From the NCBI GenBank assembly GCA_946407725.1, contig CAMJPM010000025.1, forward strand, positions 1-37,956: a stretch of DNA of 37,956 nt, given 5' to 3'. The notes under the pieces are model-generated. The model was not told the origin of the DNA, searched no databases, and saw nothing but the letters and a program-made list of their open reading frames with translations. The position numbers and the translations under genes are program-made. The number at the start of each line of letters is the position of its first letter. Position 1 is the first letter of the stretch. This document shows positions 1 through 37,956 of this stretch, one piece after another. Source of the DNA: an uncultured Lachnospiraceae bacterium (GTDB taxonomy: Bacteria; Bacillota; Clostridia; Lachnospirales; Lachnospiraceae).

Positions 1-103
1 TTTCTGCGGAAAATACCAGCCCATGACGGCGGATGCCAGGCTCAGGGCGGTATTTTCTGCGGAAAATACCAGCCCATGACGGCGGATGCCAGGCTCAGGG
101 CGG
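1..103. repeat. 53-bp-period tandem duplication inside accD
   Basis: Positions 1-50 and 54-103 are identical, giving a direct duplication with a 53-bp period. Because 53 is not a multiple of three, the two copies are read in different frames. The second copy, in frame with the rest of accD, encodes FCGKYQPMTADARLRAV, the normal end of the AccD zinc ribbon. The first copy encodes the same peptide only in the next frame, which then meets TGA in the second copy (77-79). The junction lies in a hairpin, TATTTTC-tgcg-GAAAATA (51-68). It could be a real duplication or an assembly artefact at a contig end. Confidence 0.9.
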
Positions 104-822
104 TTTTTGATCCCGGCAGCAGGCAGGATTTTAACAGTGACCTGTCCGCCGGGGATCCCCTTAATTTTCCCGGATATTCGGAAAAGACAAAGAGACTGGA
201 AAAAAAGACCGGGCTTAGGGAATCTGCTGTAACTGCATACGGAAGGATAAACGGGATACGGGTTGTGGCAGTAGTGCTGGACACCCGGTTTTTTATGGGA
301 AGCATGAGCAGTGTTGTGGGTGAAAAGGTCACCAGAGCCATTGAAGCTGCCGGAAGGGAAAAGCTGCCGCTCATCATTTTTGCCGCCAGCGGAGGAGCAA
401 GGATGCAGGAGGGAATACACTCCCTTATGCAGATGGCAAAGACCAGCTCTGCTATCCAGGAATTTTCCGATAAGGGCGGCCTGTACATCAGCTATCTGAC
501 CCACCCCACCACCGGAGGCGTGACTGCCAGCTTCGCAACGCTGGGAGACATTACTCTGGCGGAGCCGGGAGCCCTTATTGGCTTTGCGGGACCCAGGGTC
601 ATTGAACAGACCATCGGGGTAAAGCTGCCCAAGGGTTTCCAGAGAGCGGAATATCTCCATAAACACGGCTTTGTGGACAGGATAGTACGCAGGCAGGAAA
701 TGAAGGATGTGCTTTATGATATCTTAAAGCTCCATCTGGATTCCGGAAGGAGAGATGAAGCAGATGACACGGCTTCTGATTTAAACAGCAATGAAACAAA
801 GGACGGTATTGAACTGAAATGA
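1..822 (+). CDS. accD: Acetyl-CoA carboxylase carboxyltransferase, beta subunit (5'-truncated, frame-disrupted)
   Basis: Beta half of the carboxyltransferase that moves the carboxyl group from carboxybiotin to acetyl-CoA to make malonyl-CoA, acting with AccA in the cytoplasm. From about base 55 the protein matches AccD: the end of the zinc ribbon (CGKYQPM), MGSMSSVVGEK, ASGGARMQEG, MQMAKTSSA, THPTTGGVTASFA and EPGALIGFAGPRVIEQT. The frame is open to the left edge, but the first 18 codons come from the duplicated copy out of its natural frame and do not look like AccD. The ATG at 76 is an internal, conserved methionine, so the true start and most of the zinc ribbon lie outside the window. The stop TGA overlaps the accA start in ATGA. 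An acidic tail of about 20 residues follows the conserved part. Confidence 0.9.
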   Translation, partial: FLRKIPAHDGGCQAQGGIFCGKYQPMTADARLRAVFDPGSRQDFNSDLSAGDPLNFPGYSEKTKRLEKKTGLRESAVTAYGRINGIRVVAVVLDTRFFMGSMSSVVGEKVTRAIEAAGREKLPLIIFAASGGARMQEGIHSLMQMAKTSSAIQEFSDKGGLYISYLTHPTTGGVTASFATLGDITLAEPGALIGFAGPRVIEQTIGVKLPKGFQRAEYLHKHGFVDRIVRRQEMKDVLYDILKLHLDSGRRDEADDTASDLNSNETKDGIELK

Positions 823-1739
823 TAAGGGAATCACTCCTTAATGCGGAACGTATAGGGAAAAAGATAGACAGTCTCAAAGAGAAAGGCGTGCCGGATAATG
901 ACAGGGAGATGCAGAATCTCTACATGGAAAAGGCAAGAGCCCTCCGGCCCTGTATCAATCTTACGGCGGAGGACAAGGTTTTCCTGGCGAGAAAGATAGA
1001 CAGGCCACATATTGATGATTTCATAAAGGCGCTTTTTACGGACTTTTTTGAACAGAAGGGGGATCATCTCTATGATGACGATCCTGCGATCTATGGGGGA
1101 ATTGCCCGGTTTCACGGGATCCCGGTAAGTGTTTTGGGACACAGAAAGGGCCATACCGCCGAGGAAAACGTGGCATACAATTTCGGAATGGCAAAGCCCG
1201 AGGGCTACAGAAAGGCCCTGCGGATAATGGATCAGGCCGAGAAATTCGGCAGGCCGATAATCACCTTTATCGATACCCCCGGCGCCTTTCCCGGAATAGA
1301 TGCGGAGGAGCACGGGCAGGGTGAGGCCATTGCAAGAAACATGGCGAGGATGTCCGGATATCATGTACCGGTGATCTCCATAGTAACAGGGGAAGGAAGC
1401 TCCGGCGGCGCGCTGGCCATCGGAGTATGCAACAGGCTGCTTATGCTGGAATACGCGGTTTATTCGGTGTTGAGCCCGGAAGGCTTTGCAAGCATTCTGT
1501 GGAAGGATTCCTCGAGACACGGTGAAGCCTGCGATATCATGAAGCTTACTGCAGATGACATCAAAAAGGCAGGCGTGGCGGACGAGGTGATACCGGAGCC
1601 TCTGGGAGGAGGTCAGGAAAATCCGAAACGGCTGTACGGCAGTATGGATATGGCCATTGAGAAGACGCTTTCGGAGCTCATGTCCATGACCGGTGATGAG
1701 CTCTTAAGAGACAGAAGAAATAAATTCAGAGGATTATAA
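819..1739 (+). CDS. accA: Acetyl-CoA carboxylase carboxyltransferase, alpha subunit
   Basis: Alpha half of the carboxyltransferase that forms malonyl-CoA with AccD. The protein has 306 residues, normal for the family. Conserved blocks are VLGHRKG (106-112), NFGMAKPEGYRKALR (121-135), ITFIDTPGAFPG (148-159), the helix AEEHGQGEAIARNM, and the oxyanion-hole loop GEGSSGGALA (191-200). The N-terminal 50 residues are the charged helical region usual in AccA. The start ATG overlaps the accD stop (ATGA), so the two subunits are probably translationally coupled, which helps equal production. The stop codon directly abuts the fabH ATG. Confidence 0.97.
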   Translation: MIRESLLNAERIGKKIDSLKEKGVPDNDREMQNLYMEKARALRPCINLTAEDKVFLARKIDRPHIDDFIKALFTDFFEQKGDHLYDDDPAIYGGIARFHGIPVSVLGHRKGHTAEENVAYNFGMAKPEGYRKALRIMDQAEKFGRPIITFIDTPGAFPGIDAEEHGQGEAIARNMARMSGYHVPVISIVTGEGSSGGALAIGVCNRLLMLEYAVYSVLSPEGFASILWKDSSRHGEACDIMKLTADDIKKAGVADEVIPEPLGGGQENPKRLYGSMDMAIEKTLSELMSMTGDELLRDRRNKFRGL

Positions 1740-2693
1740 ATGGAAGGAATAACGATAATATCCACCGGCGCCGGACTGCCGTCCCGTGTCATGACAAATG
1801 AGGACATGGCAAAGCTTGTGGATACCAGTGACGAGTGGATATTTACGAGGACCGGAATACATGAAAGACGTTTCTGTGCCGAAGGGGAAGACAATTTAAG
1901 CCTTGCAATTGCGGCGGCAGAACAGGCACTCTCCCGGTCGGGAATTGATAAAAATGAACTGGGTTGTGTGATATGCGGAACTGTTACCGCAAAATACGCA
2001 TCTCCCAGTACGGCCTGTCTTATACAGAAGGCGCTGGAGCTGCCGGAGGATATTCCGGTGCTGGACATCAATGCGGCCTGTGCCGGCTTTATCTACGGTC
2101 TGGAGGTGGCCCGGGGACTTTTGTGCGCCGGAGAGCGTAAATACGGCCTTGTCATAGGGGTTGAGGAGCTGACCAAGGTTCTGGATATGGAGGACCGCAG
2201 CACCTGTGTGCTTTTCGGAGACGGAGCCGGGGCAGCGGTCATCAGAGTGGAACAGGATGCGCCCTATGAAAGCTATCTCGGAGCAAAGGGAGGGCTTGAG
2301 ATCTTTATAGAGGGCGTGGGTGCTGAGCGCTCCACGGTTCATATGGACGGTAAAGCGGTTTTCCGGTTTGCGGTTTCAGCCATACCCAAGGTGATCAATT
2401 CTATCTTTGAGAAGAGCGGAAAGACTATGGAGGATGTGGATCACTGCATCTGTCATCAGGCAAATGCCAGAATCATAGACCATGTGGTGAAGAAATACGG
2501 TGCTCCGGAGGAAAAATTCTATAAAAACATGGAACGCTTCGGTAATACCAGCGCGGCCTCCGTACCCACTGCCATGAATGAGATGTGGGAAAAGGGCATG
2601 ATAAAGAGCGGAGAAACTCTTATGCTGGTGGGTTTCGGCGGCGGCCTTACAATGGCAGGGGCGATGCTGAAATTCAACGGAAAAGAAGCGTAA
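1740..2693 (+). CDS. fabH: Beta-ketoacyl-ACP synthase III
   Basis: Starts fatty acid synthesis by condensing a short acyl-CoA with malonyl-ACP. The 317-residue protein has the thiolase fold and a complete Cys-His-Asn triad: C114 in NAACAGF, H239 in CICHQAN and N269 in FGNTSAASVP. SDEWIFTRTGI near the N-terminus is a FabH signature. The ATG follows the accA stop with no bases between. An 82-base spacer follows before fabK. In many Clostridia acpP lies between fabH and fabK; the spacer here is too short to hold it and shows no remnant. Confidence 0.97.
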   Translation: MEGITIISTGAGLPSRVMTNEDMAKLVDTSDEWIFTRTGIHERRFCAEGEDNLSLAIAAAEQALSRSGIDKNELGCVICGTVTAKYASPSTACLIQKALELPEDIPVLDINAACAGFIYGLEVARGLLCAGERKYGLVIGVEELTKVLDMEDRSTCVLFGDGAGAAVIRVEQDAPYESYLGAKGGLEIFIEGVGAERSTVHMDGKAVFRFAVSAIPKVINSIFEKSGKTMEDVDHCICHQANARIIDHVVKKYGAPEEKFYKNMERFGNTSAASVPTAMNEMWEKGMIKSGETLMLVGFGGGLTMAGAMLKFNGKEA

Positions 2694-2775
2694 AGTTATT
2701 AAGCCGGATATCCCTAAAAAGGGAAGCGAAGAATTGCGCAGCCGGTACAGTATGAAAGGACGGCATCAGAATATT

Positions 2776-3675
2776 ATGAAAATGCTGAATGAGATCCTGG
2801 GAACGGAATTTCCGGTTATCCAGGGGGGAATGGCAAATATAGCAACGGGAAGCTTTGCGGCGGACTGCTCAAATGCCGGAGCCTTCGGGCTTATCGGGGT
2901 AGGGGGCATGGACGCGGCGGCTCTAAAAAAGGAAATCGCAGCATGCCGGGAAAAGACGGATAAGCCCTTCGGGGTAAATATCATGCTTATGAATCCGGAT
3001 GTTGATAACCTGGCTCAGACGGTGATAGATGAGGGAATAAAGGTGGTTACCACGGGAGCCGGTAATCCGGGAAAATATATGGATGCATGGAAAGCCGCAG
3101 GTATTACGGTTATCCCTGTGGTGGCGGCACCCATCCTTGCAAAGCATCTGGAGGGCCTCGGTGCCGATGCGGTTATCGCCGAGGGTACGGAAAGCGGCGG
3201 ACATGTGGGTGAGATGACAACAATGACGCTGGTGCCCCAGGTCTGTGACGCGGTAAATATCCCGGTGATCGCGGCAGGCGGGATTGCGGACAACCGCCAG
3301 TTTAAGGCGGCTCTCGCTCTTGGTGCCATAGGGGTGCAGGTGGGAACCTGTCTTCTGGGGAGCTTTGAGTGTCCCATCCATGAGAATTATAAAAAGGCCA
3401 TAGTAAAGGCCAAAGGCAGTGACACGGTGGTTACCGGGCGCATTGCGGGTGTACCGGTAAGAATACTTAAAAACAAGATGTCCCGGCAGTACATCAAGGA
3501 AGAAAAGAACGGTGCCACTGTTGACGAGCTTGAGAAATTCACCCTGGGATCCTTAAGAAAGGCTGTATTTGACGGTGATACGGATAACGGAAGCCTGATG
3601 GCAGGCCAGACCTGCGGACAGGTGAAGGAGCTTAGGAGCTTAAGGGAGATTTTCAGCGGTATTTGCGGAGGATGA
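2776..3675 (+). CDS. fabK: Enoyl-ACP reductase II (FMN-dependent, FabK type)
   Basis: Reduces enoyl-ACP to acyl-ACP in the last step of each elongation cycle, with FMN and NAD(P)H. It belongs to the nitronate monooxygenase-like TIM-barrel family, unrelated to FabI. Seen are PVIQGGMANIA near the N-terminus, GVNIMLM, AEGTESGGHVGEMTTM, IAAGGIADNRQ and LGAIGVQVGTCLL, the flavin-phosphate-binding region. I chose the ATG at 2776 (MKMLNEILG) because FabK proteins begin just before this segment and AAAGGA lies upstream, although the spacing is long. In-frame ATG 2752 and TTG 2734 are possible but would add residues unlike the family and lack a good ribosome site. FabK-type enzymes are known to resist triclosan. 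FabD follows after four bases. Confidence 0.93.
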   Translation: MKMLNEILGTEFPVIQGGMANIATGSFAADCSNAGAFGLIGVGGMDAAALKKEIAACREKTDKPFGVNIMLMNPDVDNLAQTVIDEGIKVVTTGAGNPGKYMDAWKAAGITVIPVVAAPILAKHLEGLGADAVIAEGTESGGHVGEMTTMTLVPQVCDAVNIPVIAAGGIADNRQFKAALALGAIGVQVGTCLLGSFECPIHENYKKAIVKAKGSDTVVTGRIAGVPVRILKNKMSRQYIKEEKNGATVDELEKFTLGSLRKAVFDGDTDNGSLMAGQTCGQVKELRSLREIFSGICGG

Positions 3676-3679
3676 TGCT

Positions 3680-4618
3680 ATGAAAACAGCGTTTCTATAT
3701 GCGGGACAGGGCAGCCAGAAGGCCGGAATGGGCAGGGACTTTTATGAAAAATTCGCTTCCTTCCGGGAGGCCTTTGACGCAGCAGAGCTTTCCTTTGATT
3801 TAAAAAAGGTGTGTTTTGAGGATCCGGAGGGCGTGATAAACGAAACCGTGTATACACAGCCCTGTATGACAGCCTTTGCAGTGGGTGTAAACAGTGTTTT
3901 TAAGGAGCTGGGGATAAAAAAGCCGGACTACGCAGCGGGTCTTTCCCTGGGAGAGTATTCCGCCCTTTCCCTTGCGGGTGTATTTGACGCGAAAACAGCG
4001 GTGGAGACTGTAGCATACAGGGGAAAGGTCATGGCGGAGTGTTCTAAAGGTATTGACTGCGGAATGACCGCAGTCCTTTCACTTCCTGTTGAAAAGATAG
4101 AAGAGTGCTGCGAAAAGGCCGGGGAAAAGGGAATAGTGCAGATATGTAATTTAAACTGTCCCGGACAGACCGTAATAGGCGGTGAGAAGGCAGCAGTAGA
4201 TGCGGCAGCGGCGCTATGCAGTGAAGCGGGGGCAAGGCGGTGCCTGGAGCTTAAGGTAAGCGGCCCCTTCCACACCAGCATAATGGCACCGGCGGGAGAA
4301 AAGTTAAAGGAATATTTTAAGGGTATTACCTTCGGGGAGATGGAGATCCCTGTGCTCTTTAATTATCTGGGACATGAAAAGAGTGAAAATGACAGCATTG
4401 AAGAGCTTCTTAAGCTTCAGGTTCAGCGCAGCGTAAAGATGGAAGATACTTTAAGACGGCTTTTTGAACTGGGGACGGATACCTTTGTGGAGATTGGTCC
4501 CGGAAAAGCGCTTTCGGGATTTGTAAAAAAGACCGCAAAAGCCCTGGAAAAAGAGGATTACAGGATCTTTAACGTGGAAACAGCGGAAGACGTGGAAAAG
4601 CTGGCTGAGGAGTTATAA
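3680..4618 (+). CDS. fabD: Malonyl-CoA:ACP transacylase
   Basis: Transfers malonyl groups from CoA to acyl carrier protein to supply the two-carbon donor. The 312-residue protein has the family features in order: YAGQGSQKAGMG (7-18), the nucleophile elbow GLSLGEYSAL with S89, R114 in AYRGKVM, which binds the malonyl carboxylate, and H198 in SGPFHTSIM, the catalytic histidine. The ribosome site GGAGGA overlaps the end of fabK. The gap to fabG is 57 bases. Confidence 0.97.
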   Translation: MKTAFLYAGQGSQKAGMGRDFYEKFASFREAFDAAELSFDLKKVCFEDPEGVINETVYTQPCMTAFAVGVNSVFKELGIKKPDYAAGLSLGEYSALSLAGVFDAKTAVETVAYRGKVMAECSKGIDCGMTAVLSLPVEKIEECCEKAGEKGIVQICNLNCPGQTVIGGEKAAVDAAAALCSEAGARRCLELKVSGPFHTSIMAPAGEKLKEYFKGITFGEMEIPVLFNYLGHEKSENDSIEELLKLQVQRSVKMEDTLRRLFELGTDTFVEIGPGKALSGFVKKTAKALEKEDYRIFNVETAEDVEKLAEEL

Positions 4619-4675
4619 GGACAGCGGAAGACGGCTTATGGCACGGATTAAAGCAGCGGCCGGAAAGGAAGATAT

Positions 4676-5425
4676 ATGGAAGAAAAGAGATGTGCCCTGG
4701 TGACGGGCGGCAGCAGAGGTATTGGCAGAGCCATCGCAGTGGCACTGGCGAAAGCGGGACATCCCGTGATGATCAACTACTCCGGGAATATTGATGCGGC
4801 AGAGGAAGCCGCCATGCTCTGCGCTACCGCAGATGACATGGATCTGCCGGTTTTTATAGAGCAGACTGATGTCTCGGATGAGAGCAGCGCCATAAAGCTC
4901 ATACAGTCGGCGGAGGAAAAACTGGGACACCTGGATATCCTTGTAAATAACGCGGGTATCACAAAGGACGGGCTTATCCTTAACATGAAAACAGAGGATT
5001 TCCAGTCGGTATTGGATATCAATCTGAAGGGCACCTTTTTCTGCTGCAGGGAAGCCGCAAAGTATATGATGAAGAGGCGCTTTGGCAGGATAATAAATAT
5101 GGCAAGTATTGTGGGGCTCAGGGGAAATGCGGGCCAGGTAAATTATTCCGCCAGCAAAGCCGCAGTTATAGGCCTTACAAAGAGCCTGGCGAAGGAGCTT
5201 GCCAGCAGGAAGATCACGGTTAACGCCATTGCTCCAGGATATATAGATACAGATATGACAAAGGCCATGAGTGAAAAGGCTCTGGAGGCAACACTTAAAG
5301 CCATTCCGTTGCGCCGGGCCGGACGTCCTGAGGAAGTAGGGGCGCTGGCTGCATTTCTGGCATCCGAGGAGGCCTCCTATATCACGGGGCAGGTTATCGG
5401 AATTGACGGAGGCATGGGCGCGTAA
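4676..5425 (+). CDS. fabG: 3-oxoacyl-ACP reductase
   Basis: NADPH-dependent reduction of beta-ketoacyl-ACP to beta-hydroxyacyl-ACP. This is a classical short-chain dehydrogenase of 249 residues with the nucleotide-binding motif TGGSRGIG (10-17), NNAG (91-94), N116, and catalytic S144, Y157 and K161 (YSASK). The end, ITGQVIGIDGGMGA, is typical FabG. AAAGGAAG precedes the ATG. Location between fabD and fabF supports the fatty acid role over other SDR functions. Confidence 0.96.
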   Translation: MEEKRCALVTGGSRGIGRAIAVALAKAGHPVMINYSGNIDAAEEAAMLCATADDMDLPVFIEQTDVSDESSAIKLIQSAEEKLGHLDILVNNAGITKDGLILNMKTEDFQSVLDINLKGTFFCCREAAKYMMKRRFGRIINMASIVGLRGNAGQVNYSASKAAVIGLTKSLAKELASRKITVNAIAPGYIDTDMTKAMSEKALEATLKAIPLRRAGRPEEVGALAAFLASEEASYITGQVIGIDGGMGA

Positions 5426-5476
5426 GACCCGGAAACGAAGACTGCTTATAACAGAAGGGAGCGGTATCGACTAAAA

Positions 5477-6715
5477 ATGGAAAAGAGAAAAGTAGTTGTA
5501 ACTGGAATAGGAACGGTAAATCCCATAGGAAACAGCGCCGATGAGAGCTGGGACGCCATTCTTAAGGGAAAACACGGTATAGATAAAATCACAAGATTTG
5601 ATACCTCGGATTTTACGGTAAAGCTTGCGGGAGAGGTGAAAAATCTCGATTTTGCCGGTAAATTCGGTAAAAAAGAGGCAAGAACCATGGATCTTTTTGC
5701 CCAGTATGCGCTGTATGCGGCGGATGAGGCAGTGACCATGAGCGGCCTTGATCTTTCAAAGGAAAACCCGGATGAAAGGGCCGGTGCCATTATTTCCAGC
5801 GGAATAGGCGGCATCGGACTTACGGAGCAGGAGCATGACAGAGGGCTTGAGCGGGGTTTTGAGCGGGTAAATCCCCACTATATTCCCATGACCATAGCCA
5901 ATATGGCGGCTGCGAATGTGGCCATAAGATATGGCTTAAGGGGTATGTGTACCTGTCCCGTAACAGCCTGTGCAGGGGGCAGCAATGCCATAGGAGACGC
6001 TTTCCACAGGATACGGGACGGTTATGAGGACGTGATGGTCTGCGGAGGCGCTGAGGGAGCCATAAGTACCGTGGCTCTTGGAGGCTTTGCGAGCATGAGA
6101 GCCCTTTCCCACTCTACGGATCCTGACAGGGCAAGCATTCCCTTTGATGCGGAGAGAAACGGATTTGTTATGGGAGAAGGTGCCGGGATACTGGTTCTTG
6201 AAGAGGAAGAGCACGCTAAAAAACGGGGCGCGAAAATTTTAGCGGAAATAGTTGGATACGGCGCAAACTGTGATGCCTACCACATGACTGCTCCCTCACC
6301 CGACGGGGAAGGAGGAGCGCGCTGCATGGAGCTTGCCATAAAAGACGCAGGGATCACTCCTGAGGATATAGATTATATCAATGCCCACGGTACATCCACC
6401 CATTTAAATGATGAGGGGGAAACAAAGGCCATAAAAGCGGTATTTAAGGACTGCGGAAAAATTCCCGCGGTCTCCAGCACCAAGTCCATGACAGGCCATC
6501 TTCTGGGAGGAGCCGGCGGAGTGGAAGCGGTATTTTGCGTACAGGCCCTGCTTAACGGCTTTATTCCGCCGACAGTGGGATTAAAGACGGCGGATCCCGT
6601 GTGCGATCTGGATTATGTTCCCGGAACGGGACGGAAAGCAGACCTAAAATATGTACTGAGCAACAGTCTGGGTTTTGGCGGACATAACGCATGCCTTATC
6701 TTTAAGAAAGCATAG
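5477..6715 (+). CDS. fabF: Beta-ketoacyl-ACP synthase II
   Basis: Extends acyl-ACP by condensation with malonyl-ACP. The protein has 412 residues. It keeps the Cys-His-His triad: C165 in [15 protein letters not shown]304 in [11 protein letters not shown] and H341 in [13 protein letters not shown], with K336 nearby. The family N-terminus [14 protein letters not shown] is present. fabZ begins eight bases after the stop codon. Confidence 0.97.
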
Positions 6716-6723
6716 GAGAGATC

Positions 6724-7182
6724 ATGACTGATAATAATACAGAGAGAAAGCCTAATACACTGAACGCACAGGAGATCGCGGAGATACTTCCCCACAGATA
6801 TCCCTTTGCGCTGATAGACAGGATAGAGGACTATGAGCCGGGACAGTGGGCTAAGGGAATAAAATGTGTCACCATGAATGAGGAGTTTTTCCAGGGGCAT
6901 TTTCCCGGTCATCCTGTTATGCCAGGGGTGCTGATAATCGAGGCACTGGCCCAGACAGGGGCGGTGGCCATCCTGGCTCTTCCGGAAAACAAGGGCAAGC
7001 TCGCCTTTTTCGGCGGAATAAAGAACGCCAGGTTTAAGAAACAGGTGGTTCCGGGTGACGTGCTGGAGCTCTCCTGTGAGATAACGGAGCAGAAAGGCCC
7101 CGTGGGAACGGGAAAGGCAGAGGCAAGGGTGAACGGGGCCCTGGCCTGCCGGGCAGAGCTGACTTTCGCAGTAGTGGAGTAA
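6724..7182 (+). CDS. fabZ: 3-hydroxyacyl-ACP dehydratase
   Basis: Dehydrates beta-hydroxyacyl-ACP to trans-2-enoyl-ACP. It is a single hot-dog domain of 152 residues with [13 protein letters not shown], catalytic H59 in [13 protein letters not shown] and E73 in [10 protein letters not shown]. No FabA-like isomerase partner is seen in the window, so unsaturated fatty acid synthesis must rely on something outside or on this FabZ. fabF precedes it by eight bases and marR follows by nine. Confidence 0.96.
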
Positions 7183-7191
7183 GTTTGAGGT

Positions 7192-7641
7192 ATGCTTAGT
7201 AAATCTATGAACGATCTGTACAGTGCGCTGAGGGTGTATTTTTATATGCAGATATATTCCAAATTTGAGACAAAGGAGGCCACCCTTACGGCGGTGGAAT
7301 CCTTTTCCATGGAGTGCATAAAATACCTGGGGGAGCCCACTGTGTCGGAATTTGCCCATTTAATGGGGATCTCCAGCCCCAATGCGGCATACAAAGTGAA
7401 CAGCCTCGTTAAAAAAGGCTATATAGAAAAGAAACAGTCAGAAAATGACAAAAGGGAATATCATCTGTATCCCACCGAAAAGTATATGAAATATTACCGT
7501 ATAAGCCAGGAATATATCAATACAGTGGTAGAAAGATGTAAAAAAAGATTTTCAAAAAAGGAGCTTGAAGATCTGGATTCCATGATGCAGATCATAAAAT
7601 CAGAACTCATGCCCGAGCTGGACAAAGGAAAACCGGCCTGA
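7192..7641 (+). CDS. MarR-family regulator, FabT-like, at the end of the fatty acid cluster
   Basis: A 149-residue winged-helix protein. The recognition region is PTVSEFAHLMGISSPNAAYKVNSL (roughly 50-74), followed by a wing, VKKGYIEKKQSENDKREYHLYPT. Helices at both ends fit MarR dimerisation. FabT-type MarR proteins of Firmicutes repress fab operons with acyl-ACP as co-repressor, and the location directly after fabZ (nine-base gap) suggests that role here. This is inference, because the operon promoter is outside the window. fabT usually lies at the front of such clusters; here it is last. Its TGA stop is part of a palindrome shared with the converging small gene. Confidence 0.82.
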   Translation: MLSKSMNDLYSALRVYFYMQIYSKFETKEATLTAVESFSMECIKYLGEPTVSEFAHLMGISSPNAAYKVNSLVKKGYIEKKQSENDKREYHLYPTEKYMKYYRISQEYINTVVERCKKRFSKKELEDLDSMMQIIKSELMPELDKGKPA

Positions 7642-7656
7642 TCTTCTGTTCAGGCC
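7635..7656. terminator. Palindrome containing both stop codons of convergent genes
   Basis: GGCCTGA (7635-7641), an eight-base loop, and TCAGGCC (7650-7656) form a perfect 7-bp stem. The marR stop (7639-7641) is in the left arm and the stop of the minus-strand zinc-ribbon gene (7650-7652) in the right arm. A T-rich run follows only in the minus direction (GGTTTTCCTTT), so it may end minus-strand transcripts better than plus-strand ones. Confidence 0.6.
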
Positions 7657-7820
7657 AGGCGATCCTCGCTCTTCTTATTAAATTCCTTCTGATAATTCTC
7701 AAATTCAACCTTTTCTTCTTTTGAAGCAGGTCTGAAATTTTCACTTCCGCAGTCGGGACACCTTTCCACAAACCCGACTCTGTCAAACATAAATAAACAT
7801 TTCTTGCATGTGTAAACCAT
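7650..7820 (-). CDS. Small zinc-ribbon protein (56 residues)
   Basis: A short gene on the minus strand reading MVYTCKKCLFMFDRVGFVER, then CPDCGSENFRP, then a charged helical tail ending SEDRLA. Two CxxC pairs (C5/C8 and C21/C24) make a rubredoxin-like or FmdB-like zinc ribbon that could bind one metal ion. The ribosome site GGGAAGAGAG lies just before the ATG, and a plausible promoter lies at 7872-7899. The function is unknown: such small ribbons may act in nucleic-acid or protein binding. It is convergent with marR and divergent from the araC-type gene. Confidence 0.8.
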   Translation of the reverse strand: MVYTCKKCLFMFDRVGFVERCPDCGSENFRPASKEEKVEFENYQKEFNKKSEDRLA

Positions 7821-7871
7821 TTTTAAATACTCTCTTCCCAGATATCTTTTAATGTCCGGCGGTCCGCCGAC

Positions 7872-7899
7872 AGAATAATTGCAAAAGCAGTATTTCCAA
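7872..7899 (-). promoter_or_regulatory. Putative promoter of the small zinc-ribbon gene
   Basis: On the minus strand TTGGAA (7899-7894) and TATTCT (7877-7872) are separated by 16 bases. The predicted RNA start falls close to the palindrome CGGCGG-T-CCGCCG (7857-7869), which could be an operator or a leader hairpin. The rest of 7821-7971 shows no other gene. Confidence 0.45.
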
Positions 7900-7971
7900 G
7901 GCAGAAGCCCGGATATTACTCTGTTCTTTTTTTTCCTCGTCTGATATAGTATACCACAAGAGGGACAGATT

Positions 7972-8940
7972 ATGAAGAAAAAAATTGAATTCAGATATTA
8001 TGAAATTCCCGCCGGTGATTATATACTTCCTGAGATAGGAAAAGGCTGGGAAAGAGAATATGGCGTGGAATACAAGGGCATGCTTCACTTCCATAATTAT
8101 CTGGAGGTGGGATATTGCTATCACGGCAGCGGGGATCTCATTATCTCTGACCGGAATTACCGGTACGGCGATGAAATGTTCACGATCATACCCTCGAATA
8201 TCCCCCATACCACTGAAAGCGACGAGGGAAACATCTGCAAATGGGAATATCTCTTTATCGATCTGGATAATTATATCAGAAATGAGATGGAGGGAGGCAG
8301 TCTTTCGGCGGAGGAGCTTATCAGGATAGTAAATAAGAGAGGAACCCTGAAAAGCTTTAAGAACCACCGGAACTGCGCCACTATAATAAGAAGGATGATA
8401 GAGGAGTGCAGGAATCAGTTTCCTTATTATAAGGAAAGTCTTAAGGGGCTGCTCAGATCCTTAGTTATCGAGATTTTAAGGCTTGACGAGGAAAAGGAGA
8501 CCGGATTAAAGAATATCACCTATGACCACTCCCTGGACAAGGCCATAAAATATATAGAAGATAATTATTCCGGGGATATCCGTATCCCGGATATTGCAGA
8601 TGAGTGCGGACTTTCTGAGAGCCATTTCCGGAGGCAGTTTGAGGAGATCACCAATATGAAGCCCCTGGACTATGTGAACATGGTGCGGATCAGGAAGGCC
8701 TGTGACCTGATAAAAAAGGGCAATATGATGATGGCGGACGTGGGAAGGAAGGTAGGTTTTCAGACGCAGTCCAGCTTTAACAGGAATTTCCGGGCGCTGA
8801 CGGGCCTTACCCCCTTAAAATGGAAGCACAGGGAAAAGGAAGAGGGGGGCTTAAATATTTCGGACTTCAAGATCACCGCAAAAAAGGGCTGGGACGCCTA
8901 TCTCGAGAACGGAGAGTGGAAGATCGAAGGGATAGAATAA
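7972..8940 (+). CDS. AraC-family transcriptional regulator of the sugar locus
   Basis: A 322-residue protein. The N-terminal half is a cupin-like ligand domain (LHFHNYLEVGYCYHGSGDL near 38-56, then GDEMFTIIPSNIPH). The C-terminal part, from about residue 185, carries the two helix-turn-helix motifs of AraC proteins: IPDIADECGLSESHFRRQF and MADVGRKVGFQTQSSFNRNF, followed by TGLTPLKWK. It lies upstream of, and parallel to, the sugar-binding protein, transporter and beta-galactosidase genes, so it most likely activates them in response to a galactoside; the ligand is inferred. GAGGGACAG precedes the ATG. About 30 residues after the second motif form a short tail of unknown role. Confidence 0.88.
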   Translation: MKKKIEFRYYEIPAGDYILPEIGKGWEREYGVEYKGMLHFHNYLEVGYCYHGSGDLIISDRNYRYGDEMFTIIPSNIPHTTESDEGNICKWEYLFIDLDNYIRNEMEGGSLSAEELIRIVNKRGTLKSFKNHRNCATIIRRMIEECRNQFPYYKESLKGLLRSLVIEILRLDEEKETGLKNITYDHSLDKAIKYIEDNYSGDIRIPDIADECGLSESHFRRQFEEITNMKPLDYVNMVRIRKACDLIKKGNMMMADVGRKVGFQTQSSFNRNFRALTGLTPLKWKHREKEEGGLNISDFKITAKKGWDAYLENGEWKIEGIE

Positions 8941-8984
8941 GAAAAAATACAGAGTTTATTTAAAAGTGACAAAAAGAAAAAGCG

Positions 8985-9119
8985 GAATTTGGCAAAAACG
9001 ACGTTCTGGCCATATAAAAAAGTCGAATTTGCACATTTTCTGCTTTTTTACGTTAACATTTAATTCAGACTTGCTGTTATCATTTTATATACAAACAGAG
9101 GAACGCCGTTTCATACGGC
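8985..9119 (+). promoter_or_regulatory. Candidate operators and promoter before the sugar-binding protein gene
   Basis: The 221-base gap holds two similar direct repeats, GAATTTGGCA (8985-8994) and GAATTTGCA (9025-9033), 40 bp apart, the kind of spacing AraC proteins can use. A weak promoter, TTCAGA (9064-9069) and TATATA (9086-9091) with a 16-base spacer, lies downstream. Two small dyads follow in the leader: GCCGT/ACGGC (9105-9119) and GGCAT-aa-ATGCC (9128-9139). All assignments are by eye. Confidence 0.35.
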
Positions 9120-9161
9120 AAATCGACGGCATAAATGCCAAATATCCATGGGAGGAAAAAA

Positions 9162-10547
9162 ATGAGGAATAAAATAATTTCCGTACTTCTTGCAACAGCA
9201 ATGGTAGTTACACTTTCAGCCTGCGGCGGCGGTGACACAGCGCCTGCAGCCGACAGCGGAGCAGCAGCAACTGCTGACAGCGGAGCAGCAGCAACTGCTG
9301 ACAGCGGAGCAAAGGACGAGGCAGCAGCTAATGTTTCCGCAGAGGGAGATCATGAGCTTTCAGTTTATGCATGGGATGCAAACTTCAATATCCCCGCTCT
9401 TAAGGCAGCAGAGGCAGCTTATAAGAAGGTTGACTCCGAGTTCAAGCTTAATATCGTTGAGCAGTCCGCTTCATCAGACGTTGAGAATGCCATCACCCTT
9501 GCAGCTTCATCAGGTGATTACAGCCAGCTTCCCGACATCGTGCTTTTCCAGGATCACTACATTCAGAGCTATGTAAACGATTATCCCGATGCATGGCAGG
9601 ATCTTGAGGGCGCAGGCATTAACTGGGATGATTTCGGAGCAGAAAAGCTTTCATACTCCACCATCGCCGGCAAGCACTACGGAGCACCTGTTGATAACGG
9701 AACAAGCGTATTTGCATATCGTACAGACATCCTTGAGCAGTGCGGCTACACCCTTGATGATGTAACAGGCATCACCTGGGACCGCTGGCTTGAGATCGGC
9801 CGCGAGGTTAAGGAAAAGACCGGCAAGTATCTGGTTTCCATGGACCACAACGGAGATGACCTTCCCTACATGATGATGCAGGCCGAAGGACAGTCACAGT
9901 GGAAGGACGGAAAGCCCAACTTCGTAAACAATGATACCTTAAAGCAGATCCTTCAGGTTATCATCACAGGCGCACAGGACGGAGTTATCTACCTTTGCAA
10001 TGACTGGTCAGAGTACACCGACACCTCCATCATCGGAGACCAGGTAGCAGGCGTTTACAACGGAAACTGGATCATCCCCACAATCGAGCAGGTTAAGGAA
10101 AACAGCGGAAAATGGGAGATCACCACTTCTCCTACACTTACCGGAAAAGAAGGCTATGCAGCTAACGGAGGTTCTTCTCTCTACATAACAGCTAACTGCA
10201 AGAAGCCCGATCTTGCAAAGGCATTCCTTGCATACACCTTCGGCGGCGGAGAAGGCTCCATGGAAACATACGACAACGCACTCCGTGACGGCGGCGTTAT
10301 CACCACCTGCATCTCAGCTTCCAAGTCAGATGTTTACCAGGAAGGCGTAGAGTTCTTTAACGGACAGCCTATTTACACAAACATCGTTGCAATGGGCGCA
10401 AATGTTCCTGTTGTTGAGCAGAATGATCACCACTACGATGCACGTACACAGATCGGCGCAGCTATCACAAACGTGATCAACGGTTCAGATCTTGATACAG
10501 AGCTTAAGGCTGCTGAGGAACAGGTAAACTTCACCATGGGCAACTAA
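9162..10547 (+). CDS. Sugar ABC transporter substrate-binding lipoprotein (CUT1 type)
   Basis: Extracellular sugar-binding protein of 461 residues. The signal peptide is MRNKIISVLLATAMVVTLSA and C21 in the lipobox LSAC is the lipid-anchored residue. A low-complexity Ala/Asp/Ser linker made from a 24-bp tandem repeat follows, then the binding domain (ELSVYAWDANFNIPALKAAEAAYK...), which resembles family 1 binding proteins such as MalE and LacE. The start at 9162 follows a strong GGGAGG. Codon choice is markedly biased (GCA, CTT, ATC, AAG) compared with neighbours, as in highly expressed genes. It is followed by a stem-loop and two permease genes; with lacZ downstream the substrate is probably a beta-galactoside, which is inferred. 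Confidence 0.92.
   Translation: MRNKIISVLLATAMVVTLSACGGGDTAPAADSGAAATADSGAAATADSGAKDEAAANVSAEGDHELSVYAWDANFNIPALKAAEAAYKKVDSEFKLNIVEQSASSDVENAITLAASSGDYSQLPDIVLFQDHYIQSYVNDYPDAWQDLEGAGINWDDFGAEKLSYSTIAGKHYGAPVDNGTSVFAYRTDILEQCGYTLDDVTGITWDRWLEIGREVKEKTGKYLVSMDHNGDDLPYMMMQAEGQSQWKDGKPNFVNNDTLKQILQVIITGAQDGVIYLCNDWSEYTDTSIIGDQVAGVYNGNWIIPTIEQVKENSGKWEITTSPTLTGKEGYAANGGSSLYITANCKKPDLAKAFLAYTFGGGEGSMETYDNALRDGGVITTCISASKSDVYQEGVEFFNGQPIYTNIVAMGANVPVVEQNDHHYDARTQIGAAITNVINGSDLDTELKAAEEQVNFTMGN
9252..9310 (+). repeat. 24-bp tandem repeat coding a lipoprotein linker
   Basis: Two full identical 24-bp units (9252-9275 and 9276-9299) and 11 bases of a third (9300-9310). Each encodes DSGAAATA, the spacer between the lipid anchor and the binding domain. 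In-frame changes in copy number would alter linker length without breaking the protein. Confidence 0.95.
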
Positions 10548-10570
10548 AAAAGCAGATTGTCACTAAAAAC

Positions 10571-10597
10571 GGGGATCGGTTCTGCCGATCCCCTTTA
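10571..10597 (+). terminator. Intercistronic stem-loop after the binding-protein gene
   Basis: GGGGATCGG (10571-10579), loop TTCTG, CCGATCCCC (10585-10593), then TTTATTC. The 9-bp GC-rich stem with a short T-run fits a partial terminator that also protects the upstream RNA. This is the usual way to make much more binding protein than permease from one operon. Confidence 0.85.
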
Positions 10598-10664
10598 TTC
10601 TAAAAACAGGAAATGACCGGGATCCCTTAGATCCTGTGAGGAAGTATAAAAAAGGAGTACGCTG

Positions 10665-11564
10665 ATGGAAAAAAAGAAAAGTATGAGCCTGCTTGCAAAA
10701 CAGAGGGCTGCGGGCTGGGGCTTTCTTGTACTTGCTTCGGTAATGATCATAGTAATGAGCTTTTACCCCATGGTACAGGCGCTCATGACATCATTCAAGA
10801 CCGGTTCCAGCGCCAATCTAAAGTGGGCTGAACCCATCATATTCAACTACCAGAGGATGTTCCAGGACAAGATGTTCATGAGATCCGTCGGAAACACCTT
10901 CTTATATCTCATAATCCAGGTGCCCATAATGCTGATACTGGCCATACTTCTGGCACAGCTCTTAAACAACAAGGACCTGAAATTCCGCGGATTATTCCGT
11001 ACCTGTGTATTTCTTCCCTGTGCTGTATCGCTGGTTTCCTATGCCCTTATTTTCAGGACTATTTTTGCGACACAGGGCCTTATAAACATAATTCTCACCA
11101 ATCTTGGTATCATTTCGGAAAATATCAACTGGCTGGGACAGACAGGAACTGCCCGTCTGGTCATAATTATCGCTCTTATATGGAGATGGACGGGATATAA
11201 TATGGTGTTCTATCTGGCCGGCTTACAGAACATTGAATACTCTGTATATGAGGCAGCAAAGATCGACGGAGCCAACGGCTGGAAGACCTTCTGGCACATA
11301 ACAGTACCACTTTTAAGGCCCGTCATCATCATGACCTTTATAATGTCAATAAACGGTACATTGCAGCTCTTCGACGAATCCGTGAACCTTACCAACGGAG
11401 GTCCTGCAAATACCACCATTACAATGTCTCATTACATTTACAATAATTCCTTCGGAGTGGGTGTAGCTAACTTCGGTTACGCCTCCGCAATGTCATTCTT
11501 CGTATTTATCCTTGTGGCTGTACTTGCGGCCATCAACCTGAAAGTAGGTGATACACGTGACTGA
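10665..11564 (+). CDS. Sugar ABC transporter permease (MalF/UgpA-like)
   Basis: Integral membrane subunit of 299 residues with about six transmembrane helices; the first is at roughly 18-40. The EAA loop EAAKIDGANGWKTFWHITVPLL (starting near 196), which contacts the ATPase, is intact, and the segment FDESVNLTNGGPANTT is characteristic of MalF-like permeases. The good ribosome site AAAAGGAG precedes the ATG. The next permease overlaps its end. No ATPase gene is present; CUT1 systems in Firmicutes commonly share an MsmX-type ATPase encoded elsewhere. Confidence 0.94.
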   Translation: MEKKKSMSLLAKQRAAGWGFLVLASVMIIVMSFYPMVQALMTSFKTGSSANLKWAEPIIFNYQRMFQDKMFMRSVGNTFLYLIIQVPIMLILAILLAQLLNNKDLKFRGLFRTCVFLPCAVSLVSYALIFRTIFATQGLINIILTNLGIISENINWLGQTGTARLVIIIALIWRWTGYNMVFYLAGLQNIEYSVYEAAKIDGANGWKTFWHITVPLLRPVIIMTFIMSINGTLQLFDESVNLTNGGPANTTITMSHYIYNNSFGVGVANFGYASAMSFFVFILVAVLAAINLKVGDTRD

Positions 11565-12387
11565 TAAAAAGAGCATTAGCACAACCCAGAAAAGGCTTAT
11601 TCCCACATATATTTTTCTTATTATAGTGTCCATCTTTTCCGTGTTCCCCTTATTCTGGATGATCACGGCGGCCACTAACCAGACTGTGGATGTATCCCGG
11701 GGAAAAATATGGTTCGGCACATATTTTTTGGAGAACTTCAACAATCTGCTTAACAGCTCGAACCTTTGGAAATCCTTCGGAAACTCATTTATATATTCCG
11801 TGGTACAGACTGTGCTCTGCATTTTCATCTGTTCCCTGGCGGGCTTCGGTTTTGAGCTTTACCATGACAAGGGTAAGGATATTCTTTTCGGGGTGCTTCT
11901 TATGGCTATGATGATCCCGGGAGTGGCAACCATGATCCCCCTCTTTACCATGATGAGTAAGATGCATTTCTTAAATACGGTATGGGGCTTTGTGCTCCCC
12001 GGTATCTCTACTCCTTTCATGATAATGATGTTCAGGCAGAATTCCAGGAATTTCCCGCCGGATATCATGGAGGCTGCCAGAATCGACGGATTAAGTGAGC
12101 TTATGATCTTTTTCAGGATGTATATGCCTGTAATGAAGTCCACCTACGCTGCTGCGGCAGTTATCACATTTATGAATTCCTGGAACGCTTATCTGTGGCC
12201 CAGAGTCGTAATGACAGATAACCGGGCTCAGACCATGCCGATGCTGATCGCAAATCTGGCCAGCGGCTACACTATTGATTACGGAATGCTTATGACAGGC
12301 GTATTGTTCTGCTCACTGCCCACCATGATCGTGTTCTTCATACTCCAGAAGCAGTTTGCAGAAGGTATCACCGGAGCCGTCAAATGA
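11557..12387 (+). CDS. Sugar ABC transporter permease (MalG/UgpE-like)
   Basis: Second permease, 276 residues from the GTG at 11557. That start is preferred over GTG 11548 because AGGTGAT, a match to the anti-Shine-Dalgarno sequence, lies just before it. It overlaps the first permease by eight bases, suggesting coupled translation. The EAA loop is EAARIDGLSELMIFFRMYMP. About six membrane segments are seen, and the end QKQFAEGITGAVK is the standard MalG-type C-terminus. Its stop codon lies inside a long inverted repeat. Confidence 0.93.
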   Translation: MTDKKSISTTQKRLIPTYIFLIIVSIFSVFPLFWMITAATNQTVDVSRGKIWFGTYFLENFNNLLNSSNLWKSFGNSFIYSVVQTVLCIFICSLAGFGFELYHDKGKDILFGVLLMAMMIPGVATMIPLFTMMSKMHFLNTVWGFVLPGISTPFMIMMFRQNSRNFPPDIMEAARIDGLSELMIFFRMYMPVMKSTYAAAAVITFMNSWNAYLWPRVVMTDNRAQTMPMLIANLASGYTIDYGMLMTGVLFCSLPTMIVFFILQKQFAEGITGAVK

Positions 12388-12485
12388 CAAACGAATAAAT
12401 GCGAAGCAATTATTCGTTTGTCAACGAGCAAAAATAAGCCTGTTTTTGCGAGTATGTAATAAATGCGAAGCAATTATTCGTTTGT
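12385..12485. repeat. Hairpin-rich spacer with a 28-bp direct repeat before lacZ
   Basis: A perfect 14-bp stem, TGACAAACGAATAA (12385-12398) and TTATTCGTTTGTCA (12410-12423), encloses an 11-base loop containing GCGAAGC and includes the permease stop codon. A 28-bp piece of it (12394-12421) is repeated exactly at 12458-12485, without the full left arm. Between them lies another hairpin, GCAAAAA (12428-12434) and TTTTTGC (12443-12449). GCGAAGC is known as an unusually stable DNA mini-hairpin sequence. It may be a dispersed repeat or a processing and attenuation site between transporter and lacZ. Confidence 0.9.
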
Positions 12486-12505
12486 ACAAATTAGGAGAAA
12501 AAACA

Positions 12506-15500
12506 GTGAAAAATAACAGACAGACCGCAGCCTTCGACTACGGTATAGTTAAAGATACCCGGATATTCAAGGTTAACGTCCTTCCGGCCCATTCCGATCA
12601 TGTGGCATTTAAGGACGAAACAGAGGCGGAATACGGCAGCTCCTCTTTAAGGAAAAGCTTAAACGGTTTCTGGAAATTCCATTACGCTAAAAATTATGCT
12701 TCCGCCATTCCCGGGTTTTATGAGGACAGCTATGATGAGCGGGGCTGGGATGATATCAGTGTTCCTTCCCATATTCAGATGCAGGGCTATGATACCCCGG
12801 CATACGTTAATACCCAGTACCCCTGGGACGGAGTGGAGGATATAAAACCCGGAGAGATCCCGGAGCTCTATAATCCCGTGGGAAGCTATGTCACGTATTT
12901 TACCTGTCCGGAGGAATGGAAGGGCCAGGAGGTGCGCATCTGCTTTGAAGGTGTGGAATCCGGCTTTGCCCTGTGGCTGAACGGTGAATACATAGGCTAC
13001 AGTGAGGACAGCTTTACGGAATCCTCCTTTGACCTTACTCCCTATATTAAAAAAGGTGAAAACAGGCTGGCGGTACAGGTTTTCAAATGGACCTCCGGAA
13101 GCTGGTATGAGGATCAGGATTTCTACCGCTTCAGCGGGATTTTCAGGGAAGTATTTCTCTATACCGTGCCGGAAGTACATGTGGAGGACGTAAAGATCCG
13201 AGCCCTTCCCGACAGCAGCTTTAAGAAGGGCACCCTTGAGGTAACCCTGGACATGGGAAAGAAGGGCGGCAGCATAGAATATCAGCTTTTAAGGAACGGC
13301 AGTGTCATTTTGTCCGGGGAGAAGGCAGCGGAAAAGAACACCGTGATCAAGGAAAAGGTGGACAGGCCGGATCTCTGGAGCGCAGAATATCCCAATCTCT
13401 ATGACCTTGTTTTGACAGTAAAGAAGGATAACGGGGAAACATGCGAATATATCACCGAAAAGGTGGGCTTCAGACGTTTTGAAATGAAAGACGGCCTGAT
13501 GAAGCTTAACGGAAAGCGTATAGTATTTAACGGCGTGAACCGTCATGAGTTCTCCTGCGACAAGGGCAGGGTGCCGGACTATGATGAAGTATTGTCCGAC
13601 ATTCTCTTTATGAAACAGAACAATATCAATGCTGTACGGACATGTCATTACCCTGACGCACATCCGATATACAGGCTCTGTGATATTTACGGTATATACA
13701 TGATCGCCGAAAACAATATGGAAACCCACGGCTCCTGGGACATGATGGCAAGGGGAAAGATAAGCCTTGAGGAACTGATCCCCGGGGATCATGACGAATG
13801 CAGGGAAATGCTTCTTGACCGGGTGAATTCCACCTATCAGAGGGGTAAAAACCATCCCTCCATCCTTATCTGGTCCTGCGGAAATGAGTCCTACAGCGGA
13901 AACGTGATACAGGATATGGCGGATTCCTTCCGGGCAAAGGATCATGACAGACTGGTACACTACGAGGGAGGGGACTGGGATCCGGACAACCGTTATCCAG
14001 GCATGACGGATATGTATTCCCGCATGTATCCCCCGGCAGCGGAGTGCGAAAGGTTCATCAATGCTCCGGAGCATGCCGACAAGCCCTTTATACTTTGCGA
14101 ATATGTGCATTCCATGGGAAATTCCCAGGGCGGTATGCAGAAATACATTGAACTTTCCGAGAGAAACGAACGCTATCAGGGCGGTTTTATCTGGGATTTT
14201 GTTGATCAGACCATAAGGAAAAGGAACCGCTATGGTGAAGAGTATCAGGCATACGGCGGAGACTGCGGCGAGCGTCCCACAGATTATGACTTTTCCGCAA
14301 ACGGCATATTAAGCGGTGACAGAAGACCCTATGCAGGAAAGGTTCAGGCTGTAAAGTATAATTATCAGGGAATAAAGATCACAATTGACGGGAAAAAAGC
14401 CATTATAAAGAATAAATTCCTGTTTACGCCCACCTCGGATTTTGACTGCTCTGTTACGGTTGAAAAGGAGGGGCAGCTGATCAGTGAGCTGGATCTTATT
14501 ACCGATATACCGCCTCTTACGGAGAGAACCGTCAATCTCCCGATAATCTGCGAAACCGAACCGGGAGAATACGTAGTAACTCTGTCCTTCTGCCTTAAGG
14601 AGGATACCGACTATGCCGAAAAGGGCTATGAAATAGCTTTCGGTCAGGGCAGTTACAGGGTTGAAGATAAGAACAGCACAGTCCCTGAAGGCACAAGAAC
14701 TTTCCGTGTGGTAAAGGGTTCAGTGAATACAGGTATCCATGGCGATAACTTTGATATACTGCTCTCATCACTTAAAGGAGGTATTACCTCTTATAAGTAC
14801 TGCGGAAGGGAGATGATAGGCTTTATTCCCAGACCCAATTTCTGGAGAGCGCCGACACAGAACGACACAGGCAATCATATGGCCTTTAAGCAGGGCTTCT
14901 GGAGGCTTGCCAGCGATTATCAGGAATTTTTTAATCCCTATGAGAATCCTTTTGATCCCGGCAGTGAGGCCAGAAAGTATCCCATGGTGAAGGAAACACG
15001 GGACTATGTGGAAGTAAAGTGGAAGAAATACCTGCCCTCCAAACCCCTGACCTTTGTACTTACCACCTACAGGATATTTAAGGACGGCAGGGTAAGGGTT
15101 ATCCTCGATTACAGCGGGAAGGCGGCGCTGCCTCCCATGCCGGAATTCGGGTTTATGTTTAAGCTGGATGCTGACTATGACAGGATAGTTTACTACGGTC
15201 TGGGACCGGATGAAAACTACTGTGACAGGACAGTGGGAGCTAAGCTTGGAGTATATGAGAATACAGCCGCCGGGATGATGTCACAGTATATCGTTCCACA
15301 GGAGTGCGGCAACCGTTCAGGGGTCCGCTGGGCGAAGGTTACGGACGGAAAGGGCCGCGGACTGGAATTTAAGGCTGTGGAGCCTTACGAAATGGAGTTC
15401 TCCGCAATTCCCTATTCCCCCAATGAGCTGGAGGAGGCGAGACATCCCTATGAGCTGCCTCCCGTACACAGGACTGTTGTAAGGGTTTCCCTGAAGCAGA

Positions 15501-15604
15501 TGGGGATAGCGGGGGATGACGCCTGGGGCGCTCCTACGCTTCCGGAATATATGCTGCCGGAGAAAACACCGCTTCATTTTGAATTTGAGTTTAAGGGTAT
15601 ATGA
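12506..15604 (+). CDS. lacZ: Beta-galactosidase, glycoside hydrolase family 2 (LacZ type)
   Basis: Hydrolyses terminal beta-galactosides such as lactose; 1032 residues from the GTG at 12506, close to E. coli LacZ. That start has TTAGGAG before it; the frame is open further upstream but the extra residues come from the repeat spacer. Acid/base E461 is in WSCGNESYSG and the nucleophile E532 in ILCEYVHSMGNS. AVRTCHYP and NNMETHG correspond to the substrate and metal region. The C-terminal bgal_small_N domain begins near residue 745 (GDNFDILLSSLKGG) with RPNFWRAPTQNDTGN. No signal peptide, so it is cytoplasmic, and works on sugars brought in by the transporter just upstream. Confidence 0.96.
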   Translation: MKNNRQTAAFDYGIVKDTRIFKVNVLPAHSDHVAFKDETEAEYGSSSLRKSLNGFWKFHYAKNYASAIPGFYEDSYDERGWDDISVPSHIQMQGYDTPAYVNTQYPWDGVEDIKPGEIPELYNPVGSYVTYFTCPEEWKGQEVRICFEGVESGFALWLNGEYIGYSEDSFTESSFDLTPYIKKGENRLAVQVFKWTSGSWYEDQDFYRFSGIFREVFLYTVPEVHVEDVKIRALPDSSFKKGTLEVTLDMGKKGGSIEYQLLRNGSVILSGEKAAEKNTVIKEKVDRPDLWSAEYPNLYDLVLTVKKDNGETCEYITEKVGFRRFEMKDGLMKLNGKRIVFNGVNRHEFSCDKGRVPDYDEVLSDILFMKQNNINAVRTCHYPDAHPIYRLCDIYGIYMIAENNMETHGSWDMMARGKISLEELIPGDHDECREMLLDRVNSTYQRGKNHPSILIWSCGNESYSGNVIQDMADSFRAKDHDRLVHYEGGDWDPDNRYPGMTDMYSRMYPPAAECERFINAPEHADKPFILCEYVHSMGNSQGGMQKYIELSERNERYQGGFIWDFVDQTIRKRNRYGEEYQAYGGDCGERPTDYDFSANGILSGDRRPYAGKVQAVKYNYQGIKITIDGKKAIIKNKFLFTPTSDFDCSVTVEKEGQLISELDLITDIPPLTERTVNLPIICETEPGEYVVTLSFCLKEDTDYAEKGYEIAFGQGSYRVEDKNSTVPEGTRTFRVVKGSVNTGIHGDNFDILLSSLKGGITSYKYCGREMIGFIPRPNFWRAPTQNDTGNHMAFKQGFWRLASDYQEFFNPYENPFDPGSEARKYPMVKETRDYVEVKWKKYLPSKPLTFVLTTYRIFKDGRVRVILDYSGKAALPPMPEFGFMFKLDADYDRIVYYGLGPDENYCDRTVGAKLGVYENTAAGMMSQYIVPQECGNRSGVRWAKVTDGKGRGLEFKAVEPYEMEFSAIPYSPNELEEARHPYELPPVHRTVVRVSLKQMGIAGDDAWGAPTLPEYMLPEKTPLHFEFEFKGI

Positions 15605-15631
15605 TCATTCAGGAAAACCTGAGATAAAAAG

Positions 15632-15670
15632 AAGCGCATGTCCGTGGAACCGGACATGTGCTTTTTCTTT
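15632..15670 (+). terminator. Terminator after lacZ
   Basis: GCGCATGTCCG (15634-15644), loop TGGAAC, CGGACATGTGC (15651-15661) form an 11-bp stem with one G-U pair. A-rich bases precede it and TTTTTCTTTCTT follows, giving a standard intrinsic terminator. Confidence 0.92.
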
Positions 15671-15720
15671 CTTATTCTTTTTAGATAATACTGGTTTTGT
15701 AACAAACCTGACGAATTTGA

Positions 15721-15933
15721 CGATTATTTGTAACTATTCAGAACCCCCTGTGATATGACCATATTTTTCAACGAAAACTTGTTTTCGATTGGAAATATGG
15801 TCATATCACAGGGCGGTAACGATTAGTTACCGCCCCCACACCTTCGCAAAAAATGATTTCTTTGATTATTTTTAATCAAAAATCATTTTTTGCGAAGGTG
15901 CGGTGTGGGGGTTCTGAATAGTTACGATTATTT
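15721..15933. mobile_element. MITE-like element with three internal hairpins and target duplication
   Basis: A 196-bp element at 15730-15925 has perfect 19-bp inverted ends (15730-15748, GTAACTATTCAGAACCCCC, and 15907-15925). GATTATTT flanks both sides (15722-15729 and 15926-15933; nine bases if the neighbouring C is counted), consistent with a target-site duplication. Inside are three perfect hairpins: a 21-bp stem 15746-15766/15793-15813 with its own inner stem, a 10-bp stem 15811-15820/15826-15835, and a 21-bp stem 15839-15859/15880-15900 with an inner TTTGATTA/TAATCAAA. No coding capacity is seen. The right target copy abuts the stop codon of the diguanylate cyclase gene. Confidence 0.82.
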
Positions 15934-17021
15934 TAGAACACCACTTGGTTTCTGCCCCTGGTCTTTCCGAGGTAGAGCTTTCCGTCAGCGGAATTCACCA
16001 TATCGTCAACTGAACTGCGGAAATCATATTCTTCCAGACCGAAGGTCATGGTGAGCTTTAATTCCGTGTCATTGTATTTGAAAGTGGTGTGGGAGATCTT
16101 TGTTCTAAGATCATTCAGCCTCATGGCAGCCTCGTCGCCGTTACAGTTGGTGTAGACAAAAAGGAATTCCTCTCCGCCCCATCTGGCTGCAAAGCCTTCA
16201 TTTTCCATTTCCTCTCTGAAGAGATCCGACATCTGGACCAGCACTGCGTCTCCGGCTTCGTGTCCGTAGGTATCATTTACCTTCTTAAAGAAGTCAATGT
16301 CACCGATGGCGAGGTTGAAGTGGAAATCCACATCCTTGGAGTGCTTCAGGTGCTTTTCGATCCTGTCCAGGGCGTCACGCCTGTTGGGAAGCTTCGTAAG
16401 GGCATCAGTGAGAGCCAGCTTCTCGATCTTTTTATTGTATTTCACCAGCTTCTGCTCCATTTCCACAGAATCCTTGGAGAAAAGATAGGAGATAATAAAG
16501 AACAGAAGGAAGGTGAAAGAGGTATTCAATATCGTCAGGAAAATAATACTGCGATTATCCGGTACATAAAGGGAATCATGGGAATGTATGTAAAAATAAA
16601 GGACTATTCTGAAAATGCAGAGGAAAGCCGTAAAACCGGCCTTATATCTGATATCCTGATAAGATGTAAGCAGGGAAAAAAGGAGCAGCGCAAAAAGCAT
16701 GTGCTGATACGAGCAGTCCCAGCCCATCATTGCCACAAAGGCCGCGATCCAGGCCAGAGTCATCAGTTCCAGAAAATGCTGGGTGATATTGGTATAACCC
16801 TGATATGTCATTATAAATGCGCAGAGATATCCCAGAAGACAGACAATGCTCATGATAGCAGCCCGGGGATATCCGGAAACAAAGAGGACGATGGTCTGGA
16901 TTGTGAAAAATACATAGAGAAACAGAGAAGTACAACGCATTATGACTGCGGCTTTTTTTGTCTCATTCTCATTTTCCACATCCATAAATATATAGTTCTT
17001 AAATTTTTCTATCAGGGTCAT
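15933..17021 (-). CDS. Membrane-anchored diguanylate cyclase (GGDEF domain)
   Basis: Makes cyclic di-GMP from two GTP. The 362-residue protein has about six transmembrane helices (roughly 28-181), then a GGDEF domain starting LTDALTKLPNRRDAL (204-218). The substrate region is GDIDFFKKVNDTYGHEAGD (240-258) and the active loop is RWGGEEF, with GGEEF at 282-286, so catalysis is expected. At the inhibitory-site position, where RxxD precedes the loop, the sequence reads ENEG, so feedback inhibition by product is probably absent. The membrane part is a sensor of unknown type. A strong promoter is at 17090-17118. A c-di-GMP riboswitch lies at the other end of the window. Confidence 0.93.
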   Translation of the reverse strand: MTLIEKFKNYIFMDVENENETKKAAVIMRCTSLFLYVFFTIQTIVLFVSGYPRAAIMSIVCLLGYLCAFIMTYQGYTNITQHFLELMTLAWIAAFVAMMGWDCSYQHMLFALLLFSLLTSYQDIRYKAGFTAFLCIFRIVLYFYIHSHDSLYVPDNRSIIFLTILNTSFTFLLFFIISYLFSKDSVEMEQKLVKYNKKIEKLALTDALTKLPNRRDALDRIEKHLKHSKDVDFHFNLAIGDIDFFKKVNDTYGHEAGDAVLVQMSDLFREEMENEGFAARWGGEEFLFVYTNCNGDEAAMRLNDLRTKISHTTFKYNDTELKLTMTFGLEEYDFRSSVDDMVNSADGKLYLGKTRGRNQVVF

Positions 17022-17089
17022 CTCTCTGTCCTATAGACCTGCTTTCAAAGAGGTTTCGACGATAGCGTAAAAAACGCCACACATCCCGA

Positions 17090-17118
17090 ATTATAGTACA
17101 AAAAGAGAAACATAGCAA
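17090..17118 (-). promoter_or_regulatory. SigA promoter of the diguanylate cyclase gene
   Basis: On the minus strand TTGCTA (17118-17113), a 17-base spacer and a perfect TATAAT (17095-17090). The leader of about 60 bases contains a small GCGT/ACGC hairpin before the ATG at 17021. Confidence 0.75.
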
Positions 17119-17161
17119 CAACATAACAATCTGTACCCGTATTTGTACAATATCCCTAAGA

Positions 17162-17216
17162 GGCAAAATGTACCAGATAACGGTCACGTTTTGAATGGCA
17201 TTTTGCCGTGCTGACC
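17162..17216. other. Inverted repeat with possible pseudoknot between divergent promoters
   Basis: GGCAAAATG (17162-17170) and CATTTTGCC (17199-17207) form a perfect 9-bp dyad. GGTCA in the loop (17182-17186) can pair with TGACC just downstream (17212-17216). It lies between the divergent promoters at 17090-17118 and 17264-17292, so neither should transcribe it. It could be a protein-binding site or a remnant; no gene is seen in 17119-17263. Confidence 0.4.
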
Positions 17217-17263
17217 ATCGGCCGGGTGCCCTGATGCAGGATTCCGAAAGCCAACGGTTTTAA

Positions 17264-17292
17264 TTGAACAATACGTTAAAAAATGGTATTCT
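17264..17292 (+). promoter_or_regulatory. Putative promoter of the lipoprotein-folT-folC operon
   Basis: TTGAAC (17264-17269), a 17-base spacer and TATTCT (17287-17292). A short hairpin ACCCG-tttg-CGGGT (17317-17330) lies in the leader before the lipoprotein gene. Confidence 0.6.
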
Positions 17293-17356
17293 TTTCTAAT
17301 AATTATATCGGTGAAAACCCGTTTGCGGGTATATGAAAAGAGGAACAGGTCAGGAC

Positions 17357-17815
17357 ATGAAAAAACTACTGGTAATTATATTGATGATCTCTGTGTGCTT
17401 AAGCCTTTCGGCATGCGGAAAAGACAGTATCAGGGAAAATGAAAACCTGGCCCATATTCTGGGGACCGGAGCGGCCGGTGCCGGAGGAAAGGGCAGAGAC
17501 ACCACTGAGATCGAGCATCCTCCCAATGTGGATGATGTTAATATGAGATCCACCGCTATGGAAGGGGTTTCCTATTACAAGCTGGTGGACGGTATCGACA
17601 CCGTAGTGGAACCGGGGGATTATACAGTGGGCATGGCGGATAATGCTTGTTCCGTATCGGCAAAGGACGCTTCCGGAACAGTCATAAGTACTGTTAATAT
17701 CGGTGCCCAGGGCAGCGGCGGCAAAGGCCCATTAAAATCCGCGGCCGCGATAAGTGTTCCGGAGGGCGGGTCCCTCGTCTCTCTGGGCGGTACCTGTGTG
17801 GCACAGAAAAAATAG
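17357..17815 (+). CDS. Small lipoprotein of unknown function
   Basis: A 152-residue exported protein. MKKLLVIILMISVCLSLSAC is a type II signal with the lipobox LSAC and C20 as the modified residue. The mature part has a Gly/Ala-rich segment (GAAGAGGKG) followed by a domain with VEPGDYTVG and AISVPEGGSLVSLGG, which reads like a small beta-rich fold. I do not recognise the family. The start at 17357 is chosen for the signal sequence; an in-frame ATG at 17333 would put a hydrophilic stretch before it. The folT-like gene begins 12 bases after the stop, so they are probably co-transcribed. Confidence 0.75.
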   Translation: MKKLLVIILMISVCLSLSACGKDSIRENENLAHILGTGAAGAGGKGRDTTEIEHPPNVDDVNMRSTAMEGVSYYKLVDGIDTVVEPGDYTVGMADNACSVSAKDASGTVISTVNIGAQGSGGKGPLKSAAAISVPEGGSLVSLGGTCVAQKK

Positions 17816-17827
17816 GCGGAAAACGGA

Positions 17828-18370
17828 ATGGATGATAAAAAGCAGGGATTAAATAATATCAAGGTTGTGACCATGGCAGGAATGCTTACGGCATTCGGCG
17901 TGATAGCAGGTTTTTTCAAGATCGCGATCACAGAGGTCATAGAGATCCGTTTCAGCGCTCTGCCCATTGCGGCAGCGGGATCCTTTTTCGGTCCCGGAGT
18001 GGCAGCGGCAGTAGGAGCGGTTGCAGATATCGGGGGATTTTTAGTCAGACCGACAGGACCGTACTTTCCCGGCTTTACCCTGTCCGGAGCCCTGACCGGA
18101 GTGATATTCGGTCTGTGCCTTCATAAGAAGGACGGCTTTTCCCCGGGGCTGATGCGGGTCACCATCGGGGTTCTGTTAAATACCCTGATAGTAAATCTGC
18201 TTCTGAATTCCCTGTGGCTTTCCATGATCTACGGTCAGGGCGGGGTAATTGCGGTGATGGTTGCCAGGGTTTTAAAGGAGCTTATTATGATACCGGTTAA
18301 TATCATTCTGATCATGGGAATTACCGGTCCGCTGTTTTCCCTGATAAGAAAAAGCGCGAAGCAGGGTTAG
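17828..18370 (+). CDS. folT: ECF transporter substrate-binding membrane protein, FolT-like
   Basis: A 180-residue membrane protein with about six hydrophobic helices, the size and pattern of ECF S components. AIPEIRFSALP-like IEIRFSALPIAAAGSFFGP, VADIGGFLVRPTGPYFPG and LLNSLWLSMIYG are typical of the folate-type members. Such proteins bind the vitamin and use a shared energising module (EcfA/EcfA'/EcfT) encoded elsewhere. The next gene, folC, glutamylates folates, which supports folate as substrate. No tetrahydrofolate riboswitch is visible upstream. Confidence 0.85.
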   Translation: MDDKKQGLNNIKVVTMAGMLTAFGVIAGFFKIAITEVIEIRFSALPIAAAGSFFGPGVAAAVGAVADIGGFLVRPTGPYFPGFTLSGALTGVIFGLCLHKKDGFSPGLMRVTIGVLLNTLIVNLLLNSLWLSMIYGQGGVIAVMVARVLKELIMIPVNIILIMGITGPLFSLIRKSAKQG

Positions 18371-18397
18371 ATAACCAGGAAAGGAGACCTGATCCCA

Positions 18398-19867
18398 ATG
18401 CAGGAAATGTCATATGAGAGAGCTGTGGAATACCTTGAGCGGGTTCCAAAGTTTTCTCCCAGATCTGTTGTGAACGGACTGGAGCCTTTTAATCTTACCT
18501 CCGTTACAGAGCTGTTGTTCCGTCTGGGAAATCCCCAGGATCAGCTGAAATTCATACATATCGCAGGTACCAACGGCAAGGGATCCACGGCTGCCTTTTT
18601 AAGCAGGATCCTTATGGAAAGCGGTTATAAGGTGGGAGTTTATTCTTCTCCGCATCTTATTGATTTTACAGAGAGAATGCGCGTAATGTCCCTTTCTGAA
18701 GGGGTTCACGATATTACCGGGGATGATTTCGGATTTCTCACGGGGATAGTGAAGGAGCGGGCAGAGGATATGAAGCGCGACGGCGTTCAGTATCCCTCCG
18801 AATTTGAAATCCTTACTGCCATGGCGATCCTGTACTTTCTTGAACAGGAAGTGGACGTGGCTATTCTGGAAACAGGGCTGGGAGGAAGGCTGGATGCCAC
18901 CAATGTAATAAACACCCCGGATCTTGCGATCATTACCACTATAAGCTATGACCATATGGAGACACTGGGGGATTCCCTTGATAAGATAGCCTTTGAAAAG
19001 GCCGGGATCATCAAACCCAACGGCGATGTGCTGATGTATCCCCAGGCGCCTGAGGCGGAGGCAGTGTTTGACAGCGTATGCAAGGAACGGGGAGCCTGGC
19101 TCCACAGAGCCATTCTGCCCGGAAAGATAAATGAGAGCTCGGAAAAGGGACACTTTTTTGACCTGCCAGGATTAAAGAATCTGGAGATCTGCCTTCCGGG
19201 GGTATATCAGGTGGGAAATGCCGCACTGGCTGTGGGAGCCGCAAAGATCCTCTATACCAGGGGCTATGACAATATAACCGACGAATCCATGCGGAAGGGA
19301 ATAAAGAATACCCGGGTTCCTGCAAGATTTGAGATAATGCAGAAAAACCCCGTATTTATTGTGGACGGGAGTCACAATGAGGAGGGAGCCATGGTCCTCG
19401 CCCGGAGCCTGGAGACCATTTACGGAGAGGAACAGAAGATTATCTTCATCATGGGTGTGCTTTCCGACAAGGAATACGACAGGATGACGGGGATGGTGGT
19501 TAATCTTGCAAAGAAGTTCTTTACCGTAACGCCTGCGTCCGACAGGGCGCTTCCCGCAATGGAGCTTGCCCGGTTCATACAGTCCTCGGCGGGTATTCCG
19601 GCAACTCCCTGTAATTCTGTGCAGACAGCGGTACACATGGCTCTTTCCCAGGCGGAGGAAGGGGATGTGATCTGTGCCTTCGGTTCCCTCTATTATGTGG
19701 GAGAGGTACGGAAGCTGTTTAATAACGGTGAGCTTATAGGCGCGGAGATCCCGGAGGAGGAGCAGGAAAAGCACACAGTGGATGAGAACAAGGCACCGGG
19801 AAAACCGGAAAAAAAGAAAAAAGGGAAATGGAGCCTATTCTCCTTATTTAAAAAAAAGAAGGAATGA
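18398..19867 (+). CDS. folC: Folylpolyglutamate synthase / dihydrofolate synthase
   Basis: Adds glutamate to (dihydro)folate with ATP, trapping folates in the cell. The Mur-ligase fold is shown by the P-loop GTNGKGS (57-63), YSSPHLIDFTERM, EILTAMAILYFLE, ETGLGGRLDATN, ISYDHMETLG and DGSHNEEG. At 489 residues it is longer than the usual ~430; the extra part is a charged tail from about residue 445, ending in a Lys-rich stretch with GKWSLFSLF between lysine runs. That tail could be membrane- or RNA-binding, but this is speculation. AAGGAGA precedes the ATG. It follows folT by 27 bases. Confidence 0.95.
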   Translation: MQEMSYERAVEYLERVPKFSPRSVVNGLEPFNLTSVTELLFRLGNPQDQLKFIHIAGTNGKGSTAAFLSRILMESGYKVGVYSSPHLIDFTERMRVMSLSEGVHDITGDDFGFLTGIVKERAEDMKRDGVQYPSEFEILTAMAILYFLEQEVDVAILETGLGGRLDATNVINTPDLAIITTISYDHMETLGDSLDKIAFEKAGIIKPNGDVLMYPQAPEAEAVFDSVCKERGAWLHRAILPGKINESSEKGHFFDLPGLKNLEICLPGVYQVGNAALAVGAAKILYTRGYDNITDESMRKGIKNTRVPARFEIMQKNPVFIVDGSHNEEGAMVLARSLETIYGEEQKIIFIMGVLSDKEYDRMTGMVVNLAKKFFTVTPASDRALPAMELARFIQSSAGIPATPCNSVQTAVHMALSQAEEGDVICAFGSLYYVGEVRKLFNNGELIGAEIPEEEQEKHTVDENKAPGKPEKKKKGKWSLFSLFKKKKE

Positions 19868-19951
19868 TTTATAATGTGAGGGTTGAAGGTCAAAACGTGC
19901 CCCGGTAGTGCGGTATGACTAATCTATAATAAATTTTTATTGGGAGGTAAT

Positions 19952-21196
19952 ATGGGATTAATTAGAGCTATTGGAAATGCAGCAGGCAGCGTTCTCGCCG
20001 ATCAGTGGAAGGAGTACTTCTACTGCGATTCCATTGATGAGACCATACTCGTCGTTAAGGGAAGCAAGAGAACCAGCTCAAAGAGAACATCTTCAAACAC
20101 AAAGGGTGAAGATAACATCATTACCAGCGGTTCAGTCATTGCCATCAATGAAGGACAGTGCATGCTGATCGTTGACCAGGGTAAGGTGGCAGAGATATGT
20201 GCCGAGCCCGGTGAATTTACCTATGATGCTTCCACGGAGCCTTCGATCTTCAGTGGAAATCTGGGCAAGGGAATAGTTGATTCCTTTAAGAACATCGGAA
20301 AGCGTTTCACCTTTGGCGGTGACGCTCCCAAGGATCAGAGGATCTATTTTGTAAACACCAAGGAGATAATCGGTAATAAATATGGTACGGCTAATCCGGT
20401 TCCTTTCCGGGTAGTTGACAATAACATAGGCCTCGATATCGATATTTCAGTAAAGTGTTTTGGAGAATATTCATACAGGATCACGGATCCCGTACTTTTC
20501 TATACAAATGTATGCGGAAACGTTACAGACCAGTATGAGAGGCAGGAGATCGATTCACAGCTTAAATCCGAGCTTCTGACAGCCCTTCAGCCCGCTTTCG
20601 CACAGATCTCCGCAAAGGGAGTGCGTTACAGCGAGGTTCCCGGACATACAAATGAGATAGCAGATGCCTTAAATGAGATCCTTTCAAAGAAATGGTCCGA
20701 GCACAGAGGCATAACCATAGCATCCTTCGGTGTTTCTTCCATCAAGGCTGATGAAGAAGACGAGAAGATGATCAAAGAAGCACAGAGGAATGCCATCAAC
20801 AGGAACCCCAACATGGCAGCAGCTACCCTGGTGGGTGCTCAGGCTCAGGCTATGCAGGATGCAGCCAAGAACCAGGGCGCAGGCGGCGCAATGTTCGGAT
20901 TTGCCGGCATGAATATGGCTCAGAACGCAGGCGGTATGAACGCAAGCCAGCTCTTCCAGATGGGTGCGGCTCAGGGTCAGCCCGCTCCGGCACCTGCACA
21001 GGCAGCACCTGCGGCAGCTCCCGCAGCAGGCGGATGGACCTGTCCGGACTGCAATACCCAGAATACGGGTAAGTTCTGCACCAATTGCGGAAAGCCCGCA
21101 CCGGCACCGGCAGCAAATGCCCAGTGGTTCTGCCCTGACTGCGGCACAAAGAACGAGGGCAAGTTCTGCACCAACTGCGGACATCCCAGACCGTAA
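19952..21196 (+). CDS. SPFH-domain protein with two C-terminal zinc ribbons
   Basis: A 414-residue cytoplasmic protein of the group often labelled virion core protein or YdjL/YdfQ-like SPFH. The N-terminal ~290 residues form the SPFH/band-7 region (DETILVVKGS, SGSVIAINEGQCMLIVDQGKV, PVPFRVVDNNIGLDIDISVKCFGEYSYRI split over 150-200, GITIASFGVSSIKADE). A Met/Gly/Gln-rich and then Ala/Pro linker follows, then two near-identical four-Cys ribbons: C364, C367, C376, C379 and C394, C397, C406, C409, separated by a Pro/Ala spacer. The start at 19952 follows TGGGAGGTAA. A TATAAT at 19925-19930 may be its -10 box, without a clear -35. The function is unknown; membrane stress scaffolding is suggested for relatives. 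Confidence 0.85.
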   Translation: MGLIRAIGNAAGSVLADQWKEYFYCDSIDETILVVKGSKRTSSKRTSSNTKGEDNIITSGSVIAINEGQCMLIVDQGKVAEICAEPGEFTYDASTEPSIFSGNLGKGIVDSFKNIGKRFTFGGDAPKDQRIYFVNTKEIIGNKYGTANPVPFRVVDNNIGLDIDISVKCFGEYSYRITDPVLFYTNVCGNVTDQYERQEIDSQLKSELLTALQPAFAQISAKGVRYSEVPGHTNEIADALNEILSKKWSEHRGITIASFGVSSIKADEEDEKMIKEAQRNAINRNPNMAAATLVGAQAQAMQDAAKNQGAGGAMFGFAGMNMAQNAGGMNASQLFQMGAAQGQPAPAPAQAAPAAAPAAGGWTCPDCNTQNTGKFCTNCGKPAPAPAANAQWFCPDCGTKNEGKFCTNCGHPRP

Positions 21197-21214
21197 GGAC
21201 TTTGGTATTCAGGT

Positions 21215-21251
21215 GTATCTATTCAGAATCCGGAGGGTTCTGAATATCTAC
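21215..21251. repeat. Short palindrome sharing arms with the MITE
   Basis: GTATCTATTCAGAATCC (21215-21231), GGA, GGGTTCTGAATATCTAC (21235-21251). The arms match the ends of the 15730-15925 element (GTAACTATTCAGAACCC) apart from one or two changes, and match the copy at 31783-31819. It lies between the SPFH gene and its terminator. Confidence 0.85.
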
Positions 21252-21262
21252 GTGGTTTATGT

Positions 21263-21300
21263 CCCCCGGGAACATATGAAAGTGTCCCGGGGGCTTTTCT
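21263..21300 (+). terminator. Terminator after the SPFH gene
   Basis: CCCCCGGGA (21263-21271), a 13-base loop, TCCCGGGGG (21285-21293), then CTTTTCTTT. A strong GC stem with a T-run. Confidence 0.9.
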
Positions 21301-21350
21301 TTCCGGTATTTATTATGTGATGGGAAACCATTTTTAAAGGGGAAAATCTG

Positions 21351-24323
21351 ATGCGAAAGATCTTTTTTTCTATAATTCTGTCATTCTTATTATTCATGAT
21401 CCCGGTTTTTAATATTGCTGCGGCTGCGGCTTCTGTTCCTGTTTCTGCGGACACGGTGCTCCGGGGGAAAGAAGATGACGATGATGACTCTGTGTCGGAT
21501 GATGATGACGACAGCGTGTCGGATGACGATGGGGATGATGACAGCGTATCGGATGACAATGGTGATGACGATGATGATGAAGATAATGACGGGGATGATG
21601 ATGACGATGACGGGGATGACGACGATGACGACGGAGATGATGATGGCGATGACGGTCAGGACGGTGACTCCATATCAGACAATGATGAGATAAAGGATAA
21701 TCCCGCACCCTATGAAACTGTTGAGGTACGGGGTTATAACTATGGCTATGAAGAGGGAAAGTCAGACGGGAAGTATGACAGTGCGCTCAGCGCCGGCAGC
21801 GGGGAGAAAAGAGCCTGTCAGATAAACGATCCTTTAAGCCTGTACTCCCGTATTATGGATCCGAAATACACAGTAAGTGAGAATGACCGGATCGGTTATC
21901 CCAAAAGCCTGCTTCCGGTATCGGGAAACGCTCTCACCGCATATCAGAAATATGCTGAGATGTGGCAGGAAGGCTACAGAGACGGTTATAACTACAGCAT
22001 GGGAGAGGCCGCCGAGACTGACTGGTATGAAAGGGGCTACACCTTTGGCGGTCTGGATGTCAGATATGATCTTTATGATCCGCAATACGGACATGAAAAG
22101 GACGGAAAGATCGTACAGAACGGTTATTATGAGCCGGACTACAGTGACAGTCTTTATAATACTCTGAAAGGAAAGTACGGGGATGCCTACCGGGCCGGCT
22201 ATGATGCGGGCTGGAAGGACGGAATGGACAGTTTTACTTACGGCATTGATTATTCCGGATCCGATATGGATCCCTGGCGGATCACCACATGTCCCCTGAA
22301 CTGGGATACGGCGGACGCATATTACGTCCAGACGGATCCTGTCATTTCCAATGCTTATTTTGATGTGGATACAGGATCCTATATGACCTGTTCCGGAGAT
22401 CCTGTAATGGGCGGAGTGGCAGCATATTCCCCCTTTGCCTGGTTTTTTTCCGAAGACAGCACCTATATCAGAAACGGGGAGGTGGTGGACAGGAAGTATG
22501 CTTCCCTGACCCGGGGCGTGAACACAGGGGTCACTTCAACGGAGAACTGGTTATACCGGGCTGTGGATGCCGGAGACGGCCTCTACATTCTTATCCGTTA
22601 CAGGGTTGGCAGCATGCTTGCCTATCAGAAGATGAAGGTACGGCGGTATTATTATTCCCGGGAAAACGGGAACAGCGGAGCCCTTATCAGGACACCGGTA
22701 ACAGACTTCATAAATAATTACTATAACGGAAACGAGCCCGTGGCGGCCTTTGATTCCAGAAAAATCGTGGATATGGAGAGAAGAATCAAAAAGGGCGAGG
22801 TGGTCATAGCCGCAAACACAAAGGGAAAGCGCCGGGAGATCTGTGCAGATGCCGTCCTTGTCAGATGGGAAAGCGGAAAGAGTGCGGAATATCTGGGAGA
22901 TATAACCCTCCGGGCCCTGGCAAAGGATAATGTATATGCCAGTGTTTCCAGTGACAATATGAGGTATCTCGGAGACAGATATATTAACGGGAATGAAATT
23001 GAAGAAAACAGACGGTATTACAGGGTGTCAAGGGAAGAGGCCCTGGATGATGAAGGACAGGAAAAGGATCTTCTGGAAAAGGTATCCTTTGCAGGCACGC
23101 AGTCCATCGGAAAGCTGACAAAAGAAGAAAATTCCCAGCTGACAGGCGACGGACCTGTCTTTACCCTGAAGGTAAAAGACATGGGAAAGGATATCGGGGA
23201 TCATAAAAAAGCAGTGGCCGCTGCCCTTAAAAACGAGGAATTCCGTTTTGAGATAGCGCGTTTCAACCTGGTGAAAAAGGAGGATACGGGAGAAAAATCA
23301 GAGATATTCAGTCCTTATTACAAAGTCTTTACCATGAACTCGGATATTGCACAAAAGGTATATGAACTTAAGCCGGCGGCTCCCAGAAGGAGAGATTATG
23401 ATGACTATGAAAGCTTTATTGAGGACGTTATAAAATACAACAAAGATCTTGCAAAGCTGAATGAATATATGGAGTCGGATGAGTACAGGACCGGCTTCTT
23501 AAAGGAGCTTGAAAAGGCCAGAAACGAATACATGAAGGAATACCGTAACCTGGTGAACAGATACGGAAACAGGATGCCGGATTACGCAAAGTATGTTACG
23601 GAGAATGAACTCCCGGAATATGTGAAATATACTTATAAAAAGAAGTATTCCGAGGACTATTTTAAGGACGGAAATAAGGATGGCACTGTTTCGGAGATAG
23701 AGCAGTGGGAATACGATAATCTGTACGGTCCCTTTGTGCTGAATGCAACGGATCACTATAATTTCAACGGGAAATTTGATGCGGGAGAAAATGTGATACC
23801 TGACAGCGCCGCATATCAGGCTGATTATAATGAACTGCCTGATTTTGATGAGGTGGGATGGCTGAGCGGGACAAGTTATTATGCGGTTACCATCATATAT
23901 CTGGATGAGGCTTCCGCAGGGGAGTTTAAGGCACAGCTTAATTCAGAGCCGGACATGGAGCTGCCGGAATTAAATGAAGATTTTTTCACCTATAACGCCG
24001 ATGTGAAGCTTGCATTGGGAAAGGTCTCGAATGTTAATAAAAAGGAGCTTTCCATGCTCAGGATTAAGCCTTCCTTTGTTTACTATACCGGTGAAAACAG
24101 CGAGGGCGAATATACCCGTGTTTCAAAGCGGAAGATCAGGATCAGCGGTAAAAATACGGATATTTCCCTTTCGGATAAAATGGCCGGGGATCAGGCTGTC
24201 CTGCTGCTCCACGGGGAGAATAACTTTGAAGGGGACATTGCCCTCCGTCTCCGCTCCAATGGTGAAACAGGATACGGCATCTGGACAGACGACAATAATA
24301 ACTATATATATTCGACAGATTAG
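21351..24323 (+). CDS. Large secreted protein with Asp-rich tract and EF-hand loop
   Basis: A 990-residue exported protein that I cannot assign to a named family. Residues 1-33 are a signal peptide (MRKIFFSIILSFLLFMIPVF, then AAAAASVPVSA). Residues 41-112 are almost entirely Asp with Gly, Ser and Val. Three Gly/Tyr motifs follow: YGYEEGKSDG (131-140), EGYRDGYNY (from about 206) and RAGYDAGWKDG (from about 281). A perfect 12-residue EF-hand loop, DGNKDGTVSEIE, is at 773-784, with a weaker partner DHYNFNGKFDAGE at 801-813, a dockerin-like pairing. Two long charged helices precede it. Calcium binding is a reasonable inference. AAAGGGGAAAA lies before the ATG. It is monocistronic and convergent with ksgA. 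Confidence 0.8.
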   Translation: MRKIFFSIILSFLLFMIPVFNIAAAAASVPVSADTVLRGKEDDDDDSVSDDDDDSVSDDDGDDDSVSDDNGDDDDDEDNDGDDDDDDGDDDDDDGDDDGDDGQDGDSISDNDEIKDNPAPYETVEVRGYNYGYEEGKSDGKYDSALSAGSGEKRACQINDPLSLYSRIMDPKYTVSENDRIGYPKSLLPVSGNALTAYQKYAEMWQEGYRDGYNYSMGEAAETDWYERGYTFGGLDVRYDLYDPQYGHEKDGKIVQNGYYEPDYSDSLYNTLKGKYGDAYRAGYDAGWKDGMDSFTYGIDYSGSDMDPWRITTCPLNWDTADAYYVQTDPVISNAYFDVDTGSYMTCSGDPVMGGVAAYSPFAWFFSEDSTYIRNGEVVDRKYASLTRGVNTGVTSTENWLYRAVDAGDGLYILIRYRVGSMLAYQKMKVRRYYYSRENGNSGALIRTPVTDFINNYYNGNEPVAAFDSRKIVDMERRIKKGEVVIAANTKGKRREICADAVLVRWESGKSAEYLGDITLRALAKDNVYASVSSDNMRYLGDRYINGNEIEENRRYYRVSREEALDDEGQEKDLLEKVSFAGTQSIGKLTKEENSQLTGDGPVFTLKVKDMGKDIGDHKKAVAAALKNEEFRFEIARFNLVKKEDTGEKSEIFSPYYKVFTMNSDIAQKVYELKPAAPRRRDYDDYESFIEDVIKYNKDLAKLNEYMESDEYRTGFLKELEKARNEYMKEYRNLVNRYGNRMPDYAKYVTENELPEYVKYTYKKKYSEDYFKDGNKDGTVSEIEQWEYDNLYGPFVLNATDHYNFNGKFDAGENVIPDSAAYQADYNELPDFDEVGWLSGTSYYAVTIIYLDEASAGEFKAQLNSEPDMELPELNEDFFTYNADVKLALGKVSNVNKKELSMLRIKPSFVYYTGENSEGEYTRVSKRKIRISGKNTDISLSDKMAGDQAVLLLHGENNFEGDIALRLRSNGETGYGIWTDDNNNYIYSTD

Positions 24324-24353
24324 AAGGCAGGGTTGCTATTTGGCCCGATGCTC

Positions 24354-24374
24354 ATCGGCGAAGCCGATTTAATT
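24354..24374. terminator. Hairpin between convergent genes
   Basis: ATCGGC-GAA-GCCGAT (24354-24368), followed on the plus strand by TTAATT. The stem tip again contains GCGAAGC (24358-24364), as in the repeats before lacZ. It could end both transcripts, though the T-run is short. Confidence 0.5.
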
Positions 24375-24381
24375 GGCAGAT

Positions 24382-25242
24382 TTATAGTTTAAGGAGATCT
24401 GCCAGCCTTGCGAATTCTTCGAGTGAGAGCTGTTCGCCCCTGATGGTGGGGCTCATTCCCAGCTTATTTAAGGCTTCCGGTACCGCTTCCCCGGTGCAGC
24501 CGGGAAGAGAAGCGTTTTTCAAGCCGTTTACAAGGGTTTTTCTTCTCTGGTTAAAGGAAGCCCTTATCACGGCAAACATAAAAGCCTCGTCCTTTGTCTG
24601 TACCGGAGGTTTTTCCCGCACCTTAAGATGCATGACGGCAGAGGACACCTTCGGATTAGGTATAAATGAGGAGGGAGGCACATCCAGTACATTCTCTGCC
24701 TCCGCATAATACTGTACCGCCAGTGAAAGGGCGCCGTAGGTTTTTTTTCCCGGAAGGGAGATCATCCGGTCCGCCACCTCCTTTTGAACCATGACAGTCA
24801 GACTTTTTATGGGGGCTTTTGTTGTCAGAAGTCCCATTATTATTGGGGTTGTGATATAATACGGGAGATTTGCCACCACTTTAAGGGGATTTCCTCCGTT
24901 TTTTTCATTGACCAGGGCCGAAATATCGGTTTTCAGGATATCCCCGTTTATAATGGTGAGATTGCCGTATTCCTTAAGGGACTCTTCAAGAACGGGGATA
25001 AGCTTTTTATCTATTTCTACAGCGCATACTTCCCGTGAGTTTTCACAGAGAACAGAGGTAAGGTTCCCGATACCGGGGCCGATCTCCAGCACAAGATCAT
25101 CCTTTGTGATGCCGGAGGCGGTGATTATACCCCGGAGGATGTTTTCATCCACGAGGAAATTCTGACCGAATCTTTTGGTGGGACGGACATCATATTTTTT
25201 TATGATGGCATTGGTTCTGCCGTAAACTGAGTTTTTGTCCAT
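24382..25242 (-). CDS. rsmA: 16S rRNA (adenine1518/1519-N6)-dimethyltransferase
   Basis: Dimethylates two adjacent adenines in the 3' hairpin of 16S rRNA (KsgA). The 286-residue protein has the N-terminal KRFGQNFLVDENIL, the SAM-binding EIGPGIGNLT (53-62), AVEIDKKL, GDILKTD and the catalytic NLPYYITTPI (125-134), then VQKEVADRM, and the C-terminal PNPKVSSAV and FNQRRKTLVN. All are family signatures. AAAGGAAAT precedes the ATG. It is transcribed divergently from tatD with a shared promoter region; in many Firmicutes tatD, rnmV and ksgA are grouped in one direction. Confidence 0.97.
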   Translation of the reverse strand: MDKNSVYGRTNAIIKKYDVRPTKRFGQNFLVDENILRGIITASGITKDDLVLEIGPGIGNLTSVLCENSREVCAVEIDKKLIPVLEESLKEYGNLTIINGDILKTDISALVNEKNGGNPLKVVANLPYYITTPIIMGLLTTKAPIKSLTVMVQKEVADRMISLPGKKTYGALSLAVQYYAEAENVLDVPPSSFIPNPKVSSAVMHLKVREKPPVQTKDEAFMFAVIRASFNQRRKTLVNGLKNASLPGCTGEAVPEALNKLGMSPTIRGEQLSLEEFARLADLLKL

Positions 25243-25296
25243 ATCGGGGATTTCCTTTGTAAAGCTGGTGTACTGATACCAGTGATGATTAAATAA

Positions 25297-25305
25297 AGTA
25301 TATCA
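25297..25305 (-). promoter_or_regulatory. Putative extended -10 promoter of rsmA
   Basis: On the minus strand TG-A-TATACT (25305-25297) is an extended -10 box. No good -35 is seen at the right distance, which an extended -10 can tolerate. Confidence 0.4.
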
Positions 25306-25307
25306 TA

Positions 25308-25349
25308 ATGGGTTGGACAAAAGCGCCTTGCGATGTTTGTCCTACACAT
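25308..25349. promoter_or_regulatory. Dyad between divergent rsmA and tatD
   Basis: ATGGGTTGGACAAA (25308-25321) and TTTGTCCTACACAT (25336-25349) are inverted repeats with 12 of 14 matches. The left arm lies next to the rsmA -10 box and the right arm overlaps the tatD -35/spacer region, so a bound protein could affect both. Confidence 0.45.
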
Positions 25350-25357
25350 CATATCAT
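25328..25357 (+). promoter_or_regulatory. Putative promoter of tatD
   Basis: TTGCGA (25328-25333), an 18-base spacer and TATCAT (25352-25357), 27 bases before the tatD ATG. Confidence 0.5.
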
Positions 25358-25384
25358 GAATAGCGACAGAAAGGCAGTATTAAC

Positions 25385-26155
25385 ATGATCTTTGACACTC
25401 ATTGCCACTATGATGACAGCAGATTTGATGAAGACAGGGACCGGGTCATAGAGACCATGAGAAACGAGGGAGTAAAACACTTTGTCAATGTTTCAGCTGA
25501 CAGGGACTCCCTGGACGGAACCCTGAGTATCCTTGAAAAATACCCGGAAAGCTACGGGGCTCTCGGCATCCATCCCTCAGAGGTCAGGGGGCTTACGGAG
25601 GACGTGATGGAGGATATCCGTGAAAAGACCCGGAACAATGAAAGGATCGTGGCCATCGGTGAGATCGGCCTTGATTATTGGGATGAGGGTCCCGCAAAGG
25701 AGGATCAGGCCCTCTGGTTTATGCGGCAGCTGGATCTTGCAAGGGAGCTTGATAAGCCCGTCATCATCCATTCCAGGGATGCGGTGCAGGACACCTTTGA
25801 TATCCTTGAAAAAAAACATGCAGAGGACATGGGTGGTGTAATTCACTGTTTTTCTGCATCGGCCGAGATGGCGAAAAGATATGTAAAAAAGGGGTATTAT
25901 ATAGGTATAGGAGGGGTTGTGACCTTCAAAAACGCAAAGACCTTAAGGGAAGTCACGGAAATCGTACCTCTTGAAAACATAGTTCTGGAAACCGACTGTC
26001 CCTATCTCGCTCCGACACCCCACAGAGGAAAGCGGAATTATTCCGGTTATCTAAATCTGGTGGCGGAAAAGATAGGGGAAATAAAGGGTGTTTCAGCAAA
26101 AGAGGTATGTGAGGTCACCTTTGAGAATGCGAAGAAGCTGTACAGGTTAACATAA
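25385..26155 (+). CDS. tatD: TatD-family metal-dependent DNase
   Basis: A TIM-barrel metallohydrolase of 256 residues. Metal ligands are seen in DTHCHYDD (H6, H8), GEIGLDYWDE (the bridging Glu), IIHSRDA, HCFSAS and ETDCPYLAPTPHRG. TatD proteins act as 3'-5' nucleases in DNA repair or RNA quality control. Length and motifs are normal. AAAGGCAG is the likely ribosome site. It stands alone, with its own promoter and the next gene's SigA promoter 35 bases downstream. Confidence 0.94.
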   Translation: MIFDTHCHYDDSRFDEDRDRVIETMRNEGVKHFVNVSADRDSLDGTLSILEKYPESYGALGIHPSEVRGLTEDVMEDIREKTRNNERIVAIGEIGLDYWDEGPAKEDQALWFMRQLDLARELDKPVIIHSRDAVQDTFDILEKKHAEDMGGVIHCFSASAEMAKRYVKKGYYIGIGGVVTFKNAKTLREVTEIVPLENIVLETDCPYLAPTPHRGKRNYSGYLNLVAEKIGEIKGVSAKEVCEVTFENAKKLYRLT

Positions 26156-26189
26156 CGCCGGGGAATTTGGTGCCGGAAGTTCTATATTT

Positions 26190-26218
26190 TTGACACTGAT
26201 GCGGCTCTGTGTTATCCT
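26190..26218 (+). promoter_or_regulatory. SigA promoter of the helical-repeat/AAA-like gene
   Basis: A perfect TTGACA (26190-26195), a 17-base spacer and TATCCT (26213-26218). The RNA leader would be about 90 bases. Confidence 0.75.
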
Positions 26219-26311
26219 ATTATAGATTATGCTTAAAAATATATTTTGCTTATGATCAGATGAGGAGAGGCCGGTATTATTATACTGCGTTTGTTTTAGA
26301 GGAAATTATCA

Positions 26312-29005
26312 GTGGATCGCTATGAATACAATGTGCGGCTTGAGCAGATCAGGTCGCTGTCAGAAAATCAGGAATTCCATGAAGCCATGGTCATTGCTGA
26401 CACCATAGACTGGAGAAAGGTGAGAAGTGTCAGAACCTTAAGCTTCATCAGTGAAATATATAAGATAAACAGACGATATGAAGAGGCCAGGGATTTACTG
26501 CTGATAGCAGATTCCAGATGTCCCAATGCCAGATCTATAATCTACGCCCTCTGTGAGCTTTCCATCAGAATGGGCGATCTCAATGATTCAGTAGGATATT
26601 TAAAAGAATATATGGAGCTGGCTCCGCAGGATCCCAGTACTTATGTTTTGCAATATAAGTTTTATGAGCTCACGGACGTGGGAATACAGCAGAGGATAGA
26701 GATCCTTGAGGAATTAAAGAACGTAGATTACCAGGAGAGATGGGGCTACGAGCTGGCGAAGCTGTATGCAAAGGCAGGGGATATCACCAAGTGCATAGAG
26801 GCCTGCGACCGCCTGGTCATCTGGTTCGGACATGGAAAATATGTCACCAAAGCCCTGGAACTCAAGATGCAGTATGCACCGCTCACTCCCGAACAGCAGC
26901 ATAAATACGACCATAAGGATGCGCTGGAGGTGCTGGCAGGAGCTGAGGATCTTACAGGGGGAAGCGTGAAAGAAGATGATGTGGACAGAGGGCCTATCCC
27001 CATTGAGATAAGCAATATCCAGCCCAGTAACCAGCCCACAAACCGTATCCCCGATAAGGAGATAAAGAACAAGCTGGGGGTTGAGGATATTAAGGAACCC
27101 TCTGTAAATCTGGATAAATACAGTACCATGAATCTCCAGGCAGAGCTCAGAAGGAATATGACAGAGCTGGAAACCAGGACAGGAGAGCTTTTAAGGGAGA
27201 GAGAGGTTCCTCTTCCTCCCATGAGGGATATTACCCCTATTAAGGCTGACACGGATGTAAGTGAACTGACGGCGGATTCTGAGATCCCGATGGCACCCAT
27301 AGCTTCAGCGCCTGAAAAGCCGGCGGCGTCTGCGAAGATTCCCGTACCCGAAGTACCGGTGGCACCGGTACAGACACCGGTACCAGGTCCGGCAGTAGCA
27401 CCGGTACAGGCTCCTGTACCTAAAGTAACCGTTGCGCCTGTGCAGGTTCCTGTACCTGAAGTTTCTGCGGCACCGGAACCGAAGGTATCCGTAGTGCCCA
27501 CTATCAGAAAGCCTGCGCCGAGGATCGATTCCGGGGATGATGACATTTTGAGCAACAGGATCCCCCTGAATATCGGAAGCAGGAGGGAAAGCGATGTAGA
27601 GCGGGAATTCGCCCGCATTCTCTCTGAAGATTACGACGGACAGCTGAGCCTCAACGTGCCTGACGGACCCGGTGTGGCGGAAAGGCAGATCACAGGCCAG
27701 ATAAATATAGACGATATCTTAAATGGCTGGAACATAAATAAGAAAAAGAATTCGACGGAAACCGGAATTACACCAACTCCAGAGCCGGCTATGGCTGTAA
27801 TGCCCGAGACGCCCGTTCCAAAAGCGCCCGTTCCCGAAACAGCCGTTCCAAAAGCGCCCGTTCCAGAAAGGGCGGAAAGTACAAGGATACAGGTGGAAGC
27901 GCCTGAAAACGCATTTTCCGCGCCGGAACCGGAAGAGGAAGGGTCTTATTCCAGGGGCAGCATGAAGAGGGAAACCCTGGCGGTGACATCAGATCTTACA
28001 GGTCTTCTCAGAGAGCACCGGGAAAAGGTGAATGCCCGCCTTAAAAAGGAAAGGGAAGAAAAAGAGGAGCTCAGGGAAGAGACAGAACCCGGGGTTCCGG
28101 AAACCGAAGCGGAAGAGCCTTATTATGAGGAACCGGCAGCGAAGGAACCTGATTATGAGGAACCTTATTATGAGGAACCCGATTATGAGGAGCCTGAGGA
28201 AGAAGAGCCAGAAGATGAAAAGCCCTATGTAGCTCCGAAAGCACCGGAAATACACGGCTTTGACGAGGAAGAAAAAGAGATCTTTGCCCAGTTTCTTCCG
28301 ATGCATGATCTTCCCGATATTATCAGGGACGCATTAAACCGGATGAAGCTTAACGGAAAGAGCGGAAATGTCTTTATCACCGGAAATGAGCAGAGTGCCA
28401 GATTAAGTCTGGCCAGTGCCCTTGCAAAGGGATTTATGTATGAGCATTCCGATGAATTTGTGGGAAAGGTGGCAAAGATACCGGCAGATATCTTTAATAC
28501 CAAGGACGTACAGGATGTTTTGAGAACCCTGGACGGCTGTGCTCTGGTGATAGAGCATGCGGCCGACCTTACGGATGCGTCTCTGGAGGACATAAGGACA
28601 ATACTTACAAAGCCTGAAACCTCCATCATTCTTATTCTGGAGGAGACAAAGGCTTCCTTCAGGATGCTGGAGCGCAATCATAAAAAAGACTGGTTCGATG
28701 ATGTTTTTGACGTAAAGATCGAGATTCCCACATATACAAATGACGATCTGGTGTTCCACGGCAGGGAATATGCCAGGGAACAGGAATATATCATTGACGA
28801 TATGGGTGTGCTGGCTCTTTATACGAGGATCGATGAGCGGCAGACAGCAGACCACTTCGTTACCATAGACGAGGTTGAGGAGATAGTGGACGCGGCCATT
28901 CGTCATGTAAACCGCAAGACACCGGGACATTTCCTGGATGTGGTAGTGGGAAAACGGTATGATGATGACGATATGATCATACTGAGAGAAAAGGATTTTG
29001 TTTAA
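26312..29005 (+). CDS. Helical-repeat protein with degenerate AAA+-like C-terminus
   Basis: An 897-residue protein of unknown function. Residues 1-~200 are helical pairs resembling tetratricopeptide repeats. A disordered middle includes Pro/Val/Ala-rich repeats (about 340-400, and PVPKAPVPE units near 490-520) and a Tyr/Glu/Pro repeat (EEPYYEEP, EEPDYEEP; about 600-640). From ~648 the layout is that of a CbbX/EccA-like AAA+ domain, but the Walker A position reads GNEQSARLS (691-699) without GKT and the Walker B position reads ALVIEHA (744-750), so ATP hydrolysis is unlikely. The GTG start has TTAGAGGAAA before it. No signal peptide or membrane helix. Only glgB follows closely (43 bases). A scaffold role is possible but unproven. 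Confidence 0.75.
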   Translation: MDRYEYNVRLEQIRSLSENQEFHEAMVIADTIDWRKVRSVRTLSFISEIYKINRRYEEARDLLLIADSRCPNARSIIYALCELSIRMGDLNDSVGYLKEYMELAPQDPSTYVLQYKFYELTDVGIQQRIEILEELKNVDYQERWGYELAKLYAKAGDITKCIEACDRLVIWFGHGKYVTKALELKMQYAPLTPEQQHKYDHKDALEVLAGAEDLTGGSVKEDDVDRGPIPIEISNIQPSNQPTNRIPDKEIKNKLGVEDIKEPSVNLDKYSTMNLQAELRRNMTELETRTGELLREREVPLPPMRDITPIKADTDVSELTADSEIPMAPIASAPEKPAASAKIPVPEVPVAPVQTPVPGPAVAPVQAPVPKVTVAPVQVPVPEVSAAPEPKVSVVPTIRKPAPRIDSGDDDILSNRIPLNIGSRRESDVEREFARILSEDYDGQLSLNVPDGPGVAERQITGQINIDDILNGWNINKKKNSTETGITPTPEPAMAVMPETPVPKAPVPETAVPKAPVPERAESTRIQVEAPENAFSAPEPEEEGSYSRGSMKRETLAVTSDLTGLLREHREKVNARLKKEREEKEELREETEPGVPETEAEEPYYEEPAAKEPDYEEPYYEEPDYEEPEEEEPEDEKPYVAPKAPEIHGFDEEEKEIFAQFLPMHDLPDIIRDALNRMKLNGKSGNVFITGNEQSARLSLASALAKGFMYEHSDEFVGKVAKIPADIFNTKDVQDVLRTLDGCALVIEHAADLTDASLEDIRTILTKPETSIILILEETKASFRMLERNHKKDWFDDVFDVKIEIPTYTNDDLVFHGREYAREQEYIIDDMGVLALYTRIDERQTADHFVTIDEVEEIVDAAIRHVNRKTPGHFLDVVVGKRYDDDDMIILREKDFV

Positions 29006-29048
29006 AGGTTTAGGATCAACCATCACATTTTGAGGAGGAAGCGCTGAA

Positions 29049-30965
29049 ATGGGTAAGACAAGAGTTTTTATTTCTGATGACGACCAGTATTGGTTTGGGC
29101 AGGGCACACATTACGAGATATATAAAAAGCTTGGCGCCCACGAGAGCACGGAGGACGGGAAGGACGGCTTCTATTTTGCCGTATGGGCTCCACATGCGCG
29201 CGGTGTTTCGGTAGTAGGTGAATTCAATAACTGGGATATTAACGCAAACCGCATGGAACGGCTGGATATCGTCGGTATCTGGAAGACCTTCATACCCGGT
29301 GTACAGAGCGGACAGTTATATAAATTTTATATTGAGAAGAGCAACGGCGGCTCTATCTACAAAGCGGATCCATTCGCATCCTATGCGGAGCTTAGGCCGG
29401 GAACCGCTTCCAGAACCTATGCTTCCGGAAAGAACGGAAAGCCCTATAAATGGGGGGACTCAAAGTGGATAAAGACCCGTGAAAAGAAGGATATGAACAG
29501 AGAGCCCATGGCTATTTATGAATGCCACATGGGTTCCTGGATGAGACACCCCTCCGAAAATGATGAGGGCTTTTATACATACAGGGAATTTGCCGACAGG
29601 CTTGTGGATTATCTGAAAGAGATGAAGTATACTCATGTGGAACTGATGGGTATTGCGGAGCATCCCTTTGACGGCTCCTGGGGCTACCAGGTGACAGGAT
29701 ACTATGCACCCACGTCACGTTACGGGGATCCCGATGATTTCAGGTATCTGGTGGATAAGCTCCATAAGCACGAAGTAGGTGTGATCCTGGACTGGGTTCC
29801 CGCCCATTTCCCAAGGGATGAGCACGGCCTGGCCAATTTTGACGGTGAGCCCTTGTTTGAGTATCCGGATCCCAGAAAAGGAGAGCATCCTGATTGGGGA
29901 ACGAAGATCTTTAATTACGGAAAGAATGAAGTCAGTAACTTCCTTATCGCCAATGCCGCATACTGGGTTGAGGAGTTCCACATTGACGGCCTGAGGGTGG
30001 ATGCGGTGGCTTCCATGCTCTATCTGGATTACGGAAAGAGAGACGGCGAATGGGTTGCCAATAAATACGGCGGAAATAAAAACCTGGAAGCCATAGAATT
30101 CTTTAAGCACCTAAATTCCTTTATGCTCGGAAAGTATAAGGGAGTGATGATGATAGCAGAGGAATCCACTGCCTGGCCCAAGGTTACCGCAAGACCTGAG
30201 GATGACGGACTGGGATTCTCCTTTAAGTGGAATATGGGATGGATGCATGATTTCTGTGATTACATGAAGCTGGATCCCTATTTCAGAAAGAATAACCACT
30301 ATAAGATGACCTTTGCCATGAGCTATAATTCGGCGGAGAATTATATACTGGTGCTTTCCCATGATGAGGTGGTGCACTTAAAGTGCTCCATGTTAAATAA
30401 GATGCCGGGAAGTCCTCAGGAGAAATTCGCCAATCTGCGGGCAGGATACGCTTTCATGATGACCCACTGCGGCAAAAAGCTGCTCTTTATGGGCCAGGAA
30501 TTTGGACAGGAAAGAGAATGGAGCGAGGAGAGGGAGATAGACTGGTTCCTTCTGGCAGAGACAAACCATGCGGCTCTTCAGAATTATTCCAAGGAGCTTT
30601 TGAAGATCTACAATAGATACAGTGCTCTCTGGGAGTTTGACAATGATGAGAGAGGGTTTAAATGGATCAATGCCGATGATACGGACAAGAGTCTCTATTC
30701 CTTTATCAGAATGAATTCCACAGGGAAGGAAAATCTGGCAGTTGTTGTGAACTTTACGCCTATTGAAAGAGATGACTACAGGATGGGGCTCCCCAGAGAG
30801 GCCAAATGTTCTCTTGTGCTGAACAGTGATGAGATCAGGTTCGGAGGCACAGGCGCAAAGATCAAAAAGACTGTGAAGACCGAGAAGAAGGAATGGGATA
30901 ACCAGCCCTATTCTATCGGCTTTACCCTTCCGCCTTTCGGCGCTGTCATATACAAATTTGACTGA
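29049..30965 (+). CDS. glgB: 1,4-alpha-glucan branching enzyme
   Basis: Makes alpha-1,6 branches in glycogen. The 638-residue GH13 enzyme has an N-terminal CBM48 domain (FAVWAPHARGVSVVGEFNNWD) and the (beta/alpha)8 barrel with ELMGIAEHPFDGSWGYQVTGYYAPTSRYG in segments. The nucleophile D318 is in DGLRVDAVASM, acid/base E371 in MMIAEESTAWP, and D439 in LSHDEVVH. GHEF-like FMGQEFGQEREW follows. GAGGAGGAAG precedes the ATG. No other glycogen gene is nearby, which is unusual because glgB often sits with glgC, glgD and glgA. Confidence 0.96.
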   Translation: MGKTRVFISDDDQYWFGQGTHYEIYKKLGAHESTEDGKDGFYFAVWAPHARGVSVVGEFNNWDINANRMERLDIVGIWKTFIPGVQSGQLYKFYIEKSNGGSIYKADPFASYAELRPGTASRTYASGKNGKPYKWGDSKWIKTREKKDMNREPMAIYECHMGSWMRHPSENDEGFYTYREFADRLVDYLKEMKYTHVELMGIAEHPFDGSWGYQVTGYYAPTSRYGDPDDFRYLVDKLHKHEVGVILDWVPAHFPRDEHGLANFDGEPLFEYPDPRKGEHPDWGTKIFNYGKNEVSNFLIANAAYWVEEFHIDGLRVDAVASMLYLDYGKRDGEWVANKYGGNKNLEAIEFFKHLNSFMLGKYKGVMMIAEESTAWPKVTARPEDDGLGFSFKWNMGWMHDFCDYMKLDPYFRKNNHYKMTFAMSYNSAENYILVLSHDEVVHLKCSMLNKMPGSPQEKFANLRAGYAFMMTHCGKKLLFMGQEFGQEREWSEEREIDWFLLAETNHAALQNYSKELLKIYNRYSALWEFDNDERGFKWINADDTDKSLYSFIRMNSTGKENLAVVVNFTPIERDDYRMGLPREAKCSLVLNSDEIRFGGTGAKIKKTVKTEKKEWDNQPYSIGFTLPPFGAVIYKFD

Positions 30966-30981
30966 AATTGTGATTTATAGG

Positions 30982-31016
30982 TTTCCGAACGCAAAATCGG
31001 AAAATGCGTTCGGAAA
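30982..31016 (+). terminator. Strong hairpin after glgB
   Basis: TTTCCGAACGCA (30982-30993), 11-base loop, TGCGTTCGGAAA (31005-31016): a perfect 12-bp stem. No T-run follows directly, so it may stabilise the RNA end or work with a protein factor. The 31017-31106 stretch shows no gene. Confidence 0.6.
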
Positions 31017-31106
31017 TCCCGCGTTCCGCGGTTTACGGAAAGCGGCCTGTAATTGCATTTTTTTAAAAACATCTGCGATTATTGCTTAAAAAGACCTGGA
31101 CAGGGG

Positions 31107-31133
31107 TAAATTATTGACACGAACCGCCGATAT
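31107..31133 (+). promoter_or_regulatory. SigD (sigma-28) flagellar promoter
   Basis: TAAA (31107-31110), 15 bases, GCCGATAT (31126-31133). This agrees with the flagellar sigma factor consensus TAAA-N15-GCCGATAA. An overlapping TTGACA has no good -10 box. The leader is about 90 bases. Confidence 0.82.
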
Positions 31134-31228
31134 TATTTGTAAACAAAGGGTACAAACACCTGTTTTTTGTGAGCATATCGTGGTGAGACATATAAATTCC
31201 GCAAAGGTTTTAAGGAAAGGAGGCAGAC

Positions 31229-31684
31229 ATGGCTATGAGGATAAGCTCTTCAATGTCCGGATATTATAACCTGGGTCAGATCAATCATAATGAAGACATC
31301 GCAAGAGTAAACCGGGTAGAGAGAGTAAAGCCCGTTGAGAATTTAAAAGGCATAAGCTCCCTTACAGAGCAGAAGGCTGAAGAACAGCTTTACGGCAGCC
31401 GCGGAGTGAAACAGACACTTGTTTCTCCGGAAAACTCATTCCAGAAGGCCATGGCGACAGATGCTTCCTTTGCCTATGAGAGAATGGCGGGAAAGCTTCT
31501 TGACAAGCTTCCGAATATATTAAACGATATAAAGAACCTGCCTGAGACCGAGAGTGTTGAGGAGATGGCAGTAAAGGCAGCCGAAAAGACATCGAAAGCC
31601 CCTGCAAAGGTTATCATCGGAGAGGATGGCAGAATCACCGGGGAAAAAGCTCCGGCTCCCGAAACAGAGGACTTTTCACTTTAA
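31229..31684 (+). CDS. Unknown flagellar-regulon protein
   Basis: A 151-residue protein with no recognised domain. It starts MAMRISSSMSGYYNLGQIN, polar and without a signal peptide. Middle helices (FAYERMAGKLLDKLPNILNDIKN) could form a small bundle, and the end is Lys/Ala/Pro-rich and probably disordered. AAGGAGG lies five bases before the ATG at 31229; the in-frame ATG at 31235 is an alternative. A sigma-28 promoter precedes it and a terminator follows, so it is likely made alone, late in flagellar assembly. Roles such as an exported flagellar factor or anti-sigma-like protein are only guesses. Confidence 0.75.
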   Translation: MAMRISSSMSGYYNLGQINHNEDIARVNRVERVKPVENLKGISSLTEQKAEEQLYGSRGVKQTLVSPENSFQKAMATDASFAYERMAGKLLDKLPNILNDIKNLPETESVEEMAVKAAEKTSKAPAKVIIGEDGRITGEKAPAPETEDFSL

Positions 31685-31706
31685 GCATAAATATAAAGAT
31701 AAACGT

Positions 31707-31737
31707 AAAACCGTTACCTCCGGGTGACGGTTTTTAA
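31707..31737 (+). terminator. Terminator after the small flagellar-regulon gene
   Basis: AAAACCGTTACC (31707-31718), loop TCC, GGGTGACGGTTTTT (31722-31735). A stem of about 11 bp including a G-U pair ends in a T-run. Confidence 0.85.
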
Positions 31738-31742
31738 CGTCT

Positions 31743-31769
31743 TAAGAAAACTCCGTGTTGTGCCGACAT
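31743..31769 (+). promoter_or_regulatory. Second SigD (sigma-28) promoter, before the FliK-like gene
   Basis: TAAG (31743-31746), 15 bases, GCCGACAT (31762-31769), close to TAAA-N15-GCCGATAA. It comes right after the previous terminator and before a long flagellar gene, which supports it. Confidence 0.7.
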
Positions 31770-31782
31770 ATATTGTATAGCA

Positions 31783-31819
31783 GTAACTGTTCAGAATCCG
31801 AAGGGTTCTGAATAGATAC
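31783..31819. repeat. Short palindrome sharing arms with the MITE
   Basis: GTAACTGTTCAGAATCC (31783-31799), GAA, GGGTTCTGAATAGATAC (31803-31819). Like the copy at 21215, it is followed by GTG and has the same arms as the ends of the 15730 element. It lies in the predicted leader of the FliK-like gene, so it will be transcribed. Confidence 0.85.
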
Positions 31820-31891
31820 GTGTAGTAATTGTCACGGCGGCATAGGGACGTGCCGCAGGTTTTGAAGTCACATGGATGTCAAGTACATAAT

Positions 31892-34800
31892 ATGCATATC
31901 AATTTTCAGACAGACCCGCAGAACACAGCAGAAAAACTTAAGACAACGGTGAATAACAGAGCCCTCAGTGCGTATGGCGCAGCAAAGGGTCCGGGAGTTG
32001 TCATGGATTTAGAAAAAAACGCCGCTCACGGTTTCAGAGGTGTACAGGGAAATGACAAAAAGAACACCGAAAAAACCAGCATTTTAGATGAAGCGGAATC
32101 CTTTGACGCTAAAAATTCCCATAACTACATGGCTGTCATGTCTAATACCATGTCAGCTAAGGACTTTCAGGAAATGAAGGAAGAGGGCTACCACCCAGGA
32201 AGAATGAGCGAGGCAGAGGCCATAACCGGGCTTGACCGGATTAAGGTGATCCTTTCCCGGGCCGGTGTAGATGTGGCGGGATTTACCGATACCGTTGATA
32301 AGGAGACTATAAAAGAGATCACCGGAAGCTATGCCGGGGCAGAGGGATCCCGGGATATAACGGTGGCAGAATTTATGTCCGGGGATAAAACGGTGTCAGA
32401 ACTTACGTCCCGAGATATAACGGTGTCAGAGCCGACGTCCGGGGATAAAACGGTGTCAGAGCCGACGTCCGGGGATAAAACGGTGTCAGAGCTTACGTCC
32501 GGGGATAAAACGGTGTCAGAGCTTACGTCCGGGGATAAAACGGTGTCAGAGCTTATGTCCGGAGATAAAACAGTGTCAGAGCTTATGTCCGGAGATATAA
32601 CGATGTCAGAGCCGACGTCTGGAGATATAACGGTGTCAGAGCTCACGTCCGGGGATGAAACGGCTTTGAAGGATTTTGTCACAAAGGCATTTGAGAAACG
32701 GGACCTTCCGGCTACGGATGACAATATAAAGGATGCACTTAGAGCCTTAAACATGGCGTCTGAGATAGAGGTGCCGGACAGCGGAAGTATAGAAGTGCTG
32801 CTTTCCAATCAGAAAGAGCCTACTATAGAGAACGTGTATTTTGCAGAACACTCCGGAGCAGGTAAAGGGTCAGGACAGGCCGGGGGCTATTTTGCTTCGG
32901 GAGAAAAGGGTTACTATGCGGAAATAGCGGATAATGAGGATCTGCAGAGCATAGAAAAACAGATAGATGATGTGATCGAAAGAGCCGGATTTAAGCCGGA
33001 CAGGAGTCTCCGGGAGGATGCGAAAAATCTGATAAAGTCCGGGATTGCACTAAATGAAGAAAATCTTACGCTATATGAGGATATAAAGTGTATTGAATTT
33101 CCCCTTAAGGCCGGGGATCTGATGGCGGAGATCGCGGAAGCGGTTTCAAAGGGCGAAAGTGCAGCTTCGGCAAATCTTATCCGGGGCTATAACAGGATAA
33201 AGAATGAGAGGGTCTTAAACGAGACCAGGCTAAAAATGAATACGGAGGTCAACCGTGCCCTTAAAGCTGACAACGGTTTTTCACTGGATCAGGAGACTCT
33301 GTCGGAAAAGGTGGATGAGCTCAAGATAAAGGAAAGAGCTTTTTACAGGGCAGCGTTTGTGAGTGGCCGGAAGGAAGAGGGCTTTGACGTTGAAGAGAGC
33401 ATAAGCCTTGCGGAAGAGACTCTGTTTAAGGTCAGGGAAATAAAGGAGATGCCTTTAGCTCTCGTTGGAAGATTTTCTTCAGCGGAGGCTTTTACGGTAA
33501 ATGATGTTTATGAAGCCGGAAACCTGATGAAGGAACGCTTTGAAGAGGCAAATGCCACCTATGAGGCGGTTGGAACGTCTGTCCGTTCAGACCTGGGGGA
33601 CAGGCTGGAGGATGCCTTCAAAAATGTTCCCTCTCTCCTTAAGGAGCTGGAAATAAAGGAGACCTTTGAAAACTTAAGAGCCGTAAGGATCCTTGGATAC
33701 AACAGCATGGATATTACAGAGGAAAATATCGAGAGGGTAAAAGACGCTGATCAGACCATAAATACATTGATCAACCGCCTTACCGGTTCTGCCGTGGTAT
33801 CCCTAATCAGGGAAGGGGTTAATCCTCTTGAGACCAGCGCCAATGAGCTTATTAAAAAGATCACGGATATGGAAAATGTCAGTGAGGAAAACGAGAAATT
33901 CAGCGAATATCTTTTTAAGCTGGAGAGAAATAATGAGATAAGCGAAGACGAGGCGGAGTCCTATATCGGTATCTACAGGCTGATACGGCAGATAGAAAAA
34001 TCCGACGGCGCAGTGATCGGTGCCCTTGTAAATAACGGCCGGGAGCTTTCTCTTAAAAATCTGCTCTCAGAGCTTAGGACCAAGGGCAGGAAGCACATGG
34101 ATTTCAGTATAGATGATAAATTTGGCGGCGTTTCCGCTAAAGAGGGGTCTCCTGACAACAGGAGGATAGACACCCAGATCATGACGGCATTCCGGAAGGA
34201 GCCCGGCAGCCTGTCCGAAAACCAATTCGCCCAATCTGCACGCCCCCACTTTGCGGGTGAAACCGATGCGAATTTGGGTCACGTAGCCCGCTACGCTTCC
34301 CAAATTCGATCGGCTCCCCCACAAATTGGTGACGCCCATCTTGGGCAAAGCGTTTTCGGACAGTCTGCCGGAGAGCGGGACAATACCGGAAATGGGGGTC
34401 AGGCCTATTTCGGAAACGAAGATAAGGAAGCAGAAGGGCAGCAGCCCGGCAACGGCAGTGGCAGCGGGAGCGAGGAGATCCGGGATCCGCAGGTATCTTT
34501 TAATGAAAACGTGCTGCATGAGATATATGACAGACTTGATCCGGAGGCGTTGAGAAATGTTCCCGGGCTTTCAGGGAAAACCACCCTTGAGGAACTGTTG
34601 TCCGCTCTTCGTCAGAATATGCGCGGAGAGGGCTTTAAGGAAAATCCGGGAACCCTGCCGGAGGCAGATGCTCTCTACAACGAAGAGATGCTGGAAGAGA
34701 TCCGGGAAGCGGCTTCAAAAGAAGAAGAGGTCTATGCGCAGCTCCTTCGTTTCGGAGTTGAGATCACCCCTGAAAACGTCAATGCAATGGATGCCCTGAT

Positions 34801-35533
34801 GAATGACCGGGGAGCACTGTTTATGGCGCTTTCAAACCTCATGAACGGGAGTTTGTCGGAAAAGATCAGGGTTCGTTCTGGAAAGATCCTTGAGAGCATG
34901 GACAGGGAGGAGGATGAGGCAGAGGATCCCGGGGATGCGGTAAAAGAAGCTTATGCGGACATGATGGAAGAAACGCGGGAAATACTTAAGGAAGCATCGG
35001 AAGAGGCGGGACGTTACATAGACTTAAAGAGCCTTAAAAATATAAACCGGCAGCTTACAGTGGCAGCATCCCTTTCAAATGAGGAAAACTATGAGATCCC
35101 CATGGAGCTTAACGGAAGGCTTACCTCGGTGAATGTCAAGTTCATCAGGGGGACGCTGGAAGCTAAGGCCGCAGTTTCCTTTGAAACGGAAAGCTACGGA
35201 AAGGTCTACGGAGAATTCACCCTTAATAACGAAAGTATCAGCGGTTTTGTCACTGCGTCAAAGGATGAGGGAATAAATCAGTTAAAGGAAAGGGCAGAGG
35301 GATTTATTTCCATGTTAGGGGATAACGGAATAAAGACAGGGGACATTGTTTTTGAAAAGTCTTATAAAACAGATATTAACAGAATCCCGGTTGCTGCCGA
35401 TAAAGATAGTGTAGGTCACTTTAAGACCCCGTCAGGGATGGACGGGAGTAGCGAAAAAACAGGCAAGGATGCCGAAAAAAACCCAGCTGTTCTCTATAAA
35501 ACAGCAAAAATCTTTTTACAGTCGGTAAGGTAA
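31892..35533 (+). CDS. Large flagellar protein with FliK-like C-terminus
   Basis: About 1213 residues from the ATG at 31892 (MHINFQTDPQNTAEKLK). That start is chosen because flagellar exported proteins often begin like this; it has only a weak GGATG upstream, and in-frame TTG 31829 or GTG 31850 are possible. The body is Glu/Lys-rich helix, with a ten-unit repeat near 155-253 and an in-frame palindromic insert at about 771-827. Near 1065-1165, PMELNGRLTSVNVKFIRG, then GKVYGEFTLNNESISGFV and LGDNGIKTGDI, resembles the FliK hook-length control C-terminal domain. It may belong to a Lachnospiraceae family of large proteins near flagellin genes. Flagellin follows 12 bases after the stop. Confidence 0.72.
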   Translation: MHINFQTDPQNTAEKLKTTVNNRALSAYGAAKGPGVVMDLEKNAAHGFRGVQGNDKKNTEKTSILDEAESFDAKNSHNYMAVMSNTMSAKDFQEMKEEGYHPGRMSEAEAITGLDRIKVILSRAGVDVAGFTDTVDKETIKEITGSYAGAEGSRDITVAEFMSGDKTVSELTSRDITVSEPTSGDKTVSEPTSGDKTVSELTSGDKTVSELTSGDKTVSELMSGDKTVSELMSGDITMSEPTSGDITVSELTSGDETALKDFVTKAFEKRDLPATDDNIKDALRALNMASEIEVPDSGSIEVLLSNQKEPTIENVYFAEHSGAGKGSGQAGGYFASGEKGYYAEIADNEDLQSIEKQIDDVIERAGFKPDRSLREDAKNLIKSGIALNEENLTLYEDIKCIEFPLKAGDLMAEIAEAVSKGESAASANLIRGYNRIKNERVLNETRLKMNTEVNRALKADNGFSLDQETLSEKVDELKIKERAFYRAAFVSGRKEEGFDVEESISLAEETLFKVREIKEMPLALVGRFSSAEAFTVNDVYEAGNLMKERFEEANATYEAVGTSVRSDLGDRLEDAFKNVPSLLKELEIKETFENLRAVRILGYNSMDITEENIERVKDADQTINTLINRLTGSAVVSLIREGVNPLETSANELIKKITDMENVSEENEKFSEYLFKLERNNEISEDEAESYIGIYRLIRQIEKSDGAVIGALVNNGRELSLKNLLSELRTKGRKHMDFSIDDKFGGVSAKEGSPDNRRIDTQIMTAFRKEPGSLSENQFAQSARPHFAGETDANLGHVARYASQIRSAPPQIGDAHLGQSVFGQSAGERDNTGNGGQAYFGNEDKEAEGQQPGNGSGSGSEEIRDPQVSFNENVLHEIYDRLDPEALRNVPGLSGKTTLEELLSALRQNMRGEGFKENPGTLPEADALYNEEMLEEIREAASKEEEVYAQLLRFGVEITPENVNAMDALMNDRGALFMALSNLMNGSLSEKIRVRSGKILESMDREEDEAEDPGDAVKEAYADMMEETREILKEASEEAGRYIDLKSLKNINRQLTVAASLSNEENYEIPMELNGRLTSVNVKFIRGTLEAKAAVSFETESYGKVYGEFTLNNESISGFVTASKDEGINQLKERAEGFISMLGDNGIKTGDIVFEKSYKTDINRIPVAADKDSVGHFKTPSGMDGSSEKTGKDAEKNPAVLYKTAKIFLQSVR
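32351..32650 (+). repeat. Ten tandem 30-bp units coding a decapeptide
   Basis: Ten consecutive 30-bp units with no spacers encode variants of GDKTVSELTS (E/L/P/M/I substitutions: SELMS, SEPTS, GDITVSE). Most differ by one to three bases, so the array is recent. A partial eleventh unit (GDETALK) follows. The unit length is a multiple of three, so copy changes keep the frame. Confidence 0.95.
34203..34371. repeat. In-frame nested palindromic element inside the FliK-like gene
   Basis: The outer arms (34203-34222 and 34352-34371) are inverted with 19 of 20 bases matching; the core is CTGTCCGAAAAC/GTTTTCGGACAG. GCCCAA (34229-34234)/TTGGGC (34341-34346) extends the stem. A central helix CCGAT-g-CGAATTTGGG (34263-34278) pairs with CCCAAATTCG-ATCGG (34299-34313), closed by CGTAGC-cc-GCTACG (34282-34295). 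The frame stays open and encodes a Gln/Ala/His/Gly segment (AQSARPHF, GHVARYASQI, GQSVFGQSAG). Five CAA and a CGA codon occur here, while the rest of the gene uses CAG almost only. This looks like a palindromic element inserted in frame. Confidence 0.8.
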
Positions 35534-35545
35534 CGGAGGTATCCT

Positions 35546-36859
35546 ATGCAGATCAACAGTAATATAACAGCGCTCATCACAAATAATGCGCTTCTCAGAA
35601 ACGAAGCCGCATTTTCTCTTTCATCCGGAAAGCTTTCATCAGGTTATAAGATAAATACGGCGGGAGACGACCCCACCGGCTATGCCATATCCGGCAGAAT
35701 GCGCCAGCAGCTGGACGCCCTGAAAAGGGCGGATGTGAATGCCACCACCGGTAAGTCGGTTCTGGAGACTGCCGACGGGGCACTTGGTGAAGTCACGGAA
35801 ATGCTCCAGAGATTAAACGAGCTTTCCATAAAGGCCAGCAACGGCACCATGTCCACCAGCGACAGGGCTGATATACAGCGTGAAGTGGACGAGCTTACCG
35901 GGGAGATACAGAGGATCTCTGATCAGATAGAGCTTAACGGTCAGAAGCTTCTGGACGGACATCTGGAAAATCACGGATATTGTGAGAATGATAAAAACGT
36001 CCAGGTGGAAGGATACAATGAAAAGACTAAAGCCAAGACCTATAATATATCAATAAATGAGAATGTTAACACCACTACTGACGCAGAGGGCAACACGGTA
36101 GCCACACTCAATGTAAATATTTCCGGATTCCCCGAGGACAGCAGTCCGAATATACAGATGGAGCTTGATTATCCGGGATATATTGACAAGGAGATAGATA
36201 TAGGCGGCTATGAGGGAAAGGCTGTTACAAATGCCAGATATGAAAGTCCCACCCAGGGCTCCGTGAAGATATGTGAAGACGGTTCCCATATTATCACCAT
36301 GAAGGGAGCAAACGGAGAGGAGCTTACCTTGTCCATCAATAAAAATGACGTGACAAAGAGTACGATTCCCTATACCAGAAACGGCGCCGATTATGCCATG
36401 GATATTTATACAATAGATACCAGTTCAGTGTCCGGAGGCAAGCTTGAGATAACCCTTACCGGAGAAGGGGCGCTGGATCTTCATATCGGTGCGAATGAGG
36501 AGGAGATGATAGAGTGTTCACTTCCAAAAATCTCCTTAGAGAGGCTGGACATTGACAATCTGAACCTTAAAACCCAGGCGAGCGCTCAGGAATCCATCGA
36601 CAGAATTACCTATGCTCTTTCCTATGTATCCAGTGCAAGATCCCAGCTCGGCGCATATACAAACAGGGTAGAGCACAGCATCAGCTATCTTGCGGCATCA
36701 AACGAGAACCTGTCCAGTGCCATGAGCAGGATTCAGGATACGGATATGGCGGAGGAAATGACAAATTATGCCAGCAAGCAGATCCTGGTACAGGCTGCCA
36801 CCTCCATGCTTGCCCAGGCAAACCAGGCTCCCCAGCAGGCACTGCAGCTGATACAGTAA
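35546..36859 (+). CDS. Flagellin
   Basis: Subunit of the flagellar filament, 437 residues. The N-terminal D0/D1 part has LSSGYKINTAGDDPTGYAISGRM split over about 30-52 and VLETADGALGEVTEMLQRLNELSIKASNG. The C-terminal part has ISYLAASNENLSSAMSRIQDTDMAEEM and ends LAQANQAPQQALQLIQ, both diagnostic. In the TLR5-contact segment QR is kept but the usual RELAVQ reads NELSIK. The variable middle (about 150-345) contains three cysteines (GYCEND, KICEDG, IECSLP), which flagellins normally lack. ACGGAGG precedes the ATG. It lies 12 bases after the FliK-like gene and before fliS. Confidence 0.95.
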   Translation: MQINSNITALITNNALLRNEAAFSLSSGKLSSGYKINTAGDDPTGYAISGRMRQQLDALKRADVNATTGKSVLETADGALGEVTEMLQRLNELSIKASNGTMSTSDRADIQREVDELTGEIQRISDQIELNGQKLLDGHLENHGYCENDKNVQVEGYNEKTKAKTYNISINENVNTTTDAEGNTVATLNVNISGFPEDSSPNIQMELDYPGYIDKEIDIGGYEGKAVTNARYESPTQGSVKICEDGSHIITMKGANGEELTLSINKNDVTKSTIPYTRNGADYAMDIYTIDTSSVSGGKLEITLTGEGALDLHIGANEEEMIECSLPKISLERLDIDNLNLKTQASAQESIDRITYALSYVSSARSQLGAYTNRVEHSISYLAASNENLSSAMSRIQDTDMAEEMTNYASKQILVQAATSMLAQANQAPQQALQLIQ

Positions 36860-36863
36860 AGAT

Positions 36864-36907
36864 CTGTTGAAAAATCCGACGTAAACGTACATGTTGTTTT
36901 TCAACAG
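36864..36907 (+). terminator. Stem-loop between flagellin and fliS
   Basis: CTGTTGAAAAA (36864-36874) and TTTTTCAACAG (36897-36907) form a perfect 11-bp stem; the 22-base loop contains ACGT-aa-ACGT. The T-rich right arm may allow partial termination, keeping FliS below flagellin, or the stem may protect the flagellin RNA. The fliS ribosome site lies just beyond. Confidence 0.6.
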
Positions 36908-36933
36908 TTAACAGAAAGGGTTGGTTCCATAGA

Positions 36934-37395
36934 ATGACAGACGAGATGAAAAAGGAATTTACGCTTAAGATTTCCCAGGCAAACAGGACAAAGATAGTAG
37001 TTCTCACCTATGAGCTGGCACTGCAGTATATCTGCGATGCCAGAAATGCAGAGGACAGGGAAGGCTTTGTAAGAGGGGTACAGCATGCGAAGAACTGTGT
37101 GGAGCAGCTCCGGGGCGTACTTGATTATTCACAGGAAATAGCCCTGTACCTGTACAGGATCTATAATTATATTTCGCTTCTTATGGATAAAGCAATTATC
37201 AGAAACAACGGGAAACTTCTGGATGAGGCAGAGAGCCTGCTTACAAAGCTGCATGATGCCTTTGAGCAGATAATACCCCAGGATGCATCGGGACCGGAAA
37301 TGACCAATATTGAGACGGTGTATTCAGGCCTCACCTACGGCAGGACCGGGGTGACGGACAATGTTTCCGGGAGCAACCGGGGATACAGGGCCTGA
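36934..37395 (+). CDS. fliS: Flagellin export chaperone FliS
   Basis: Cytoplasmic chaperone that binds the C-terminus of newly made flagellin. The 153-residue protein is a four-helix bundle: KIVVLTYELALQYICDARNA, HAKNCVEQLRGVLDYSQEIALYL in two helices, then IYNYISLLMDKAIIRNNGKLLDEAESLLTKLHDAFEQI split over 88-122. The pattern I..L...LDY...IA..L...Y.Y is the FliS signature. A flexible 30-residue tail (about 124-153) extends past the bundle. Location directly after flagellin supports it. The GAAAGGG ribosome site is rather far from the ATG. Confidence 0.85.
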   Translation: MTDEMKKEFTLKISQANRTKIVVLTYELALQYICDARNAEDREGFVRGVQHAKNCVEQLRGVLDYSQEIALYLYRIYNYISLLMDKAIIRNNGKLLDEAESLLTKLHDAFEQIIPQDASGPEMTNIETVYSGLTYGRTGVTDNVSGSNRGYRA

Positions 37396-37417
37396 ATATA
37401 CAGCGGGAATCATGGTT

Positions 37418-37445
37418 CAGGAGCCTTCGGGCTCCTGTATTGTAT
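37418..37445 (+). terminator. Terminator after fliS
   Basis: CAGGAGCC (37418-37425), tetraloop TTCG, GGCTCCTG (37430-37437), followed by TATTGTAT. The UUCG loop makes an unusually stable RNA hairpin. Confidence 0.8.
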
Positions 37446-37467
37446 CCATTTAAAAGCATTTTACCTA

Positions 37468-37495
37468 TTGTATTCCATTTTAAATGCGTTACAAT
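37468..37495 (+). promoter_or_regulatory. SigA promoter of the riboswitch/CAP gene
   Basis: TTGTAT (37468-37473), a 16-base spacer and TACAAT (37490-37495). The RNA leader would be about 240 bases and includes two extra hairpins (GGCCGG-gttt-CCGGCC near 37580-37595 and CGGCT/AGCCG near 37606-37624) before the riboswitch. Confidence 0.55.
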
Positions 37496-37637
37496 ATAGG
37501 TGAATTAACAGGCGTTTTTTAGTGCGCCCTACAATTTAATACTGCCGGATGGAAGCATAACTGTTAATTGGGTTTACTGGGCCGGGTTTCCGGCCTGTGG
37601 TTTTCGGCTTGAGTCGTGAGCCGAGTTTATTTAGTGG

Positions 37638-37740
37638 ACTGTAAATTGGCAAACCTGCAGAAATGCAGCGACGCAAAGCTAAAGGGGGTTAACTGTTTTA
37701 CAGCACCCAGCCAGTTGCAGTTCCTCTGAAAGTGAGGAAC
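37638..37740 (+). ncRNA. Cyclic di-GMP-I (GEMM) riboswitch with ribosome-site hairpin
   Basis: P1 is ACTGTAA (37638-37644) with TTGCAGT (37715-37721). GGCAAACC (37648-37655) leads into CTGCA-GAAA-TGCAG, a GNRA-capped stem, then GACGCAAAGC (37670-37679), the conserved core of GEMM-I, then a third stem GGGGGTTAACTG...CAGCACCC. The following hairpin GTTCCTC (37720-37726)/GAGGAAC (37734-37740) contains the ribosome site GAGGAA five bases before the ATG, so it can hide it. Its 5' arm shares two bases with P1, so ligand binding, which stabilises P1, could alter access to the site. The direction of control cannot be told from sequence. Confidence 0.87.
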
Positions 37741-37744
37741 TATC

Positions 37745-37956
37745 ATGAAAAAATTGCTAATCCTGGTGATGATGTTCACCATGCTTTTCAGTGTTAAGAC
37801 CAATTTGTTTACGTTTGCTGCCGTAGATACTAATGCAGTAAACAAAAAAATGTTATCTTCCATCAACCAGCTGAGAGCAGAACAAGGCGAACAGGCATTG
37901 ACCATGGACAGCAGCCTGATATCCATTGCGAATATCCGTTCCCAGGAGGCTTCCGG
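37745..37956 (+). CDS. Secreted CAP/SCP-domain protein (3'-truncated)
   Basis: The first 70 codons of an exported protein. MKKLLILVMMFTMLFSVKTN followed by LFTFAA is a signal peptide with cleavage near AA-VD. The mature start, NKKMLSSINQLRAEQGEQALTMDSSLISIA in segments (about 33-62), matches the first helix of CAP (SCP/PR-1/YkwD) domains: LN.RA..G...L..D..L...A..R. The conserved His/Glu lie beyond the window. Translation is probably controlled by the c-di-GMP riboswitch directly upstream. YkwD-type proteins have unclear roles at the cell surface. Confidence 0.82.
   Translation, partial: MKKLLILVMMFTMLFSVKTNLFTFAAVDTNAVNKKMLSSINQLRAEQGEQALTMDSSLISIANIRSQEAS

Follow-up and report, generated by a model that had tools for sequence, protein, structure and literature searches.

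How does a palindrome come to lie inside a gene whose reading frame it leaves intact? We address this question for a DUF6240 gene (31892–35533, plus strand) in a stretch of 37,956 nucleotides from an uncultured Lachnospiraceae bacterium (contig CAMJPM010000025.1, the whole of which we call the window). A preliminary description of the sequence had placed a palindromic element within an uninterrupted frame of this gene and had called it domesticated. We find that the plus-strand frame is indeed unbroken from a TTG at 31829 to 35533 and runs through the element; the ATG at 31892 is the likelier start and is the one used in our reading of the gene.

The palindrome, its host gene and the empty site

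The segment 34203–34371 (169 bases) consists of a 161-bp palindrome (34207–34367, plus strand) with a CCGG at both sides (34203–34206 and 34368–34371). Its outer arms, 34203–34222 and 34352–34371, pair at 19 of 20 positions when recomputed, the value given in the preliminary description, and this strand folds into a single long hairpin (−90.3 kcal/mol, z is −8.7) that none of 200 shuffles equals. The inner helix and hairpin tip (34263–34313, plus strand), defined by the fold and by an alignment of copies, end in a closing stem CGTAG/CTACG with the loop at 34287–34290. The whole window contains four centers with arms pairing at 19 of 20 or better within 250 bp, compared with 0, 0, and 0 in three shuffled windows; three of them lie at 15.78–15.87 kb in another repeat, and the fourth is the element at 34203–34371. 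An Rfam search with 601 bases matched no family. The terminal inverted repeats read CAGCCTGTCCGAAAAC on the left (34207–34222, plus strand) and CAGACTGTCCGAAAAC on the right (34352–34367, minus strand). With its 161 bp, its lack of a transposase, and its 16-bp ends differing by one mismatch, the element has the size and the ends of a MITE. Together with one CCGG it amounts to 165 bp, or 55 codons, and encodes the peptide GSLSENQFAQSARP...GQSVFGQSA.

A second palindromic repeat is present in the window at 15725–15930 and has 24-nt outer arms around two hairpins. Copies of this repeat are found elsewhere in the same genome (L021 98%, L010 90%), and a part-copy in L009 adjoins a copy of the 161-bp element.

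In the host gene, the DUF6240 domain (PF19753) is encoded by 33215–34066 (plus strand, residues 463–746 of the TTG-started ORF), and a C-terminal domain resembling the substrate-switch domains of PscP and FliK in Foldseek searches, with weak E-values, is encoded by 35078–35359 (plus strand). The gene contains a second length-adding feature, a tandem array of 10.5 units of 30 bp (32348–32663, plus strand), which is mostly skipped in the matches of the two nearest orthologues (residues 178–266 for G015 and 175–262 for G007). The ORF has 1234 codons compared with 1053 and 1055 in the open frames of these two orthologues. A flagellin gene follows next downstream, and a FliS gene is also located in the neighborhood. 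The reverse strand across the element is open as well, as had been described: a 150-residue ORF (34067–34519, minus strand) spans it, which is probably spurious and stays open through a palindrome that can be read on either strand.

The insert corresponds to residues 793–847, or to 772–826 when counted from the ATG, in good agreement with the previously given limits of about 771–827. The sudden switch to CAA, CGA, and TTG codons and to a Gln/Ala/Gly composition that had been described there holds in part. CAA accounts for 5 of the 55 codons inside the insert and for 1 of 1179 outside, and the insert is richer in Gln (10.9% versus 2.0% in the rest of the host protein) and Ala (16.4% versus 8.0%) and contains no Lys (7.1% elsewhere). 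Gly is barely increased (10.9% versus 7.7%), and CGA and TTG occur only once each among the 55 codons.

Comparison with related genomes reveals the site without its insert. Matches to the host protein are present in all 48 genomes of the genus, 47 besides our own, and we aligned the orthologues from 29 of these other genomes (loci L172–L200). The segment is absent in all 29, and among the genomes searched, with one genome per species, the DUF6240 insertion is seen in our own genome only. In the two nearest orthologues (74% and 73% identity), AFRKEP is directly followed by GEKDNN and GERDNN, respectively; in our protein, 55 additional residues separate AFRKEP from GERDNT. At the DNA level, these orthologues (L172 and L173) read GAGCCCGGGGAAA with a single CCGG, compared with GAGC-CCGG, the 161 bp, and CCGG-AGAG in the window. 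The two CCGG copies thus form a target-site duplication, and relatives show the site unoccupied, as expected for a MITE.

Dispersed copies and an IS1182-type element with the same ends

The preliminary description had suggested a search for further copies, and these exist both in genes and between genes. Neither half of the outcome that it had named as contrary to its reading, a segment common to all orthologues at ordinary divergence and a lack of other copies, is observed. In the same genome, copies or pieces are dispersed over 15 distinct places, as is typical of a MITE (two pieces on C61 were merged, and reverse self-matches of the palindrome were left out). Five are full-length, on C25 (the window element), C46 (98% identical), C116, C6, and C79, and the other ten are shortened. 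By DNA similarity, 6 of 61 genomes match (our own, 36 of its genus, and 24 others), our own included, all from one genus. Full copies with 89–91% identity occur in four other genomes of the genus; those in G025, G028, and G031 have the same geometry with an outermost G instead of C. Target duplications are imperfect, with at least one changed base, in C46 and C79 of our own genome and in G023. A pattern search found exact arms in 5 of 48 genus genomes, and both searches together yield 7 genomes of the genus, of which G029 matches by an arm only. Across genome contigs, among which our own record may not be included, an arm-pattern scan returned 97 stretches, mostly from metagenome-assembled genomes (MAGs), many of them from Lachnospiraceae, Clostridia, and Spirochaetia; we read the surroundings of 80 and 120 bases past the arm for the other 17. 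Some of the 97 are likely chance matches, and others are the arms of other MITEs or of insertion sequences.

Half-length copies form a class of their own. In the seven that we aligned (on C8, C3, C62, and C1, two in G063, and one in G023), the left half is retained and the sequence breaks off close to the hairpin tip. These seven are at L013, L014, L015, L016, L106, L041, and L111, and those in L015 and L111 are directly followed by CCGG. At ∼2557–2665 of L015, the right end of one copy, a single CCGG, and the left end of another follow each other, as though the target copy of one element had served as the insertion site for the other. Elements in other MAGs (L099, L145, and L150) have the same ends and a different interior, and the one in L099 is also 161 bp long.

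One locus links the ends to a transposon family. L083 carries an element of ∼2.07 kb whose 593-residue protein matches the IS1182 transposase profile NF033551 (271.2 bits compared with a cut-off of 270). Its left end is CAGACTGTCCGAAAAC, identical in 16 of 16 positions to the right end of the window element and one base off its left end; its right end has one mismatch, and GGGG is found on both sides. L083 was found by searching for the arm, and the shared ends are therefore partly a product of selection; the informative point is that a transposase adjoins them. A similar element at L120 has AGGG and AGGA outside. Upon inspection by eye, 7 of 25 arm loci show such a transposase or its start (L069, L071, L083, L095, L117, L120, and L122), with the profile test applied to L083 only.

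In our own assembly (162 contigs), we detected neither an IS1182 transposase nor a PF13751 match. The shared ends of an IS1182-derived MITE are found in L083, and a partner insertion sequence in the same genome, which is usual and not obligatory, was not detected in these contigs. Four IS1182-like copies are present in G062, and the loci retrieved for them do not show these ends. Six further genomes of the genus gave IS1182-like matches, all weaker: G012 (1.8e-37) has a degraded copy whose right end is similar, and G007, G015, G063, G064, and G071 have matches between 2e-8 and 3e-5. Among the loci read for ends (L209–L214, L216, L221, and L223), the G012 locus is the only one with a similar end.

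Reading frames, host genes and DUF6783

In the window copy, both strands can be read through without a stop and share one codon register, so that the copy can fuse to a host frame in either orientation. Among the nine full copies of the CCGG type, the frame GSLSENQF..FGQSA is open in seven, the exceptions being C6 and C79, each with a 1-bp deletion and a stop. On the reverse strand, the frame GRLSENALPKM..FGQAA, which has the same codon boundaries, is open in six (stops in C116, C6, and C79), and a third frame, reverse and in another register, in three (C25, C46, and G023).

Like the Rickettsia palindromic elements, this element is found in frame, with an open frame of its own, in unrelated genes. 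In our genome, in-frame pieces lie in a PseG gene (TIGR03590, 198 bits), in an MBOAT protein, and, in reverse orientation, in an RNase_H_2 protein; the piece in an NlpC/P60 protein on C62 is less sure, as a plausible start codon lies downstream of the element. The piece is missing from the PseG orthologues L229 and L230 (L227 and L228 are uninformative, the wrong ORF having been taken) and from the nearest MBOAT orthologues (L257–L262), the loop varying in length in others (4 of the 29 MBOAT rows, L269, L275, L282, and L284, are wrong ORFs). Our survey of relatives (20 rows, L067 and L034 being the same sequence) located further hosts. G031 has a full copy in an Acyl_transf_3 ORF that is truncated at the contig end, and G025 has one in a 455-residue ORF for which Pfam gives nothing significant. 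In G063, one half-copy forms the end of a TruA-type ORF and another lies in an ORF rich in Gln, Pro, and Tyr. G023 has pieces in CbiD and in a CobD-like aminotransferase, both of which fall where the alignment to the nearest solved structure leaves a stretch out. A VTC gene in G031 also carries a copy; its start is uncertain, with a plausible start codon downstream of the element. In MAG RGIG9300, an element with the same length and ends, whose interior has no blastn match to the window element, lies in a guanylate-kinase-like ORF cut by the contig end. All genes named here read the piece in one or the other of the codon-matched frames, and the remaining copies are in no convincing gene. A match in CbiJ of G029 was dropped from the count, being a 20-bp arm only and in another frame.

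A search of 397 genomes of the family with the G025 copy returned DNA matches in 24, our own included. Five of these (G305, G498, G531, G546, and G701) were set aside, with matches of only 19–25 bp that we take to resemble the 3′ end of tmRNA, and 18 others remain. Over longer alignments, the relatives share 68–76% DNA identity with the G025 copy, and in most of them the ends are of the AGCGTGTTTGAAAA type, the interior is conserved, and the flanking bases are CTAG or close to it. CTAG is found on both sides in 9 of 21 rows of a first set, of which one row is a false call on a CCGG copy and two are the same place. We then sampled 100 regions from seven genomes, chosen for full coverage among the matches listed in 13 genomes, which contain 102 full copies. 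CTAG is present on both sides in 60 of the 102, and the length with both targets is 166 bases in 100 of them. The arithmetic of this subfamily (158+4=162=54 codons) is again a multiple of three. When target bases are counted, one codon-matched frame has no stop in 79 of 100 copies and the other in 58, and the remaining four frames are closed in every copy. The TAG in the target runs into two of the four, and leaving the target bases out opens one of them (f1) in 44 copies of 100. The consensus hairpin of the CTAG type (52 pairs, 88 distinct copies) is 89.6% paired with 13 compensated pairs, compared with 33–46% and 2–10 compensated pairs for slid versions. RNAalifold returned only 11 pairs for a mixed alignment of CCGG and CTAG copies, in which the right arms look misaligned between the subfamilies.

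We find at least 60 open codons on both sides in one frame in 12 of the 102 CTAG copies, a measure that would miss insertions near gene ends; by eye, two are in convincing genes. One of these two, in L428, is in frame in a gene with a LysR substrate domain. The Pfam family PF20574 (DUF6783) covers residues 121–175 of this ORF (L428:1236–1931), and the element encodes residues 118–171. The DUF6783 profile moreover matches both strands of a CTAG element (L312:1500–1661; E-values are 5e-25 and 5e-29, with 87 and 100 bits compared with a gathering score of 22.8). The peptide of the window element has no match to this profile on either strand, and single-base gaps in its alignment with the CTAG type shift the left half to another frame. 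An NCBIfam search with four element peptides gave no match, and a literature search for "DUF6783" returned no papers. Judged from these profile matches, DUF6783 is probably a translated palindromic transposable element and not a protein family, at least for these members.

The second of the two CTAG copies in convincing genes, at L408, is in a closed register; it breaks a cytidine-deaminase-like gene (named by eye) with three stops and is the failed counterpart of the in-frame insertions. The copy at L363 lies between the ends of two genes (by eye). Long ORFs over L414, L422, and L443 were not counted, as by eye they look like intergenic copies joined to flanking frames.

Origin and role of the insert

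Taken together, we consider it very probable that the element is a palindromic MITE of the IS1182 type and a frame-neutral passenger in this gene. An IS1182-family transposase acting in trans would recognize the 16-bp ends, and insertion at a CCGG palindrome would duplicate its 4 bp, consistent with the ends and the duplication seen here. By the geometry of this copy, with 161+4 divisible by three and both strands open in register, insertion at NCC/GGN in either orientation would add 55 residues and not break the gene. Most insertions that hit another register or a folded core would disappear, and linker insertions would persist, in line with the one broken gene in a relative. Here, the insert would be carried as a passenger, neutral or nearly so, in a disordered linker that joins two domains, and the in-frame copies in other genes of the genus would be accounted for in the same way. 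An AlphaFold model of a fragment, computed from 18 sequences (mean pLDDT is 64, pTM is 0.38), has pLDDT <50 over ORF residues 790–888, and the insert lies wholly inside this region, between a helical domain and the C-terminal β-domain. The linker is thus predicted to be disordered, low pLDDT being a sign of disorder and not proof.

There is next to no chance that the segment is an ordinary low-complexity linker of the host, palindromic by accident: the neighboring linker does vary in length among orthologues, but the copies elsewhere, including the 98% identical one at another locus of the same genome and the full copies in four other genomes, together with the exact target duplication, rule this out. 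That the element is a palindrome of the REP/RAYT type, or another one moved by a tyrosine (HUH) transposase, is highly improbable. Palindromic repeats read through in genes are described for Opitutus, Thioalkalivibrio, and Rickettsia as intragenic REPs (PMC3733652), which our intragenic and intergenic copies resemble; however, these are described as 20–40-bp units or dimers, one of the two groups being tied to tyrosine transposases (PMC3733652), whereas our element has 4-bp target duplications and shares its ends with an IS1182 element.

Domestication, in which the inserted peptide would have a selected host function that keeps its frame open, we regard as very unlikely. The two open frames of the CTAG copies, with the other four closed, could be taken in its favor, as could the middle codon position of the nine full CCGG-type copies, which varies least (6 of 53 sites compared with 14 and 15 of 54), a signal that rests on nine related copies. 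Stop-making variants, however, occur at the random rate in the codon-matched register (5 versus 4.2 expected forward and 9 versus 7.2 reverse, from 154 distinct variants in 100 related CTAG copies), few CTAG copies have the long open flanks described above, the host genes are unrelated, and C6 and C79 are themselves disrupted. The CTAG frame looks inherited and not guarded. The term "domesticated" in the preliminary description is accordingly unsupported for an insert seen in one of the genomes searched, within a predicted disordered linker, in a family in which CTAG-type stops are not selected against. Our analysis is best read as describing a frame-neutral passenger, comparable with the Rickettsia palindromic elements and with an identifiable transposon type.

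The setting of the gene raises another reading, in which the insert and the 10-residue tandem array lengthen a FliK-like ruler and hence the hook, with the MITE supplying ruler length. The C-terminal domain has PscP (5cuk) as its top Foldseek hit (probability is 0.98, E is 0.07) and FliK (2rrl) at rank 3 (0.84 and 0.22), the gene adjoins those for flagellin and FliS, the insert lies between the helical and C-terminal domains, and the ORF is longer than in the two nearest orthologues. The Foldseek E-values, however, are weak (0.07 to 0.23, none passing 0.001), an unrelated protein ranks between PscP and FliK, and the Flg_hook profile match to the host protein stays below its cut-off (13.0 bits compared with 29.8, E is 0.093). 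By predicted fold, the host protein looks weakly FliK-like, and DUF6240 proteins may act as hook-length rulers in this group; that the insert serves as ruler length is unlikely. The same doubt applies to a wider version, by which palindromic transposons across the family would enter genes either way as a ready-made peptide and here would have lengthened a FliK-like ruler and changed the length of the hook.

The frame-neutral MITE has several known parallels. Rickettsia palindromic elements, with which the preliminary description had compared the locus, are described as palindromes of ∼150 bp that occur in intergenic DNA and also, in frame, within genes unrelated to one another, each having an open frame that encodes a conserved peptide (PMC10969869). 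The comparison is apt in effect and not in type: by that description the effect is the same, whereas our element belongs to another phylum and is a MITE whose IS1182-type ends, target duplication, and transposon family can be identified. It resembles IS1182 insertion sequences in its terminal repeats and in the 4-bp repeats, as seen at the ends of the L083 element, and differs in the absence of a transposase. IS1272, counted in IS1182 by a review cited in PMC5678879, is described there as replacing stem-loops without duplication, in contrast to the CCGG duplication in the window. The ERIC/RU elements are described as MITE-like, 103–168 bp long, and with open frames in annotated enterobacterial genes (PMC2759123); by this description they are alike, in different hosts, and the abstract of PMC2759123 does not mention a both-strand codon register. 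A literature search of titles and abstract openings returned no description of our element. In-frame MITEs or REPs are thus already known from other hosts, as described in PMC2759123 and PMC3733652; as far as the literature was searched, the host group, the insertion sequence type and its target, the geometry that is frame-neutral on both strands, seen in two subfamilies, and the nature of DUF6783 are new.

With this element, the phenomenon known from Rickettsia gains a counterpart in a different phylum, in which transposon type, target site, and empty site can all be read, and how selfish DNA adds segments to proteins becomes testable with ordinary tools. DUF6783 as a translated element would affect how genomes of gut bacteria are annotated. 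If the host protein is a hook-length ruler, as it may be, the effect of inserted length would be directly measurable.
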